Below, one piece after another: positions 1 through 64,000 of a stretch of 64,000 nucleotides of DNA. A program made the translations under genes and the position numbers. Under the pieces are notes generated by a model. That model saw only the letters and a program-made list of their open reading frames with translations. It was not told the origin of the DNA and made no database searches. Origin of the DNA: Alphaproteobacteria bacterium (GTDB lineage: Bacteria; Pseudomonadota; Alphaproteobacteria; Micropepsales; Micropepsaceae); assembly GCA_025350465.1 (NCBI GenBank), contig JANXXU010000024.1, forward strand, positions 1 to 64,000, read 5' to 3'. Positions within the stretch are counted from its first letter, which is position 1, and each line of letters starts with the position of its first letter.

Positions 1-39
1 CAAACGGAAAACTGCAACCGCCGCTTAAGGGTCACGCAC

Positions 40-53
40 TTGACGAGTATCAA
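40..53. promoter_or_regulatory. FixK/FNR-type box upstream of the BON gene
   Basis: The sequence TTGAC-GAGT-ATCAA differs from the TTGAT-N4-ATCAA consensus at one base. Its centre lies about 60 bp before the ATG at 107. If it works as a class II activator site centred near -41.5, transcription would start near position 88, just before the ribosome binding site at 91-98. This geometry supports function, but it has not been tested. Confidence 0.6.
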
Positions 54-106
54 ACTTGAGAACTGCAGCGAGTGCCAAGAAGAAACAGCAGGAAGGAGCA
101 TGCATT

Positions 107-760
107 ATGAAAACCGATAGCGAACTCAAACGTGACGTAGAAGAGGAACTTCAATGGGATCCCGAGATCGACGCGACCGACATCGCCGTTTCGGTGAAGA
201 GCGGCGTCGTCAGTTTGACCGGATTCACTCATAGCTTCGCCGACAAAGTCGAAGCGGAGACAATCACCAAGCGAATCGCGGGCGTGCACGGCGTGGCCAA
301 CGACATCGTCTTGAGGGTACCTACGTTGGACGAGAGGCCAGATCCGGAGATCGCGCGCGATGCGGTCGCGGCGATCAAGAGCCAACTTCCCACTTCGTGG
401 GAACGCATCCAGGTGCTGGTCAAGGCCGGCTGGGTCACGCTCGAAGGCGAAGTCGAATGGAACTATTCGCGAGAACTTGCGGAAACGGCCGTGCACCGCA
501 TAAAGGGCGCCAAGGGCGTAACCAATTTCGTCAAACTCACGAGCAAGGTCGCCCCGCGCGACGTGAAGAGCCGCATCGTAGCCGCTTTTCACCGAAGTGC
601 CCAAGTCGATGCAAACCGCGTCACGGTGGAAGCGAAAGGCGGAGAGGTAACTCTCAAGGGAACGGTCCGTTCGTGGGCGGAGCGAGATGAGGCCCAACGA
701 GCCGCTTGGGCGGCGCCGGCCGTCACCAAAGTCGACAACCAAATTGCGGTGACTTGGTGA
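107..760 (+). CDS. triple BON-domain protein
   Basis: This 217-residue protein consists of three consecutive BON domains, at about residues 2-70, 76-145 and 148-216. Each has the alpha-beta-beta-alpha-beta pattern with a V-x-L-x-G strand (VSLTG, VTLEG, VTLKG). BON domains are small modules linked to envelope or osmotic stress and to phospholipid binding. No signal peptide is visible, so the protein may be cytoplasmic. The start was placed at 107 because GGAAGGAG lies at 91-98 and homology begins there; the open frame itself extends further upstream. An FNR-like box at 40-53 suggests induction at low oxygen. The exact function is unknown. Confidence 0.9.
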
Positions 761-772
761 GGTCAGGGACAA

Positions 773-828
773 GCGATGCGCATTGCACGAACGATCATGT
801 CGGATCGCGAGAAGCGAATGCGCATCGC
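773..828. repeat. 12-bp perfect inverted repeat between convergent genes
   Basis: GCGATGCGCATT at 773-784 is exactly complementary to AATGCGCATCGC at 817-828, with 32 bases between the arms. The repeat sits between the end of the BON gene (760) and the end of the oppositely oriented CRP/FNR gene (831). A bidirectional transcription stop is the simplest role, although there is no strong T run on either side. Confidence 0.6.
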
Positions 829-830
829 CT

Positions 831-1523
831 TTACTCGTTGCGACCGGTCCGTGCCTTCGCGCAGAGCCGACAGACGTCGTTCACGTATATCTCGCCGTGT
901 TTTGAGCCAACCCTTATCAGGCCACTCTTCGCGAGGGCGGTGATCGTCCGGGACACCGTCTCGATCGTAAGGCCAAGGTAGTCGCCGATTTCGGCCCGTG
1001 ACAGCGGAATATGCAGATCCGCGTCGTCTTTGGGCACCTTTGGGCCGGCACAGTTTCGCTTGCCCCTTGCCGGCAAAAATCTCATCAGGAAGGTCGCAAT
1101 GCGTTCCTCGGAGGACTTGCGACCCAAAGACATGGCATGGTCATACATAGCGCAGAATTGTTCTTCGGCTTGGTGGAGAAAGCGGCTGCGCAATGGACCG
1201 CTGGCTTCCATTTCCGCGCGCGCGTAAGCCGTCACAATTGTGTCAGTCAGCGCTTCACACGAACCGTCATAATGCCCCTCTGTAGCAAATCCGCAAAGCC
1301 AACCAGCCGGCACAATTTCGACGATCTGCCGACGCCCGTCTGAGAGCATCTTGAACACCATCAAGATGCCTTCGATGATTTCATAGATGCGGTTCGCTGG
1401 ATCGCCCGAATGAAATACAGTTTGGCGCTTGGCAATTTTCAAAGTGATGCCAATGGGCGATCGCCTGCGCACTTCCTCATTCGCAAAGACGCGTGTCGGG
1501 CCTGTGTAAGAAACGCTCGCCAC
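831..1523 (-). CDS. CRP/FNR-family regulator without N-terminal iron-sulfur cysteines (FixK-like)
   Basis: This 230-residue protein has an N-terminal cyclic-nucleotide-type beta-roll (about residues 30-120), a long dimerisation helix and a C-terminal winged helix. The recognition helix reads ETVSRTI, keeping the Glu, Ser and Arg that read TTGAT half-sites in FNR. The FNR N-terminal cysteine cluster is absent, as in FixK. A Cys-x11-Cys-Glu pair in the beta-roll is shared with the regulator at 17533. The start is a GTG at 1523. The gene stands alone, with a 171-bp upstream gap. It is a candidate FixK for the boxes in this window; its signal is unknown. Confidence 0.88.
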   Translation of the reverse strand: MASVSYTGPTRVFANEEVRRRSPIGITLKIAKRQTVFHSGDPANRIYEIIEGILMVFKMLSDGRRQIVEIVPAGWLCGFATEGHYDGSCEALTDTIVTAYARAEMEASGPLRSRFLHQAEEQFCAMYDHAMSLGRKSSEERIATFLMRFLPARGKRNCAGPKVPKDDADLHIPLSRAEIGDYLGLTIETVSRTITALAKSGLIRVGSKHGEIYVNDVCRLCAKARTGRNE

Positions 1524-1694
1524 GAAAAGAGCCTTTCCGAATCCCCACGGTACACCAAGAAACGCGGGTCTATGGCACTAGCCTCCCACGTGCCCGGCAA
1601 GGCAATACGTACTAGACCTTATTACTCGGATGACCAGGATATTTGCCTGAAACATTTGCGAATTGTTTCGGTTTTCAGCTGGTCGCCGACGGTC

Positions 1695-3221
1695 CTAGGT
1701 GGAAACGCCCAAATGGGCGACGGCTGAATCCGTGACGCTCGCCGCGTCGCCGCTCGCGTCGATGTGGTGCCAGGCAACATGCCCGATATCGTAGGTCAGT
1801 TGCTTGTGCAGGACGGCGACGTCAGCATCCGAGACATCGCCACGGCGCGCCGTGAGGCGCCGTTCTAGCATTTGTCGCGGCGCTTCGAGCCAAATGCCGT
1901 CGAAGCGAATGTGCAACGCCTTCGCCAGTACGCTCATGGCGTGGCGCTCCTCTTCCCGCGCGAACACAGCATCGACGATTGCGGACTGACCTGACGAGAG
2001 CGCCGCGCGCGCCAATTCCTCAAGTTTCGCGTATGTCGCTGCGGTCGCTTCAAGCGTATAGGCGGCAATGGGCAATCGCTCGTCCAGTTCTTTGCCGGCG
2101 AGGCGTTTGCGAATCTCATCCGTTCGCAAATGAAGGGCGCCCGGTGCAGCTCCAATCCGCCAGGCAACGTCCTTCGCCAAAGACGATTTCCCTGTGCCGG
2201 AGAAACCTCCGATCGCGACCAATCGAGGCGGTTGGACTTCGCCCAATTGACGCGCGAGACCGAGATAACGCCGCGCCGCGTCGACGCCGCCGGGCTTGCG
2301 CGCCTCCGTCTTCGCACGGATTTCCGCTCGCAACATCAAATAGAGCGGCAAAGCTTTGAGGCTTTGTGCGGCATCGACCCAGCTCTCGAGGCGCATGAAC
2401 CACGAATTCAACCCGCAATTGGCAAGACGCGGCAGAGCGCGCGCGAGCAAATCCATGAACAAGAACGCGATGTCGTAGAGAGGCGGTATCGTCGCATAGA
2501 AGTCGTCGAACTCGATGCAGTCGAACAATGTCGGCCGGCCGTCGTCGAGAAAAACGTTGCCCAAATGCATATCGCCGTGACAATGGCGCACGTCGCTCGA
2601 CTGGCGCGCGAGCACGGCCGCACAGGCGGCGCGCAGCCTTTCGCGCGAGGCAACGGCCTCTTCGACATTTGCGGGAGAGAAAATCGCTGGCGTTTGCGAG
2701 CGCAAGTCGCGCGTATTTTCGTCGGCGATCCGTGCGACTGCAGCCGGCCAGTTGTAAGGAACAACACGTTCTGCACGCTCGTGGAAATCCGCGACGTGAG
2801 CCGCCAATTCCTTGATCAGCGCGTCATCGAGTTGCCCTCGATCCCCGCGTTCACTCAGCAACGCGTCGCTCGCGAAACGACGCATCTCAAGCAGCCAATC
2901 GACGATCCGGCCTTCGCCGTCCAGATTGAAAGTGGCCTCGCGCGATTGCGCGATCGGTAGCGTTCGCAAATATAGGTGCGGCGCCGTCCTGCGATTGAGG
3001 CGCAATTCGCGCTCGAGCGCTTCGCGCCGCTGCTCCAGCGTCGAGAAATCCAGGTAACCGAGGTCGACCGCCTTCTTGAGTTTGTAAGCGCGCTCGCCGA
3101 CCAGAAACACGAATGCAGCGTGTGTTTCGACAACCTCCGGCGCTGTCCGCCAGGGGCCGCCACGTCTCAGCCATTCGATCACGAAAGACTGCGAGATCGC
3201 CGGCCAATCGGCGTTGAACAT
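1695..3221 (-). CDS. APH-like kinase fused to a P-loop AAA/kinase domain
   Basis: This 508-residue protein joins two domains. The N-terminal part resembles aminoglycoside phosphotransferases, with a catalytic-loop motif HCHGDMHLGN and the metal-binding DCIEFDD. The C-terminal part, from about residue 335, is a small P-loop kinase with Walker A GGFSGTGKS. This architecture is a conserved family in proteobacteria, usually annotated as a bifunctional aminoglycoside phosphotransferase/ATP-binding protein. Its true substrate is not established, and antibiotic resistance should not be assumed. The ATG start at 3221 gives full domain coverage. It lies upstream of the CRP/FNR gene on the same strand but is separated from it by 171 bp. 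Confidence 0.85.
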   Translation of the reverse strand: MFNADWPAISQSFVIEWLRRGGPWRTAPEVVETHAAFVFLVGERAYKLKKAVDLGYLDFSTLEQRREALERELRLNRRTAPHLYLRTLPIAQSREATFNLDGEGRIVDWLLEMRRFASDALLSERGDRGQLDDALIKELAAHVADFHERAERVVPYNWPAAVARIADENTRDLRSQTPAIFSPANVEEAVASRERLRAACAAVLARQSSDVRHCHGDMHLGNVFLDDGRPTLFDCIEFDDFYATIPPLYDIAFLFMDLLARALPRLANCGLNSWFMRLESWVDAAQSLKALPLYLMLRAEIRAKTEARKPGGVDAARRYLGLARQLGEVQPPRLVAIGGFSGTGKSSLAKDVAWRIGAAPGALHLRTDEIRKRLAGKELDERLPIAAYTLEATAATYAKLEELARAALSSGQSAIVDAVFAREEERHAMSVLAKALHIRFDGIWLEAPRQMLERRLTARRGDVSDADVAVLHKQLTYDIGHVAWHHIDASGDAASVTDSAVAHLGVST

Positions 3222-3316
3222 GCTGTCAGCGCCGTCGCTCAGTGGTTTTTCCCATCGAAATGTTCATTGGAACGCTTGGCGTCGGCTCCGGTGGCATGCA
3301 CGGTTCGCTACTGCCC

Positions 3317-3736
3317 TTAGCGCATGTGCTCCCAAAGTTCTCGCTCTTCGTCGAGACGATCCTGTTCACACCCCTTGATGGCACCGCGGGTCACGACCCC
3401 GAGAATCTTGCCGCCCTTCGCTACGGGCACGTGGCGAAACCCGCCGTCCCACATCAGGCGAAGCGCGTCGATGGCCATTTTGTCGGGCGGCATAGTGACA
3501 GGACTGGGTGTCATCACGGTGCCGAGCTTCGTTTTTTCAGCACCATGGCCATTGGCCAGCACGCGACAAACGGCGTCACGACCCGTGAAGATGCCGATGA
3601 GGCGGCCGTCGTCATCGGTGACTAAGACCGAACCGACGCCTCGCTCGCGCATGCGCTCGCACGCGTGTTTGACCGTAGTGTCCGAAGGCAGCATCAGGGG
3701 GTGTTGATTGTAGACGATGTCCGAAAGTCTTCTCAT
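3317..3736 (-). CDS. CBS-domain pair protein
   Basis: This 139-residue protein contains two CBS motifs (about residues 8-60 and 70-125) forming one Bateman module, which in other proteins binds adenine nucleotides and senses energy state. There is no attached catalytic domain. The start at 3736 is preceded by GGAGAAG, while the longer open frame lacks this support. A near-consensus FNR box lies about 200 bp upstream (3939-3952). Together with the neighbouring alcohol dehydrogenase and cbb3 genes, this suggests a role at low oxygen. The partner protein is unknown. Confidence 0.88.
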   Translation of the reverse strand: MRRLSDIVYNQHPLMLPSDTTVKHACERMRERGVGSVLVTDDDGRLIGIFTGRDAVCRVLANGHGAEKTKLGTVMTPSPVTMPPDKMAIDALRLMWDGGFRHVPVAKGGKILGVVTRGAIKGCEQDRLDEERELWEHMR

Positions 3737-4067
3737 GGGATCTTCTCCAGCTAGGCGGGCCTTTCCTCGACCAAGACGACGCGTTGAAAGAACATCACGA
3801 GTCCAAAAAAGAGCGAACGAAGCCCAACCGGCCACGTTCAAACGGGAATGCACGAGCGCAAGGCTCTGGTCGTGGCTCCGTGCCGTCCGCTCGCCGAAGA
3901 ATCTGAACGCAGACTAACGTCCACGTTGCCGCCACCATTTGAGCCACATCAAGGAATGAAACGTTTGCAGCCTTTAATCACACCGGAGCCCTCCAAGTTG
4001 GACCTGCAGCGGCAATCGCCGGCCGGGCGTGGTGCGTTCACCTTGCGCAAAATGCGACTCTCTGCTC
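3737..4067. other. intergenic region between the CBS and alcohol dehydrogenase genes
   Basis: These 331 bases separate the start of the CBS gene from the end of the alcohol dehydrogenase gene, both on the minus strand. The region presumably holds the CBS promoter and contains the FNR-like box at 3939-3952. I see no convincing small gene in it. Confidence 0.5.
3939..3952. promoter_or_regulatory. FixK/FNR-type box upstream of the CBS gene
   Basis: TTGAG-CCAC-ATCAA matches the TTGAT-N4-ATCAA consensus with one mismatch. It lies 203 bp before the CBS start codon, which is far for direct class II activation unless the leader is long. It is a plausible but unproven site. Confidence 0.45.
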
Positions 4068-5063
4068 TCACGGAATGAGAACGGCGGCGCCGGTAAGGCG
4101 CCCATCGCGCAAATCCGCGAGCGCGTCATTCGCGCGCTCGAGAGAATAGGGAGTGGTCTTCGCGCGCAACCCGACACGCGGGGCAAGCGACAGGAACTCT
4201 GCGGCGTCGGCGCGCGTCAGATTGGCAACCGAACACACATCGCGCTCTTCCCACAGCAACCGGTATGGAAACGCCGGGATGTCCGACATGTGGATGCCGC
4301 CGCACACGACGCGCCCGCCTTTCCTCACGGCGGCCAGCGCGACCGGAACGAGCGCGCCGACCGGCGCAAATATGATCGCCGCATCGAGTGTCTCCGGCGG
4401 CTGTTCGCCGGAGACACCGGCCCAAACGCAACCGAGTTCGCGCGCCAGCGACTGCGCCGGAGCGTCGCCTGAACGCGTGAACGCATAAACGCGCCGCCCC
4501 TGCCATGCGGCGACCTGCGCAATCAAATGCGCGGCGGCGCCGAAGCCATAGATGCCGAGCGTTTTGCCGTTGCCCGCTTTCACCAGGGCGCGCCAACCGA
4601 TAAGCCCCGCACAGAGCAACGGTGCCGCTTCCGCATCGGGCATGTTCTCCGGCAATCGAAACGCATAGTGTGCGTCCACCGTCACGTGGCTCGCGAAACC
4701 ACCGTCGCGCGTGTAGCCGGTGAAGGTCGGCAGGTCGCAAAGATTTTCGTGCCCCGAAAGACAATAGCTGCAGGTCTGGCACGTGCCGCCCAGCCAGGGG
4801 ACGCCGACGCGATCGCCGACCCTAAATTGCCTAACGCCAGTGCCGAGCGCCTCGATCACGCCAACGATTTCATGTCCGGGTACTATCGGTAGTTTTAGAT
4901 TGGGCAGATCGCCATCGACGATGTGCAGATCGGTGCGGCACACCGCGCATGCCGAAATCCGAACGAGCACTTCCCCGGCTAACGGCTTCGGCGTCGCCCG
5001 CTCCTCGAGCTGCAACGGATTTCCAAGAGCGTGGAGCACCATGGCGCGCATGGCACGGTACAT
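4068..5063 (-). CDS. zinc-dependent alcohol dehydrogenase
   Basis: This medium-chain dehydrogenase of about 331 residues has catalytic-zinc residues in CAVCRTD and GHE, four structural-zinc cysteines in the CQTC-to-NLC stretch, and a Rossmann fold with GIYGFGAAA. It should interconvert alcohols and aldehydes using NAD(P). Several ATGs lie close together (5063, 5051, 5042). I chose 5063; the longer open frame to 5267 would run over the FNR box. It is divergent from ccoN and shares the 278-bp gap with its perfect FixK/FNR box at 5218-5231, so hypoxic or fermentative expression is likely. Confidence 0.88.
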   Translation of the reverse strand: MYRAMRAMVLHALGNPLQLEERATPKPLAGEVLVRISACAVCRTDLHIVDGDLPNLKLPIVPGHEIVGVIEALGTGVRQFRVGDRVGVPWLGGTCQTCSYCLSGHENLCDLPTFTGYTRDGGFASHVTVDAHYAFRLPENMPDAEAAPLLCAGLIGWRALVKAGNGKTLGIYGFGAAAHLIAQVAAWQGRRVYAFTRSGDAPAQSLARELGCVWAGVSGEQPPETLDAAIIFAPVGALVPVALAAVRKGGRVVCGGIHMSDIPAFPYRLLWEERDVCSVANLTRADAAEFLSLAPRVGLRAKTTPYSLERANDALADLRDGRLTGAAVLIP

Positions 5064-5217
5064 AACATGTCTCAATCGGCCGCGATCAGGTGGAAGAGTG
5101 GTCGGCATGCCGCGTGACCAGCCGCCTAAATCAATTCGTCTTGATCGGCCGGCCACCGTCCAACCTGTTGACGCCGTGGTGCGAACGCGGGCGCGATAAA
5201 CGGCCACATGCCACGAC

Positions 5218-5231
5218 TTGATCCAGATCAA
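5218..5231. promoter_or_regulatory. perfect FixK/FNR box in the ccoN-adh divergent promoter region
   Basis: TTGAT-CCAG-ATCAA is a perfect palindromic anaerobox. Its centre is about 117 bp before the ccoN start codon and about 160 bp before the adh start. FixK or FNR control of ccoNOQP is well established in alphaproteobacteria, so this is very likely the main activator site of the oxidase operon. Confidence 0.85.
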
Positions 5232-5341
5232 AGCGTGATTCTCCCACGCGGTGATGGTGCTTCGCATGTGCGAGCGCCGTCACCTGAGCTCGCGTTCCTG
5301 AGGAATCTTGCCAAGACGGCAAACAAAGAGGGCGCCACCCC

Positions 5342-6988
5342 GTGCAAACTGAGGCTCACGCCAAGAACGATCCGCGCTGGGATATGCTTTTCGCCCCCGC
5401 GATCTTCGTGGTCGCGTTCCTTCTGGCGTTTGTTGCCGCGGCCAAGAGCCCCGAGCCCCAGATGCAGATACAGGCGTGGACGTTTCTCGCGGCGACGGCC
5501 CTCGTCCTCGTCTGGTGGGTGCGCCGCTATGCCGAGGGCATTCCGGCGGACGATTCGTCGCCATACGCCAACGACGTGATCAAAGCCGGCGTCATCGCCG
5601 CGATGTTCTGGGGCATCGCCGGCATGCTCGTCGGCCTGATCATCGCGTTGCAGCTCGCCTTCCCGAACATATTTTATTTCCCGGATCTGCCGTTCACGAA
5701 TTTTGGACGTATGCGACCGCTGCATACTTCGGCGGTGATTTTTGCATTCGGCGGCAACGTACTGATCGCGACGTCGTTCTATGTCGTACAGCGTACCTGT
5801 CACGCGCGCCTTGCGGGCGGAGTCTGGTCTTGGTTCGTATTCTGGGGCTATCAGATTTTCATCCTGATAGCGGGCACAGGCTATCTAATCGGCGTGACGC
5901 AGGCGCGCGAATATGCCGAGCCCGAATGGTACGCCGATCTGTGGCTCACGCTTGTCTGGGTCACTTATCTACTCGTTTTCCTGGGCACGATTTGGAAGCG
6001 CAAAGAGCCCCATATCTACGTCGCGAACTGGTTTTATCTCGCCTTCATCGTGACGATCGCGATGCTCCATATCGTCAACAACCTTGCCGTTCCGATCTCA
6101 TGGCTCAGCACCAAGAGCTATTCCGCCTTCTCGGGTGTCCAAGACGCGCTGATACAGTGGTGGTACGGTCATAACGCGGTCGGTTTTTTCCTCACGGCCG
6201 GCTTTCTTGCCATTATGTATTACTTCATTCCCAAACAGGCGCAGAGGCCGGTTTATTCGTACCGCCTGTCGATCGTGCACTTCTGGAGTTTGATTTTCAT
6301 CTACATCTGGGCCGGCCCCCACCACTTGCATTACACGGCCTTGCCCAACTGGGCGCAGACACTCGGCATGACGTTCTCGATCATGCTGTGGATGCCGTCC
6401 TGGGGCGGCATGATCAATGGCCTCATGACACTCTCAGGCGCCTGGGACAAGCTCAGAACCGATCCGATCCTGCGCATGCTCGTCGTCTCGGTCGCCTTCT
6501 ACGGCATGTCGACGTTCGAGGGCCCTGTCATGTCGATCAAAGCCGTGAATTCGCTCTCGCACTACACCGATTGGACGATCGGCCACGTACATTCGGGCGC
6601 TCTCGGTTGGGTCGGCTTCGTCAGCTTCGGTGCGCTCTATTGCCTCGTGCCGTGGCTGTGGAAGCGCGAGCGCCTCTATTCAACCGCGCTGGTCGAATGG
6701 CACTTCTGGATCTCGACGATCGGCATCGTCTTCTACATCACCTCGATGTGGGTGTCGGGCATCATGCAAGGCCTGATGTGGCGCGCCTACAATGAGTTCG
6801 GCTTCCTCGAATATTCGTTCGTGGAGACCGTCGCGGCGATGCATCCCTATTACGTCATCCGCGCGTTCGGCGGTCTGCTCTATCTCTCCGGTACATTGAT
6901 CATGGCTTACAATTTGTGGCGCACGGCGCGCGGCGACATTCGTCTTGCCGAGCCGCTGGCCTTGAAACCGCAACTGGCAACGGCGTAG
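5342..6988 (+). CDS. ccoN: cbb3-type cytochrome c oxidase catalytic subunit I
   Basis: This 548-residue polytopic membrane protein is the haem-copper subunit of the high-affinity cbb3 oxidase. The metal-ligand histidines are visible in [22 protein letters not shown] and IGHVHSG. It reduces oxygen using electrons from the CcoO and CcoP haems and pumps protons. The start is a GTG at 5342, preceded by a GAGGG stretch. An internal ATG at 5384 is the alternative, but it would cut the N terminus. It is the first gene of ccoNOQP-GHIS, and the perfect FNR box is upstream. Confidence 0.97.
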
Positions 6989-6997
6989 GGGCGAAGC

Positions 6998-7729
6998 ATG
7001 TTCGATCACGGCATCCTTGAGCGTCATTCGCTGCTCCTCGTCGTCGGCATTTTGATCGTCGTGGCGATCGGCGGTATCGTCGAGATTGCGCCGCTCTTCT
7101 ATCTCGAGAGCACGATTGAAAAGGTCCAGGGCATGCGGCCCTACACGCCGCTCGAACTCGCGGGCCGCGCGATCTATATGCGCGAGGGCTGTTACCTCTG
7201 CCATAGCCAAATGATCCGCCCATTGCGCGATGAAGTGGAGCGCTACGGCCACTACAGCCTTGCCGCGGAGAGCATGTACGATCATCCGTTTCAATGGGGC
7301 TCGAAGCGCACCGGCCCGGATCTGGCGCGGGTCGGCGGCAAATATTCCGACGAATGGCATCGCGCTCATTTGGCGGATCCGCGCTCAGTTGTGCCGGAAT
7401 CGGTGATGCCGCCTTACGTGTTCCTCGAGAAGAACGAATTGCGCTTCGACGATATTGCCGACTCGCTCAGGGCTAATCGCATTGTGGGCGTGCCATATAC
7501 GGAAGATATGATCGCCAACGCACGCGCCGACTTGATCGCGCAGGCAATGCCCGACGCCAACGGCGTGGACGCATTCCAGAAGCGTTACCCCAAAGCGTCG
7601 GCGCGCGATTTCGACGGCGACCCGAAACGCATCAGCGAAATGGACGCACTCATCGCTTATCTCCAGATGCTAGGCACGTTGGTCGATTTTTCCACCTACA
7701 AAGCCGATGCACCTGAAAATCGGAGGTAA
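6998..7729 (+). CDS. ccoO: cbb3-type oxidase monohaem subunit II
   Basis: This 243-residue membrane-anchored c-type cytochrome has an N-terminal transmembrane helix (about residues 12-32) and a single haem motif CYLCH, with a distal methionine candidate near SVMPPY. It passes electrons from CcoP to the CcoN active site in the periplasm. It begins 9 bp after ccoN and is in the standard operon order. The length is normal for the family. Confidence 0.97.
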
Positions 7730-7732
7730 GCG

Positions 7733-7888
7733 ATGAACTACGAAACGATTTCGACCTTCGCCACCAGCTGGGGTCTCGTTTACCTGATGGTGCTGTTCGT
7801 TGGTGTCGCCGTTTACGCATTCTGGCCGCGCAATAAGGACAAGTTCGACAAAGCCGCGCGCATGCCGCTCGAAGAGGATGACCGGTGA
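7733..7888 (+). CDS. ccoQ: cbb3-type oxidase small subunit CcoQ
   Basis: This 51-residue protein has one transmembrane helix (about residues 14-31) followed by the WPRNKDKFD-type polar tail and an acidic end typical of CcoQ. It stabilises the oxidase complex. CGGAGG at 7721-7726 precedes the ATG, 3 bp after ccoO. Its stop codon overlaps the ATG of ccoP. Confidence 0.93.
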   Translation: MNYETISTFATSWGLVYLMVLFVGVAVYAFWPRNKDKFDKAARMPLEEDDR

Positions 7889-8760
7889 TGGTCGGCAAGA
7901 AGAAAGGAGTCGACGAATTCTCCGGCACCGAAACGACGGGCCATGAGTGGGACGGCATTCGCGAATTGGACACGCCGCTGCCGCGCTGGTGGCTCTGGGT
8001 GTTTTACGCGACGATCGTCTGGGCATTCGGCTATTGGATTCTCTATCCCTCATGGCCGACGCTGAGCGGCTATATGCCCGGCATTCTGCATCAGTCGCAA
8101 CGCGCCGATGTCGAGCAGGCTGTACTCGAACTCAGATCGAAGCGTGAAGAAATGGGGAAAATGCTGGGCACCGCGACCCTGGAGCAGATCGAAGCGGACC
8201 CCAACCTTTTTCAATTCGCTCGCGAAGCCGGCAAGTCGGTTTTTGGCGATAACTGCGCGACATGTCACGGCTCGGGTGCACAAGGCTTCAAAGGTTATCC
8301 CAACCTGAACGACGACGTTTGGCTTTGGGGCGGAAAACTCGAGGACATCAAGCACACGATTCAAGTCGGCGTGCGCTCGACGAGCCCAGACACGCGCCAA
8401 TCGCAGATGCCGGCCTTCGGCCGCGATGCAATGCTTGAGTCCAAACAGATCGACGATCTTGTCGAGTACGTCGTTTCCCTTGCAGGTCGTCCTGCAAACA
8501 CAGAGGCCGTGGGGCGCGCACGGCAGACATTCAAAGAGCAGTGCGCCGTGTGCCACGGCGAAGACGGTAAGGGCAAACGTGAGTTGGGCGCGCCCAATCT
8601 GACTGACACGGAGTGGCTCTATGGTGGGGAGCGTTCGGACATTCGTGCGCAGATCGTCACGGGGCGCGGTGGTGTGATGCCGACCTGGGGCTCACGCCTC
8701 GATCCGATGACGATCGATGCGCTCGCGGTCTACGTGCACAGCCTCGGCGGCGGTGAATAG
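7888..8760 (+). CDS. ccoP: cbb3-type oxidase dihaem subunit III
   Basis: This 290-residue dihaem cytochrome c has one membrane helix near residues 32-52 and two haem c motifs, CATCH and CAVCH. It receives electrons from the bc1 complex through soluble cytochrome and hands them to CcoO. The ATG at 7888 overlaps the ccoQ stop codon (TGATG). A GTG one codon earlier is also possible. Confidence 0.97.
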   Translation: MVGKKKGVDEFSGTETTGHEWDGIRELDTPLPRWWLWVFYATIVWAFGYWILYPSWPTLSGYMPGILHQSQRADVEQAVLELRSKREEMGKMLGTATLEQIEADPNLFQFAREAGKSVFGDNCATCHGSGAQGFKGYPNLNDDVWLWGGKLEDIKHTIQVGVRSTSPDTRQSQMPAFGRDAMLESKQIDDLVEYVVSLAGRPANTEAVGRARQTFKEQCAVCHGEDGKGKRELGAPNLTDTEWLYGGERSDIRAQIVTGRGGVMPTWGSRLDPMTIDALAVYVHSLGGGE

Positions 8761-8788
8761 AAAGGTCGCGCGAGCGAGTCTCGGCGTC

Positions 8789-10306
8789 ATGAGCGCGCCA
8801 TTGCTATCGACAGTTAGAGCGGTTGCCGCCGAGACCGCATTGGCGGCCGACGGGGTTGCGCGCTCCAACGCCCAAGCGACGAACAGCGCCCAGTCACGCG
8901 AACTCTACAGAGCGCGTCAGCCGATCTATCCGAAACTCGTCCACGGCGAGTTTCGACTGCTCAAGTGGGTCGGGCTCGCGGGGATGCTTGCCATCTATTA
9001 CGGGGTGCCGTGGATACGATGGGAGCGGGGTCCCGGCGCGCCCGATCAGGCCGTGCTCGTTGATCTCTTTCGCGAGCGATTTTACTTCTTCTGGATCGAG
9101 ATATGGCCGCAGGAAGTTTATTATCTGACGGGCCTTCTGATCCTCGCGGCTCTCGGCCTCTTTCTCGTAACTGCGCTCTTCGGCCGCGTATGGTGCGGAT
9201 ATGCTTGTCCGCAAACCGTGTGGACCGATCTCTACATCATGGTCGAGCGCCTCATCGAAGGTGACCGCAACGCCCGCATGCGGCTCGACAAGTCGCCTTG
9301 GACGGTGGAGAAATTTGTAAAGAAGACCGCAAAACACACGGTTTGGCTGATGATAGCCGCCGCAACGGGCGGCGCCTGGATTCTCTACTTTCATGACGCC
9401 CCAACGCTGGCGGCCAATCTCTTCCAAGGCACAGCCGATATCACCGCATATCTTTTCTTGGGCGGACTGACCTTCACCACATATTGGCTGGCCGGTCACA
9501 TGCGCGAGCAGGTTTGCACTTACATGTGCCCGTGGCCCCGCATTCAGGCTGCGTTGATCGACCAAGACACATTGATGGTGACCTACAGGCACGACCGCGG
9601 CGAACCGCGCGGCCCGCACAAGAAGGGTCAGCCGTGGGAAGGGCGCGGGCATTGCATCGATTGCAATCAGTGCGTCGCAGCATGCCCTATGGGCATCGAC
9701 ATCCGCGACGGCGATCAACTCGAGTGCATCAACTGTGCCCTGTGCATCGATGCCTGCGACGACGTCATGAAGCGCGTGAACCTGCCGCGCGGATTGATCG
9801 CGTACGACACAAGCCAAAACATCGAGCGGCGGCTCAGGGGCGAAAAGCCCAAAATCCGATTGATTCGCCCGCGTCTTATCCTTTACGCGGTGTCGATCGC
9901 GGCTGTCGGGGCCGTGATGTTGTTCGGCCTTTCGACGAGGGCGACAATCGAACTAAACGTGCTGCGCGAGCGCAATCCGACGTTCGTTCGCCTATCAGAC
10001 GGTTCGATCCGCAATGCCTATACCGTCAAAATCATCAACCGTAACAACGCGCCGCGGACGCTTGCGCTCGCCGTCGACGGCCCTGTCGGCTTCGAAATCA
10101 AGGCGATCGGCGTTGAACAATTGGCCATGCCGCTTCCCGTCGAGGTGCCCGGCGACAAACTCCGCTCGTTGCGAGTGCTGATCACCGTGCCGGCAAAGGC
10201 GCTGAAAGAAGTATCGTTGCCGATCGTTTTCCGCGTCAATGATCCAAAGACCGCCGACACCACAGAAACAAGAAGCGTTTTTCTATCGGGAGGCTCTGCG
10301 CCATGA
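8789..10306 (+). CDS. ccoG: cbb3 oxidase maturation ferredoxin-like protein CcoG/FixG
   Basis: This 505-residue membrane protein has several transmembrane helices, two 4Fe-4S ferredoxin motifs (CIDCNQCVAAC and CINCALCIDAC) and further cysteines in WCGYACP and CTYMCPW. A C-terminal immunoglobulin-like domain follows the last helix. CcoG acts in copper reduction for cbb3 assembly. The start at 8789 was chosen because upstream codons overlap ccoP and are not conserved. The ccoH start overlaps its stop codon. Confidence 0.95.
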   Translation: MSAPLLSTVRAVAAETALAADGVARSNAQATNSAQSRELYRARQPIYPKLVHGEFRLLKWVGLAGMLAIYYGVPWIRWERGPGAPDQAVLVDLFRERFYFFWIEIWPQEVYYLTGLLILAALGLFLVTALFGRVWCGYACPQTVWTDLYIMVERLIEGDRNARMRLDKSPWTVEKFVKKTAKHTVWLMIAAATGGAWILYFHDAPTLAANLFQGTADITAYLFLGGLTFTTYWLAGHMREQVCTYMCPWPRIQAALIDQDTLMVTYRHDRGEPRGPHKKGQPWEGRGHCIDCNQCVAACPMGIDIRDGDQLECINCALCIDACDDVMKRVNLPRGLIAYDTSQNIERRLRGEKPKIRLIRPRLILYAVSIAAVGAVMLFGLSTRATIELNVLRERNPTFVRLSDGSIRNAYTVKIINRNNAPRTLALAVDGPVGFEIKAIGVEQLAMPLPVEVPGDKLRSLRVLITVPAKALKEVSLPIVFRVNDPKTADTTETRSVFLSGGSAP

Positions 10307-10779
10307 GCGAGGTCAAAGGCGGTCACGTCCTATTTGCGCTTCTCGCCTTCTTCGGTATCACGATTGCCGTCAATATCACCATGGCGACTTATGCGGTGAC
10401 GACGTTCAGCGGTGAGGATGTCTCCGATCCGTACCTCAAGGGGCTCGCCTTCAACAAAACGCTGGCCGCCCATTCGGCGCAGGAACGCTTGGGCTGGACG
10501 GCAACGATCGAAGTGCGGAGCGCAGCGAAGTTCGCGACGCTCATCGAGGTCGCTCTCCAAGATCGCGAGGCGCGCCCGTTGAACGGCCTAACGGTCGAGG
10601 TAACGCTGCGCCGGCCGACCGACGCCAGCCTCGATCGTACGATTTCGCTCGCATCGCACGGTGACGGCCGATACGCGGCGACCGTAGACGGCATTGTCCG
10701 TGGCCAGTGGGATGTGATTGCAAGAGTCAAAGGAGGCGACACCTCGTTCGAAGCCTTGCGCCGTATTGTGCTCCGATGA
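10303..10779 (+). CDS. ccoH: cbb3 oxidase assembly protein CcoH/FixH
   Basis: This 158-residue protein has one N-terminal transmembrane helix (about residues 9-30) and a periplasmic beta-rich domain containing the family motif DPYLKGLAFN. It is required for assembly or stability of the cbb3 oxidase. The ATG overlaps the stop codon of ccoG, and its own stop overlaps the start of ccoI. Confidence 0.94.
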   Translation: MSEVKGGHVLFALLAFFGITIAVNITMATYAVTTFSGEDVSDPYLKGLAFNKTLAAHSAQERLGWTATIEVRSAAKFATLIEVALQDREARPLNGLTVEVTLRRPTDASLDRTISLASHGDGRYAATVDGIVRGQWDVIARVKGGDTSFEALRRIVLR

Positions 10780-12962
10780 CGGCAGCCACCTATGCTCAAG
10801 GTCACGACATCGATCCTGCGCCCTTCGTCCGGCGCGACGGCAAAGGCGCGGCGCGGCTTGAACTCGCGGTCAAAGGCATGCGCTGCGCCGGCTGCATGGC
10901 GAAAATCGAAAAGGGGCTGAAGGCGATCCCGGGCGTCGAGGACGCGCGCGTCAATCTGTCCTCGGCAAAGCTCAGCGTGCGCTGGCGCGATGGGCGCGCG
11001 AACGCGGACACGATCGTGAACCGGGTCAACGAGCTCGGCTTCGAAGCCTTTCCCTACGATCCCGACGCATTGATCAAGCATGAGGACGAGGAAGGGCGAT
11101 TCCTTCTGCGCTGTTTGGCAGTCGCGGGTTTTGCCGCATCGAACGTGATGTTTCTCTCGATCTCGATCTGGGCCGGGCTCGACGGCGAGATGGGCGAAGC
11201 CACGCGCGCAATGCTGTTGTGGATCTCGGGCCTCATCGCCGTGCCGGCCGCGCTCTATTCCGGCCGCCCCTTTTTCCGCTCGGCCTTTGCCAGTTTGTCG
11301 CGCGGGCGCGCCAACATGGACGTGCCCATCAGCCTGGCCATCCTGCTCGCCTTGGGCTTGAGCATTTCCGAAACGATGTTGGGCGGTCGCTCGGCCTATT
11401 TCGACGCTGCCGTGTCGCTCCCGTTCTTGCTGCTGATCGGGCGCTATCTCGATTTCCTGCTGCGCCGGAAAGCGCGGGAGGCAGCCCGTGACCTTGTCGT
11501 CATGCAGACTGTCACCGCGACACGCTTCATGCCCGATGGCATCACAGAGCCGGTAGCGCCATGCGACATCGCGCTGGGCGACCGATTGCTGATTGCGCCC
11601 GGCGAGCGCGCCGCCGTCGACGGCATGATCGAATGCGGCGAGGGTGAAGTCGATATCTCGCTCGTCACCGGTGAGAGCGCGCCAGTACGCGTGAAGCCCG
11701 GCGACACGCTTCGCGCCGGCTCTCTGGTGCAGAGCCATGCATTGACGATTCGCGCCACGGCGCGCGTCGAGGACTCGCTTGTCGCCGAAGTCGTACGGCT
11801 TCTCGAAGCGGGGCAGCAGAACCGCAGCCGTTATGTCCGCCTCGCCGATAAAGCGACGGCACTCTATGTGCCGCTAGTGCACGGCGCGGCGTTGTCCGTC
11901 TTTGTCGGTGGCGTTACTCTCGGTGTTGATGTGCGAACGGCTCTGACGAGCGCCATCGCCCTTTTGATCATCACCTGCCCGTGTGCCTTGGGCTTGGCCG
12001 TACCGGCGGTGCAGATCGTCGCGACGAGCCGGCTGTTCCGGCGCGGGCTGCTGGTGAAATCGGGCGACGCTCTCGAAAGGCTTGCAGAAGCGGACCTTGC
12101 CGTCTTCGACAAGACCGGCACGCTCACCTTCGGACGCGCCGTTCTGACGAACGCGGCCGACGTTCCCGCCGAGGTGCTCGAAAAAGCGGCTCGGCTTGCG
12201 CGTGCGAGCAAGCACCCGCTCGCGCGAGCGCTTGCCCAAGCCGCAGGCGCGGGACCGGTTGCGCAAGACGTGCGCGAAGTCGCCGGCGAAGGACTTGAGC
12301 GTAAAGCTGATGGAAAGCGCGCGCGTCTCGGCCGAGTGGATTGGGTTGGCGCGTGCGACAAATCGGACGATGGATCGAGCGCGCTGTGGTATTGCGACGG
12401 CGAGAGCGCACCGGTCCGCTTCACGTTCGAGGACGGCCTGCGCGGCGATGCGGCAGAAACAATTGCTGCGCTTAGGCAGCGCGGGCTTGACGTCGAGCTT
12501 CTTTCCGGCGATCGCATTGCGCCGGTTTCGGCTGCGGCGCTGCGCTCCGGCATTCGCGAATGGAAAGCCGGCGTCGATCCAAAACAAAAGGTCGCCCGCC
12601 TGAACGATCTGCGCGCCCATGGCCGGCGCACGCTGATGATCGGCGACGGGCTGAATGACGCGGCGGCGCTCGCCGTTGCACATGTTTCGATCTCGCCAGG
12701 AACGGCGGCCGACGCAAGTCAAGCCTCCGCCGACGTGGTGTTGCTGGGTGAAAGCCTCGCACCGATCGTGGAGGCGATCGACGTCGCGCGCGCCGCTCGC
12801 CGCTTGGTGGTTGAAAATTTTGCCTTTGCGGCCGTCTATAACGCGCTGGCGGTGCCCCTTGCCGCCTTCGGGCTGGTCACCCCGCTTATCGCAGCCGTCG
12901 CAATGTCGGCCTCGTCGCTGATGGTGATGGCGAATGCCCTGCGGCTCACCGCGAAAGGTTGA
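10776..12962 (+). CDS. ccoI: copper-transporting P1B-type ATPase CcoI/FixI
   Basis: This 728-residue P-type ATPase has an N-terminal heavy-metal domain (GMRCAGC), a TGES actuator loop, the membrane copper motif CPCALGL, the phosphorylation motif DKTGTLT and the hinge GDGLND. CcoI exports copper used to build the cbb3 active site. The ATG at 10776 overlaps the ccoH stop codon, and the longer frame is only an overlap with ccoH. Confidence 0.95.
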   Translation: MTAATYAQGHDIDPAPFVRRDGKGAARLELAVKGMRCAGCMAKIEKGLKAIPGVEDARVNLSSAKLSVRWRDGRANADTIVNRVNELGFEAFPYDPDALIKHEDEEGRFLLRCLAVAGFAASNVMFLSISIWAGLDGEMGEATRAMLLWISGLIAVPAALYSGRPFFRSAFASLSRGRANMDVPISLAILLALGLSISETMLGGRSAYFDAAVSLPFLLLIGRYLDFLLRRKAREAARDLVVMQTVTATRFMPDGITEPVAPCDIALGDRLLIAPGERAAVDGMIECGEGEVDISLVTGESAPVRVKPGDTLRAGSLVQSHALTIRATARVEDSLVAEVVRLLEAGQQNRSRYVRLADKATALYVPLVHGAALSVFVGGVTLGVDVRTALTSAIALLIITCPCALGLAVPAVQIVATSRLFRRGLLVKSGDALERLAEADLAVFDKTGTLTFGRAVLTNAADVPAEVLEKAARLARASKHPLARALAQAAGAGPVAQDVREVAGEGLERKADGKRARLGRVDWVGACDKSDDGSSALWYCDGESAPVRFTFEDGLRGDAAETIAALRQRGLDVELLSGDRIAPVSAAALRSGIREWKAGVDPKQKVARLNDLRAHGRRTLMIGDGLNDAAALAVAHVSISPGTAADASQASADVVLLGESLAPIVEAIDVARAARRLVVENFAFAAVYNALAVPLAAFGLVTPLIAAVAMSASSLMVMANALRLTAKG

Positions 12963-12967
12963 GCGAT

Positions 12968-13129
12968 ATGGACGCGTTCTTGTTGCTCACGATCGCAGCC
13001 ATCGTCCTCGGGGGCATGGGCGTCGCGGTTTTTTTCTGGACGTTGCGCTCAGGCCAGTATGACGACCTGGACGGTGCCGCGGAGCGCATTCTCATGGACG
13101 ATGACGACGACCGCCCAACACGCAGCTAA
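12968..13129 (+). CDS. ccoS: cbb3 oxidase maturation protein CcoS
   Basis: This 53-residue protein has one membrane helix (about residues 4-24) followed by the WTLRSGQYDDLDG signature of CcoS and a very acidic tail. CcoS is needed for cofactor insertion into the oxidase. It starts 5 bp after ccoI and closes the operon. The convergent DUF2189 gene ends only 6 bp away. Confidence 0.93.
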   Translation: MDAFLLLTIAAIVLGGMGVAVFFWTLRSGQYDDLDGAAERILMDDDDDRPTRS

Positions 13130-13135
13130 GCTGCT

Positions 13136-13867
13136 CTAAGCGTTCCGGACGATCGAGCGATAGGCATGCCAGGTCGCGTGCCCGATCAGCGGAAAGATCA
13201 CGATCAAGCCAGCGAACATCGTGGCGACCCCGAACGCGGTCAACACGACGATGAGCCATGCCCAAAGCAGCATCGGACCAGGCGCGTCCAACAGCACTTC
13301 GACGCTTGCCGACATCGCCGTCAGAGCATCGATGTCCCGGCGCATCAGCATCGGTATCGAGATAGCGCTGATCGCAAATGTGACTAATGCCAATAGCGCG
13401 GCGACCGTCGTGCCGATGACCATCATCGCAACGCCTTGCGGCGTCGTAAGCACGAAAGCAATGAAATCGGCGAGCGGCATGAAGTTGTCGTAGATGAACA
13501 ACGCGTAGAGCAACGTCGCGGCCCGGAGCCAAACGAGATACAAGAACATCAGCAGGAAGGCGACGAAAGCGAGCTGAACCGGCGCTGCCGTGCGCACTAA
13601 GACGACGTCGCGCAACGTGACCGGCAGTCCTTGTTCATGTCGTCGGCTAATTTCATAAAGCCCCAGGGCAAGTATCGGTCCGAGCAGGGCAAACCCGGCG
13701 GCGACGACCGGCACGAACGACTCCAAGCCGAGCGACCACATGCCGATGGTGCCGCCAAGTCCGATCGCGACAAACGCCAAGCCGAACGAGAGGCTGAAGA
13801 GCGGCGCGCGCCACAAATCGCGCCAACCGAGGCTGAGCCAGATCCAGGGATCGTCCATGGTCGGCAT
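13136..13867 (-). CDS. DUF2189 integral membrane protein
   Basis: This protein of about 243 residues has roughly six transmembrane segments and resembles DUF2189 proteins, which often lie beside cbb3 or denitrification genes in alphaproteobacteria. Their function is unknown. I placed the start at the ATG at 13867. An ATG at 13858, a GTG at 13966 and a TTG at 13993 are alternatives, and the longer forms add a basic N terminus. It is convergent with ccoS and divergent from fixL, with a perfect FNR box between the two start regions, so it may share oxygen control. Confidence 0.75.
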   Translation of the reverse strand: MPTMDDPWIWLSLGWRDLWRAPLFSLSFGLAFVAIGLGGTIGMWSLGLESFVPVVAAGFALLGPILALGLYEISRRHEQGLPVTLRDVVLVRTAAPVQLAFVAFLLMFLYLVWLRAATLLYALFIYDNFMPLADFIAFVLTTPQGVAMMVIGTTVAALLALVTFAISAISIPMLMRRDIDALTAMSASVEVLLDAPGPMLLWAWLIVVLTAFGVATMFAGLIVIFPLIGHATWHAYRSIVRNA

Positions 13868-14019
13868 CCGAAGCTCGATGCCGCCCAGGCGCGCAGTATT
13901 GGAGCGCTCCGGCGAACTGAGGTCGCTCAAGGCACCGCTCTTAGCGGCAAGGCGCGGATGCAGCACATGGTTCAGCCTTTGCAATCGAGACAACCTGCGA
14001 CGGCGCGGCCGCCCCTTCT

Positions 14020-14033
14020 TTGATCTGGATCAA
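14020..14033. promoter_or_regulatory. perfect FixK/FNR box upstream of fixL
   Basis: TTGAT-CTGG-ATCAA is a perfect palindrome centred 62 bp before the proposed TTG start of fixL and about 160 bp before the DUF2189 start. An activator site here would feed FixK/FNR output back onto the sensor. Confidence 0.75.
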
Positions 14034-14088
14034 CGCGACCGAAGCACACTATCTTGCTCGCATCGAATCTAGTCCGGGATATCCCTTC

Positions 14089-15297
14089 TTGAGCAGTTTA
14101 GGGCAAAAGGCTTCCTCCTTCTGGGGGGCCGCAAGGGCCTGGCTTGCCGGCGTTTTTTCCGCTGGCCAAGCGCCAGCTCTCGGTCGCGCCGCGTTGCTTG
14201 CGGCGATGGATGAGACTTCGTTCGACGCGATCATCACCATCAACGCCAAGGGGCTTGTTCAATCCTTCAATCCAGCCGCGGAGCGACTGTTTGGCTACAG
14301 CGAGGGCGAGGTCGTGGGGCGCAATGTGAAGATGCTGATGCCGACGCACTTTCGCACCGAGCACGACAAATACATCGCAAATTATTTGCAGACGGGCGAG
14401 AAACGCATCATCGGCATCGGCCGTGTGGTGACCGGAGAAAAAAAAGGCGGCGCGATTTTTCCCATCGAGCTGTCGGTCGGCGAGTCGCGCATCGACGGCG
14501 CGCAGGTGTTCGTCGGCTTCATTCGCGATCTGACGGAGATTCAGAGCGAGCAGCGCCGCGTTCAAGAATTGCAACGCGAGTTATTCCACGTTAGCCGGCT
14601 CGGAGAGATGGGCCAAGTCGTCTCCGGCCTGGCTCACGAAGTAAATCAGCCGCTCGCCGCGATCATGAACTATCTGCAAGTCGCTCGAAATATGGTCGAC
14701 GGCAAGCAAGGTGAAATCGCGCCGATCGGCGACGTCCTTGAAAAGGCCACGGCGCAAACAAAACGCGCGGCGGATATCGTCAAACGCTTACGCGCCTTTA
14801 TCGACCGTCGCGAGACAGAGCGCCGGCAAGAAAATTTGGCAACGCTGATCGACGAAGCCCTGGCGCTTGGCATCGTCGGTCAGGTCGGGCAAGCCACGCA
14901 CGTTCGGCTCCAGCTGACCGCCGGATTGCCGCGCGTCAATGTCGATCGCGTCCAGATACAGCAGGTTATCGTGAACCTCTTGCGCAATGCCGTCGATGCG
15001 ATGGAGCATCAGAAAAATCGCGAGTTGACGATTTCTTCCGCCATGGACGGGGCCGATCTCGTTCACGTATCGGTGAGCGATATCGGGCCTGGAATATCTC
15101 CGGAGATCGCCGATAAGCTGTTCGGCGCCTTCGTCACCACCAAAGAGGAAGGCATGGGCGTCGGCTTGTCGATTTGCAAGGCGATCGTCGAGAATCACGG
15201 CGGACGCATTTGGTTCACGCCGAATGACGGTGGCGGGACGACGTTTCACTTCACCATTCCGATCGAAGAGCCGGCGACGGCGACGGCGGCTAGATAG
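14089..15297 (+). CDS. fixL: oxygen-sensing haem-PAS histidine kinase FixL
   Basis: This soluble kinase of about 402 residues has a haem PAS domain (about residues 35-150), an H box (GLAHEVNQP, His183) and an ATPase domain with NLLRNAVDAM and GVGLSICK. The PAS domain has His92 and, 20 residues later, Arg112, matching the haem-ligand His and distal Arg of characterised FixL proteins. Deoxy-haem activates phosphorylation of FixJ. There are no membrane helices. The start is uncertain: TTG at 14089 keeps the helix before the PAS core, whereas the first ATG (14206) would cut into it. fixJ follows 7 bp later. Confidence 0.93.
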   Translation: MSSLGQKASSFWGAARAWLAGVFSAGQAPALGRAALLAAMDETSFDAIITINAKGLVQSFNPAAERLFGYSEGEVVGRNVKMLMPTHFRTEHDKYIANYLQTGEKRIIGIGRVVTGEKKGGAIFPIELSVGESRIDGAQVFVGFIRDLTEIQSEQRRVQELQRELFHVSRLGEMGQVVSGLAHEVNQPLAAIMNYLQVARNMVDGKQGEIAPIGDVLEKATAQTKRAADIVKRLRAFIDRRETERRQENLATLIDEALALGIVGQVGQATHVRLQLTAGLPRVNVDRVQIQQVIVNLLRNAVDAMEHQKNRELTISSAMDGADLVHVSVSDIGPGISPEIADKLFGAFVTTKEEGMGVGLSICKAIVENHGGRIWFTPNDGGGTTFHFTIPIEEPATATAAR

Positions 15298-15304
15298 AAG
15301 ACGT

Positions 15305-15928
15305 ATGGCGGACGAACCCAAAGTTCACATTGTCGACGACGACGAAGCGGTTCGGGACTCGCTCGCGGCGCTCCTGCGGGGCGCCGGGTTTGCCTGCGCG
15401 ACCTATGGGTCGGCGGATGATTTCCTAACCGATCCGTCGAGTCTTGGGCCGGGCTGCGCGCTGATCGATGTGCGGATGCCGCGCATGGACGGCCTGGCCT
15501 TGCTCCAGGAGCTAACGGCACGCCGCAGCACGCTTTCCGTCATCATCATGACCGGCTTTGCAGACGTACCGCTCGCGGTGAAGGCGATGAAAGCCGGCGC
15601 CATCGACTTCGTCGAAAAACCGTTCCCACGTGAAATACTATTGGCCGCCGTGGCGCGCGCGCTCTCGGCTGCAAAAGCAGGGTCGGCCGGTAGCGAGGAA
15701 AAGAGAGCCGCGCAGGCGCGTCTCGACCGGCTGACCGAGCGAGAGCGCGATGTGCTCGACCTCTTGATCGCTGGCGACGCAAACAAGGTCGTTGCCCACA
15801 AGCTCGGCATTAGTCCGCGTACGGTTGAAATTCATCGCGGCCGCCTGATGGAAAAGGCGCAGGTCAAAGGTTTGGCCGAACTCGTTCGCGTGGCGCTGGC
15901 CGCCGGGGTCGGTCGCAAAGAGGGCTAA
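15305..15928 (+). CDS. fixJ: response regulator FixJ
   Basis: This 207-residue protein has a receiver domain with phospho-acceptor Asp55 (LIDVRMPRMDG) and the conserved KPF lysine, joined to a LuxR/GerE-type helix-turn-helix (LTERERDVL to SPRTVEIHRGRLM). FixJ phosphorylated by FixL activates fixK-type promoters. The ATG at 15305, 7 bp after fixL, was chosen because upstream codons overlap fixL. Confidence 0.95.
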   Translation: MADEPKVHIVDDDEAVRDSLAALLRGAGFACATYGSADDFLTDPSSLGPGCALIDVRMPRMDGLALLQELTARRSTLSVIIMTGFADVPLAVKAMKAGAIDFVEKPFPREILLAAVARALSAAKAGSAGSEEKRAAQARLDRLTERERDVLDLLIAGDANKVVAHKLGISPRTVEIHRGRLMEKAQVKGLAELVRVALAAGVGRKEG

Positions 15929-16080
15929 GTCGTCGGCGATCCAACGCGGTGTCCGGCGGGTGTTCCGGTGAGCCGGGACGTGATACTGGGCTTAAGTTCC
16001 CCAAAGCCATGGGCGCCTGGGTTTTTGCGCCCTGCAGAGGGCCGAGTTGCTACCCTCGTAGTCAAAGACAGGAGAGAAAC

Positions 16081-16791
16081 ATGAGGATGCTGATGGCTGC
16101 CGCCGCAGTTTTCTTGGCTATTCACCTCTTGATCTCGGGCACGCGCTTGCGCGACGCCATCGCGGCGGCGGTTGGCGAGAACATCTACCTGGGACTATTC
16201 TCGCTCGCCTCGACCGGTGTGATTGTGTGGTTGGCGATCGGGTACAACGCGGCCCAGGCCTCAAGTGAAAATATCATTCTTTATGACCTTGGAGCCGCTA
16301 TTCGCCATCTGGCCATTCCCGTCGTCGCGGTCGCCTTTCTACTCGGTGTCCCCGGGTTGCTGACGCCCAATCCAACATCGTTGAAGCAAGAAAGCAGTGC
16401 CGCAAAACCGGAGACGGTACGGGGCGTGCTTCGCATCACGCGCCATCCTTTTCTTTGGAGCGTTGTAGTCTGGGCGGCGTTTCACCTCCTCGCCAATGGT
16501 GACGAAGCATCCATGGTTCTTTTTGGCACGTTCTTTCTCCTTGCGCTTCTGGGCACGTTCTCCATTGACGCCAAACGCCGCCGCAAGTTGGGCCAGGCAT
16601 GGCAGGGATTTGCAGATAAGACCTCCAACATTCCCTTCGGCGCGATCTTGGAGGGGCGCAACAAGTTCAATGCACGGGAATATTTCGACTGGCGTTTCTT
16701 GGTCGCCGCCGCCCTGTTTCTCACGGCACTGTTTGTTCACGCGCGAGTTTTCGGCGTATCGCCATTTCCCAACGGTTGGGTGCCTGTCTGA
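16081..16791 (+). CDS. NnrU-family membrane protein
   Basis: This 236-residue polytopic protein has about six helices and the NnrU signature region, including GVLRITRHPFLWSVV with a conserved RHP. NnrU was named from nitrite/nitric oxide respiration loci; its biochemical role is unclear. A related membrane methyltransferase/isoprenylcysteine-type fold is sometimes proposed. CAGGAGAG precedes the ATG at 16081. It follows fixJ by 152 bp, in keeping with the low-oxygen theme. Confidence 0.88.
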   Translation: MRMLMAAAAVFLAIHLLISGTRLRDAIAAAVGENIYLGLFSLASTGVIVWLAIGYNAAQASSENIILYDLGAAIRHLAIPVVAVAFLLGVPGLLTPNPTSLKQESSAAKPETVRGVLRITRHPFLWSVVVWAAFHLLANGDEASMVLFGTFFLLALLGTFSIDAKRRRKLGQAWQGFADKTSNIPFGAILEGRNKFNAREYFDWRFLVAAALFLTALFVHARVFGVSPFPNGWVPV

Positions 16792-16982
16792 CGACACGCA
16801 TCGCGATCGACTCCGTTGACGAAGGGCGGGCCGCAACGACCAATTGTGCCGCGCGTCAACACACAAGCCGGCATCCGCGGCAGAGATTGACCGCGGGGCA
16901 ATGATCGAAACCGTACGATAGAACCACCGGCATAAGTAATAACACGTATGCCCGAAACTGCCCGCATGCGGAATACGTTCGC

Positions 16983-16996
16983 TTGATGCATCTCAA
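16983..16996. promoter_or_regulatory. FixK/FNR-like box upstream of the receiver gene
   Basis: TTGAT-GCAT-CTCAA has one mismatch to TTGAT-N4-ATCAA. It is centred about 62 bp before the GTG of the receiver gene, nearly the same spacing as the boxes before the BON gene and fixL. This shared spacing raises its plausibility. Confidence 0.5.
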
Positions 16997-17051
16997 AGCG
17001 AGCTTTCCGCAATGCGCGATATTGCGACTACAATGTGACCCAGGTTTCCCC

Positions 17052-17420
17052 GTGCAATCACTGATCCAAATTGTTGAAGACGACGAGGCCATTCGTGACT
17101 CATTGAAGTTGCTTCTCGAGGCCCGCGGCTACAGCGTTGAAACGTTCGGCAGTGGCGCGGATTTCTTCGGCAACGGCGATCCAGCGCGCTCCAAGTGCGT
17201 CATTTTGGACGTGAACCTGCCCGGCGAAAGCGGCTTTGACGTACTTGCCAGACTGCGTAAGCAGGGCCTTTCCACCCCGGCAATCTTCGTCTCCGGTCGC
17301 GCCACGCCGGCGACACGCGCCCAAGCTGCACGCGCCCAAGCTGTCGCATTCTTCGACAAACCCGTGCCGCCCGCCGAATTGCTGGGCGCGATCGCCAAAG
17401 CCACCAAGAATATGCGGTGA
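17052..17420 (+). CDS. single-domain response regulator (FixJ-type receiver)
   Basis: This 122-residue stand-alone receiver has acidic residues EDDE near the N terminus, phospho-acceptor Asp53 (ILDVNLPGESG), a conserved Ser in VSGRA and Lys in DKPV. It has no output domain. It resembles the FixJ receiver and could be a phosphate sink or shuttle for FixL, or serve another kinase. The GTG start at 17052 was chosen because homology begins there. The preceding 260 bp hold the FNR-like box at 16983. Confidence 0.85.
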   Translation: MQSLIQIVEDDEAIRDSLKLLLEARGYSVETFGSGADFFGNGDPARSKCVILDVNLPGESGFDVLARLRKQGLSTPAIFVSGRATPATRAQAARAQAVAFFDKPVPPAELLGAIAKATKNMR

Positions 17421-17532
17421 GTCATACGTAATAGCGCTTAGGTACATCCCACGACTATTGCGGTCGACCCTGCCTCTGCATCCTGCACACGTTGACGCTT
17501 CACGCGGCGTTGCGCAGGTCAGGAGAAGGCAG

Positions 17533-18240
17533 ATGCTCGCTTATTCAACCGTCTCAATCGAACGCCGCCAAACGGCGCAGGCCACGGTCATTCCGTTCCG
17601 CACGGCCAATTTCTCGGACGCCGCTCCCGGAATTCAGCTCAAACTCGCAAAACATCGGACAGTGTTTTTGGTCGGTGACGACGCCGAACGCTTCTTCGAA
17701 GTCGAATCGGGCGCCGTCATGCTCTATCGCATCTTGGACGATGGCCGCCGCCAGCTCGTTGAAGTCGTGTTTTCAGGCGGCATTTGCGGCTTGACCTCTG
17801 GCATCGCCTACGAGTCATGTTGCGAAACCCTGATGCCGTCCGTTTTGCGGAGTTACAAGCGCAACGAGCTTTCGCGTTGCGACGGCTTGCGGGCGCGCAT
17901 CATGGAACGCCTGCAAGGCCAACTCGCCGCCATGCACGATCATGCCGTGTCGCTCGGCCGCAAGACCGCGGAAGAGCGCGTTTGCACGTTGATCTTGAGG
18001 CTCCGCGACATCGACGAGGCGTCGAAGTCGGTCGAGCCGGAGAATACGCAATGCTCCGTTGAACTGCCGATGACGCGCACCGAAATCGCAGACTATCTGG
18101 GTCTCACACTTGAAACCGTCTGCCGGACGCTGAGCGAACTTGTTCGCCGCAAGCTCGTTGAAGTCGGCCAGAGGAAATCCGAAATCCGGGTGCCGGATTT
18201 GGGAAAATTGCGCCGCGCCGCCTGTTGGGATCTATGCTGA
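17533..18240 (+). CDS. CRP/FNR-family regulator with a cysteine in the recognition helix
   Basis: This 235-residue CRP/FNR protein lacks an N-terminal iron-sulfur cluster motif. AGGAGAAGG precedes the ATG at 17533. It is paralogous to the regulator at 831-1523 and shares its Cys-x11-Cys-Glu pair in the beta-roll. The recognition helix reads ETVCRTL, so the Ser of the usual E-x2-S-R is Cys (about residue 197). The protein ends in two further cysteines. A FixK-like role under redox or oxygen control is likely, but the ligand is unknown. It lies between the receiver and beta-CASP genes. Confidence 0.88.
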   Translation: MLAYSTVSIERRQTAQATVIPFRTANFSDAAPGIQLKLAKHRTVFLVGDDAERFFEVESGAVMLYRILDDGRRQLVEVVFSGGICGLTSGIAYESCCETLMPSVLRSYKRNELSRCDGLRARIMERLQGQLAAMHDHAVSLGRKTAEERVCTLILRLRDIDEASKSVEPENTQCSVELPMTRTEIADYLGLTLETVCRTLSELVRRKLVEVGQRKSEIRVPDLGKLRRAACWDLC

Positions 18241-18266
18241 CGGTCCTCATGAACCGGTAGTGACCG

Positions 18267-19652
18267 ATGCCCATAAATCTGCAGTTCTTGGGCGCGGCCG
18301 GAACAGTAACCGGTTCCAAATATTTGTTGCGCGCCGAAGGGCGCCAGTTGCTTGTCGACTGCGGACTCTTTCAGGGCTTCAAGTCGCTACGCCTGCGCAA
18401 CTGGGCGGAGCCGCCGTTCGAGCCTGCTGAAATTGCCGCCGTAATTCTGACGCATGCGCACATCGACCATTCGGGCTATCTGCCGGTGTTGGTGAAGCGC
18501 GGATTCCGCGGCCAAATCTATTGCACCGAGGCGACGTCGGACCTTTGCCATATCATGCTTCCCGACAGCGCCAGGCTTGCCGAGGAAGATGCCGAGCGCG
18601 CCAATCGGCATGGTTACACCAAACACAAGCCCGCCTTACCGCTCTACTCGGAGCGTGACGCCGAGGCGGCGCTTCGCCATATCGTCACTGTTCCGTTCCA
18701 TCATGAGATCAAGCCGATCGAATCGCTGAGCGTGAGCCTCACGCCCGCCGGTCACATTCTGGGCGCGGCGAGCGTTCGCGTTTCCAACGGTCAAACGTCG
18801 CTTGTCTTCAGCGGCGATCTTGGCCGCTACCACGACAGCATTATGCGCCCGCCCGAAACCGTGACGAGCGCCGACTTTCTCGTGGTCGAATCTACGTACG
18901 GCAACCGGCACCACGAACAAACCGATCCCAATCGCAAACTTGCCGAGATCATCGAACGAACGGCGAAACGCGGCGGAACGGTGATCATTCCCGCCTTCGC
19001 GGTCGGACGCACCCAAGCGCTGCTCTTGTCGATCGCACGATTGAAAGCGGACGGGAAGATTTCCAAGGACCTGCCGGTCTATTTGAACAGCCCGATGGCG
19101 ATGGATGCGACGGACATCTATCGTCGACATCGCGCCGAACACCGGCTGAGCGTGGCCGAATGCGAAGCGTCGTGTCGAGTGGCGAAGTTCGTCAACTCGA
19201 TCGAAGAGTCGAAGCAGCTGAACGAATCGCGCGAGCCAAAGATCTTGATCGCCGGCAGCGGCATGGCGACCGGCGGGCGCGTCGTCCATCATTTGGCGGC
19301 GTTCGGCCCGGATCCGAAAAGTTCGATCGTGTTCGCAGGCTTCCAAGCCGGCGGAACGCGCGGTGCCGCGATCCTGGCGGGCGCTAGCGAGGTGAAGATT
19401 CATGGCAACTACGTGCCGATCCGCGCTGAAGTTTTTGCACTCAGCAATCTGTCGGCACACGCTGATGCCGGAGAGATTTTGCAGTGGTTGCACGGATTCG
19501 AGCACGCACCGAGGCGCACGTTCGTAACGCACGGCGAGCCATCTGCTGCCGACGCACTGCGCTTGCGCATACACGATGAGCTCGGCTGGGAGGTTCACGT
19601 GCCGGAGCATCTCGAAGTGGCGGAACTTGAGAGCAAAGGTGGGCGCGCTTAG
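18267..19652 (+). CDS. MBL-fold beta-CASP metallohydrolase (RNA-processing type)
   Basis: This 461-residue protein has the metallo-beta-lactamase metal motif THAHIDHSG, later metal ligands (GHILGA, SGDLG) and the beta-CASP and RMMBL-type C-terminal motifs (SGMATGGR, HADAGE). It resembles the CPSF73/YsH1-like bacterial family that cleaves RNA. It is flanked by two CRP/FNR genes, with only 26 bp before and 3 bp after, so it is probably co-transcribed with them. A post-transcriptional role in the low-oxygen response is my inference. Confidence 0.87.
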   Translation: MPINLQFLGAAGTVTGSKYLLRAEGRQLLVDCGLFQGFKSLRLRNWAEPPFEPAEIAAVILTHAHIDHSGYLPVLVKRGFRGQIYCTEATSDLCHIMLPDSARLAEEDAERANRHGYTKHKPALPLYSERDAEAALRHIVTVPFHHEIKPIESLSVSLTPAGHILGAASVRVSNGQTSLVFSGDLGRYHDSIMRPPETVTSADFLVVESTYGNRHHEQTDPNRKLAEIIERTAKRGGTVIIPAFAVGRTQALLLSIARLKADGKISKDLPVYLNSPMAMDATDIYRRHRAEHRLSVAECEASCRVAKFVNSIEESKQLNESREPKILIAGSGMATGGRVVHHLAAFGPDPKSSIVFAGFQAGGTRGAAILAGASEVKIHGNYVPIRAEVFALSNLSAHADAGEILQWLHGFEHAPRRTFVTHGEPSAADALRLRIHDELGWEVHVPEHLEVAELESKGGRA

Positions 19653-19655
19653 ACC

Positions 19656-20402
19656 ATGGCTGATCCGCCTGCCAACGATTCTATCGGGTTGGCCGCCAGC
19701 TTCGGCCGAACGCCGTCGCCGTGCGACCATTGCGGCGCGCGTGCGCGCAGCTTTTGCGACGTATTGAAGGGGCAGGAATTCCACCAACTTGCGGCGATTG
19801 CCCTGTCGCGCTCCTTCGAACCGCGTCAGACGATCATTCAAGAAGGCGATCCCGCGGACTTTTTGATGAACGTCACTTCCGGGGCCGTGAAGATCTTTCG
19901 CGCTTTGCCCGACGGCCGCACTCAGGTCGTCGGCTTCTTGGGAGAAGGCGACTTCATGGGCATGCCTCCCGGCGAGGGGTATACGGTGAGTGCGGAGTCC
20001 GTGACGGCCGTCGAAATCTGTACGTTCCCCAGGCGCTCCTTCGAGCGCCTGCTGAAGGAGTTTCCATCGCTTGAGCGGCGACTGTTCGAGCTTGTTTCAA
20101 ATGAGATCGCCGCCGCGCACGACCACATGCTGCTCCTTGGGCGAAAGACGGCGCGCGAGCGCGTCGCAAGCCTTCTCGTGCAGATGGCGGCAAAAGAGCA
20201 TTGCGGCAACGTGCATAAGCCTTGCGTCAAGTTGGCGATGACACGCGCCGAAATGGCGGACTATCTCGGCCTTACGATGGAAACTGTCAGCCGAACGCTC
20301 TCGACATTCCGTCGTACCGGACTCATCCTCGCACAATCGCCAGACCAGCTGCTTCTCTTGCGGCTCGACGCCCTGAGACGCATTGCCGCCGGCGCAGACT
20401 GA
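19656..20402 (+). CDS. fnrN: FNR-type oxygen-sensing regulator (FnrN/AadR-like)
   Basis: This 248-residue CRP/FNR regulator has Cys23, Cys26, Cys34 and a central Cys122, the set needed to hold an oxygen-labile 4Fe-4S cluster. The recognition helix is ETVSRTL, predicting TTGAT half-sites. The N-terminal spacing CDHC-x7-C resembles FnrN/AadR rather than E. coli FNR. It starts 3 bp after the beta-CASP gene. It probably binds the boxes found in this window, in parallel with FixLJ control. Confidence 0.92.
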   Translation: MADPPANDSIGLAASFGRTPSPCDHCGARARSFCDVLKGQEFHQLAAIALSRSFEPRQTIIQEGDPADFLMNVTSGAVKIFRALPDGRTQVVGFLGEGDFMGMPPGEGYTVSAESVTAVEICTFPRRSFERLLKEFPSLERRLFELVSNEIAAAHDHMLLLGRKTARERVASLLVQMAAKEHCGNVHKPCVKLAMTRAEMADYLGLTMETVSRTLSTFRRTGLILAQSPDQLLLLRLDALRRIAAGAD

Positions 20403-20475
20403 AGGCGGTCGACACGGCAGACTACCAAGCGGCGTCTCCGTCCAGTTTTTGTGCGACGCTTGGGAGGGGCATGTC

Positions 20476-21735
20476 GTGAGGTATTTCACTCGCCGTAATT
20501 TGTTGCTTGCCGGCGGTGCATTGGCGGTCAGTGCGGGTGTCGGCTTGCGGCCTGGCGACCGGGGCGAAGGCGGGCACGCGCCATATTTTGCGCGTATGTC
20601 GGCGGCGCTGAAGAGAGCCGGCGTTGCTCAGCCCACGCTTGTTGTCGATCGCCAGCGCCTGGAACAAAACATTGCGACGGTGTGCAAGGCTTTGGCATCG
20701 ACGCCACTGGCGCTGCGCGTCGTCACAAAATCCTTGCAAGCGCCCGCTTTGTTGGAGGCCGTTTTGGCGGGGTGCAAAACCGACCGCCTCATGGTCTTTA
20801 ACGGCGTGATGCTCGATGAAGTGGTCCGCACCCAGCCTGGGGCGGACGTGCTTCTCGGACGGCCGTTGCCGGCGATACAAATCGACGAATTCTTGCAGCG
20901 TCACGCCGCGAATGAGGCTCCTGCCGCGCATCCCCAATTGTTGGTCGACAGCCCGGAGCGCCTAAATCAGTATGTTGCCATCGCCCGCGCGCGAGCGACT
21001 CCAATACGGATCAATCTGGAGATCGACGTGGGTTTGCATCGCGGCGGCCTTGCGGATTCCGACGCGGTGGCGGCCCTGCTGGAGCTTGCAAAGACCGAAA
21101 AATTGGTCGAGGTCACGGGGCTCATGGGCTACGACGCCCAGGTTCAAGGCGTTCCCTTCCCCAATGCCGAATTGGTCCGCGTGAAGGAGCGATATGCCAA
21201 GGCGCGTGCGGTGCTCATTTCGAAACTTGGCGGCGATCCGAGCAAGTTGACACTCAACACCGCAGGAAGCCCAACCTATGCGATGCATCTGGACGACAGG
21301 ATCGCCAACGAGGTCGCGATCGGATCCGGCTTTGTCAAACCGATGAATTTTGACCTCGACACCCTCTCGCAACACGTCCCGGCTGCGTTCATCGCCGAGC
21401 CGGTACTGAAAGCACTGGACCAAGCGCTTATTCCAACGATCGAATCCTTGGCCGGCACTCTGGACGTTCTGGACCCAAACAGCCGCCGCGGCTTCTTTGC
21501 TTATGGCGGGTATGGCGACGCCGAGCCTGTGTCGCCCGCCGGACTTGAGTTCAGTCCCCTCTACGGCGGGCGGGCGATGCTCACCGGCTCAGCAAAGGTT
21601 GATTTGAAGCAAGACGACTTTATTTTCTTCCGCCCAAGGGAGAGCGAAGGCGTTTTCCTGCAGTTTGGCGATCTCGCCGTCTATGATGGCGGAGAGATTG
21701 TCGCGCGTTGGCCGACATTTCCTGTGGCAGCCTGA
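20476..21735 (+). CDS. exported alanine racemase/D-threonine aldolase-family PLP protein
   Basis: This 419-residue protein has an N-terminal twin-arginine-like leader (RRNLLLAGGALAV) followed by a fold III PLP barrel. The PLP lysine is likely the Lys of VVTKSLQ. A D-serine dehydratase/D-threonine aldolase-like C-terminal domain contains paired metal-ligand-type motifs. It may act on D-amino acids in the periplasm. The GTG at 20476 was chosen because GGGAGGGG is at 20462-20469 and the leader begins there. The longer frame overlaps fnrN and is unlikely. Confidence 0.75.
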   Translation: MRYFTRRNLLLAGGALAVSAGVGLRPGDRGEGGHAPYFARMSAALKRAGVAQPTLVVDRQRLEQNIATVCKALASTPLALRVVTKSLQAPALLEAVLAGCKTDRLMVFNGVMLDEVVRTQPGADVLLGRPLPAIQIDEFLQRHAANEAPAAHPQLLVDSPERLNQYVAIARARATPIRINLEIDVGLHRGGLADSDAVAALLELAKTEKLVEVTGLMGYDAQVQGVPFPNAELVRVKERYAKARAVLISKLGGDPSKLTLNTAGSPTYAMHLDDRIANEVAIGSGFVKPMNFDLDTLSQHVPAAFIAEPVLKALDQALIPTIESLAGTLDVLDPNSRRGFFAYGGYGDAEPVSPAGLEFSPLYGGRAMLTGSAKVDLKQDDFIFFRPRESEGVFLQFGDLAVYDGGEIVARWPTFPVAA

Positions 21736-21741
21736 AATCTC

Positions 21742-21915
21742 ATGCCTCAAGAAACGCCGGCGGCTGCAAAGAAGAACCGTTCGGCGGGAAGCCATGGTAT
21801 CCTGCGGGTCACACGTGCCAAAATTCACAGAATTCTGTCGGGGCGTTCGCCGGTTACCCGCAGTATGTCCGACTATATTGCGATGACCAGCTCACGCGAA
21901 GGAACCGTCCCATGA
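21742..21915 (+). CDS. possible 57-residue basic upstream ORF
   Basis: This small open frame encodes a basic, lysine- and arginine-rich peptide with no recognised domain. Its stop overlaps the start of the next gene as ATGA, a pattern of translational coupling. There is no clear ribosome binding site, so it may be chance. Confidence 0.2.
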   Translation: MPQETPAAAKKNRSAGSHGILRVTRAKIHRILSGRSPVTRSMSDYIAMTSSREGTVP

Positions 21916-22217
21916 CGCGATACCGCTCGGGCGCCGCAATTGCGGCAATCGCCTTTGTTTCGACTTCGATGGCGACGGCCGCGACGCCCGCCACAAATGC
22001 GCCGCCGTCGAAATACGCCGAACAATGTACAGCGCTCGAGGCACAGTGGAATTCGGTGTTGCGGGCGCACGAAGCGGACAAATATTTCGCCAAAGCCAGC
22101 CGAGAATCCGAGAAGGGCCACGCCGATTGCAAGTCACCGAAGCTGGCAACGCAGAAGAGCGGCGTCGGTCACTTCAAGAACGCGCTCAAATTGATCGGCG
22201 TCAAAGCGGAAATTTAA
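21912..22217 (+). CDS. small secreted protein of unknown function
   Basis: This 101-residue protein has a signal peptide (about residues 1-23, ending near ATA) and a mature helical domain with two cysteines (EQCTALE and HADCKSP) that could form a disulfide. No family was recognised. The start at 21912 gives a clean signal peptide, whereas the longer frame adds an unlikely N terminus. Confidence 0.6.
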   Translation: MTRYRSGAAIAAIAFVSTSMATAATPATNAPPSKYAEQCTALEAQWNSVLRAHEADKYFAKASRESEKGHADCKSPKLATQKSGVGHFKNALKLIGVKAEI

Positions 22218-22388
22218 CAAGCGAGCGGCTTTGCCGCCGAGTTGCCCATGCATTTGCGCGCCCGGGCTCACGTCCCAAAACCCATAGGTTGACGCCAAAA
22301 TCGACACTCGCCGCGCCGCCATGATAGAAGAGCGCGCAAATCGCCAACACGGGCGACTCGCAACTCTTGAAGCGGGAGGAATCGCCAA

Positions 22389-22997
22389 ATGGGCACGGTG
22401 GCAAGACTAGGACGCGCGGTTTCGAGCATGATGCTCGTCGCGGTCATTGGCGGTTTTCTCTCTGCGTGCAGCGTCAACGCCATTCCAACCGACGCGGAGC
22501 AGGCCAAGGCCAAATGGGCCGACGTGATGAACCAATATCAACGCCGCGCCGATCTCATCCCGAACTTGGTCGCGACGGTCAAGGGCTATGCGCAGCAGGA
22601 GAAGACCGTACTCGAAGATGTGACGAACGCGCGAGCGCGGGCGACCTCCGTTCAGATCAACGCCGACACCATCACCGACCCCGAGGCCTTCAAGAAGTTC
22701 GAGGAGGCGCAGGCGCAACTCTCCGGCTCGCTCGGTCGCTTGCTTGCCGTCTCGGAAAACTATCCCGACCTCAAATCTAATCAGAATTTTCTAGCGCTGC
22801 AGTCGCAACTCGAAGGCACGGAGAACCGCATCGCCGTCGCGCGCCACGACTACATCGAAGCCGTGCGGATCTATAATACGGACCTGAAGACCTTCCCCAC
22901 AATGTTGTGGGCGTGGACGTTCTATTCCTCCTACAAGCCGATGCAGGAGTTTACCGCCTCCGACGAGGTCAAGACGCCGCCCACGGTCAAGTTCTAA
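22389..22997 (+). CDS. lemA: LemA-family lipoprotein
   Basis: This 202-residue LemA protein has an N-terminal lipobox (FLSACS), the typical YQRRADLIPNLV helix and a coiled-coil core, ending in a short tail. The cellular role of LemA proteins is poorly known. They are often encoded with TPM-domain proteins, as here. It leads an operon with the genes at 23011 and 23783. Confidence 0.92.
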   Translation: MGTVARLGRAVSSMMLVAVIGGFLSACSVNAIPTDAEQAKAKWADVMNQYQRRADLIPNLVATVKGYAQQEKTVLEDVTNARARATSVQINADTITDPEAFKKFEEAQAQLSGSLGRLLAVSENYPDLKSNQNFLALQSQLEGTENRIAVARHDYIEAVRIYNTDLKTFPTMLWAWTFYSSYKPMQEFTASDEVKTPPTVKF

Positions 22998-23010
22998 CGC
23001 CGCGCGCACG

Positions 23011-23775
23011 GTGGTCCGCCACGCGTTCTTCGCCGTCTTCGCGTTGATCTTTACGGTCTGCGCCGCCGCGGCGCAGACGCTGAGTTTCCCCGCCCTCACC
23101 GGTCGCGTCGTCGACGACGCCGGCATTCTCGATGCGGGGACGCGCGCCGAGCTCACGCAGACGTTGGCCGCGCTCGAAAGCAAGACGACGGATCAGCTCG
23201 TCGTGGTCACGCTCAAATCGCTGCAAGGCACCTCGATCGAGGATTACGGCTATCAGCTCGGCCGCGCCTGGAAGATCGGACAGAAGGCCAAGAATAACGG
23301 CATCCTCTTGATCGTGGTGCCGGGCGAGCGCCGCGTGCGCATCGAGGTCGGCTATGGCCTCGAAGGCACGGTCACCGATGCGATCTCGAAGCTGATCATC
23401 GAGGATTCGATCGTTCCGCGCTTCAAGGCCGGCGACTTTTCCGGCGGCATCAAGCGCGGCGTCGAAGACATCGTGCAGGTGTTGACGGGCGATGCCGCAG
23501 AGTGGCAGCAGCGGGCCGTGCAAAGCGTTGCGCCCGATACGAGCCAAAGCGGCGGCGGCTGGCCCGTCGCCGCATTGGTTCTGGCCGGTGTTGGGCTCCT
23601 CATCTTCTGCGCCCTGGTCTCGGGCTTCATTTGCCAGATCATTTTTCAGATTCTCTTCATGATGCTCTCGTCCGGCGGCGGCTCGTCGCGCAGTGGCGGA
23701 TCGTGGTCGGGCGGCGGCGGCTTCGGCGGCGGCGGCGGTTCGTTCGGCGGCGGCGGCGCCTCGGGAAGCTGGTGA
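23011..23775 (+). CDS. TPM-domain membrane protein with Gly-Ser-rich tail
   Basis: This 254-residue protein has a signal peptide, a TPM phosphatase-like domain (about residues 30-150), one transmembrane helix (about residues 188-215) and a glycine-rich C terminus (GGGSSRSGG and [11 protein letters not shown]-type runs). Such proteins are usually called YgcG family. The start is GTG at 23011, 13 bp after lemA. It is probably translated with its neighbours. Confidence 0.9.
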
Positions 23776-23782
23776 GGAACGC

Positions 23783-24391
23783 GTGATCGACGCAACCGAC
23801 AAAGCGCGCGTCTCGGCCGCGATCAGAAAAGCGGAAGCCGCGACGGCGGGTGAAATCTTCTGCGTCATCGCGCAGCGCTCGGGCGACTATCGCCTGATAC
23901 CCCTCGCGTGGGCGGCGGGCGTTGCGCTGTTCGCGCCTCTCCCGCTGATCTATCTCGCGCACTGGTCGTCCGGCGCGATCTATCTGGCCCAGCTCATGGC
24001 GTTCGCGGCCGTTGCGCTCGCCCTCTCGCACCCCGCTCTCCTCTTCCGCATCGTGCCGCGCCGCACCAAGCACGAGCACGCGCACGCCGTCGCGCTCACC
24101 CAGTTCCTGGCGCAGGGTCTGCACCGGACGGAGCATCGCACCGGCGTCTTGATCTTTGCCTCCGCCGCCGAGCGTTACGCGGAAGTCGTCGCCGACGCCG
24201 GGATCAACGAGAAGGTGGAAGGCGACGTGTGGAACGCGGCGATCGCCGATTTGACCTCAGCGGTCAAGGCCGGGCGGCCCGCCGACGGCTTCGTCGCGGC
24301 GATCGAGCGCTGCGGCGCGGTCCTTGCCGCGCACTTCCCCCCAGGCTCGCTCAACCGCGAAGAATTGCCGGACAAGCTGGTCGAGATTTGA
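23783..24391 (+). CDS. second TPM-domain membrane protein
   Basis: This 202-residue protein begins with a TPM-type motif ([18 protein letters not shown]), then has two transmembrane segments and a soluble C-terminal part. The GTG at 23783 sits 7 bp after the previous stop, behind GAGG. The longer open frame overlaps the Gly-rich tail of the upstream gene in another frame. It completes the LemA-TPM-TPM operon. Confidence 0.85.
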
Positions 24392-24464
24392 TCGGATGCT
24401 TACGATGGCCGGTCCGACAGAGGAATGGGTCGGAGCCTATCGATAGCGGCGCCAATGGAGCGGC

Positions 24465-27170
24465 ATGGCAAGACTCACCATCGACGGGCGAGCAATCGAC
24501 GTCTCGGAAGGAACGACGATTCTCGTCGCGGCTCGCCGCTTGGGCATCGAGATCCCGACGCTGTGCCACGACCCACGTCTGAGACCGGTCGGGGAATGCC
24601 GGCTATGCGCGGTCGATATCGCCGGGAAGCCGCATCCCGCGACGGCCTGCAACACACTTGTCCAGGATGGGGCCGTCGTTGCGACTCGCGGCCCTTCGCT
24701 CGAGGCGTTCCGCCATCAACTCGTGGAATGGATGGCAGCAAAGGTGACGCCCGAAGCTTTCGCGGATTTTCCCGAGAAAGAGTTGCATCGATTGATGCGC
24801 GAGTTTCGGATAAGGCCGGCTGGACCAGTTCCCGATCCGGTTCCTTGCGACGGTTCCCATCCGGCCATTCAAGTGGACATGTCCCAATGTATCGCCTGCC
24901 GGCGATGCGTTCGGATCTGCGAGGAGCTGCAGGGCCAGTTCGTCTGGCACGTGCTCGATCGCGGCGGCGAAACATCGATCGTACCCGATTCGGGAACGAC
25001 GCTCGGCGCGAGTTCGTGCGTGGGCTGCGGCGCTTGCGTCGACACCTGTCCCTCGGCGGCGCTGACCGATAAGCGAAAAATTTCCGAACATGGCCGCGGT
25101 CGCTGGACACGGACGACCTGCGCCTATTGCGGAGTCGGATGCGAAATTGAGGCGGCAGAGGCGGCGGGGCATGTGGTCGCCGTCCGACCTGTCGAAGACG
25201 CACCCGTGAGCAAGGGACATCTCTGCGTCAAAGGCCGCTACGCTTTTGAGTTCGTCCAGGCGCCCGATCGCCAGCTTCATCCTATGCGCCGTATCGATGG
25301 CGGTTGGCAACGCGTTTCATGGGCGGAAGCGCTCGGCCATTCGGCGCGCGAGCTTTCGCACATTCTGGAGCGATACGGCCCCTCGGCCGTCGGCGTTCTC
25401 GGCTCGGCGCGCGCAACGAACGAAGAGAACTATCTCGCTCAGAAGTTCGCCCGGGTCGTTCTTGGGACGAACAATGTCGACAGTTGCGCTCGCGTTTGCC
25501 ACACGCCGACAGCCGCCGCGATGAAAGCGATGTTGGGTACCGGCGCTGCGACGAATTCGTTCGACGACATCGAGGTGGCGCGAACAATTTTGATCGTCGG
25601 CGCCAACCCGACTGAAAACCACCCGATTGTCGGTGCGCGCATCAAGCAGCAAGTCTTGCGCCGAGCCGCGAACTTGATCGTCATTGATCCACGACGCATC
25701 GAGCTTGCGAGCCATGCGGCGATTCACTTGGCGCCTCGGCCCGGCACAAACATTCCGCTCTTGAATGCGATTGCCCACGTGATCGTGACCGAAAACCTCG
25801 CCGACGCCGCCTTCATCCGCGAGCGGCTGACGGATTGGGACGAATTTGCGAAATTCGTCAACTCTTGGCCGCCCGAGCGCGCCGCGTCGATTTGCGGCGT
25901 AGATGCGGAGCTTCTTCGCCGTGCGGCACGGCTCTACGCGCGCGAAACGCCGTCAATGTGCTTCCATGGATTGGGGCTGACCGAGCATACGCAAGGCACC
26001 GAAGGGGTCATGGCGCTGGTCAACCTCGCGCTCCTCACCGGCAACATCGGAAAGCAAGGCGCGGGCATCAACCCCTTGCGCGGACAAAACAATGTGCAGG
26101 GCGCGGCGCATATGGGATGTGACCCGGGGACGTTGACGGGATCGATTCCGATCAAGGACGGCGCGGCGCGTTTCGAGGCGATGTGGAAGGCCACCCTTCC
26201 CAAGGCTGCCGGTTTGAACTTGCTGAAGATGATGGATCAAGCGGCGCGTGGCGAGTTCAAGGCCCTTTGGATCATCGGGTATGACATTTTTCTGACGCTT
26301 GCAGATAGCGCGGCGACGCGCCGGGCGCTGGAGCGTCTGGAGCTGGTCATCGTGCAAGATCTATTTCTGAACGAAACGGCGCGAGAATTCGGGCATCTGT
26401 TTTTTCCCGCAGCGTCGGCGTTCGAGAAGGATGGAACGTTTATGAATTCCGAGCGGCGGGTTCAACGCGTTCGCAAAGCCGTCGATCCGCTTGGCGACGC
26501 CCAACCCGATTGGCAGATCATTTGCGCTCTCGCAAAGACCATGGGCCATCGGCAAGGGTTCTCGTTTGAAAACGCAGAGTCGATCTGGGATGAGGTTCGC
26601 GAGCTTTGGCCTGAGGGAAAGGGGTTGAGCTATCGCCGACTCGAGCGCGGCGGATTGCAATGGCCTTGCGCTAGCGAAGAGGACCCAGGTACTCAAATCC
26701 TGCACGCGACGTCATTTTCCCATGGCCCGAAGGCGGCGCTCCGAAGGATCGATTATACGCCCACGCCCGAAGTCACGAACGATGCCTATCCGTTCCTCTT
26801 GTCCACCGGCCGGAATCTTTATCAGTTCAACGCCGGTACGATGACGATGCGCTCGGTGAATGCGCAGCTGCGACCAAGCGACATGGTGGAGATATCGCTT
26901 GCCGACGCCGAGCGATTGGGCATCGTACAGGGCGACGAGGTGCGAATGCGCAGCCGCACCGGCGAAGCGACTTTGCGAGCTCACTTAAGCGCGTCTGTCA
27001 AACCGGGCGAACTTTTCGCGACCTTTCATGATCCGCGGGTGTTTCTCAACCGGCTTACCAGTTCGCAGCGAGACCGCTTCGTCCAGACGCCTGAATATAA
27101 AGTCACGGCGGTGAAACTCGAGCGCTGCGAGAACCCGGACGCGGATGGCACCCGCGTAAGGCTTTGCTAA
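24465..27170 (+). CDS. formate dehydrogenase alpha subunit (molybdenum, cysteine type)
   Basis: This 901-residue protein has an N-terminal 2Fe-2S domain, two 4Fe-4S ferredoxin motifs (CIACRRCVRIC and CVGCGACVDTC), a further 4Fe-4S site (CAYCGVGC) and a molybdopterin oxidoreductase and dinucleotide-binding region. The active site reads CARVCH, with Cys345 in the position of the selenocysteine of FdhF, followed by His346. It should oxidise formate to CO2 through a bis-MGD cofactor. No beta or gamma subunit or fdhD lies next to it, so the electron acceptor is unclear. Confidence 0.9.
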   Translation: MARLTIDGRAIDVSEGTTILVAARRLGIEIPTLCHDPRLRPVGECRLCAVDIAGKPHPATACNTLVQDGAVVATRGPSLEAFRHQLVEWMAAKVTPEAFADFPEKELHRLMREFRIRPAGPVPDPVPCDGSHPAIQVDMSQCIACRRCVRICEELQGQFVWHVLDRGGETSIVPDSGTTLGASSCVGCGACVDTCPSAALTDKRKISEHGRGRWTRTTCAYCGVGCEIEAAEAAGHVVAVRPVEDAPVSKGHLCVKGRYAFEFVQAPDRQLHPMRRIDGGWQRVSWAEALGHSARELSHILERYGPSAVGVLGSARATNEENYLAQKFARVVLGTNNVDSCARVCHTPTAAAMKAMLGTGAATNSFDDIEVARTILIVGANPTENHPIVGARIKQQVLRRAANLIVIDPRRIELASHAAIHLAPRPGTNIPLLNAIAHVIVTENLADAAFIRERLTDWDEFAKFVNSWPPERAASICGVDAELLRRAARLYARETPSMCFHGLGLTEHTQGTEGVMALVNLALLTGNIGKQGAGINPLRGQNNVQGAAHMGCDPGTLTGSIPIKDGAARFEAMWKATLPKAAGLNLLKMMDQAARGEFKALWIIGYDIFLTLADSAATRRALERLELVIVQDLFLNETAREFGHLFFPAASAFEKDGTFMNSERRVQRVRKAVDPLGDAQPDWQIICALAKTMGHRQGFSFENAESIWDEVRELWPEGKGLSYRRLERGGLQWPCASEEDPGTQILHATSFSHGPKAALRRIDYTPTPEVTNDAYPFLLSTGRNLYQFNAGTMTMRSVNAQLRPSDMVEISLADAERLGIVQGDEVRMRSRTGEATLRAHLSASVKPGELFATFHDPRVFLNRLTSSQRDRFVQTPEYKVTAVKLERCENPDADGTRVRLC

Positions 27171-27306
27171 CCAGATGCGAACGTCGGCACCGGTTTCCGA
27201 TCTCGCGCATTTGCCGCGATATTTGCCATGGATGACGGACACCGATAATTCTTTATGCCTTTGAAACTTGTCTCTTCTTAGTCTTTCCGGACGCCCGGTT
27301 GCGCGC

Positions 27307-28077
27307 ATGGGGGCCGAGATGATGCAAGAGCTTTCTCCGCCGGCCCTTGAAATTCGGGCCTTGCGAAAATGCTTCGACAAGCCCGCGGTCGAGGGCCTGA
27401 ACCTGAGCGTGCGGCCCGGCGAATTCTACATGCTCCTCGGTCCCAACGGCGCCGGTAAGACGACGACGCTGCGTATGGTCAGCGGTCTATTGCAGCCGGA
27501 TGAAGGTGCCATAGACGTGTTCGGAATCGACGCGCTGGCCGATCCCGTTGCCGCCAAGCAGATCATCGGCTGGCTTTCGGACGAGCCGATGATCTACGAC
27601 AAGCTGACGCCGCTCGAATATCTCGAATTCGTCGCCGGATTGTGGAACGTCGATGCGGCCGTCGCCGAAGCTCGTGCGCGCGATCTCGTCGGCTGGCTCG
27701 GTCTCGAAAAGGTCGCGCATGCGCGTTGCGAGGCTTTCTCGCGCGGCATGCGCCAGAAGGTGGCGCTGGCGGGCGCGCTGGTGCACGAACCCAAGCTCAT
27801 CATATTGGACGAACCGCTCACCGGGCTGGATGCCGGCAGTGCGCGCCTCGTCAAGAACGTGCTCGCCGAGCGCGTGCGCGCGGGCGCCACCGTCATCATG
27901 ACGACGCACATCCTGGAGATCGCCGAGCGCATGGCCGATCGCATCGGCGTGATTTCCGGCGGACGGCTGATTGCCGAAGGCACGTTGCGCGAGCTGCGCG
28001 ATCGCGTCGGCACGGGCGATTCCCCGCTCGAAGACATGTTCCTGACGATCGTCGAACAGGATGCGGCGGCCGCATGA
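27307..28077 (+). CDS. ABC transporter ATP-binding protein
   Basis: This protein of about 256 residues has Walker A GPNGAGKTT, signature AFSRGMRQK (LSGGQ-like) and Walker B LIILDEP. It powers the membrane protein encoded by the next gene, whose ATG overlaps its stop codon. ATGs at 27307, 27319 and 27322 all fit; the longer frame to 27268 is not supported. The substrate is unknown. The permease resembles ABC-2 exporters. Confidence 0.88.
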   Translation: MGAEMMQELSPPALEIRALRKCFDKPAVEGLNLSVRPGEFYMLLGPNGAGKTTTLRMVSGLLQPDEGAIDVFGIDALADPVAAKQIIGWLSDEPMIYDKLTPLEYLEFVAGLWNVDAAVAEARARDLVGWLGLEKVAHARCEAFSRGMRQKVALAGALVHEPKLIILDEPLTGLDAGSARLVKNVLAERVRAGATVIMTTHILEIAERMADRIGVISGGRLIAEGTLRELRDRVGTGDSPLEDMFLTIVEQDAAAA

Positions 28078-29627
28078 GCGTGCCCGGATCGCTGACCTGG
28101 TTCGCGCAGCACGAAGCACGGCTCGCCTGGCGCGAGATGATGTCGATGATGACGGCCGGGCGTGCGGACCGCGAGCGCAAGGTCGCGGGCGGCGTCATCA
28201 TCTTCGTCGTGGCCCTGCACGGCATCGCCTACCTGGTGTTGGGGCGCGGCGGTGCGCTCGCGCAGAACCACGATCTGCCGGCGCTGGTCGGCGTCATGGC
28301 GGGCATCATTCTCTCCTGCTCGGCGATGCTGTCGCAGGCGATGGAGAGCGTGACACGCACGTTCTACACGCGCTCAGACCTCGAATTGATCTTGAGTTCG
28401 CCGGCGCGGGCGCAACGTCTTTTCGCCGTGCGCATCGGCGCGATCGCTTCGTCGGTCAGCCTGATGTCGTTGCTTCTCATCGGCCCGTTCATCGACGTGC
28501 TCGTTTGGCAGGGCGGCGCAAAGTGGCTCGGCGGATATGGCGTGATCCTTGCGGTCTCACTCGTTGCGACCGCGGTTGCGGTCGTCTTGACCGCCTCGCT
28601 CTTCCAACTCATCGGGCCCAAGCGCACCAGGCTCGTCGCGCAAGTCGCGGCGGCCGTGATCGGCGCCGCGTTCGTCATCGGGCTACAGATGGCCGCCATG
28701 TTTTCGACCGGCACGATGTCGCGCCTCGCATTCCTGCAGTCGACCTATGTCTTGGCGCACGTGCCGGCAATCGACAGCGTGTTCTGGTGGCCGGCGCGGG
28801 CGGCGCTCGGTGAAGTACCCGCGCTTGCGGCCGTTGTGGGCGCGTGCCTACTTATCTTTCTCATCACAACGTTGGTTTATGCGCCGCGCTTCGCCACCTT
28901 TGCGATCGCGGCGTCGAGCGTGGCGCAAGGCGGCGTCGCCACACGCGGCGCCGGCCGCACCTTTCGCGTCGAGGCGGCGTCGTCCGCGCTACGGCGCAAG
29001 GAACGGCTGCTGCTCGGGCGCGATCCGTGGCTGATGTCGCAGTCGCTGATGCAGCTGCTCTATCTTTTACCGCCGGCCGTTCTGCTCTGGCACAACTACG
29101 CGTCCGGCGGCGGCGCTGCGATCATCCTCGTGCCGGTGCTGGTGATGGCGGCCGGGCAGCTCGCGGGCGGCCTCGCGTGGCTCACGATTTCCGGCGAGGA
29201 TGCGCCGGATCTCGTTCTGACGGCGCCCGTGCCGCAATCGCGCATTCTGCGTGCCAAGATCGAGGCGGTGATGGAATGCATCGCCATCGTGTTCTGCCCG
29301 TTCGTCATCGCCCTCCTCTTGTTCTCGCCGAGCCTGGCGTTGATTGCCGCGTTCGGCATCGGAACATCCGCCGCCTCCGCCGCGATGGTCCAATTGTGGT
29401 TTCGCAGTCAATCGAAACGTTCGCGGTTCGGCCGCCGCCATACCTCGTCGCGGATCGCAACGATCTCGGAGGCGCTCTCGTCCGTCACCTGGGCGGCGGC
29501 AAGCGCCGTCGCGGCCGCCGGCAGCTGGCTCGCCGTCATCGTCGTCGCGATCGCGATCGGAATTCTGGCGCTGGTCCGATCTTTCAGCCCCAGTGCTGCG
29601 CAATTGCGGTTACGCGCGCACGTATAA
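28074..29627 (+). CDS. ABC exporter membrane protein
   Basis: This 517-residue integral membrane protein has roughly ten to twelve helices in two halves separated by a loop near residue 300. It is the partner of the upstream ATPase; its ATG overlaps that gene's stop codon (ATGA). The family is of the ABC-2 or YhgE-like exporter type with unknown substrate. A longer open frame covering the ATPase gene is only a shadow. Confidence 0.85.
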   Translation: MSVPGSLTWFAQHEARLAWREMMSMMTAGRADRERKVAGGVIIFVVALHGIAYLVLGRGGALAQNHDLPALVGVMAGIILSCSAMLSQAMESVTRTFYTRSDLELILSSPARAQRLFAVRIGAIASSVSLMSLLLIGPFIDVLVWQGGAKWLGGYGVILAVSLVATAVAVVLTASLFQLIGPKRTRLVAQVAAAVIGAAFVIGLQMAAMFSTGTMSRLAFLQSTYVLAHVPAIDSVFWWPARAALGEVPALAAVVGACLLIFLITTLVYAPRFATFAIAASSVAQGGVATRGAGRTFRVEAASSALRRKERLLLGRDPWLMSQSLMQLLYLLPPAVLLWHNYASGGGAAIILVPVLVMAAGQLAGGLAWLTISGEDAPDLVLTAPVPQSRILRAKIEAVMECIAIVFCPFVIALLLFSPSLALIAAFGIGTSAASAAMVQLWFRSQSKRSRFGRRHTSSRIATISEALSSVTWAAASAVAAAGSWLAVIVVAIAIGILALVRSFSPSAAQLRLRAHV

Positions 29628-29719
29628 GCGGGTCTCGCCGGTTGAGTATCCTTTCGGACAATTGACCGAGAGTGCGATAGAACATCGGCATTCGAATTGA
29701 CCGCGACCAAAGGAACACT

Positions 29720-30751
29720 ATGAGCGACAAAGGCACTGTACTCGTCACCGGCGGGTCGGGATTCATCGGTGGGTGGTGCGTTATCGGGCTCCTGCAGCAG
29801 GGGTATACCGTGCGCACGACGGTGCGCGACCTTAAGCGTGAGAGCACCGTGCGGGCGACGCTGGGCAAGGCCGTCGATGCGGGGGCACTGGACCGTCTCA
29901 AGTTTTACGCGGCCGATCTCATGTCCGATGCAGGGTGGGACGCGGCGACGCAAGGTTGCGATTATGTGCTCCACGTGGCCTCGCCGCTCGGCGTGGCGGA
30001 GCCGAAGGATCCGGACGTTCTCATCGTACCGGCGCGCGAGGGCGCCAAGCGCGCGGTGAACGCCGCCATCAAGGCGGGCGTGAAGCGCGTCGTGCTCACC
30101 TCCTCCGTCGCAGCGACCAGCCGGGGCACCGGCGGCGGCGATTGGACGAGCGACGAAACGGTGTGGACCGATCCCGACAAGCCGGGCGTCAGCGCCTATT
30201 CTCGTTCCAAGACGTTGGCCGAGCGCGCGGCGTGGGACCTGATCAAAACATCGAAGGGCACGACGACGCTCGCGACCGTCAATCCGAGCTTGGTGCTGGC
30301 GCCGGTGTTGAGCACCGACTTCTCCGACTCCGTGCAGGTCATCCAGCGCCTGCTCTCCGGCAAGGTGCCTGGCATTCCGCGGCTCGGGTTCAATATCGTC
30401 GACGCGCGCGACGTCGCCGATCTGCACATCCGCGCCATGACGGCGCCGGAAGCCGCCGGACAGCGCTTCATCGCCGCCGGAAAATTCGCCTGGATGGGCG
30501 AGATGGCGGCGCTGCTGCGCGCAAAGCTCGGCAAAGATGCGGCCAAAGTGCCGACGCGCAAGGTGCCGGACTTCGTGCTGCGTCTCGTCGCGCTCTTTGA
30601 TCGCGACTTGGGCGCGGTGACGCCGAACCTCGGCCATAAGCACGATTACAGCTCCGCCAAAGCGCAAAACATGCTCGGCTGGCGCCCGCGCGCGATGGAA
30701 GACACCGTGCTCGAGTGCGCCAAGAGCCTGATTGCGACGGGCGCGGTCTGA
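29720..30751 (+). CDS. extended SDR, dihydroflavonol 4-reductase-like
   Basis: This 343-residue NAD(P)-dependent reductase has a Rossmann motif GGSGFIGG and a catalytic Tyr-x3-Lys in YSRSKTLAE. It resembles bacterial aldehyde reductase/dihydroflavonol-reductase-like epimerases, which reduce aldehydes or ketones. The substrate is unknown. A 92-bp gap separates it from the ABC genes, and the DUF3592 gene follows after 9 bp. Confidence 0.87.
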   Translation: MSDKGTVLVTGGSGFIGGWCVIGLLQQGYTVRTTVRDLKRESTVRATLGKAVDAGALDRLKFYAADLMSDAGWDAATQGCDYVLHVASPLGVAEPKDPDVLIVPAREGAKRAVNAAIKAGVKRVVLTSSVAATSRGTGGGDWTSDETVWTDPDKPGVSAYSRSKTLAERAAWDLIKTSKGTTTLATVNPSLVLAPVLSTDFSDSVQVIQRLLSGKVPGIPRLGFNIVDARDVADLHIRAMTAPEAAGQRFIAAGKFAWMGEMAALLRAKLGKDAAKVPTRKVPDFVLRLVALFDRDLGAVTPNLGHKHDYSSAKAQNMLGWRPRAMEDTVLECAKSLIATGAV

Positions 30752-30760
30752 GCGCAGCGC

Positions 30761-32125
30761 ATGAAACTGACTATCGGCGGCCAGACGAACGACGATCCGG
30801 CGAACGGCGATATCGAGCGCGCCGTCGACGGCAAGCCGCATGAGGCGGGCTGGCGCATTCATCTCAAATCGAACGGCGACGATTACATCGAAGCCGTCGC
30901 CGATGCGAAGGGCGGCTATCGGTTGTCCTTTGTCGACCGTGGGCAGCACTTCAATTCCGACGGGCCAGTCGACGGCGAAACGCTGAAGAGCGTTCTCGTC
31001 GAATATTTGAATGACGATGCGGATTGGCGCGACGAATGCACCTTCATTCCGGAAACGCCGAAAGGACAGGGTTCAAAGGCCGGCGCTCGCATCAGCTCCG
31101 AGCCGCCGCCGTGGGCGATCATTTTGGTCGCGGGCGCGTTCTTCGGCGCGCCGCTTCTTTTCGTTTTGCCGGAATCCTGGCACGCCTCCAGCTTCGCGAT
31201 TGTGTGGCTTGTCGCCGGGCCGATGGCGGTCATGGGGCTCGCCATGCTCGCCAACAAATTGATGTTGGCGCGCCGTGCGGCGGTCTGGCCGCAAGCTGCC
31301 GGACGGATCACGAAATCGGAAGTTGCCGCGGTCCATCCCCGGACGTCCAGCGGACCAACCGATGTGATCAATGTCCCGGCAGTCGAATATGAATTCGCCG
31401 CCAAGGGCCAAAAGTTTACCGGCACGCGTATCAGCATCGGCGAGGACACCGGCGGGGCCAATACCGAAGCGACACTGGCGCACTATCCGGCCGGCGCTGC
31501 GGTCATGGTCTATTACGATCCCGCAGACCCCGGAAATTGCGTGCTCGAGCGCGATATTCCGAAGGCCGTGCCTTTGGGCTGCGCCGCGATCCTGGCGATC
31601 CTCGCCGGGGTTGGTTTTGGCGGCTATTGGCTCGTCGTGCATTATTGGAGCTTCGTTGAAGCTTACGCGGAACAGGGCCACGGCGTCGTTATCTTCGCCG
31701 GAATTGCAGGGCTCGTGTCGCTGATGCTCTTCGAAGGTTCGCGCTTCGGGTCGAAAGTAGGCAGCAATTGGCCGTCGGCCAAGGGCAAGGTCGTGGAGAG
31801 CGGGACAGAAAGTTACCGCGCGCGCGTCAACAAAAGCACCGTTACGTCTTACGCGCCGGTCGTCGAATATTCGTATCTCGTCAACGGCCACGAATACCAC
31901 AGCCGGCAGATCAAGCTCGACGACGACGGCGGCGGCGACTCGCGTGCCGATGCGGCGGAGATCGCCGCGCGCTATCCCAAAGATAGTGACGTCGAAGTGC
32001 ACTACGACCCCACGAATCCCGGCAATGCGGCGCTGGAAAAACCCACCGGCATTGCCTGGTATCTGCTCGGCGTCACCGGCGTCTGTTTCGCCGTCGCGCT
32101 CTATGCGAGCGGTTTTTTCGGCTAG
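30761..32125 (+). CDS. membrane protein with two DUF3592 domains
   Basis: This 454-residue protein has an N-terminal soluble region, then two copies of a helix pair plus DUF3592 domain. Each DUF3592 copy contains a W-P-x-A-x-G-x-I/V strand and a Y-Y/H-D-P-x-x-P-x-x motif (YYDPADPGN and HYDPTNPGN). DUF3592 domains are extracytoplasmic modules of unknown function. It lies 9 bp after the SDR gene and is convergent with dps. Confidence 0.85.
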   Translation: MKLTIGGQTNDDPANGDIERAVDGKPHEAGWRIHLKSNGDDYIEAVADAKGGYRLSFVDRGQHFNSDGPVDGETLKSVLVEYLNDDADWRDECTFIPETPKGQGSKAGARISSEPPPWAIILVAGAFFGAPLLFVLPESWHASSFAIVWLVAGPMAVMGLAMLANKLMLARRAAVWPQAAGRITKSEVAAVHPRTSSGPTDVINVPAVEYEFAAKGQKFTGTRISIGEDTGGANTEATLAHYPAGAAVMVYYDPADPGNCVLERDIPKAVPLGCAAILAILAGVGFGGYWLVVHYWSFVEAYAEQGHGVVIFAGIAGLVSLMLFEGSRFGSKVGSNWPSAKGKVVESGTESYRARVNKSTVTSYAPVVEYSYLVNGHEYHSRQIKLDDDGGGDSRADAAEIAARYPKDSDVEVHYDPTNPGNAALEKPTGIAWYLLGVTGVCFAVALYASGFFG

Positions 32126-32188
32126 ACATCAATCGAGCTACGCAAGACGGGCGCGCAACCGACCGGTCACTGTCCTGCGGCGCACTGG

Positions 32189-32216
32189 GCCTCAGCCCCC
32201 AATCCAGGACTGAGGC
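32189..32216. terminator. possible hairpin between DUF3592 gene and dps
   Basis: GCCTCAG at 32189-32195 pairs with CTGAGGC at 32210-32216 across a 14-base loop. It lies between two convergent genes. There is no U run, so it may be a weak or factor-dependent stop. Confidence 0.3.
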
Positions 32217-32235
32217 TGAGGCGCGCTGCGCCGAC

Positions 32236-32712
32236 TTACGCCGCCAAATGCGCTTCGACGAACCAAAGTTGTTTGTCGGTGGCGCGCGAAATTTCGGTGA
32301 AGACGTCGGCGCTGGCGGCATCCCCCATCTCGGCGGCCTGATCGATGTCGGCGCGCACCGCCTTGCCGAATTGCGCGAGCACGGCCGCGACTGCCTTCAG
32401 ATGCGCCTCGCCGCCGCTGGCTTCGAGCGAATATTCGTAGAGCTTCGAGTTTTTCGCCGTCGTTTGAACGCGACCGTCGGCAACGCCGCCCAAGGTCGTG
32501 ATGCGCTCGGCGATCAGGTCGACGAACTCCTCAACCTCGCCGTGGATCTTGTCGAAGAGCTCGTGCAGCTGGAAGAAGTCCTTGCCCTTCACGTTCCAGT
32601 GCGCTTGCTTCATTTGCGCTTCGAGATCGATCGAATCCGAAAGGCGCGCCTGCAGCAACGCGATGACGCCTTTGCGAACGTGGGCGGGAATATCGAGATG
32701 CGATTGGTACAT
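32236..32712 (-). CDS. dps: Dps-type ferritin-like protein
   Basis: This 158-residue protein has the Dps four-helix fold with ferroxidase residues in QAHWNVKG and in the KIHGEVEEFVDLIAER helix. Dps stores iron and protects DNA under oxidative or starvation stress. The ATG at 32712 follows GGAGA, whereas the longer frame lacks support. A promoter-like -35/-10 pair lies at 32782-32810, and an imperfect palindrome at 32722-32740 overlaps the leader. Confidence 0.92.
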   Translation of the reverse strand: MYQSHLDIPAHVRKGVIALLQARLSDSIDLEAQMKQAHWNVKGKDFFQLHELFDKIHGEVEEFVDLIAERITTLGGVADGRVQTTAKNSKLYEYSLEASGGEAHLKAVAAVLAQFGKAVRADIDQAAEMGDAASADVFTEISRATDKQLWFVEAHLAA

Positions 32713-32721
32713 GGTGGTCTC

Positions 32722-32740
32722 CTTTACCTTTAAGGGAAAG
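32722..32740. repeat. imperfect palindrome in the dps leader
   Basis: CTTTACCTT and AAGGGAAAG flank one central base and are complementary at eight of nine positions. The element sits just upstream of the dps ribosome binding site and could bind a repressor or alter translation. Confidence 0.3.
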
Positions 32741-32781
32741 CCTCGTTTGCGACGGGACGAGGGGCTTCGCGCCATCGCAGC

Positions 32782-32810
32782 GATATAGTTTCGACTTTAC
32801 AAGATGCCAG
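32782..32810 (-). promoter_or_regulatory. candidate sigma-70-like promoter of dps
   Basis: On the minus strand, CTGGCA (-35, 32805-32810) and TATATC (-10, 32782-32787) are separated by 17 bases. Each matches the consensus at four of six positions. Transcription would start about 60 bp before the dps ATG. Confidence 0.35.
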
Positions 32811-32844
32811 GGCGGCTTGGCACCTTTCGTCTTCGATCGTGCCG

Positions 32845-32882
32845 AAAAAAAAGGCCCCAGCTCCGGATCGAGAGCTGGGGCC
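32845..32882 (-). terminator. rho-independent terminator of the prolyl oligopeptidase gene
   Basis: On the minus strand an 11-bp GC-rich perfect stem (GGCCCCAGCTC with its complement) and an 8-base loop are followed by eight T residues. It begins 25 bp after the stop codon of the oligopeptidase gene. Confidence 0.9.
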
Positions 32883-32907
32883 GCGGACCGTGCAATCGCT
32901 CGGATTG

Positions 32908-35100
32908 CTACTTCGCCTTCATATCCGGACGCCACTCAGGCAGGCCGGCGCGCCAGAAGACGAACGCGTACATGTCGGCGTAGAGCTCGTCGTTCTGCGA
33001 CTTGGTCGAGCCGATGCCGTGGCCGGCCTCCGCGTCGATGCGCAACAGAACGGGCTTCACCGTGCCGGTCGCTTGCATGGCGGCGGCGAGCTTGCCCGGT
33101 TCCCACGGCGAGACGCGGGGGTCATTGAGGCCGGTCGTAATCAGGACCGCCGGATATTGCGTGCCAGGCTTCAGATGCTGAAGCGTGTCCATCTCCAAGA
33201 GGTTCTTGAAGCCCTGCTCGGTCTTGACGGTGCCGAACTCGGGAATGTTCGGCGGACCGTTCGGCGAGAACTCGGCCCGCAGCGTGTTCGCCGCCGGAAC
33301 GGAATCGATCACGCCCGCGAACAGATCGGGCCGCTCAGTCAAGGCGCGGCCCATGGTGATACCGCCGGCCGAGCCGCCGAAGATGAAGAGCTTCTCCTTG
33401 GTCGTCACGCCGCGTGCGATGAGATCTTCACCGCAAGCGATCAGGTCGCGCCAGGTGTTGGGTTTGTTCTGATCCTTGCCGCCGAGACGCCAAGCATCGC
33501 CCAATTCGCCGCCGCCGCGTACATGGCACGAGGCATAGGTGCCGCCGGCTTCGAGGAAGCTCACCGCGCGCGGCGAAAAGTCCGCGAGCTGAGAGATGCC
33601 GTAGGAACCGTAGGCCTGGATGAGCGTGACCTGCGCCCCGTTCGCGCCCCTCTGCTGAACCAGCGAGAGCGGCACCATAACGCCGTCATGCGCCTTGGCG
33701 TCGAGATCGGAGACGACGTAGCGCGAGGTGTCGTATTTCGGCGTAACGCCGAGCTTCAAGTCGGTGAACTTCTTGGTCGTCGGATCGAAGGAGAACTCCG
33801 ACGGCGGCACGACAAAGCTCTCGAGCGTGAAGGCAATGCCGGGCTTGCGCTGATCGGTGAAGGCGTTGTCGACGTGACCCTTGAACGGCAAGGTCACTTC
33901 TTCCGCCTTCGTTTGTCCGACCGGAATACGCAAGAGCTGCGTATAGGCGCCGGCGCGCGCAAGCACGTAAAGCGCATCGGACGCCGCGTGGATGGAGTCG
34001 ATCACGCGCTTGGAATCGGCAGGCAACAGAGCCGTCGCCGCCGACAACGGCTGACCAACCTTCAGCGTCAAGATTTTGAAGGTCGGCGCGTCCTTGTGCG
34101 AAAGGAGGAAGATATCGTCGCCGCGAATGTCGATGCCGGTAACGTCGTCGGTGCGGGCGACCAGCTGCGTCCACGTGGCCTTGGGATCGTTGATTTTGTC
34201 GACCGGCACCGTCGAGAGCTGCAACTCGTTCTGCACGCCGTTGATGCTGAGCACGGCGGCAACGGGCGCGCCGGGCACGATGGCAATGACGGGAAATTCG
34301 TCATGGCCGAACGCCGGTCCGTGACCTACGGTCGAACCGAGCACCGGAACGGGCGCGGCCTTCAAGTCCCAGGCGTCGGCTGTGGCGTCGCGGTATTTCT
34401 CCGTCGGCGCATCCTTCGGACCCATTTCCTTCAAGCGGATGAAATAGAGCGTCTTGGAGTCGTTGCTCCACGAGGTCGCGCCGAACTGAGCGCGGTCGAT
34501 GGGCCCGGCAATCTGTTTGCCGCTGGCCGCGTCGTAGGCAAAGAGCAGCGCCTCTTCCGAGCCGCCCTCGGAGATTCCGACCGCAACCTTCGAGCCGTCC
34601 GGCGAAGCGAGGAAGTAGTTGATGGCGTGAGGCTTGTCGCCGTGCGATTTGCGATAAGCGGCGATGTCGACGAGCTTGTGTACGCCCTTGGCGTCCTTGA
34701 TCATGAGATCGAAAGCGTCTGCGCCCGGCGCACGTTCTTCATAGAAGGCGCGGCCGCCATAGGTCGCGTAGCTTTGGATGAAGCCGAAGCTGCCGGTGAA
34801 GGCGGCGATCTTTTTTTCTAGCGCGGCGCGCGGTTTGATCGCATCGAGAATCGAGCGCGTGTAAACGCCTTGTGCCTTCATCCAGTCGATTGTCGACTTG
34901 TCGAGCGCTTCCATGTAGCGATAATTGTCGGTGACCTTGGCGCCGAAGAACGTTTCGGTCACGGGCTTGACCGGTGCGACGGGAGGTTTCGCCGTCAGAT
35001 TGGCCGGCGCGAGCGGATCGTCGGTTGCCGCGGCTAGCGCCAGCGAAGCGCCGGCCACGGCCGCAACCAGCGAACCGCATAAGAGTGATCTTACTTTCAT
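32908..35100 (-). CDS. exported prolyl oligopeptidase family serine peptidase (S9A)
   Basis: This 730-residue protein has a signal peptide (about residues 1-24), an N-terminal beta-propeller and a C-terminal alpha/beta-hydrolase domain. The catalytic residues are visible as Ser577 in GGSAGG, Asp in GLNDPRV and His in EAGHGIG. It should cut short proline-containing peptides in the periplasm or outside the cell. The ATG at 35100 follows GAGGGGAA; the longer frame is not supported. A strong terminator follows the stop codon. Confidence 0.93.
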   Translation of the reverse strand: MKVRSLLCGSLVAAVAGASLALAAATDDPLAPANLTAKPPVAPVKPVTETFFGAKVTDNYRYMEALDKSTIDWMKAQGVYTRSILDAIKPRAALEKKIAAFTGSFGFIQSYATYGGRAFYEERAPGADAFDLMIKDAKGVHKLVDIAAYRKSHGDKPHAINYFLASPDGSKVAVGISEGGSEEALLFAYDAASGKQIAGPIDRAQFGATSWSNDSKTLYFIRLKEMGPKDAPTEKYRDATADAWDLKAAPVPVLGSTVGHGPAFGHDEFPVIAIVPGAPVAAVLSINGVQNELQLSTVPVDKINDPKATWTQLVARTDDVTGIDIRGDDIFLLSHKDAPTFKILTLKVGQPLSAATALLPADSKRVIDSIHAASDALYVLARAGAYTQLLRIPVGQTKAEEVTLPFKGHVDNAFTDQRKPGIAFTLESFVVPPSEFSFDPTTKKFTDLKLGVTPKYDTSRYVVSDLDAKAHDGVMVPLSLVQQRGANGAQVTLIQAYGSYGISQLADFSPRAVSFLEAGGTYASCHVRGGGELGDAWRLGGKDQNKPNTWRDLIACGEDLIARGVTTKEKLFIFGGSAGGITMGRALTERPDLFAGVIDSVPAANTLRAEFSPNGPPNIPEFGTVKTEQGFKNLLEMDTLQHLKPGTQYPAVLITTGLNDPRVSPWEPGKLAAAMQATGTVKPVLLRIDAEAGHGIGSTKSQNDELYADMYAFVFWRAGLPEWRPDMKAK

Positions 35101-35283
35101 CGGTCGTTCCCCTCTTTCAATCTGCGGGCGGCAGAATAGCGTCCGACAAAGGTGCCGCGAAATGCGTGCAAGCCACAAATGTGGGGAATCTGTTGCTCTC
35201 AGGACAAATCTTCGTGTCCGGGGCAGTCGCCGGCACCACGCCGCTCGGAGGGCGTCGAGGGGCCTGGATTTGCCGGTGCCTTG

Positions 35284-35487
35284 TCAGGCGAACGCAGCGC
35301 CAGGCTTGAAACCAAGCTTCTTGAATACGATGGCGGCGGGACAGAACCCGGTGAAGGCAGACTGGAGCATATTCAGCCCGACGAACACGGTCAGCAACAT
35401 CCAAGCCGGATGCACGAAATAGGTAAGCAACAACGACAGCAGGACCATGACTCCCGCGAAGGCGAGCACGGCTTTATCGATGGTCAT
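35284..35487 (-). CDS. DUF2892 (YgaP-type) small membrane protein
   Basis: This 67-residue protein has two transmembrane helices and the NMLQSAFTGFCPAA signature, including a conserved Cys-Pro, of DUF2892 proteins. These often accompany rhodaneses and BigR-type regulators in sulfur metabolism. Its ATG lies within the original end of trxC. It is transcribed away from the bigR gene. Confidence 0.9.
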   Translation of the reverse strand: MTIDKAVLAFAGVMVLLSLLLTYFVHPAWMLLTVFVGLNMLQSAFTGFCPAAIVFKKLGFKPGAAFA

Positions 35488-35499
35488 TGGCAGTCTCCT

Positions 35500-35937
35500 T
35501 TAGAGTCGGAAGGTGGGTACGCGTCCAGCGGACGATGGTTTGGGTGTCCATGACGCCCGCCGATTGCGCGAGAAGTCCCCGCCGATGAGCAATAGGGCAG
35601 GAATGCCGCGTATGCCGAAGCGCGCGCAGACGTCCGGTGCGGTATCGGCGTTGAGCTTGAGCAAACGCACATTAGGTTCCAGCTCGCGCGCCGCGCCCTC
35701 GAACATCGGCGCCATTTGACGGCACGGGCCGCACCACGGCGCCCAAACGTCGGCAAGCACGGGAATGTCGCTGCGCTCGATCTGACGCTCGAATGCCGCG
35801 GCATTCACCTCGGCGGGCTTTCCAGCGAAAAGCGACGCGGCGCACTTGCCGCATTTGGCCTCTTTCGGATCGCGTTCTGCCGCGGTGGCGTTCACTGCCC
35901 CGCATGCGGCGCAGACGATGTGCATCTTTTGGCTCAC
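35500..35937 (-). CDS. trxC: thioredoxin 2 (TrxC) with a frameshifted C terminus
   Basis: This protein has the N-terminal zinc motif CAACG-to-CGKC and a thioredoxin domain with the active site WCGPC. After GIPALLLIGG the frame ends in a non-homologous tail of about 20 residues. In the minus-strand +3 frame, the expected ending (AQSAGVMDTQTIVRW and onward) continues to a stop at 35474-35476. One missing base near the G run at 35576-35583 explains this. The repaired gene would overlap DUF2892 by 14 bp. It may be a real mutation or an assembly error in a homopolymer. Confidence 0.85.
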   Translation of the reverse strand: MSQKMHIVCAACGAVNATAAERDPKEAKCGKCAASLFAGKPAEVNAAAFERQIERSDIPVLADVWAPWCGPCRQMAPMFEGAARELEPNVRLLKLNADTAPDVCARFGIRGIPALLLIGGDFSRNRRASWTPKPSSAGRVPTFRL

Positions 35938-36028
35938 GTCTCAGGCTCTCAGTTTGCGGCCGCGCCAGTAGCTTAACCCTGCTCTGGATTCCTGCCGGCC
36001 GACTTGATCCGGGTCACGCTCCATTCGC

Positions 36029-36057
36029 TTGACAATATATTCATATATACGTATATA
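36029..36057 (+). promoter_or_regulatory. bigR promoter (-35 and -10)
   Basis: TTGACA at 36029-36034 and TATATA at 36052-36057 are spaced by 17 bases. The -10 element lies inside the 36042-36059 palindrome, so regulator binding would block RNA polymerase. Confidence 0.7.
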
Positions 36058-36059
36058 TG
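36042..36059. promoter_or_regulatory. perfect 18-bp AT-rich operator palindrome
   Basis: CATATATAC-GTATATATG is a perfect palindrome in the 127-bp gap between the divergent trxC and bigR starts. It overlaps the bigR -10. The likely binder is the ArsR-family protein encoded just downstream, which would repress itself and possibly trxC-DUF2892. Confidence 0.8.
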
Positions 36060-36064
36060 CAAGT

Positions 36065-36382
36065 ATGAAAATCAACATGAGAGAAATGGAAGCGGCCGCC
36101 GACGGCGCCACCGAGCTTCTGAAGGCGTTGGCCAACCGGCATCGCCTGATGATCGTCTGTCAGCTGATCGACAAGGAACGCTCGGTCGGCGAGTTGGCGG
36201 GGGTATTGGGTATCCGCGACTCGACCGTATCTCAGCACCTGGCGCTGCTTCGCAAGGACGGTCTCGTCGGCGCGCGCCGCGACGGACAGACGATCTTCTA
36301 CTCAATCGCGAACCCTGCGGCACGAGCCGTTCTTGAGGCTCTTTACGGCGAATTTTGCGCACCTCGCCCACGCAAACGCTGA
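36065..36382 (+). CDS. bigR: ArsR-family sulfide/persulfide-type repressor (BigR/SqrR-like)
   Basis: This 105-residue winged-helix protein has a recognition region DSTVSQHLALLRKDGLV. It lacks typical ArsR or SmtB metal motifs but has Cys32 and Cys98, 66 residues apart. This matches the cysteine spacing of SqrR/BigR, which form a tetrasulfide bond with reactive sulfur. The ATG at 36065 fits the promoter; 36077 is an alternative. RND genes follow after 42 bp. The sulfur-sensing role is inferred from the cysteines and the DUF2892/TrxC neighbours. Confidence 0.8.
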   Translation: MKINMREMEAAADGATELLKALANRHRLMIVCQLIDKERSVGELAGVLGIRDSTVSQHLALLRKDGLVGARRDGQTIFYSIANPAARAVLEALYGEFCAPRPRKR

Positions 36383-36424
36383 TCTGCCTCAAGGTCGGAG
36401 TGACCCGAGAGGAGCAAGAAGGTC

Positions 36425-37441
36425 ATGATGAGGACGAGCCTGTTCATAGCAATTCTTCTCACGATCGCGGCTGCGACCGCGGCCGGTGCAGCGGAACGTT
36501 TCGTTGTCGAAGAGCGGACGGTGCCGGATTACAAAACCGTCGCGGCGACCTTCACGACGCGCGACATGGGCGAGGCACGCGCTCGGATCGGCGGCACTCT
36601 GGTCGAGCTTCGCGTGCGCGAGGGCGACACCGTTGCAAGAGACCAGTTGCTCGCTGTCGTGACCGACCAGAAAATCGCACTCGAATTGCAGTCGCGTGCT
36701 GCGCAAACGGCGGCGCTCGCCGCTGAGAGCGAGCGCGCTGGCGCGGAGCTCGGGCGCGTGCGCGCCGTGTTCGAGAAAGGATTCTACTCGAAGGCAAGAC
36801 TCGATCAGGCCGTCGCGGCCGCAAAATCGGCGGCGTCGGCTTGGAAGGCCGCAGCTGCGGCGCAAGCCGTCGTCGCCGAACAGGCGACCCAGGGCAAGAT
36901 TTTGGCGCCGGCCGCGGGGAAGGTCGTGCGCGCGTCCGTTCCGGCCGGCTCGGTCGTCATGGCCGGAGATATCATCGCCATTATTGCCTCGAACGATCCG
37001 GTCGTTCGCGTTGAGATGCCCGAGCGCGATGCCCGCGGATTGAAAAAGGGCGATGAGCTCAAGCTCGTCGCGGACAATGCCACGGGAACTGAGAAACTCG
37101 CCTCGACAATGATCCGCGAGATCTACCCGGAAGTGCGCGACGGCCGGGTCACTATCGATCTTGAAGCCAAGATGCTCGGCTCGGCTTTCGTCGGCGCGCG
37201 CGTTCGCGTGCTGGTGGCGGTCGGCGAGCGGCGCGCCATCGTCGTTCCGCAAGCGTACGTGATGACACGCTTTGGCGTCGACTATGTAAGCCTCGCCGTC
37301 AAGTCCGGCGCGCTCGATATCCCGGTTCAGCGCGGTCAGCCGATGTCCATTGCGGGCACAGCCGAGGGTGTCGAGATTCTGTCGGGCCTGAAGGCGGGAG
37401 ATGTGCTCTTGCGGCCGGATGGACGCTTGGTGCAGCTGTGA
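36425..37441 (+). CDS. RND efflux periplasmic adaptor (HlyD/MFP)
   Basis: This 338-residue membrane-fusion protein has a signal peptide (about residues 1-22), a lipoyl-like domain, a short helical hairpin and beta-barrel domains. It links an inner-membrane RND pump to an outer-membrane channel. GAGAGGAG precedes the ATG at 36425. Its stop overlaps the GTG start of the pump gene. Expression probably follows the upstream ArsR-family gene. No outer-membrane factor gene is nearby. Confidence 0.88.
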   Translation: MMRTSLFIAILLTIAAATAAGAAERFVVEERTVPDYKTVAATFTTRDMGEARARIGGTLVELRVREGDTVARDQLLAVVTDQKIALELQSRAAQTAALAAESERAGAELGRVRAVFEKGFYSKARLDQAVAAAKSAASAWKAAAAAQAVVAEQATQGKILAPAAGKVVRASVPAGSVVMAGDIIAIIASNDPVVRVEMPERDARGLKKGDELKLVADNATGTEKLASTMIREIYPEVRDGRVTIDLEAKMLGSAFVGARVRVLVAVGERRAIVVPQAYVMTRFGVDYVSLAVKSGALDIPVQRGQPMSIAGTAEGVEILSGLKAGDVLLRPDGRLVQL

Positions 37442-40400
37442 ATCTCGGACTTTCCGGCCGGATCACGCAAGCAACGATCCGCTCGCCGCTAACACCGCTG
37501 TTTCTGCTGGCGGCGCTGGCTTTAGGCCTCCTTGCGGTCGTCACGATCCCGCGCGAGGAGGAGCCGCAGATCAGCGTGCCGCTCGTCGATATTTCGGTGC
37601 GCGCCGACGGCGTGAGGGCGGTCGACGCGATCGAACTAATCACCAAGCCGCTCGAAGCGATCGTCAAGAGCATCGACGCGGTCGAACACATCTACAGCCA
37701 GACCGAAGACGATCATGTGCTGGTTACCGCTCGATTCAAAGTCGGCACCAACCCGGACGACGCGATCGTGCGGGTCCAGGCGAAGATCCGCGCAAACTAT
37801 GATCGCATTCCGGCGGGCGTTCCCGAGCCACTGATCGTAGCCCGCGGCATCAACGACGTGCCGATCGTGGTGGTGACGCTGACACCCAAGCCCGAAGCTG
37901 CGGATCGGTGGACGGATCAGTCGCTGTTCGACGTCGCGGACGAGCTGCGTTCCGAATTGGCGAAGGTCGAGGATGTCGGCCTCAGCTTTATCGTCGGCGG
38001 CCGCCCGGAGGAAATTCGCGTCGAGCCCGACCCCGGACGTCTAGCGCTCTACGGCGTTCCGCTGGGTTCGTTGATCTCCGTGGTTCGCGAGGCGAACCGC
38101 GCCTTTCCACTCGCGACATTGCGCGAGCGCGACAACAGCGTCTCGGCGATTTCAGGCCGCACGCTTGCAAGTCCCGACGAAATCGGATTGCTGACGGTGA
38201 CCGCCGCCGACGGCCGCGCGGTTTACGTCAAGGATGTCGCCAACGTCGTCCAGGCGCCTCGCGCGGACGATGCCCGGGTCTGGTCCTTGCAACGCGCGCC
38301 CGACGGCACGTGGACAACGACACCGGCCATCAGCCTCGCCATTGCCAAGCGGTCCGGCGCGAATGCAGTCCTAATCGCGGATCGAATTGTCCAGAGGATT
38401 CAATCGCTGAAGGGCCCGCTGATCCCCAATAGCCTCGACGCCACGATTACGCGCAACTACGGCGAGACGGCGAACGACAAAGCCAACGAGCTTTTGTTCC
38501 ATCTCGGCCTCGCCACGGTATCGATCGTCATTTTGATTGCGTTGACCATCGGCTGGCGCGAGGCGGCGGTGACGGCTGTGGTGATTCCGACCACCATCAT
38601 GCTCACGTTGTTCGCAGCGAACATGATGGGCTACACGATCAATCGCGTCAGTTTGTTCGCGCTTATTTTTTCAATCGGCATTCTGGTCGACGATGCGATC
38701 GTGGTCATCGAAAACATCGCGCGCCATTGGGCGATTCGCGACGGGCGCACGCGTGCGCAAGCGGCGATCGAGGCCGTTGCAGAAGTCGGCAATCCGACCA
38801 TGATCGCTACCCTAACGGTTGTCGCCGCCTTGCTTCCCATGATGTTCGTGTCGGGGCTCATGGGCCCTTACATGGCGCCGATCCCGGCGAACGCGTCCGC
38901 CGCGATGCTGTTCTCGTTCGTGGTCGCCGTCGTACTCGTGCCTTGGTTGATGATGAAGCTCTCGCCGCGCCGCGAAGGCGTTCTTGTCGAACACGAGGCA
39001 ACGCACGGCGAGGGCATGTTGGGGCGCATCTATCGCGCTGTGGCGGAGCCCGTCATCCGCACGCGGGCGAGGGCGTGGTTTTTTCTTGGCGCTGTCGGCG
39101 TCGCGACATTGCTGGCTTGCATTCTCTTCGTGACGAAGACAGTCACTGTCAAGCTCTTGCCCTTCGACAACAAATCCGAACTTCAAGTTGTCGTGGACTT
39201 GCCGGAAGGCGCCAGCCTTGAAGCGACGGAGCGCATTTTGCTGCAAGCCGCCGAGATCGTGAAAACGCTGCCCGAAGTGACATCCGTGCAGGCGTATGCC
39301 GGCACCGCCGCGCCGTTCAATTTCAACGGCCTCGTCCGCCACTATTTCATGCGCCAGCGGCCCGAGCTCGGCGATCTGCAGGTCAATCTCAAGGCCAAGG
39401 ACGACCGCCAGCGCGCCAGCCACGATATCGCGCTCGACTTGCGCAAACGGCTCACTGCATTGAACGTGCAGCCCGGCACGGTCATCAAGGTCGTCGAGGT
39501 TCCACCGGGGCCGCCCGTCATCGCGACCTTGCTTGCGGAGATCTATGGGCCCGATGCGCAAACGCGATTGGCCGTCGCCGAGGAAACAAAAAGACTCTTC
39601 AAGAGTATTCCGTTCATCGTCGACGTCGACGATTCTTACGGTGTCCCGCGGCCGCGGTTGCGGCTCAATGTGAAGCGCGACGTCGTCGAGTTCTTCGGCT
39701 TGAACGAACGCGACATTTCGGATTCCGTTGCGGCGCTTTTGACAGGCACCGTGGTCGGCTATTCGCATCGCGGCGAAGGCCGCAATCCTGCGGAAATCGC
39801 AGTCCGCCTGCCGAAAAGCGATTTGTCGTGGAATGCGCGGCTGACGACGACGCCGGTCGGCGTGACGCGCGGCAATGCCGGCACGAGGACGATCGAGCTG
39901 GGCGAAGTGATGGAGGCGTCGCGAGAACCGGGCTCGCTGCCGATGTTCCGGCGGGATGGGCATTTCGCGGAGATGGTGACGGCGGAACTCGCGGGTGCGT
40001 ACGAGGCGCCGATCTACGGCATGCTCGACGTTGCCGCCGCGGTCAACGCCCACGATTGGGGCAAGCTGGCAAAGCCGACGATCCGGCTCTACGGCCAGCC
40101 CGAGGACGAAACCAAGCCGACACTGCTGTGGGACGGCGAGTGGGAGATCACCTACGTCACGTTCCGCGACATGGGTGGGGCTTTCATGGTGGCGCTGCTC
40201 GGCATCTATGTGCTCGTGGTCGGGCAGTTCAAGAGCTTCAAGCTGCCGCTGGTGATCCTGACGCCTATTCCCTTGACGCTGATCGGCATCGTGCTGGGTC
40301 ATGCCTTGTTCGGCGCGCCGTTCACGGCCACTTCGATGATCGGCTTCATCGCCTTGGCCGGCATCATCGTGCGGAACTCGATTCTGCTAGTCGACTTCAT

Positions 40401-40677
40401 CCGTCACGGCCGCGCAACCAACCGGCCCCTGCGCGAAATCCTTCTTGAAGCCGGCGCAATCAGGTTCAAACCGATTCTGCTCACGGCGATCGCGGCGATG
40501 ATCGGCGCCGCAGTCATTCTGACCGATCCGATCTTCCAAGGTCTCGCTATTTCATTGTTGTTCGGTCTCGCCTCCTCGACGCTGCTGACCGCGCTCGTGA
40601 TACCGGCAATCTATGTAGCGCTGCGCGACGACATTTCGGCGCCCAGCTCGACGCCGAAGGCGGCTGACGGTACTTGA
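37438..40677 (+). CDS. RND efflux pump, inner-membrane subunit
   Basis: This 1079-residue pump has the twelve-helix, two-loop AcrB-type layout. The proton-relay region in the fourth helix reads GILVDDAIVVIEN with two aspartates. The GTG at 37438 overlaps the adaptor stop codon. Substrate class cannot be told; the bigR context suggests export of a thiol-reactive compound or metal-linked stress. The MarR promoter at 40674 overlaps its stop codon. Confidence 0.9.
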   Translation: MNLGLSGRITQATIRSPLTPLFLLAALALGLLAVVTIPREEEPQISVPLVDISVRADGVRAVDAIELITKPLEAIVKSIDAVEHIYSQTEDDHVLVTARFKVGTNPDDAIVRVQAKIRANYDRIPAGVPEPLIVARGINDVPIVVVTLTPKPEAADRWTDQSLFDVADELRSELAKVEDVGLSFIVGGRPEEIRVEPDPGRLALYGVPLGSLISVVREANRAFPLATLRERDNSVSAISGRTLASPDEIGLLTVTAADGRAVYVKDVANVVQAPRADDARVWSLQRAPDGTWTTTPAISLAIAKRSGANAVLIADRIVQRIQSLKGPLIPNSLDATITRNYGETANDKANELLFHLGLATVSIVILIALTIGWREAAVTAVVIPTTIMLTLFAANMMGYTINRVSLFALIFSIGILVDDAIVVIENIARHWAIRDGRTRAQAAIEAVAEVGNPTMIATLTVVAALLPMMFVSGLMGPYMAPIPANASAAMLFSFVVAVVLVPWLMMKLSPRREGVLVEHEATHGEGMLGRIYRAVAEPVIRTRARAWFFLGAVGVATLLACILFVTKTVTVKLLPFDNKSELQVVVDLPEGASLEATERILLQAAEIVKTLPEVTSVQAYAGTAAPFNFNGLVRHYFMRQRPELGDLQVNLKAKDDRQRASHDIALDLRKRLTALNVQPGTVIKVVEVPPGPPVIATLLAEIYGPDAQTRLAVAEETKRLFKSIPFIVDVDDSYGVPRPRLRLNVKRDVVEFFGLNERDISDSVAALLTGTVVGYSHRGEGRNPAEIAVRLPKSDLSWNARLTTTPVGVTRGNAGTRTIELGEVMEASREPGSLPMFRRDGHFAEMVTAELAGAYEAPIYGMLDVAAAVNAHDWGKLAKPTIRLYGQPEDETKPTLLWDGEWEITYVTFRDMGGAFMVALLGIYVLVVGQFKSFKLPLVILTPIPLTLIGIVLGHALFGAPFTATSMIGFIALAGIIVRNSILLVDFIRHGRATNRPLREILLEAGAIRFKPILLTAIAAMIGAAVILTDPIFQGLAISLLFGLASSTLLTALVIPAIYVALRDDISAPSSTPKAADGT

Positions 40678-40718
40678 CAACTCTATTGTCATCGCCAATA
40701 TGACAATCGTATTGTCAT
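40674..40718 (+). promoter_or_regulatory. marR promoter and operator
   Basis: TTGACA at 40674-40679 overlaps the pump stop codon. A perfect palindrome ATGACAAT-CGT-ATTGTCAT lies at 40700-40718, and an extra ATTGTCAT half-site lies at 40685-40692. The sites fit autoregulation by the MarR protein that starts 14 bp later. Confidence 0.75.
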
Positions 40719-40731
40719 CAAGAAGCCGGCG

Positions 40732-41193
40732 ATGAGCGCAACAGCCGTTCAGCTAAACGATCTGACCAAGACCGTCCGCGCTTGTTTTCAGCGCTTGAAA
40801 GCCATGGGCGAGCGTTTGCACGGCGATCTCGACGTGACTGTCGCGATGCGCGCGGTGCTCGAGACCCTGGTCGAAGATGGGCCTCGCACCGTACCGCAAA
40901 TCGCGCGGAGCAAAGCCGTCACGCGTCAGCACATCCAGACGATCGTCGATTCATTGCTGATGAAAAAACTCGTCAAGCTCGACGACAATCCGGCGCACCG
41001 GCGTTCCTCCCTCATCGTCGCAACGGCGAAGGGCAGCGATCTTTTCGCAGACATGCGCCGGCGCGAACAGCGCGCCCTGACGGCCATTGGCCGGACTCTC
41101 GATCACGTCGACATCGGCGCAACGCTCCGCACGCTCGCGGCGCTCAATACCGCTCTCGAAGGCCATCTGAAGGAGACAAAACATGCGGCGTGA
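40732..41193 (+). CDS. MarR-family transcriptional regulator
   Basis: This 153-residue winged-helix regulator has the MarR layout: dimerisation helices at both ends and a central HTH (VPQIARSKAVTRQHIQTIVDSL) with a wing. Its palindromic operator lies just upstream, so it is likely autoregulated. The downstream methyltransferase overlaps or nearly overlaps its stop codon and is probably the main target. The ligand is unknown. Confidence 0.88.
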   Translation: MSATAVQLNDLTKTVRACFQRLKAMGERLHGDLDVTVAMRAVLETLVEDGPRTVPQIARSKAVTRQHIQTIVDSLLMKKLVKLDDNPAHRRSSLIVATAKGSDLFADMRRREQRALTAIGRTLDHVDIGATLRTLAALNTALEGHLKETKHAA

Positions 41194-41198
41194 ACAAC

Positions 41199-41843
41199 AT
41201 GTGCGCGGCCATTGGAACTCGCGTCACGGCACGACTGGCGGCGGCCGCTATGCCTAGCCAATTCTCCAAGCCAACGGGTTTGATTGGGCGGCTCGTCGGT
41301 TGGATTTTCGCAAATCGCGCCTCCAACGTCAGACGCAGCAACTGGACGGTCGAGCTCTTGAAGTTGGCCCCTCGCGACCGCGTGCTCGAAGTCGGGTGTG
41401 GACCAGGCATCGCGCTCAAAGCGTGTCTCAAGACCGTAACCGACGGCACGGTCGTCGGCCTCGATCACTCCGATGTCATGATCGCCCAAGCGCGCGGGCG
41501 CAACCTGCGTGCCGTGCGCAAGAAGCGACTGCGGCTCGTTCTTGGTACACTTGCCGAGCTGCCGCACGACGAACCGCCTTTCGACAAGATTTTCTCGATC
41601 AACGTCATTCAATTCGTGGACAAAGCGGCGTTTATTGCCGAAAGCGTAAAACATCTGTCGCGCGACGGAATACTGGCGACGAGTTTTCAACCGCGTGGCG
41701 GCAAGCCGACGCGCGAACAGGCGCTGGAGATGGGCAAGACGCTCGAGACACTATTCACCAGCGCCGGATTGACCGAGGTAAGGACCGAGCTGCTCGAGCT
41801 AAAGCCGGTGCCTGCGATATGCGTCCTGGGCCGAAAGAAATAG
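41199..41843 (+). CDS. class I SAM-dependent methyltransferase
   Basis: This protein of about 214 residues has the SAM motif VLEVGCGPG and acidic GLDHSD, with a hydrophobic N-terminal segment (GLIGRLVGWIFANR). The substrate is unknown. The start is uncertain: GTG at 41190 overlaps the MarR stop, ATG at 41199 is close, and ATG at 41250 would begin at MPSQFS. I chose 41199. The gene is coupled to marR. Confidence 0.8.
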   Translation: MCAAIGTRVTARLAAAAMPSQFSKPTGLIGRLVGWIFANRASNVRRSNWTVELLKLAPRDRVLEVGCGPGIALKACLKTVTDGTVVGLDHSDVMIAQARGRNLRAVRKKRLRLVLGTLAELPHDEPPFDKIFSINVIQFVDKAAFIAESVKHLSRDGILATSFQPRGGKPTREQALEMGKTLETLFTSAGLTEVRTELLELKPVPAICVLGRKK

Positions 41844-41912
41844 ACCGCAGTTGTGCACGGCGAGCCGCGCGTGCTCGACTAATGCGCCCACTTGCGGTAA
41901 CGCCGCTCGGTC

Positions 41913-42776
41913 ATGACCGCCATGCCCCGCCACATCCTGACTTTCAGCTGCCCCGACGTCGCCGGCATCCAGGCGGCGGTCACGACCTTTCTTTTCAAGT
42001 CGGGCGCATTCCTCGAGGAGGTCGCGTCCTACGGCGATCCGGACACGAAGACATTCTTCAGCCGTATCGTCTTCAGCTCGGCCCAGAACCGGGCTATCGA
42101 TCCAGGCGCGATCGAGACCGCCTTCAAGACGATTGCCGGCCAATTCGCAATGGACTGGCGCATCACCGAGGCCGCACGCAAGTGCCGAACCGTGATCGCG
42201 GTTTCGCGCGCCGGCCATTGCCTCAACGACCTTCTGCACCGCTGGAGTTCGGCAACGCTTCCCATCGATATCGCCGGGGTCGTGTCAAACCATGACGAGC
42301 TTCGCCGCCTGGTCGAATTGTACGACCTTCCTTTCCACCATTTGCCGGTCGCAGCTGAATCGAAGGCGAGGCAGGAAGCCGATTTCATGTCGGTCGTGCA
42401 AAATGCGCAGGCCGATCTTGTCGTTCTCGCCCGCTATATGCAGGTGTTGTCCGACGGAATGGTCGTGCGACTGGCCGGACGTTGCATCAACATCCATCAT
42501 TCATTCCTGCCCAGCTTCAAGGGCGCTAAGCCCTACCATCAGGCACATGATCGGGGTGTGAAGATCATCGGCGCAACGGCGCACTATGTGACGACCGATC
42601 TCGACGAAGGACCGATCATCGAACAAGCTACCGAGCGCGTCGACCATACGTCGACCGCCGACGATCTCGTCGGTATCGGCCGGGACATCGAGAATACGGT
42701 CCTCGCGCGCGCGGTGAAATGGCATGCGGAACGCCGCGTACTCCTGAACGGCCGGCGAACGGTCGTCTTCAAATGA
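41913..42776 (+). CDS. purU: formyltetrahydrofolate deformylase
   Basis: This 287-residue enzyme has an N-terminal ACT domain (FSCPDVAGIQAAVTTFL) and a C-terminal formyltransferase domain. That domain has the catalytic motifs NIHHSFLPSF, KGAKPYHQA and DLDEGPI. It hydrolyses 10-formyl-tetrahydrofolate to formate and tetrahydrofolate. The ATG at 41913 is used; 41922 is a nearby alternative. Formate made here could feed the formate dehydrogenase at 24465. Confidence 0.93.
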   Translation: MTAMPRHILTFSCPDVAGIQAAVTTFLFKSGAFLEEVASYGDPDTKTFFSRIVFSSAQNRAIDPGAIETAFKTIAGQFAMDWRITEAARKCRTVIAVSRAGHCLNDLLHRWSSATLPIDIAGVVSNHDELRRLVELYDLPFHHLPVAAESKARQEADFMSVVQNAQADLVVLARYMQVLSDGMVVRLAGRCINIHHSFLPSFKGAKPYHQAHDRGVKIIGATAHYVTTDLDEGPIIEQATERVDHTSTADDLVGIGRDIENTVLARAVKWHAERRVLLNGRRTVVFK

Positions 42777-42794
42777 CGGCGCGGACGATTGGCT

Positions 42795-43937
42795 TCAGCC
42801 GGGATTGACGGCGGGTCCGGTGGCGGTCGCTTTTTCGCTGTCGGGGCGAACCTTCTGTCCGCTTTCCAAATGCTCGGCGCCGCGCACGACGATGCGCTCG
42901 CCCTCAACAAGCGTGCCCGAGACCTCGACGAGATTGCCGTCCTCGGCTCCCGTGCCGACGGCGATGCGCTGGGCAGTGTTTTCCTTGTCGAGCTTGAAGA
43001 GATAAGTGTTGTCCTCGCGCAGGATCAGCGCGTCGCGCGGCACCGCCAGCACCATGCGTGGCTCCGCCGCGGGCACCAGGATCTTCGCCGCATCGCCGAC
43101 GAAGGCAGCGTCGGATTTGAGGGTCAAGCGAACCTCAACCGTGCGGCTCAACTGATCGCCGACGGGAACGACGGTGCGCACGATCGTGTCGATGGGCTTG
43201 CCGTTTATGACGGCCGTGACGTGCATGTTCTCGCGCAGATATTGCATCGATTGGATCGGCACCTGGGCGCTGATCTCGATCGACTCCAGATCGACGAGGC
43301 GGACGACTTCGTGACCCTCGGTCGCGTACTCGCCGGCATTGATCAGGCGCGCGGCAACGCGACCCGCGAACGGCGCGCGAATCTCAAGGTGATCGAGCTG
43401 ATATTGGGCGCGCTCCAACGCGCTTTGCGCTTGCGCCAGCGACGCGACATCGCTGTCGCGCGTCGAGATCGCTTGATCGCGCACGGTCTTGGCGACGACG
43501 TTCTTCACCAACAGCTGATCCATGCGTTCGGCGTGGACGCGATCGAAGCGCACGATGGCGCTCAAGCGATCGACGTTGGCACGATCGGACGCGCGCTGCA
43601 TTTCCGCCATGTGCTTGTCGAGGCGGGCGGCGACGTCACCCTGTTTCAACGCGGTGCCGACCTCGGCCACCCATTCGACCCGGCCAGCGACATCGGCGGC
43701 GAGCTTGGAGTCGTTGCGCGACATCACGGTGCCGGGAAACGACGCCTGAGGCGCGAGGCGCACAGACTTGACCTGAGCAACGGCGACAGCCGGCAGATCG
43801 GCGGCAGCAGGCGCGGCCTGCGCCGTGTCGGCGGGCGTAACCTTTGCGATGGGCCAGATGAGCCATACGCCGACGGCCAGGCCTGCGACCAGAACTGCGC
43901 CCGCGCCCGCAACAATCGATTGACGGCGCGTGATCAT
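42795..43937 (-). CDS. RND efflux periplasmic adaptor (second system)
   Basis: This 380-residue adaptor has a single N-terminal signal-anchor helix, a lipoyl domain, a helical hairpin (about residues 110-180) and beta-barrel/membrane-proximal domains. It works with the pump encoded directly upstream; the start overlaps the pump stop by 4 bp. Unlike the first pair, the pump gene comes first. Substrate unknown. Confidence 0.88.
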   Translation of the reverse strand: MITRRQSIVAGAGAVLVAGLAVGVWLIWPIAKVTPADTAQAAPAAADLPAVAVAQVKSVRLAPQASFPGTVMSRNDSKLAADVAGRVEWVAEVGTALKQGDVAARLDKHMAEMQRASDRANVDRLSAIVRFDRVHAERMDQLLVKNVVAKTVRDQAISTRDSDVASLAQAQSALERAQYQLDHLEIRAPFAGRVAARLINAGEYATEGHEVVRLVDLESIEISAQVPIQSMQYLRENMHVTAVINGKPIDTIVRTVVPVGDQLSRTVEVRLTLKSDAAFVGDAAKILVPAAEPRMVLAVPRDALILREDNTYLFKLDKENTAQRIAVGTGAEDGNLVEVSGTLVEGERIVVRGAEHLESGQKVRPDSEKATATGPAVNPG

Positions 43938-46900
43938 GCAGCGGCTCTCAGCGGAGTGGGTTTCGGTTTCGGCAACGGCTCGGTGACCGGCGCTTGCGTC
44001 CGCAGCGTCGACGTCTCACCCAAGCGCAGCATCGCCGGTATCAGAATCAGCGTGAATATATGGCTGATCAGAATGCCGCCGACAATGACGGCACCGAGCC
44101 CGCGATAAATCTCGGCGCCCGCGCCCGGAATGACGACAAGCGGCAACATGCCGAAGATCGCCGTGAGCGTGCTGGAGAAAATGGGCCTGAGGCGCGTCTC
44201 AAGGCTCGAGCGCACGGCGTCGACACGGCTCATGCCCTCGGCCTCGGCCTGGCGCGTTCGAGCGACGAGCAGGATCGTGTTGTTGACGACGAGGCCCAGC
44301 ACAATGATGAAACCGATCATCGTCAAGAGGTCGAGCGGCTGGAAGGTGAAAAGCGAGACGACTTGGAGCGCGGCGACGCCGCCGACCGTACCCAAAGGTA
44401 GGGCAATCGTCGCGATCGCGGAATCCCACACCGACTTGAAAAGCGCCGCCATGATCAAGAACAGCAGCAAGACGGCGAGGGCAAAATTCTTTCCCATCGT
44501 CGAGAGTGCGTTGTCCATATGGTTGGCCGCGGCGCCGTAGAACACCCGCCCGCCGGCCGGCAGCAGCTTCTTGATTTCCGGTTCAATCTCTTTGCGGACG
44601 ATCGTGAGCGCATCTTGTAACGCCATATTCTCGGGCGGGCGGAAGTTGATGGCGATGGTGCGGCGACGATCGAGGCGATAAAGACCGCTCGGCGCCATCG
44701 TCTGACGCATCGAAACGAGTTGGCCGAACGGCATGGTGCCGGCGCTTGGCGTCGCGACGGGCGCGCTCGACAGATCGTTCGCCGACGCCATCGGCAGCGA
44801 CTTCAAGATGAGATAGAGCCGCTTTTCGCCGTCGTAGCGTTGGCCGACGTACAGGCCCTCATTAAAGGCCTGCACGAGTTGGCCGACCTGGTTGCGTGAC
44901 CAGCCGGCCTGGCTGATGGCACGGTCGTCCGGCGTAATGCGAATCTCCGGCTGATCGTAGTCGAGCGATGGGTTGGGATTGACGACAGCATCCTGGAAGC
45001 GCTTCGTCATCAAGTCGACGCCCTTGCGCGCAGCGGCGCGCATCGCCTCGGCATCGGTCGACTGAATGTTGATCGAGATGCCGCCGCCTTCGTCGAAACC
45101 GCCGAAGAGGCTGCCTACCGCGGCGAAAGCTTGCGTGTCCGGCAAGTCCTTCAAGATCTCATGGCGCACGATGTCGAGCATTGTTTTCAGCTCGGCATCG
45201 TCCTTGACGCGCACGGCCATCTCGAGATCGCCGGGGCCATAACTCATGACATAAAAGTTCAGCAGCTCTGGTTTCTTGTCGCCGCGCATGTACGGCATCA
45301 GGCGCGCGATCAGCGGCTTGGCGAGCTGATCTTCGGTGAAGGGCGTAGTCACGGCGCCCGGCAATTGGAAAAAAGTGTCGATGGCCGCGCGCTTTACGTC
45401 GGGCAGGTATTGCAAACTCGGCATCAAGACAACCGTGCCGACAGCCGAAGCGCCGATCAAGCCGACGATCCACGCCCAGCGCTTGCGCGGGGTGGCGGTC
45501 GTCGCCATCACATAGTCGGCGATGGCGCGCCAGACATGGGCGAACTCCGGAATCTTGGGCCGAGTCTTGAGAAAGAGAACGGAGAGCGTCGGCACGACCG
45601 TAATGGCGACGATCAGCGAGATGAAGACCGACACGGCGATCGTCAGCGAAAGATCGGCAAATAGCTGGCCCTCAACGTCCTTCAAGAAGATGACAGGCAG
45701 GAAGATCGCAATGTTGGTCGCGGTGGAGGCAAGCAACGCGCCCCAGACTTGATCGGTGCCTTTCTGGGCCGCCTCGGCCGCCGGCATGCCGTTCTCACGC
45801 AAGCGCAAAATATTCTCGAAGGCGACGATGGCCGCGTCCAACACCATACCGGTGGTGAAGGCGAGGCCCGCCAGCGAGACGACGTTAAGCGAACGGCCCG
45901 AGAGTTCCAGGATGATGACGACCGCGAAAAGACAGATCGGGATGGCGGCCGAAATGATCAACGTCGCGCGCCATTCGCGCATGAAGAACCAGAGCACGCC
46001 GACCGCGAGCAGAATGCCGAGAATAAGGTCGCGCGTCAGCATCTCCACCGATTGATTGATGAAGTGCGAGGGATCGAAGGAATATTGCAGCGTGACGCCC
46101 TGCTCTTTCGCTGGGCCATCGTTGATCTTGGCGAGCTCCTCCTTTACCGCGGTGACGGTCGCGAGGACATTGGCGCCCGTCGCGCGCTGGATGAGGAAGC
46201 CGAGGGCGGGATTGCCGTTCTGGTAAGCGAAGGACTGACGCTTGCCGGCGGCGACCTTGACGTCGGCGATGTCGCCGAGCTTGACAGGTTTGCCGTCACG
46301 CCACTCGAGGATCAGTCCCTTCAGATCTTCGACCGAGTAGCGACCGCGAAACGACAAGCCGAAGCGTCGCCGGCCAACATCCATGGTTCCGCCGGAGACG
46401 TCGTCCGAGGCGCTGATCTGGCTCGCAATTTTCGGGATCTGAATGCCGAGTTGGGCGGCGCGCATGGGATCGAAAACGATTTGGAGCTCCTGCTGCGCCC
46501 CAACCATGTTCAATTGCACGCTGCCGACGCCTTGGATCGCCTCAAGACGCGGCGCAACCGTATAACGGAGCCACGGCTCGAAACTTTCAACGTTCCGCTG
46601 GTTGCCGGGCTGCCTCTGCATGAAGACGTAGAGCAGGGAGGCGTTTGAATCTTGCGTGCTTGCCAGCTGGACAAACGGCCGGTCGGAGTCCGTCGGCAGT
46701 GACGGGATGCGATTCAAACGGCCAATGACATCGACGAGCGTCTGCTTCATGTCGGTGCCGAGCGCGAAGGTCAGACTGACGTAACCGCCGCCGGCGTTGG
46801 CGAACGCCTTCGTTTCGACCAAACCTGGAATGCCTTGCAGCACTTCTTCTTCGGGTTCGATGATCTGGGCTTCGACTTCGTTCGGCGTGGCGACCCGCCA

Positions 46901-47053
46901 GCCGGTGCCGATGCCGATTTGCGGGCGATCGATATCGGGAAACAGTTGGATGGGAAGATCGTTGAGGGCGAAGAGGCCGAACAAAACGGTGACGGCAACC
47001 CCAACCGCCACGGCCGCGGGGCTTTTCAAACTCGCGGCCGTAAACGCGCGCAC
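43934..47053 (-). CDS. RND efflux pump, inner-membrane subunit (second system)
   Basis: This 1039-residue pump has two large periplasmic loops and twelve predicted helices. The fourth-helix motif is GMVLDAAIVAFEN, with one aspartate where the first pump has two. It is the first gene of a two-gene operon with the adaptor. No outer-membrane factor or regulator is adjacent. A 352-bp gap separates it from the divergent PQQ-type gene. Confidence 0.9.
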   Translation of the reverse strand: MRAFTAASLKSPAAVAVGVAVTVLFGLFALNDLPIQLFPDIDRPQIGIGTGWRVATPNEVEAQIIEPEEEVLQGIPGLVETKAFANAGGGYVSLTFALGTDMKQTLVDVIGRLNRIPSLPTDSDRPFVQLASTQDSNASLLYVFMQRQPGNQRNVESFEPWLRYTVAPRLEAIQGVGSVQLNMVGAQQELQIVFDPMRAAQLGIQIPKIASQISASDDVSGGTMDVGRRRFGLSFRGRYSVEDLKGLILEWRDGKPVKLGDIADVKVAAGKRQSFAYQNGNPALGFLIQRATGANVLATVTAVKEELAKINDGPAKEQGVTLQYSFDPSHFINQSVEMLTRDLILGILLAVGVLWFFMREWRATLIISAAIPICLFAVVIILELSGRSLNVVSLAGLAFTTGMVLDAAIVAFENILRLRENGMPAAEAAQKGTDQVWGALLASTATNIAIFLPVIFLKDVEGQLFADLSLTIAVSVFISLIVAITVVPTLSVLFLKTRPKIPEFAHVWRAIADYVMATTATPRKRWAWIVGLIGASAVGTVVLMPSLQYLPDVKRAAIDTFFQLPGAVTTPFTEDQLAKPLIARLMPYMRGDKKPELLNFYVMSYGPGDLEMAVRVKDDAELKTMLDIVRHEILKDLPDTQAFAAVGSLFGGFDEGGGISINIQSTDAEAMRAAARKGVDLMTKRFQDAVVNPNPSLDYDQPEIRITPDDRAISQAGWSRNQVGQLVQAFNEGLYVGQRYDGEKRLYLILKSLPMASANDLSSAPVATPSAGTMPFGQLVSMRQTMAPSGLYRLDRRRTIAINFRPPENMALQDALTIVRKEIEPEIKKLLPAGGRVFYGAAANHMDNALSTMGKNFALAVLLLFLIMAALFKSVWDSAIATIALPLGTVGGVAALQVVSLFTFQPLDLLTMIGFIIVLGLVVNNTILLVARTRQAEAEGMSRVDAVRSSLETRLRPIFSSTLTAIFGMLPLVVIPGAGAEIYRGLGAVIVGGILISHIFTLILIPAMLRLGETSTLRTQAPVTEPLPKPKPTPLRAAA

Positions 47054-47405
47054 CCGAACCCTCCAGCCTTAACCCTGGCGGATTTGAGAGGGGTGCGGGG
47101 CATTTTTGAAGTCACAACGGCGTGAGAGCCGCACCGACACGGATGAATTCGCCGTCACATAACCGCGAGGCGGAACGATCTGGTGTGCACCGAGCGTCAG
47201 CTTTTGGACCCTACGGATCCTCGACTGAGTCGCCCGAGACGTCGGCACAATGGGTGACGGCCATTTGAACTTCAACATCTGTACGCCGCATTTTTCGTGC
47301 GATTCATAGATTGATCACCGTTAGTTGAGCGCATCGAATATGGACTAACGGGGCGCGCGAGCGCCGGATCGATGTCTGCGAAGTGGTCTACAATGCGGGA
47401 GCCTC
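47054..47405. other. divergent intergenic region upstream of the RND pump and PQQ-type gene
   Basis: These 352 bases presumably contain two divergent promoters. I see no convincing small gene. The main visible structure is the inverted repeat at 47318-47351 near the PQQ-type gene. Confidence 0.5.
47318..47351. repeat. 8-bp inverted repeat upstream of the PQQ-type gene
   Basis: CCGTTAGT at 47318-47325 and ACTAACGG at 47344-47351 are exact complements separated by 18 bases. The element ends 55 bp before the start codon at 47406 and may be a regulator-binding site. Confidence 0.4.
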
Positions 47406-48725
47406 ATGCGATTCCATTCGACCTTCATATGCCTAGGGCTTCTCGGTGCCGTTGCCGTTTCATCGTCGGCCTTCGCCGGCTCGGCGATGTTTCGAGGCAA
47501 CCCACAACACACCGGCGTCTATGACGCCGTGGGCGTGCCGAAATTTCATGGCGTCAAATGGAAATTTCACACAAAAGGCCAAATCATCTCGTCGCCAGCC
47601 GTTACCGGCAATACCGTCTATGTCGGCAGTACCGACGGGCATCTTTATGCCCTCGATCTCGCGACCGGCACGCAGAAGTGGGCATTCGCGACACGGGCGC
47701 GGGTGACGTCATCGCCGGCGATCGACGGCGGCACGGTCTATTTCGGCAGTTATGACGGTGCATTTTACGCGCTCGACGCCAAGGACGGCCGTTTGAAATG
47801 GAAATTCGAGACTGGCGGCGAGCGCCGCTTCGCGGGCAAGCACCTTCACGGCAGCGAGCCTGCCGGCGAGACGATGCCTGATCCGTTCGACTTCTATCTG
47901 TCCTCGCCGACGCTATCGAACGGCACCGTCTATTTTGGCAGCGGCGACGGCAATATCTATGCCCTCGACGCGGCGGCCGGCAGTCCGAGATGGAAGTTTC
48001 ACACTCAAGACGTCGTCCACGCGTCGCCCGCAATTGCAGACGGGATCCTTTATGTCGGCAGTTGGGACAGCTATTTCTACGCCCTCGACGCGGCAACCGG
48101 CGAACAGAAGTGGCGCTTCAAGACCGGCGAGGATGCCGACACTCACAACCAGGTCGGCATTCAGTCGTCGGCAGCGGTCGCCGATGGTGTCGTCTATTTC
48201 GGCTGCCGCGATTCAAAATTCTACGCCGTAGACGTGCGCTCCGGCCGGCAAAAATGGGCGTTCGACAACAAGGGGTCGTGGGTGATCACGTCGCCGACCT
48301 TGCGTGACGGCAAGGTTTATTTCGCAACTTCCGACACTGGCTTGTTTCATGCGCTCGATGCGAAAATCGGAACGCCTTTGTTTTCGCTGGACTTCAAGCG
48401 TTGGCCAATATTCTCGTCGCCCGCGATCGCCGGCGACATGCTCTATGTTGGATCGAATATCGGCAAGTTGTTCGCAATCGATCTGAAAGCAAAGCAGTTG
48501 AGTTGGACGTTCCAAACCGATGCCTCGCGGCAAAACACACCCGCACTCACCAAGCCCGACGGTTCGCCCAACTACGCGGCCATCTACGGCGAAAATTTTT
48601 ATGACGACATGGTCACCGGCGTCGGCAAGACCCTGAGCGCCGGGGCAATGCTCTCTTCGCCAGTGATTGTGGGCGACGTCATATATGTCGGAAGCTCGGA
48701 CGGCAATCTATATGCATTGTCGTAA
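47406..48725 (+). CDS. exported PQQ-like beta-propeller protein
   Basis: This 439-residue protein has a signal peptide (about residues 1-25, ending AFA) and about eight repeats of the type Y-x-G-S-x-D-G-x-x-Y-A-L-D-x-x-x-G-x-x-x-W. These form a beta-propeller like that of BamB or quinoprotein dehydrogenases. No dehydrogenase active-site residues were identified, so a scaffold or binding role is as likely as an enzyme. It stands alone. Confidence 0.87.
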   Translation: MRFHSTFICLGLLGAVAVSSSAFAGSAMFRGNPQHTGVYDAVGVPKFHGVKWKFHTKGQIISSPAVTGNTVYVGSTDGHLYALDLATGTQKWAFATRARVTSSPAIDGGTVYFGSYDGAFYALDAKDGRLKWKFETGGERRFAGKHLHGSEPAGETMPDPFDFYLSSPTLSNGTVYFGSGDGNIYALDAAAGSPRWKFHTQDVVHASPAIADGILYVGSWDSYFYALDAATGEQKWRFKTGEDADTHNQVGIQSSAAVADGVVYFGCRDSKFYAVDVRSGRQKWAFDNKGSWVITSPTLRDGKVYFATSDTGLFHALDAKIGTPLFSLDFKRWPIFSSPAIAGDMLYVGSNIGKLFAIDLKAKQLSWTFQTDASRQNTPALTKPDGSPNYAAIYGENFYDDMVTGVGKTLSAGAMLSSPVIVGDVIYVGSSDGNLYALS

Positions 48726-48843
48726 GGGCGGACCGCGAGAACCGCCGTTGTCGCAGGCCGTCATTCAGACGATGGATTCCGCGCGCCTTCATGTATCCTA
48801 GTCTCGGGGTCGGCACTGGCCGGCGCGCGGACGAGGGTCGGTG

Positions 48844-49992
48844 ATGAAAACGATATTGCGTCTTCTGGGTGGGCTTCTACTGATTTTGATCGTGGCGGCG
48901 GGCGCGATCTATTTCACCGGCAACACGTTCAAGGTGATCGTGTGGCTGAACAAGCCGAGCCACGGCTGGGATCCGTCGCTGCACGCGCCCGATCCCGATT
49001 ATGCCCAAGCGAGTTCGTGGGCGGCGCTGCCGACGAAACCGAGCGCCGCTGATTTCGTTCCGGCCGGCGTCGTCGCATCGCCAGCGGACCGCGCCGTCGA
49101 TGTCTTCTTCATCCATCCGACCGGCTACATGCATGCCTACGATTGGAACTCGCCGCTCGATGCGAACAGCATGACGGAAGAGAACACCAAGTGGATGATG
49201 GCCAATCAGGCGAGCGCCTATAACGGCTGCTGCAACGTCTATGCGCCGCGCTATCGCGAAGCGTCGATCTTTCGCTACCTCGCCGCACCTGACGACATCG
49301 CCACGAAGGCAATGGATTTTGCCTATGCCGACGTCGAGCGTGCGTTCCAATATTTTCTGGACCACGACAGCAACGGGCGCCCGTTCATTATCGCCAGCCA
49401 CAGCCAAGGCACCGATCACGGCCTGCGTTTGGTACAGCAGAAGATCGACGGCACGCCGCTCGCGAAGCGCATGGTCGCGGCCTATCTGATCGGCAACCGC
49501 ATCTCGGACAAGGACATCGCGGCGCTCCATACCGTGCACGCGTGCGATAGCCCAACTGATACGGGCTGCATTATTCATTGGGCGACTTTCGGGGACGGCG
49601 GCGGGCCGGAGCCGGGTTCCTTCACCGACAAACTTCTGTGCGTCAACCCGCTGTCGTGGCTGCGCGATGGACCGCGCGCGCCGGCGTCCGCGCACCAAGG
49701 CGGGGTGCCGCAGAGCGGGCGCTTCTCAATTCAAGTGTGGGGCAAGGACGTGGCGAAGGGCACTGAATTTAAGCCGCTCACGGTGCCGGTCAAGGCTTTG
49801 ACCTGGGCCGAGTGCCGCAATGGATTGCTCTATGTCGCGGACCAAGCCGGCGGGCCGCTCGACGGCTTATCGCTCGGCAACAAGAATTATCACGGCCTCG
49901 ACTATCCGCTGTTCCATATGGATATCCGCCTCAACGCTGAGGCGCGTGTGGCCGCTTATTTGGCGCAGGCGTCGCGGGCGGCAACAAGGTAG
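48844..49992 (+). CDS. DUF3089 alpha/beta-hydrolase-like protein
   Basis: This 382-residue protein has an N-terminal membrane helix (about residues 5-25) and a DUF3089 domain with a lipase-like nucleophile elbow ASHSQGT. DUF3089 proteins are putative esterases of unknown substrate. Two cysteine-rich stretches (NGCCNVY and HACDSPTDTGC) could form disulfides outside the cytoplasm. The ATG at 48844 is preferred to GTG at 48841; GAGGG lies upstream. Confidence 0.85.
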   Translation: MKTILRLLGGLLLILIVAAGAIYFTGNTFKVIVWLNKPSHGWDPSLHAPDPDYAQASSWAALPTKPSAADFVPAGVVASPADRAVDVFFIHPTGYMHAYDWNSPLDANSMTEENTKWMMANQASAYNGCCNVYAPRYREASIFRYLAAPDDIATKAMDFAYADVERAFQYFLDHDSNGRPFIIASHSQGTDHGLRLVQQKIDGTPLAKRMVAAYLIGNRISDKDIAALHTVHACDSPTDTGCIIHWATFGDGGGPEPGSFTDKLLCVNPLSWLRDGPRAPASAHQGGVPQSGRFSIQVWGKDVAKGTEFKPLTVPVKALTWAECRNGLLYVADQAGGPLDGLSLGNKNYHGLDYPLFHMDIRLNAEARVAAYLAQASRAATR

Positions 49993-50002
49993 AGGCTCGC
50001 GC

Positions 50003-50539
50003 TCAACCTTTCTGAATATCGAGAGCACGAGCAAAAGTGGCGAGTGCGTCGCGAATCAATTGTGCGAGTGCCGGGTCGGTTGCGATGCCGGCGGCATCGA
50101 GCGGCTTTGCAAGCAACGGTACAGTAAGCGAAGCCTCGTCGAGAATACGCGCCGCCATCGTTTCCAACGTCAAGCGCAAAGCCGCTTGCGCATGGCTTGC
50201 GCGCGGCGAGGCGTTGAACAAGGCCACGGGTTTGCCGGCAAAGTCCTCGACGCTGACAAGCCAATCCAAGGCATTCTTGAGCGAGCCAGGCACACCGCGC
50301 GCGTATTCGGGACTTGAAATCACCAATCCGTCGGCCGCGCTGATGCGCGCGCGGAGGTCGGAGACGGTCGCTGGCGGCTTAGCGGTGTCGAGATCGGGAT
50401 TGAAATGTGGCAGCGAAGCGAGGCCGTCGTACAATTCGATTTCCAAAGCCGGCGGCGCCAACAACGAGGCGGCTTGCAGCAAGGCCATGTTCGACGACGA
50501 CGCGCGCAAGCTGCCGGAGATTGCCAAAAGCCGTGACAT
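50003..50539 (-). CDS. NADPH-dependent FMN reductase-family flavoprotein
   Basis: This 178-residue flavodoxin-fold protein has a phosphate-binding SGSLRASSSN motif and the SPEYARGVPGSLKNALDW segment of the ChrR/YieF-like FMN reductase family. These enzymes reduce quinones, chromate or other acceptors with NAD(P)H. The gene is downstream of the LD-carboxypeptidase gene on the same strand. Confidence 0.88.
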   Translation of the reverse strand: MSRLLAISGSLRASSSNMALLQAASLLAPPALEIELYDGLASLPHFNPDLDTAKPPATVSDLRARISAADGLVISSPEYARGVPGSLKNALDWLVSVEDFAGKPVALFNASPRASHAQAALRLTLETMAARILDEASLTVPLLAKPLDAAGIATDPALAQLIRDALATFARALDIQKG

Positions 50540-50548
50540 CGACCGACC

Positions 50549-51400
50549 TCACACGAGAGCCGGCTGGCGGCCAAACGGCACGACTTTGTTCGCCACATCG
50601 TGACCGATGTCTGCGCGGCCCAGATAAGCGATACCGGAGAGCGTGCACCAGCGCTTGATCACTTCGACTTCGTCTTCGCCGAAGTCGGGATCGTTCGGCG
50701 GTATCTCGCTGCAGCGGCCGAGCCGGATGCCGGCAACCTTGCGAATGCCCGGGTTACTCGTGATGTGAAACAGCGAGCGATCGATGCGATACATGTATTC
50801 CGAAATCTCCTCGAGCATTAGAACGTGACCCGTCAAGTCCGGCTGAAACGGCGTGCCGAGGAGTTGGCTCAAGATCGTGAGGTTGAAAGCGACGCATTTC
50901 GGCGACGTCGCAACGGACGGTTCGAGCGTGTCTGGCGCACGCTCAACCAGATAGCGCAACGCGCGCGTGACCGCCTCGGCGCCGCCGCTGCGTTTCAGGT
51001 CGGCCGGCATCGGACCGTGGGCGACGGCACGAAAACCCTTCGCATACATTCCGGCGAACAAGGTCCCGGCATCGCTGTAACCCAGATATTTTTTTGTTGC
51101 GGCCGCGGGCGCAAGTTCCGGCACGATCTTTTCGGCCAAACGGCAGGAGCCATACCCGCCGCGCGCGACCCAAAGGGCGTCAAACGATTGATCATTGGCG
51201 ATATCGAGAAAGGCCTGCGCGCGCGCCGCATCGTTGCCGGCAAAGTGGTTGCTCGACAGAAAGCATTGCGGATGAAAATGGAGTTCGAGGTGCTGCGGCG
51301 GGTAGAGCGTCGCTGCCAGCGCTTTGACTTGTTCGGCGAGCGCGTGATCGATGCGCGAGGCGGGCGCCACGATACCAATTCTCAATCTCTTACCGGTCAT
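50549..51400 (-). CDS. LD-carboxypeptidase (S66 family)
   Basis: This 283-residue cytoplasmic peptidase has S66-family motifs, with the likely nucleophile serine in ARGGYGSCRL and later conserved GYSDAGTLF. LD-carboxypeptidases remove the terminal D-Ala from recycled murein tetrapeptide. It is divergent from the Mpl-like ligase gene, with only 58 bp between the starts. Together they fit peptidoglycan recycling. Confidence 0.88.
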   Translation of the reverse strand: MTGKRLRIGIVAPASRIDHALAEQVKALAATLYPPQHLELHFHPQCFLSSNHFAGNDAARAQAFLDIANDQSFDALWVARGGYGSCRLAEKIVPELAPAAATKKYLGYSDAGTLFAGMYAKGFRAVAHGPMPADLKRSGGAEAVTRALRYLVERAPDTLEPSVATSPKCVAFNLTILSQLLGTPFQPDLTGHVLMLEEISEYMYRIDRSLFHITSNPGIRKVAGIRLGRCSEIPPNDPDFGEDEVEVIKRWCTLSGIAYLGRADIGHDVANKVVPFGRQPALV

Positions 51401-51458
51401 CTAGAGCCCGCCATTTTCGGCCTTTGTTCGAATCGCATTCTCTTTGTAACCTCCGCCC

Positions 51459-52859
51459 ATGCAGCGAAACAGGCCCTACTTCTTTTGCGGCATCGGCGGC
51501 AGCGGAATGCTGCCCTTGGCGCTAATCGTCCAGGCGCGGGGCCACGCGGTCGAAGGCTCCGACCGCGCGCTCGACCAGGGGCGGACGGCCGACAAGTTCG
51601 AGTTCCTGCGGGCGCGCGGGATCAAGCTTTTCCCCCAGGACGGCAGCGGCGTGACCAGAAGCGAGCAGATCGTGGTTACCTCGGCTGCGGTCGAAGAGAC
51701 CGTGCCGGACATTCAGGCCGCGCGGCGCGTGGGCGCAGAGCTTTCCTCGCGCGCGGCGCTGTTGGCGCAATTGTTCAATGCCGCGCCCAGAGCCATTGCC
51801 GTCGGCGGCACCAGCGGCAAGTCGACGACCACCGGCATGCTGGGCTGGATCTTGTACAGCGCCGGCCTCGATCCCACGGTCATGAACGGCGCGGTGATGA
51901 AGAACTTCATGACGGCGTCGACACCGTTCGCGAGCGCAGTCGTCGGCAAAGGCGACATCTTCGTCAGCGAAGTCGACGAGAGCGACGGTTCGATTGCGCA
52001 ATATCGTCCCCGCATCGCCGTCCTCAACAACATCTCGCTCGACCACAAGTCGATGGACGAGCTGCGGGCACTTTTCCGCGATTTCGTTGCCAAGGCCGAG
52101 ATCGCCGTGCTCAACTTAGACAACGCGGAAACCGCTGCGCTTGCGGCGAAAGTCGCACCGCAGAAGGTCCTCACCTACAGCTTGAGCGACCCCGGCGCGC
52201 ACCTTTTCGCGGATAAATTGACGCCGGCGCCCGCCGGAATCACATTCGAGGTCAGAGAACGCGAGGCCAATGCCGCCGTTACGGTTCATCTGCGCGTTCC
52301 AGGCGCGCACAATGTCGCCAATGCTTTGGCTGCACTCGGTGCGGCACGCGCGGTCGGCGTCGACCTCGGCGTTGCGGCTGCAGCACTTGAAACGTTTTCG
52401 GGAATTCGGCGCCGGCTCGAGATCGTCGGCGAAGCCAACGGCATCGCCGTCATCGACGACTTTGCGCACAACCCCGACAAGATCGCGGCGACCCTTGCGA
52501 CCTTGCATGCGTTTCCCGGACGATTGCTGATGATGTTTCAACCTCACGGGTTCGGGCCGCTGCGGTTGATGAAAGACGCTTTCATCGATTGCTTCGGCAC
52601 GAATATGCGCGGCGGCGATGTATTGGTGATGCCGGAGCCGGTCTATTTCGGAGGCACGACGAGCCGCACGGTGTCGAGCGCCGACATTGTGAGCGGTGTC
52701 CGCGCGCGCGGTCACCAGGCTTACGCATTTGCGGAACGCGCGGCCTGCGGGGACAAATTGATCGAACTGGCGCAAAGGGGCGACCGCATCGTGATCATGG
52801 GTGCGCGCGACGACACGCTGTCGACATTTGCCGCCGAATTGCTGCGCCGCCTGAGTTAG
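51459..52859 (+). CDS. mpl: Mur ligase of the MurC/Mpl family (likely Mpl)
   Basis: This 466-residue Mur ligase has an N-terminal Rossmann domain (GIGGSGM), a P-loop [10 protein letters not shown], a central ATPase domain and a C-terminal domain with DDFAHNP. Mpl joins UDP-MurNAc to recycled murein tripeptide. Its location next to an LD-carboxypeptidase, away from a division cluster, favours Mpl over MurC. The distinction cannot be proven by sequence alone here. Confidence 0.8.
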
Positions 52860-52912
52860 CCTTGCCCCGGTTTTTTGCGGTTTGAGCGAATCCGCTTTAT
52901 GACCTCTGCGCC

Positions 52913-53329
52913 ATGATCCGCATTACTGACGCCATTTCGATCGACGAGAGCGAGCTTGAGGAAAGCTTCGTGCGCGCGTCGGGCCCCGGAGGCCAAAACG
53001 TCAACAAGCTGTCGACGGCGGTGCAGCTGCGTTTCGACATGCGCCGGTCGCCCAATTTGCCCGGCGATATGAGGGTGCGCGCCGAACGGCTCGCCGGGCG
53101 GAGACTGACCAAGGACGGCGTAATCGTGCTCATCGCACAACGCCACCGGACGCAGGAGCGCAACCGCGCCGATGCGCTCGAGCGCTTGGTTGCATTGCTT
53201 CAGGAAGCGGCCGTTCGACCAACCCCGCGCCGGGCGACGCGGCCGACGCGCGCCTCTCGCGAGCGGCGCATCGACGCGAAGAAACGCCGCGGCGACGTCA
53301 AACGTCTGCGCAAACCCGACTCCGATTAG
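52913..53329 (+). CDS. arfB: alternative ribosome-rescue factor ArfB (YaeJ)
   Basis: This 138-residue protein has the release-factor GGQ motif (GPGGQNVNK) and a basic C-terminal tail rich in Arg and Lys, which enters the mRNA channel of stalled ribosomes. ArfB hydrolyses peptidyl-tRNA on non-stop complexes. Its end overlaps the convergent M20 gene by 4 bp. Confidence 0.93.
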   Translation: MIRITDAISIDESELEESFVRASGPGGQNVNKLSTAVQLRFDMRRSPNLPGDMRVRAERLAGRRLTKDGVIVLIAQRHRTQERNRADALERLVALLQEAAVRPTPRRATRPTRASRERRIDAKKRRGDVKRLRKPDSD

Positions 53330-54750
53330 CGTGCGCCACGCGTGTAGTGATCGGCGACGATCTGCGCGATCGCCATCGTCACGCGCTTGCCGGTCGGGAT
53401 GTGAAGAAATTCGTTCGGTCCGTGGGCGTTCGAATGCGGACCAAGGACGCCGGTTACGACAAACTGCGTTTCCGGAAACTTTTCACCCAGCATCGTCATG
53501 AACGGAATGCTGCCGCCCTCGCCCATATAGACCGGCGGTTTGCCGAACGCAGTTTCGGACGCGCGCGCCACAGAGGCTTCGAGCCATGGCGCCAAAGCCG
53601 GTGCATCCCAGCCGGTCGAGCCGCGATCGAGCTTGGCTTCGACCTGCGCATGATAAGGCGGCGCTTCTTCCAGCGTCTTTTTCAAAACGGCAACAGCCGA
53701 CGCGCCGTCGAGGGTCGGCGGCAAGCGTAAACTGAGTTTCAAGGTCGTGTAGGGCAACAACACGTTGCCTGCTTCCGGAACGGGGGTGAGGCCATCGCCG
53801 CCAATGACCGCCAGTTGCGGACGCCAGGTTCGATTAAGGACCAGCTCCGTCAGATCGTCGCCCATCGGCAAGGTGCCGCCCGTCAGGGGCAGTTTGGAAT
53901 AGACCTCAGGGCCCAAGACCTTGGCCGCATCGCGGGCTTGCTGGATGCGCTGAGGCGGTACCTGGACATAGAGCTCGTCCAGCAGAATCTTGCCGGTCGC
54001 TTCATCTTCGATGCGCGACAGGAGTCGGCGCGCGATACGGAAGCTCGACGGCACGATGCCGGAGGCGTCGCCGGAATGGACGCCCTCGTTCAGCACCCGT
54101 ACCGTCAGCGTGCCCATGGCCAAACCGCGTAGCGATGTCGTCAGCCATAGCTGATCGTAATTGCCGCAACCGGAATCGAGGCAGACGACGAGGGAAGGCG
54201 TACCGATCTTCGTCGCCAAATGATCGATGTAGAACGGCAGGTCGTAGCTGCCGGATTCTTCGCATGCCTCGATGATCAGCACGCAGCGCGCATGCGGGAC
54301 GCGCTGATCCTTCAGCGCCAGCAACGCCGAAAGTGCGCCGTACATCGCATAACCGTCGTCAGCGCCGCCACGGCCGTAGAGCTTCTCGTCCTTGATCACC
54401 GGTGTCCACGGCCCGAAACCGTCCCACCAGCCCTTCATCTCCGGCTGCTTGTCGAGATGGCCGTACAGCAAAACGGTGTCCGATCCTTCGCCGGGGACGT
54501 CGATGAAGATCAGCGGCGTGCGGCCCGGCAAGCGCACGACCTCAAGCGTCGCACCCTTGAGCGTTTCGATCCTCACGCGCGCCCAGCGCTCCATCAGCCT
54601 GACGGCATCCTCCATGTAGCCGTGCCTGGCCCAGTCGACGTCGTAGGCCGGCGATTTGTTCGGAATCTTGATGTAGTCGACGAGCGAAGGAACGACGGCG
54701 TCGTCCCAGATCTTGCCGACGAATTTCTTGAGCGACGCGGTATCGAGCAT
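53326..54750 (-). CDS. M20-family dipeptidase/carboxypeptidase
   Basis: This 474-residue metallopeptidase has metal-binding motifs YGHLDKQPE, GRGGADDGYA and EACEESGS, with the lid/dimerisation domain in the middle. It should hydrolyse dipeptides or N-acyl amino acids in the cytoplasm. The preceding SDR gene ends 5 bp upstream, so the two are probably co-transcribed. Confidence 0.92.
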   Translation of the reverse strand: MLDTASLKKFVGKIWDDAVVPSLVDYIKIPNKSPAYDVDWARHGYMEDAVRLMERWARVRIETLKGATLEVVRLPGRTPLIFIDVPGEGSDTVLLYGHLDKQPEMKGWWDGFGPWTPVIKDEKLYGRGGADDGYAMYGALSALLALKDQRVPHARCVLIIEACEESGSYDLPFYIDHLATKIGTPSLVVCLDSGCGNYDQLWLTTSLRGLAMGTLTVRVLNEGVHSGDASGIVPSSFRIARRLLSRIEDEATGKILLDELYVQVPPQRIQQARDAAKVLGPEVYSKLPLTGGTLPMGDDLTELVLNRTWRPQLAVIGGDGLTPVPEAGNVLLPYTTLKLSLRLPPTLDGASAVAVLKKTLEEAPPYHAQVEAKLDRGSTGWDAPALAPWLEASVARASETAFGKPPVYMGEGGSIPFMTMLGEKFPETQFVVTGVLGPHSNAHGPNEFLHIPTGKRVTMAIAQIVADHYTRGAR

Positions 54751-54754
54751 CGCT

Positions 54755-55537
54755 CTAGCGCCGCATCACGAACGGGAGGGTCGAAGTCAAACCACCGTCG
54801 ACCGGATAGGCCTGGCCGTTGACGTAAGAGGCCTCGTCGGAGACCAAGAACAACGCCATTGCGGCGATCTCCTCCGGATGGCCATAGCGCGCGGTCGGAT
54901 TGAGTTGACCGATCTTGCCCTCGTTGCCGCGGGCGCGCGCGCCGTCAAAGATCGTCTTGGTCATTCCGGTTTCGATCAAGCCCGGGCAAATCGCGTTGAC
55001 ACGCACGCCGGTGCCATAGAGTTCGTTCGCCACGTTCTGAACGAGCGAAATCACGCCCGCCTTTGAAGCCGAATAAGGTGTCGGTCCGGCGTTGGCGCGA
55101 ATGCCGGCGACCGACGCGGTGCAGACGATCGAGCCCTTTTTCTGCCGAATCATGTGCGGCGCGACATGCTTGATCGCCAAAAACGGTCCGATCAGATTGA
55201 CGCGCAAGACGTCCAGCCATTGTTCGACAGTCTGCTCTACCACCGGGACATAGCCGCCGGAGATGCCGGCGTTGGCGTAGATGGCGTCAAGCCCGCCGAA
55301 CTCCTTCACCGCGCGATCGACATAGGCCTTGACCTCTGCCTCGACGCCGACATCGGCGGTCATGGCGAGCGCCCGCCCGCCGGCCTTGGCGATCATTTCG
55401 ACCGTCTCATGAACGGCGTCCGCTTTATCGACGCAGAGCACCGCCGCACCCTCGCGCGCGAAGGCCTTGGCCGAAGCCCGTCCGATACCCGATCCCGCGC
55501 CGGTGACGATCGCCCGCTTGCCCTGGAGCCGTGCCAT
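54755..55537 (-). CDS. short-chain dehydrogenase/reductase
   Basis: This 260-residue classical SDR has the cofactor motif TGAGSGIGRA, the NAG motif and catalytic Tyr-x3-Lys in YSASKAG. The acidic D at the end of the second strand (LCVDKAD) favours NAD. The substrate is unknown. It forms a likely operon with the M20 peptidase gene. Confidence 0.9.
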   Translation of the reverse strand: MARLQGKRAIVTGAGSGIGRASAKAFAREGAAVLCVDKADAVHETVEMIAKAGGRALAMTADVGVEAEVKAYVDRAVKEFGGLDAIYANAGISGGYVPVVEQTVEQWLDVLRVNLIGPFLAIKHVAPHMIRQKKGSIVCTASVAGIRANAGPTPYSASKAGVISLVQNVANELYGTGVRVNAICPGLIETGMTKTIFDGARARGNEGKIGQLNPTARYGHPEEIAAMALFLVSDEASYVNGQAYPVDGGLTSTLPFVMRR

Positions 55538-55670
55538 GCTTCGTTCCTCATCTCTGTGGTGGTCTGCGCAATCTTAGAGCGCGCCGCGCGCGAAACCTAG
55601 CGGGGCGCCCGCGCAAACGTCATGGATCGCAGGTTGGAGGGTTGCGCGAGCCGTGGCATGTTCAGCGCCC

Positions 55671-55925
55671 ATGGGGGAGATCCATACCGTCACGCTGGTG
55701 CTTGAGGCCGCTGCCCTTTATGGCGCGACCGGCGTTCTCTTTGCGCTCGCCTTCTTGACTGTCGGCATCGGGCGCATCGACCCGGGCGCTCGCGGCAGCG
55801 GGCTTGGGTTTCGGTTGACGATCCTGCCCGGTGTCGTCGCGCTCTGGCCTCTGATGCTGGTGCGCTGGATCGTCGGCGGCGCGCCGCACGGCGGCGATGC
55901 ACGCGACGATAAGGGTGTGCGCTGA
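55671..55925 (+). CDS. small membrane protein, first gene of the Rieske operon
   Basis: This protein of about 84 residues has two transmembrane helices (about residues 8-30 and 44-62) and a short polar tail. No family was recognised with confidence. ATG at 55671 is used; GTG at 55653 is possible and is nearer to a GGAGG. Its stop overlaps the ATG of the next small gene. The tight packing suggests a subunit of the membrane redox protein downstream. Confidence 0.65.
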   Translation: MGEIHTVTLVLEAAALYGATGVLFALAFLTVGIGRIDPGARGSGLGFRLTILPGVVALWPLMLVRWIVGGAPHGGDARDDKGVR

Positions 55926-56059
55926 TGCGGCGGTGGCAACGGCGCGCTCACTTGTGGCTCTGGCTTGCCGTTGCGGGCGTCGTCACGACAGTGCTCGTCG
56001 CACTGGTCGAGGATCAACCGCGGCTTGGCGAATTCCCGTCTGGCTTTCACCAACAATAG
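55925..56059 (+). CDS. 44-residue single-helix membrane protein
   Basis: This small protein starts with a basic stretch (MRRWQRRAH), has one transmembrane helix (about residues 9-28) and ends in a polar tail. It overlaps the previous stop codon as TGATG and lies 9 bp before the ferric-reductase/Rieske gene. It follows the positive-inside rule. No homologue is recognised, but its position makes it a likely small subunit. Confidence 0.55.
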   Translation: MRRWQRRAHLWLWLAVAGVVTTVLVALVEDQPRLGEFPSGFHQQ

Positions 56060-56068
56060 AATCGAACG

Positions 56069-57118
56069 ATGGCCGCGACATATACTCCCGTCCACTGGAA
56101 CCGACATAAGAAGATCTACGATCTCGGCATCGGCGCCGGCATCGCGCTCTATATAGGCGTCTTCATCGCCGTCGCGAGCGCCACCGGAAGTGCGAGCGCC
56201 AACACGAGTCCCGAAATCCTGATCATCAGCGCGCTTGGCGCCTGTGCCTTCTTCATGCTGCACGTGATTTTGGCGATAGGTCCATTGGCGCGGCTTTCAC
56301 CGGCGTTTCTGCCGCTGCTCTACAACCGGCGCCATCTTGGCGTCAGCTTCTTCTTGATCGCGTTCTCGCACGCGGCCTACGCGACGATCTGGTATCACGC
56401 TTATGGCGTGCTCAACCCGCTTGTCTCGCTGTTCGTTTCGAACCCGCGTTACGACGCGATCGGTTCGTTTCCCTTCGAGTCGCTCGGCGCTTTCGCTCTG
56501 CTCATTTTCTTCGTCATGGCGGCGACGAGTCACGATTTCTGGCTGAACAATCTTTCCGCCGTGGTCTGGAAGAGTGTGCATATGCTCATTTACCCGGCCT
56601 ATGCGCTCGTCGTGCTCCACGTGTTGCTGGGCGCGGCAAGCGGCCATGGCGGCAGCGCGCTCTATGTGTGGACGGTAGCGGCGGGCTTCGCGGCGATCGT
56701 GACACTGCACGTGACCGCCGGCGTCGTTCAATATCTTCGCGACAAATCACACGAGCGGATGATCGCCGTCGGCTGGATCGACGCCGGTCCCGCGCGCGAG
56801 ATTCCCGAAAACTGTGCGCGTGTCGTGTCAGTGCCGGGGGGCGAAGGGATCGCGGTGTTTCGTTATGACGGCAAAGTCTCGGCGGTCAGCAACCGGTGCG
56901 CCCATCAGATGGGGCCCTTGGGCGAAGGGCGCATCGTCGACGGCTGCATCACCTGCCCCTGGCACGGCTGGCAATACGATCCGGCGACAGGGCGCTCACC
57001 GCCGCCGTTCGTCGAGAAAGTGGCGACCTATGACGTGCGCATGGCAAGCGGACGTGTGTTCGTCAATCCCAAACCGAATGCGTTGGGCACGCCGGCCGAA
57101 CCGGCGAAGATCGGGTAG
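56069..57118 (+). CDS. ferric-reductase-like transmembrane domain fused to a Rieske domain
   Basis: This 349-residue protein has about six N-terminal helices of the ferric reductase-like (haem b) type, with candidate haem histidines in FSHAAYA, YHAYG, VHML and LHVLLG. A C-terminal Rieske 2Fe-2S domain follows, with ligands Cys277, His279, Cys296 and His299 (C-x-H-x16-C-x2-H). The domain order predicts electron flow between a membrane haem and a cytoplasmic 2Fe-2S centre. The substrate and partner are unknown. It is the core of a four-gene operon. Confidence 0.88.
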   Translation: MAATYTPVHWNRHKKIYDLGIGAGIALYIGVFIAVASATGSASANTSPEILIISALGACAFFMLHVILAIGPLARLSPAFLPLLYNRRHLGVSFFLIAFSHAAYATIWYHAYGVLNPLVSLFVSNPRYDAIGSFPFESLGAFALLIFFVMAATSHDFWLNNLSAVVWKSVHMLIYPAYALVVLHVLLGAASGHGGSALYVWTVAAGFAAIVTLHVTAGVVQYLRDKSHERMIAVGWIDAGPAREIPENCARVVSVPGGEGIAVFRYDGKVSAVSNRCAHQMGPLGEGRIVDGCITCPWHGWQYDPATGRSPPPFVEKVATYDVRMASGRVFVNPKPNALGTPAEPAKIG

Positions 57119-57121
57119 ACG

Positions 57122-57865
57122 ATGAGCGCGCGCGAATTCTATGTCGGCTATCTGTCGATGCCGCCGCGGCTCAGGTGGACCGTGCGGGGGCTGGTGTTGC
57201 TGTTGCTTGCGCTTGTCGCACTCGACGCGTGGCTTGTCGCGTCCATGCAGCCGGCGGCCGGCAAGGGCACGTGGGCCGACGCGCCGCAGGAATATGCGGG
57301 TACGCTGACGCGCCGGCCCTATCCGATGCTGCGGGTCAAGACGCAGGCGGGAATCAAGACCTATTTGCTTGTGTCGGACGAAAAGCGCGGCGCGGAGGCG
57401 GCGCTGGGCGTCACGCCGGACGGGCCGGTCAAGCTTTCGGGCTTTCCGATCACACGCTCCGGGCTCGGCATGATCGAACTCGCGGCCAACGATGTTGCCG
57501 TCATTTCCGAAACGGCGGCAATCGAAGAGCCCGCGCGCGAGGTCCATGGGACCGTCACACTCGAGGGCGAAATCGTCGATTCCAAATGCTGGCTCGGCGT
57601 CATGCGCCCCGGCGAAGGGCACTTGCACAAAGCCTGCGCCAGCCTGTGTATTCGCGGCGGCATCCCGCCGATGTTCGTCACCCGCGGGCGCGGCAGCGAT
57701 GTGCCGGCACTGATGCTGCTGACGCAAGCCGACGGGAGCGCCGTGCCGCCGGAGTTGATCATCCCGTTCGTCGCCGACGCCGTGCGCGTGACGGGTACCA
57801 TCGAAAAACGCGGCGATCTTTGGGTGCTCAAGGCGGACTTGTCGACGCTGGCGCGCATCAAATAG
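57122..57865 (+). CDS. membrane-anchored protein with Cys-His-Cys-Cys motif
   Basis: This 247-residue protein has one N-terminal helix (about residues 19-41) and an extracytoplasmic beta-rich domain. A conserved-looking motif runs from Cys156 to Cys176 (C-x10-H-x-H-x2-C-x3-C), followed by RGGIPPMF. It could bind a metal or cofactor. No known family was assigned. It starts 3 bp after the Rieske gene and is probably its extracytoplasmic partner. Confidence 0.75.
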   Translation: MSAREFYVGYLSMPPRLRWTVRGLVLLLLALVALDAWLVASMQPAAGKGTWADAPQEYAGTLTRRPYPMLRVKTQAGIKTYLLVSDEKRGAEAALGVTPDGPVKLSGFPITRSGLGMIELAANDVAVISETAAIEEPAREVHGTVTLEGEIVDSKCWLGVMRPGEGHLHKACASLCIRGGIPPMFVTRGRGSDVPALMLLTQADGSAVPPELIIPFVADAVRVTGTIEKRGDLWVLKADLSTLARIK

Positions 57866-57955
57866 CGGTGCGAATCGAATTTGCCGTCAGTAAGCGGAGC
57901 GCCACTTGCATCGCGGGGCGCCACATTGGTCATCATCAAATGATGAGGACGCGCC

Positions 57956-58423
57956 ATGCATTTTCGTATCTGCGGAATCGATCCCACGCCCTTTCGACAT
58001 TTGTTCGGATTGAGCGATGACGAGCTGACGCGCCACCGCGCCAAGCGTTATGTCGCGGACACCAAGCCCGGTTATCCCTGCCGCATCTCGCTCGAGGACG
58101 CCGAGCCCGGCGAGGCCATAATCCTCGCGCCCTTCGCGCATCAAACAGCGTCGACGGCCTATCAGTCGGCTGGACCGATTTTCGTACGCGAGAACGCGAC
58201 GGTGCGCTTCGAGGGAGTCGATGTCGTGCCGGAGCAGCTCGCCAGCCGCCTCCTATCGCTGAGGGCTTATGACGAAAGCGGCATGATGATCGATGCCGAT
58301 GTCGTGGAAGGCCGTGAGCTGCGCGCCAACATCAACCGCTTCTTCGGCAACGAGCAGGCCGCCTACATCCACGCCCATTTCGCGCGGCGCGGCTGCTATG
58401 CGGCGCGGATCGACCGCGCCTGA
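57956..58423 (+). CDS. DUF1203 protein
   Basis: This 155-residue cytoplasmic protein matches DUF1203, with the conserved YPCRISLEDAEPGE and HFARRGCYAARI segments. The function is unknown. It lies 90 bp after the Rieske operon and may or may not belong to it. Its end is 5 bp from the convergent gene. Confidence 0.88.
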   Translation: MHFRICGIDPTPFRHLFGLSDDELTRHRAKRYVADTKPGYPCRISLEDAEPGEAIILAPFAHQTASTAYQSAGPIFVRENATVRFEGVDVVPEQLASRLLSLRAYDESGMMIDADVVEGRELRANINRFFGNEQAAYIHAHFARRGCYAARIDRA

Positions 58424-58428
58424 GCGCC

Positions 58429-59595
58429 TCACTGTCCCGGTTCGCCCTCGACGCCGGGCTTGAAGCGGAAGATGTGATAGGGGCGCGAGCCGTCGATGTG
58501 GGCCTTCGATTGAAGCATCACGTCGGGAATGGCGCTGTCGGCAAGGTAGAGATAGCCGGCGGGACCGAAGCTCAACGAATCCGCCCAGCGGATGCGCGAA
58601 TCCTTGATCACCGTCTCGAGCCGGCCGTCGGTCGTCTTGCGCAACACGGCCGAATGCTCGACGTCGGTGATGTAGATGTTGCCGCGCGAATCGCGGCTCA
58701 AGCCATCGCTCAACGGTTTTGGACCCATGCTTTGCAAGCGCGCAGCAAGGTCGGCGTTGTCCAATTTCGGATCGCGCAAATCGGATGTGCGAATGCGAAA
58801 GAGCGTGTCATGGTTCATCGCGGCGTAAACGAGCCACTCGCCGGACGGATCGAGCGTAATACCATCGACGCCGCATTTGAGCTCCAGCAATCCGCCGAAA
58901 AATCGCATGACGCGAACCGGATTGCGGATGAGCCAATTCTGCGGGAAGACGGACGAGTTTCCCTCAAGGACGCGGCGCGCCGAGCCGCTGGCGACGTCGT
59001 AGACGACGATTGCGGGATTGCGGCGAAAGAAGCTGACGTCGGCGATGTAGATCGTCTTACCGTCGGGCGCGATTGCCATATCCTGAAGGAAGGAACCGAG
59101 CTGTGCGATGTCGCTCCCGAAGACATGGTCGTGGACGATTTTGCCCGTCGCGATATCGAAGGCGATAAGGCGCGCCTTGCCCAATCCGTGGTTGCCGGAG
59201 TCGATCGTCCACAGGCGGTTCTGATCGTCGATGCGCACGCCCAAGACCGTGTCGAACAACGATTGCTGCGCGGCGTCGGGAAACGGCCTTATCTCCGGCC
59301 CGATGGCGACGAGCAATTTGTTTCCGGTTGGATGGGACTCCGGATGCACGGTGAAGAAGATGCGACCGTCGGCGGCGACAGCCACGTTGCCGATCGGCTC
59401 ATCATAGGTGACGACCGATTGCAGCGCCGTTATGGGCAATAGCGCGCGGCCGGGATCGAACTCGTAGGGTTTGCCGTCGCCGTAGGTGACGCGCAGATAT
59501 GCCGCCACACCTAAGGCAACGAGCAACAGAAAGATGAAAACTCGGCCGAGAAACCGACCCATCGAACGCCCCACCCCTGAACCCGTGCCGATCAT
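58429..59595 (-). CDS. exported yellow/major royal jelly-like propeller protein
   Basis: This protein of about 388 residues has a signal-anchor helix and a six-bladed propeller. Its motifs, such as GVRIDDQNRLWTIDSG, are typical of the yellow/MRJP and SMP-30-like group, so a lactonase or tautomerase-like role is possible. The ATG at 59595 is used; 59562 is an alternative that leaves the helix intact. Confidence 0.8.
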   Translation of the reverse strand: MIGTGSGVGRSMGRFLGRVFIFLLLVALGVAAYLRVTYGDGKPYEFDPGRALLPITALQSVVTYDEPIGNVAVAADGRIFFTVHPESHPTGNKLLVAIGPEIRPFPDAAQQSLFDTVLGVRIDDQNRLWTIDSGNHGLGKARLIAFDIATGKIVHDHVFGSDIAQLGSFLQDMAIAPDGKTIYIADVSFFRRNPAIVVYDVASGSARRVLEGNSSVFPQNWLIRNPVRVMRFFGGLLELKCGVDGITLDPSGEWLVYAAMNHDTLFRIRTSDLRDPKLDNADLAARLQSMGPKPLSDGLSRDSRGNIYITDVEHSAVLRKTTDGRLETVIKDSRIRWADSLSFGPAGYLYLADSAIPDVMLQSKAHIDGSRPYHIFRFKPGVEGEPGQ

Positions 59596-59679
59596 AGCAC
59601 GCCAGACGCGCGCGGCGGGCGTTGACGGGCTGCGTGCACCCGGTCAGGTTCCGCGCCAGCTGCAACTGTGAGTATTGCG

Positions 59680-60003
59680 ATGCGAAACCTTAGGGCTGTC
59701 GGTGTGATTTCGGCCGTTGTTCTCGTGCTTGCGGCGTGCGGGGACAGCTCAAAACCGCCCGCGCGGCCACCCAGCCCACCTATTCATATGGCGTGTACAA
59801 CCCCTGAGCAGGCAGGGCAAAAGGCCACGGACCTAACAACGAAGCTCGCCGAGGCGGTCACCGCCAAGCGCATGAGCGAGGACGATTATCGCGTGCACAA
59901 CGCGACGCTGCGCGCGGGCCTGCGCGCGTGGGGAGAGAAGCGAGATCTGAAGGCGTATTGCGCGGCGCTCGACAAAGTCGTCAGCGATGCGGCATTGCAG
60001 TAA
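59680..60003 (+). CDS. small lipoprotein of unknown function
   Basis: This protein of about 107 residues has a lipoprotein signal with lipobox LAAC, a proline-rich linker and a helical domain with two cysteines. No family was recognised. GTG at 59668 is an alternative start. The PDZ gene ends 6 bp away on the opposite strand. Confidence 0.6.
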   Translation: MRNLRAVGVISAVVLVLAACGDSSKPPARPPSPPIHMACTTPEQAGQKATDLTTKLAEAVTAKRMSEDDYRVHNATLRAGLRAWGEKRDLKAYCAALDKVVSDAALQ

Positions 60004-60008
60004 CGCCC

Positions 60009-60362
60009 TTAGCGCAGCGGCAGGCTGCGCACGATCTTGACGACCAAGACCTGGCGTTTATCGCGCAAGACGATCAACTCGACGTTCGAGCCCTGCGGAC
60101 CCTGAAGACCGCGCGCGAAGAAATAGAACGGGCCCCCTCCCTTGGAGTAGACGCCGTTGATCGCGATCACGCCGTCGCCGACCTTGAGGCCGGCGCGCGC
60201 CGCGGGCGAGCCCGGCGACACGGTCGATATTGTCGGAAACGGCTGCGCGTCGGCGATCGTGGCGCCGATGGCATAGAGCTCATAAGGCGGCGGGACGTCG
60301 GCCAGCGCTGGGCGAACGACGGTGAAAGCGACAAGCATCAACATGGCGATAGTGCGAAGCAT
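60009..60362 (-). CDS. small exported PDZ-domain protein
   Basis: This 117-residue protein has a signal peptide (about residues 1-21) and a single PDZ domain (GSPAARAGLKVGDGVIAING). It has no protease domain. It may be an adaptor that binds peptide C termini in the periplasm; the partner is unknown. Confidence 0.75.
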   Translation of the reverse strand: MLRTIAMLMLVAFTVVRPALADVPPPYELYAIGATIADAQPFPTISTVSPGSPAARAGLKVGDGVIAINGVYSKGGGPFYFFARGLQGPQGSNVELIVLRDKRQVLVVKIVRSLPLR

Positions 60363-60420
60363 GCTTGCACCTCCTGAACGCGTGATCGGCCCGCATCATC
60401 GTATGAAGTTTGTCCGCTGC

Positions 60421-61152
60421 CTAGGCGGCATCGTGAAAAATAAGGCCGAGCGTCATGCGATGCCCGGAGCGCACACGCGCGACGCCGTGGCGCAGCGCGA
60501 CGCGTTTCACGCCACGCATCGACGGCACGGGCCGCGCGTTGACGGCGAAAATCACCATGTCGCCTTGGCGGAGAGGCACGACTTCGGCGCGACTTTGTGT
60601 ACGCGCCGCGCTTTCGACCAGAACAAATTCGCCGCCAATGAAATCGCGCCCAGGTTCGCTCAACAGGATCGTCGCCTGCAGCGGAAATTGGGTCGGACCA
60701 TAGAGGTCTTGGTGCAACCGATTGTAATCGCCCTCGCCGTATTTCAAGAGCAAAGGTGTCGGGCGGGTCTGGCCAGCTGCATGACAGGCCCTAAGAAAAT
60801 CATCGAGATCGTTTGGATAACGCGCCTCGATCTTCAAAAGTTCGTTCCAACAATTGGCCACAGATGCGAGTTGCGGATAGAGCTGAGCGCGCAACGCTGC
60901 GACGAGCTGCGGCAACGGATAGGCGAAATATTGATACTCGCCTTGTCCGAAGCCGTGGCGCGCCATGACCACGCGACTGCGAAACAGCGTGCCGTCGGCG
61001 TAGAGCGCACGCAACGCCTCGCATTCTTGACCGTCAAGCGCTTGACGCAGCACGGCGAAGCCCCGAGCGCCAAGTTCTTCTTGGAGGTGCATATCCTGGG
61101 CTTCAGGAAAGCGCACCGTGGTGCGCTGCGCCGTTTGAGCAAGAGCAGTCAT
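60421..61152 (-). CDS. 2-oxoglutarate/Fe(II)-dependent oxygenase
   Basis: This 243-residue protein has the 2OG-Fe(II) oxygenase fold, with the metal motif H-x-D in RLHQDLYGP, a distal His in ALRHGVARV and an Arg in RSGHRMTLG that binds 2-oxoglutarate. It begins 5 bp after ada on the same strand, so it may act in alkylation repair or stress. It resembles the prolyl hydroxylase-like group rather than typical AlkB. The longer frame reaching 61584 only overlaps ada. Confidence 0.82.
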   Translation of the reverse strand: MTALAQTAQRTTVRFPEAQDMHLQEELGARGFAVLRQALDGQECEALRALYADGTLFRSRVVMARHGFGQGEYQYFAYPLPQLVAALRAQLYPQLASVANCWNELLKIEARYPNDLDDFLRACHAAGQTRPTPLLLKYGEGDYNRLHQDLYGPTQFPLQATILLSEPGRDFIGGEFVLVESAARTQSRAEVVPLRQGDMVIFAVNARPVPSMRGVKRVALRHGVARVRSGHRMTLGLIFHDAA

Positions 61153-61157
61153 GCGCC

Positions 61158-62240
61158 CTACTCCGCCGCTTCTTTCTTCAAGAGCGCCTGCTTGCGCTTG
61201 AGACCGTAGCCGTAGCCGCCGAGCGCGCCGTGCGCAGCGACCACGCGATGGCACGGGATGGCGACGGCGATCGGGTTGGCGCCGCAGGCCTGCGCCACCG
61301 CGCGCTGTGCCGTCGGCTTGCCGATCGCCTTGGCGATTTCGCCATAGGTCTTCGTTCCACCCACTGGAATACGCCGCAACGCTTGCCAAACGCGCTCCTG
61401 AAACGCGGTGCCGCGAATGTCGAGCGGCAGATCGATGCCGTCTTTCGGCTCTTCCACCAAAGCGACGACGCGCTTCAATTCCTTGTCCAAGGCGCCGCCG
61501 GCGTCGAGCAGACGCGCCTTCGGGAAATGGGCTTGCACGGCATCGTGTGCCGCTTTCGCGCTGTCGCCAAAGGTAAGCGCACACAAACCGCGCTCGCTCA
61601 TGCCGACGCCGACGAACCCGAGCGAACTGCGGGCGACGCCGACGCGTATCGTCAACGCCGCGCCGCCGCGCACGACGTCGCTTGGTTTTGCGCCCAAACG
61701 ACGGCTTGCCTCATATGCGCGGCTGGAGGAATTGAAGCCAGCATCGTAAAGCGCCGCCGTCACGGTCTCGCCACTCTTCAGCCGCGCGCGGAAGGCTTCG
61801 ACGCGTTTGGCCAACGCATATTGGCGAGGCGATAAGCCCGTGGCTTGCTTGAACAGGCGATGAAATCGCCCTTCGCTCAATTTTGCATCCGCCGCCAGCG
61901 TCCCAACGGAGGGAATAGTTTCGTCGTGCTCGATCCTACGGCAGGCGCGCGTGATCAACTTCGCCACGCGTTCGCGCTCCGAAATATCATCGGGCTTGCA
62001 ACGCAAGCAGGCGCGGTAACCGACTTTGCGCGCCGCGCCGACCGTATCGAAGAACTCGACGTTTTCGCGTTTTGCCGGGCGGGCGGGGCAAACAGGCCGG
62101 CAATAGATCCCTGTCGTCTTGACGGCGACGATGAACTTGCCATCGGCGGCGTTGTCGCGGCCGCGGAAGGCGTGCCAGCGCGCTGCGTCGTTCGCATAGG
62201 TTCCGCTCATTGCCCGCGATTCCGCTTGTGCATTCAACAT
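61158..62240 (-). CDS. ada: Ada methyltransferase and regulator
   Basis: This protein of about 360 residues has the zinc and phosphotriester-accepting cysteine in TGIYCRPVC and CLRCKPD, an AraC-type HTH, and the O6-methylguanine acceptor PCHRV. It repairs alkylated DNA and switches on its own regulon. The ATG at 62240 is preceded by GAGGGTGG; 62210 and 62327 are alternatives. The oxygenase follows after 5 bp. Confidence 0.92.
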   Translation of the reverse strand: MLNAQAESRAMSGTYANDAARWHAFRGRDNAADGKFIVAVKTTGIYCRPVCPARPAKRENVEFFDTVGAARKVGYRACLRCKPDDISERERVAKLITRACRRIEHDETIPSVGTLAADAKLSEGRFHRLFKQATGLSPRQYALAKRVEAFRARLKSGETVTAALYDAGFNSSSRAYEASRRLGAKPSDVVRGGAALTIRVGVARSSLGFVGVGMSERGLCALTFGDSAKAAHDAVQAHFPKARLLDAGGALDKELKRVVALVEEPKDGIDLPLDIRGTAFQERVWQALRRIPVGGTKTYGEIAKAIGKPTAQRAVAQACGANPIAVAIPCHRVVAAHGALGGYGYGLKRKQALLKKEAAE

Positions 62241-62480
62241 TGTAACCACCCTCAGGTCGGAGGTCGCTCCGGTCGAAGGATATTTAGACGGCGACTGGGC
62301 GCCGGACACCCCGCTTACTGACGTCAAATTGGGCGGAAAATGGCGGCAGCGAAAGGTTTTCCGGTGTGCGGTGTCTCGATCTTCCGATGCCGCGTTATTC
62401 GTTAATTATCAGCTGGCGGTACGTAACGTTTTCTCAATGGTAGAATGGTTTTAGCGGCTTGAAATTTGGGGAAGACAACA

Positions 62481-62939
62481 ATGAAGACTTTGCTTGCGGC
62501 ATTACTCGTTTCCGTCAGCGCAACGGCGGCACTCGCCGGATCGCCCTCGGCGGTTCTGCCTTTGCCGACGTTGCGACCGAGCCTTCCTGTCTCGACAGCG
62601 GGGACTGCAACACCTGCCCCGGCCGACGCGACGGCAGGCGCCTGCGACACCCGGCGCGTCATGCATGTCGACAGCGGCAAAGTCGAAGCGATCGCCGACG
62701 GGTTCGCGATCGACGCCTATGGTCAATCGGAAAGCGCGGGCTGGAAAAAGCCGCAGCTCGTTCTCTTCGATCAGGACAACGGCGTGGCGACGGTCGACTT
62801 CGTTGCGTGCCGGCCGGAAGTCTCCGCGCAAGCGGTCACTCCGATCGAAACGCATATGGGGTTGGGCCTCGCTCCGACGACCAAGCGCGTAATTCTGCGC
62901 AGCCGAACGAATACAGTCGCGATCGATCTGCCGAGATAA
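62481..62939 (+). CDS. secreted protein of unknown function
   Basis: This 152-residue protein has a signal peptide (about residues 1-19, ending ALA), a proline-rich linker and a C-terminal domain with two cysteines (GACDTRR and VACRPE). No family was recognised. GGGGAAG precedes the ATG. The upstream 240 bp separate it from ada. Confidence 0.6.
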   Translation: MKTLLAALLVSVSATAALAGSPSAVLPLPTLRPSLPVSTAGTATPAPADATAGACDTRRVMHVDSGKVEAIADGFAIDAYGQSESAGWKKPQLVLFDQDNGVATVDFVACRPEVSAQAVTPIETHMGLGLAPTTKRVILRSRTNTVAIDLPR

Positions 62940-63076
62940 CGCGAGCGCGGTGACGCCGAGCGACCAGGCGACGACGTCGTTTCACTGGTTCCTACAATTC
63001 ACAACGCCGAGTTGGCGATTGGTTTCGCGCTGGCCCGTTGCTAGGGTGCCGCGCGACCAACCGCCGCGAGACGCTC

Positions 63077-64000
63077 ATGCAAAACCCATTCTTCGAGACT
63101 TGGACGACACCGCATAGTGCGCCGCCTTTCGAGCGTTTCAAGGCAGAGCATTTCCGGCCGGCCTTCGAGCGTGCCTTTGCCGATCACGCCAAGGAGATCG
63201 CGCAGGTCGCAAGCAACACGGCCGCGCCCGCATTCGACAACACGATCGATGAGATGGAGCGTGCCGGCGGGTTGTTGCGCCGCGTCTCCGCCGTCTTCTA
63301 TCATTTGTCGAATGCTGCAACGAGCGATGAAATTCAGGCCATCGAGCGCGACCTCGCGCCGATCATGGCTCGTCATTGGAACGATATCTTTCAGAACGAA
63401 AAACTGTATGGGCGCATCGCACGATTGTGGAGCGAGCACGAGAGCTTGAAGCTGAGCGGCGAGCAGCAGCGCGTGCTGCGCCGCTATCACCTGGACTTCG
63501 TTCGCGCCGGCGCCGAGCTCAAAGGCGAGGCGCGCAAGCGCATGGGCGAAATTACGGAACGGCTCGCCTCCCTCTCAACCTCGTTCAGCCAGAACGTGCT
63601 CGCCGACGAAGAGGGATTCGTGCTGCCGCTGGAGCGCGACGAGCTCGAGGGCCTACCCGATTTCGTACGCGACTCGGCGGCGGACTTGGCGCGTGAGCGC
63701 AATATCAAATCAGGCCACGCGATTTCGCTGACGCGCTCGAGCGTCGAGCCGTTCTTGCAATTCGGCGTCCGCCGCGACTTGCGCGAGAAACTCTTCAAAT
63801 CGTGGATCAAACGCGGCGACAACAACGATGCCCACGACAACAAAGAGATCATCGCCGAGACGCTGCGGTTGCGGGTCGAGCGGGCCAAACTGCTCGGCTA
63901 CCCGACCTTCGCGCACTTCAAACTTGCCGATCGCATGGCGAAGACACCGGAGGCGGCGCGCGGTTTGCTGGAAGAAGTGTGGAGCGCCGCGGTCAAGCGC
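63077..64000 (+). CDS. M3-family peptidase (Dcp/oligopeptidase A-like), partial
   Basis: The first 308 residues of an M3 metallopeptidase are present. Recognisable N-terminal segments include NPFFETWTTPHSAPPF and SLSTSFSQNVLADE. The HExxH zinc motif lies beyond the window edge. The family hydrolyses short peptides, often as dipeptidyl carboxypeptidase. The ATG at 63077 has a weak upstream signal. The gene continues to the right. Confidence 0.88.
   Translation, partial: MQNPFFETWTTPHSAPPFERFKAEHFRPAFERAFADHAKEIAQVASNTAAPAFDNTIDEMERAGGLLRRVSAVFYHLSNAATSDEIQAIERDLAPIMARHWNDIFQNEKLYGRIARLWSEHESLKLSGEQQRVLRRYHLDFVRAGAELKGEARKRMGEITERLASLSTSFSQNVLADEEGFVLPLERDELEGLPDFVRDSAADLARERNIKSGHAISLTRSSVEPFLQFGVRRDLREKLFKSWIKRGDNNDAHDNKEIIAETLRLRVERAKLLGYPTFAHFKLADRMAKTPEAARGLLEEVWSAAVKR

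Follow-up and report, generated by a model that had tools for sequence, protein, structure and literature searches.

A conserved four-gene cluster around a ferric-reductase/Rieske fusion protein: a candidate system for bacterial electron export

What work does a membrane protein perform when a ferric-reductase-type haem domain and a Rieske domain are joined in one chain, and why is its gene packed among three others? The question is raised by a gene cluster in a member of the Micropepsaceae (Alphaproteobacteria; assembly GCA_025350465.1, contig JANXXU010000024.1), which lies in the window, the whole stretch of 64,000 nucleotides that was analyzed. An earlier note on this DNA suggested that electrons travel from a Rieske center through haem to an external Cys/His site, and stated that its author knew of no described system with this gene set.

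The system formed by genes A to D is real, conserved, and undescribed as a system in the literature searched. No account of the four genes was found in the open-access literature, covered through the titles and abstract openings of part of the matches. The earlier statement needs qualifying as regards the fusion itself: a 2013 study already names Rieske as one of the domains found joined to the ferric reductase domain (PMC3591440), and MsrQ, STEAP, and NOX are known relatives of the membrane domain. The word "Rieske" does not occur in the main text of PMC8238504, a study of MsrQ-like flavinylated systems.

Layout and conservation of the four genes

The cluster spans 55671-57865, with all genes on the + strand (Table 1). 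The open reading frames are as tightly packed as had been claimed: the ATG of B overlaps the TGA of A by one base, and gaps of 9 and 3 bases separate B from C and C from D. A DUF1203 gene and an SDR gene flank the operon, and a scan for promoters and terminators gave no signal exceeding that of shuffled sequence. The upstream SDR gene is divergent in the window, and SDRs are abundant, so its link to the operon is no more than a possibility.

Table 1. Position and features of genes A to D in the window
Gene	Coordinates	Strand	Features	Basis
A	55671..55925	+	84 aa, ATG start; two hydrophobic stretches	ORF, hydropathy
B	55925..56059	+	44 aa; one hydrophobic stretch	ORF, hydropathy
C	56069..57118	+	349 aa; haem membrane domain of the ferric-reductase type (YedZ/STEAP-like), then Rieske-type ferredoxin domain	Pfam, AF2, fold matches, His pattern
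D	57122..57865	+	247 aa; N-terminal TM anchor and two predicted OB-like domains	AF2, alignment

The first matter to settle is whether the four genes belong together, a point on which the earlier note had staked its reading. They occur together across phyla. Among the organism's own genome and 60 relatives, C is present, full-length or split between contigs, in 11/61, and D in the same 11. Among 349 evenly drawn Pseudomonadota genomes, C (E<=1e-45) occurs in 7, with a full-length D in the same 7 and adjacent to C in 7/7. In GTDB we considered the best 80 of at least 588 matching stretches, each of the 80 matching nearly the whole of C; the 588 may include proteins that share the Rieske domain alone, and the findings cover the best 80. 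By their record titles, these loci comprise 22 from Bacteroidota, 20 from Alphaproteobacteria, 10 each from Planctomycetota and Acidobacteriota, 7 each from Verrucomicrobiota and Cyanobacteria, and 4 others, which places full-length relatives of C in at least six phyla. D lies downstream of C in 78/80; the other two are contig edges, where the contigs end about 350 (L075) and 110 bases (L097) after C. The motif of D finds it in 77/80 loci; in L110 it appears only as a 95-residue piece, and in L062 it sits 1.2 kb further downstream. In three Rhizobium plasmids the genes run SDR-A-B-C-D, and the annotation there calls A, B, and D hypothetical. Scans of a viral collection found no relative of C.

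The C gene largely follows the phyla, with some mixing: in a tree of 63 C proteins, Bacteroidota and Cyanobacteria each stay undivided, and six groups are explained by 8 changes, against a shuffled mean of 36. Pairwise distances of C and D correlate (r 0.81) over the 47 loci common to the D alignment (63 rows) and the C alignment (61 rows), whose rows were picked for diversity; this correlation could come from relatedness alone. Two loci join genes of the cluster outright. In the acidobacterial L116, a single open frame of 601 residues runs through C and D, beginning at the start of C and ending with the contig, and in L082 (Robiginitomaculum) A and B share one reading frame as a single 131-residue protein; both come from metagenome bins, where sequence error is possible.

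Tiny ORFs such as A and B call for particular care. They were sought in 84 loci (the 80 from GTDB, the three Rhizobium plasmids, and the window), A within 2.5 kb upstream of C. Homologues stand upstream of C in 81/84 loci for A, whose typical segment is FRLxILPGxxALWPLxL, and in 83/84 for B. A was not found in L060 or L117, where contigs start close by, or in L094, which has an A-like ORF 3.1 kb upstream, beyond the search range. Since the models had been seeded from the same 84 loci, a leave-one-phylum-out check was run; its models, with training rows that themselves came from the first search, recovered 81/84 for A and 81/84 for B. Together these counts indicate that the two ORFs are present by more than chance, in keeping with the earlier description of two tiny membrane proteins. 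Neither protein of the window matches a Pfam or NCBIfam family above cut-off; among four relatives, A matches no family and B no Pfam family above cut-off. In many Bacteroidota, Acidobacteriota, Verrucomicrobiota, and Cyanobacteria the ORF matching B is longer, about 130-170 aa, with an extension that is probably periplasmic. A and B may be small structural or assembly subunits.

Gene C among known haem membrane proteins

The description of C as a haem-type transmembrane domain fused to a complete Rieske site proved correct. C passes the gathering threshold for Ferric_reduct (PF01794) with 39.9 bits against a required 28, and that for Rieske (PF00355) with 61.5 bits against 20.3. Pfam finds solely these two types of domain in C, with no FAD, NAD(P)H, or NADP oxidoreductase domain. 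The Rieske site reads C277-x-H279-x16-C296-x2-H299, with all four ligands present in 61/61 aligned C proteins; it is free of what we take to be the disulfide cysteines of the bc1 type. The AlphaFold2 (AF2) model of C has a mean pLDDT of 88.7. In VIA-align, its membrane half is closest to STEAP2 (7tai; Z 16.8, rmsd 3.6, 205 aligned), with NOX (5o0t) at Z 16.0 (rmsd 4.6, 189 aligned), and its soluble half aligns with the Rieske ferredoxin CarAc (2de5) at Z 16.3 (rmsd 1.7, 104 aligned). Both ends of C, and with them the Rieske domain, are probably cytosolic, because Arg and Lys residues cluster at the ends and between helices 2 and 3; this is a reading of the sequence, as the hydropathy script left some helices unseparated.

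How much haem would such a protein hold? PMC3591440 gives H101/H115 (TM3) and H209/H222 (TM5) as the ligands of NOX2, and reports Arg in place of the first TM3 haem His for YedZ and STEAP. Alignment with E. coli MsrQ places H101, H171, and H184 of C at the three YedZ His positions. Of the four canonical positions, the first in TM3 is Arg87, fourteen residues before H101; an additional His, H89, follows two residues past R87, and R87, H89, H101, H171, and H184 are present in 61/61 aligned proteins. From this pattern an outer haem is expected, with H101 and H184 as ligands by homology, and H171 together with R87/H89 might form an inner one. Because R87 sits where NOX has its inner TM3 haem His, the full two-haem path is not assured.

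Comparison with characterized systems places C near several families. With MsrQ/YedZ it shares the ferric-reductase fold, the positions of MsrQ R77/H91/H151/H164, and an adjoining gene for a periplasmic partner (for C, a predicted one); it differs in a membrane-domain identity of 24%, in its Rieske domain and invariant H89, and in its partner, which is D in place of the molybdoenzyme MsrP. Against the NCBIfam MsrQ model C reaches 41.1 bits, below the cut-off of 130. A, B, D, and the DUF1203 and SDR genes match no molybdopterin family in Pfam, so there is no MsrP beside C, and MsrPQ proper was rejected. STEAP, the best structural match of the membrane domain, likewise has Arg at the inner TM3 His (PMC3591440); C, however, lacks the N-terminal NADP oxidoreductase domain of STEAP, has a Rieske domain in place, and comes with the extra proteins A, B, and D. 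NOX, bacterial NOX, and long-form ferric reductases share the fold and an outward electron path (for C, a proposed one), whereas C lacks their C-terminal FAD and NADPH domains and bears Arg at the first canonical haem His.

The soluble half points elsewhere. Rieske-type ferredoxins of dioxygenases (CarAc, BphA3) have the same soluble fold and C-x-H-x16-C-x2-H site, yet the Rieske domain of C is fused to a membrane haem domain in 61/61 aligned relatives, and no oxygenase was found beside the operon. The concern that the Rieske protein might work alone as an oxygenase component was not borne out: Pfam shows neither a catalytic domain of the mononuclear-iron type nor an oxygenase partner among C, A, B, D, and the DUF1203 and SDR genes. 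A Rieske/cytochrome b (bc1) complex was also rejected, as the membrane domain is PF01794 and none of the six genes scanned (A to D and the two that flank them) matches a cytochrome b family. For the MsrQ-like flavinylated systems, PMC8238504 proposes that a PF01794 membrane protein exports electrons to a carrier in the periplasm; that carrier is an ApbE-flavinylated FMN protein, and here it would be D. The two genes flanking the operon, like A, B, and D themselves, include neither FMN-binding nor ApbE genes. As judged from sequence, the A-D system appears to resemble MsrPQ and STEAP in its working, and it is a member of neither, given its score below the MsrQ cut-off and the absence of an MsrP partner and of the nucleotide-binding module of STEAP and NOX.

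The fold matches bear on a first alternative. With STEAP and NOX as the closest membrane-domain folds, C could be a surface metalloreductase or an oxygen-reducing enzyme whose haem reacts directly with Fe3+, Cu2+, or O2, leaving D a merely supporting role. We judge this unlikely: C has no NAD(P)H/FAD module, and the strict conservation of D, together with its single frame with C in L116, suggests that D takes a direct part.

Gene D and its Cys/His site

The motif C156-x10-H167-x-H169-x2-C172-x3-C176, first seen in the window's D, survives comparison in all but one residue: C156, H169, C172, and C176 are present in 63/63 aligned proteins, and position 167 is His in 4/63. The conserved site is C-x12-H-x2-C-A-x2-C plus a Met, and the full set of invariants (63/63) is D153, K155, C156, G159, M161, P163, H169, C172, A173, and C176. 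In the AF2 model (mean pLDDT 92.2) an N-terminal helix, residues 15-41, precedes two beta-rich domains, and the invariant C156, M161, H169, C172, and C176 sit in the second. Both domains are predicted to be OB-like. Given the N-terminal anchor, they would lie outside the cytosol.

The fold assignment goes no further. The first domain aligns with OB folds at Z <=7.0 in VIA-align, and the matches of D at this level also include others, among them NlpE, potempins, and HIN-200, with CusF at 4.9; as such Z values are in the range common for VIA-align, no family is claimed, and a fold missing from these matches carries no weight either. Foldseek gave poor matches only, and PDB sequence searches with D and its profile returned nothing credible (best E 0.81 and 1.2). 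The window's D has no Pfam match above cut-off, including to DUF5818, and the 63 members have none in NCBIfam. DUF5818 (PF19135) was considered as a home for D and set aside: 9/63 relatives match it, the best of them at 21.3 bits where the cut-off is 27. The partial matches cover residues 101-129, outside the Cys/His site.

What the site binds can be approached through relatives of the second domain. Stand-alone matches to it occur in 5 of the 349 Pseudomonadota genomes (three of the seven with C and D, and two more), and a SCO1/SenC gene lies close by in 3/5 stretches, two of the five having been scanned in part; a plasmid search for the stand-alone domain gave no match. The SCO1/SenC neighbors hint at copper, which, going by the sequence, may be the likeliest cofactor, with odds of roughly one in three. 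The three invariant Cys residues could instead hold zinc, ligate a [2Fe-2S] cluster (as Cys3His), or pair in disulfides, and to that extent they speak against the exporter proposed below.

These cysteines also lie at the heart of a second alternative, a periplasmic thiol or sulfoxide reducing system of the DsbD or MsrPQ kind, in which the cysteines of D would cycle between disulfide and dithiol with electrons from C. The three invariant Cys, including C-x3-C, and the MsrQ-like membrane domain are consistent with it. The invariant His and Met beside them, however, resemble metal ligands, and the matches listed by VIA-align for the D model include none that is thioredoxin-like, a listing that cannot exclude one. 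One-electron carriers, moreover, are ill suited to dithiol chemistry unless a flavin or quinone takes part. All considered, we regard a thiol system as improbable.

A proposed path of electrons, its donors, and its meaning

We favor the reading that A to D encode one inner-membrane complex that exports electrons from Rieske to haem to D, and give it slightly better than even odds (about 0.55). In this proposal the cytosolic Rieske domain of C would take single electrons from a soluble donor and pass them to a b-type haem in the helix bundle of C. From there they would reach D, anchored beside C, at the invariant Cys3-His(-Met) site of its second periplasmic domain. D could then act either as a redox carrier for further periplasmic acceptors or as a site that binds and reduces a metal ion, most likely copper. 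The path outlined in the earlier note is partly supported: it is consistent with the predicted topology and with the C-D single-frame gene, and one His of its external site is not conserved.

Does the current run outward? Known relatives of the ferric-reductase fold run electrons outward. Rieske-type ferredoxins, on the other hand, mostly supply oxygenases of the cytosol, and glutamate synthases work reductively. D might on this account oxidize an external substrate, with the Rieske domain feeding cytosolic reductive enzymes, and a Rieske protein with a Glu_synthase domain is a frequent neighbor of the operon. Such inward flow would work against the membrane potential and against the direction of the known fold relatives (PMC11564096), and we consider it very unlikely. 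We favor outward flow since MsrQ, a characterized relative, passes electrons outward to its periplasmic partner MsrP (PMC11564096).

The donor is to be sought beyond the window's operon, which contains neither a donor gene nor a copper gene. Two Rieske-fused enzymes recur in the flanks of the 80 loci: a thiamine-diphosphate enzyme of the pyruvate oxidase/acetolactate synthase type (Rieske-TPP) in 20/80, and a protein with a glutamate-synthase (FMN) domain (Rieske-GltS) in 18/80. The TPP gene near the Rhizobium operon is without a Rieske part. Among 247 Bacteroidota genomes, C occurs in 9. Rieske-TPP is found in 7, of which 4 are shared with C (Fisher p 2.8e-5), and Rieske-GltS in 35, including 8/9 of the C genomes (Fisher p 8e-7); these p-values are too small, because the genomes are not independent. 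The 35 were chosen from 44 matching genomes as those in which the match reaches the Rieske part, and the test used 36, for 36 places in 35 genomes. In 6/9 of the C genomes no more than 5 kb separates Rieske-GltS from C, and in 3 Rieske-TPP is found within 2 kb of it.

This co-occurrence in the flanks and in Bacteroidota suggests a further alternative: the operon may exist for these enzymes, as a respiratory side branch in which they feed the Rieske domain of C from the cytosol and ABCD disposes of the electrons outside. The wider distribution fits less well. Rieske-TPP is matched in only 14/40 operon-bearing genomes (half of the 80 loci) and is full length in 5/8 operon genomes (one of them common to the 40-genome sample), and Rieske-GltS is present in many Bacteroidota without C. 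The window's own genome has neither fusion. We consider a dedicated side branch somewhat unlikely, and the two enzymes were rejected as obligatory partners on account of their absence from that genome. A 532-aa Rieske ORF there was considered as a GltS fusion and rejected, as its sequence and Pfam matches are those of a Rieske and pyridine-nucleotide reductase. This Rieske-NAD(P)H reductase, encoded elsewhere in the genome, is a candidate donor, although relatives that lack C likewise have Rieske ORFs of about this length.

A fuller version of the favored reading can be put forward, tentatively and with the odds against it. The A-D system may be a previously unrecognized and widespread exporter, whose Rieske domain would be fed by central metabolism, in some phyla through Rieske-fused pyruvate-oxidase-like or glutamate-synthase-like enzymes, and whose haem b would pass the electrons to a new family of periplasmic OB-like metalloproteins with a Cys3-His-Met site, probably for copper.

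No curated family accounts for A, B, or D above its cut-off, and no assigned function was found for them; the four genes nonetheless form a well-defined unit, and D carries a strict motif. If the proposed path is true, a route driven by a Rieske domain would join the few by which bacteria are known to move electrons outward.

Genes flanking the operon and the Rieske-fused enzymes

When open reading frames were clustered across 84 loci (the best 80 GTDB matches to C from a longer list, three Rhizobium plasmids, and the window), the downstream DUF1203 gene recurred in three close relatives only. In the Rhizobium plasmids, an SDR gene lies immediately upstream of A and is co-directional, whereas the SDR gene of the window is divergent.

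Two Rieske-fused enzymes neighbor the operon elsewhere: among the best 80 matches, the thiamine-diphosphate enzyme fusion lies near it in 20 loci and the FMN-domain fusion in 18. The latter is also present in 35 of the 247 Bacteroidota genomes sampled.

Coordinates of operon neighbors and related genes (L, sequence stretches, each with its own coordinates; G000, the window's own genome, of which L002 is a stretch)
Feature	Location	Remarks
DUF1203 gene	window 57956-58423	same strand as D, 90 bases downstream of it
SDR gene, divergent	window 54755-55537	minus strand
Additional small hypothetical gene	L038 9859-10071; L039 9865-10074; L040 9859-10071	overlaps the end of D; Rhizobium plasmids
Rieske/pyruvate-oxidase-like thiamine-diphosphate enzyme	L076 5434-7389	651 aa; homologues in further loci
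Rieske/glutamate-synthase FMN domain	L076 2546-4159	537 aa; homologues in further loci
YHS-domain, LysE-type, DinB-like, TANGO2, (weakly) ATP-grasp-like genes	L076 9829-13180; also L056, L058, L092, L098	
Stand-alone relatives of D's second domain	L130 3368-3835; L131 3431-3874; L132 3493-3999; L129 about 3443-3838	
Rieske/pyridine-nucleotide reductase	G000 contig C11 188290-188538; L002 310-1857	515 aa; minus strand

Recurrent neighbors and relatives of D

YHS-domain, LysE-type, DinB-like, TANGO2, and weakly assigned ATP-grasp-like genes are repeated neighbors across several phyla. Clustering groups TANGO2-type frames in 17 of the 84 loci, five of which Pfam confirms. Genes for ornithine-lipid-type (OlsB-like) acyltransferases lie close to the operon in L066, L070, L120, and other loci; the scan covers the L120 copy only.

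The stand-alone relatives of D's second domain are apparently secreted, and none has a Pfam match above cut-off. SCO1/SenC genes lie close to some of them, and another small Cys-rich protein adjoins those in L129 and L130.

A candidate donor

The genome that carries the window's operon also encodes, away from it, the Rieske/pyridine-nucleotide reductase fusion. This protein is a candidate electron donor to C.
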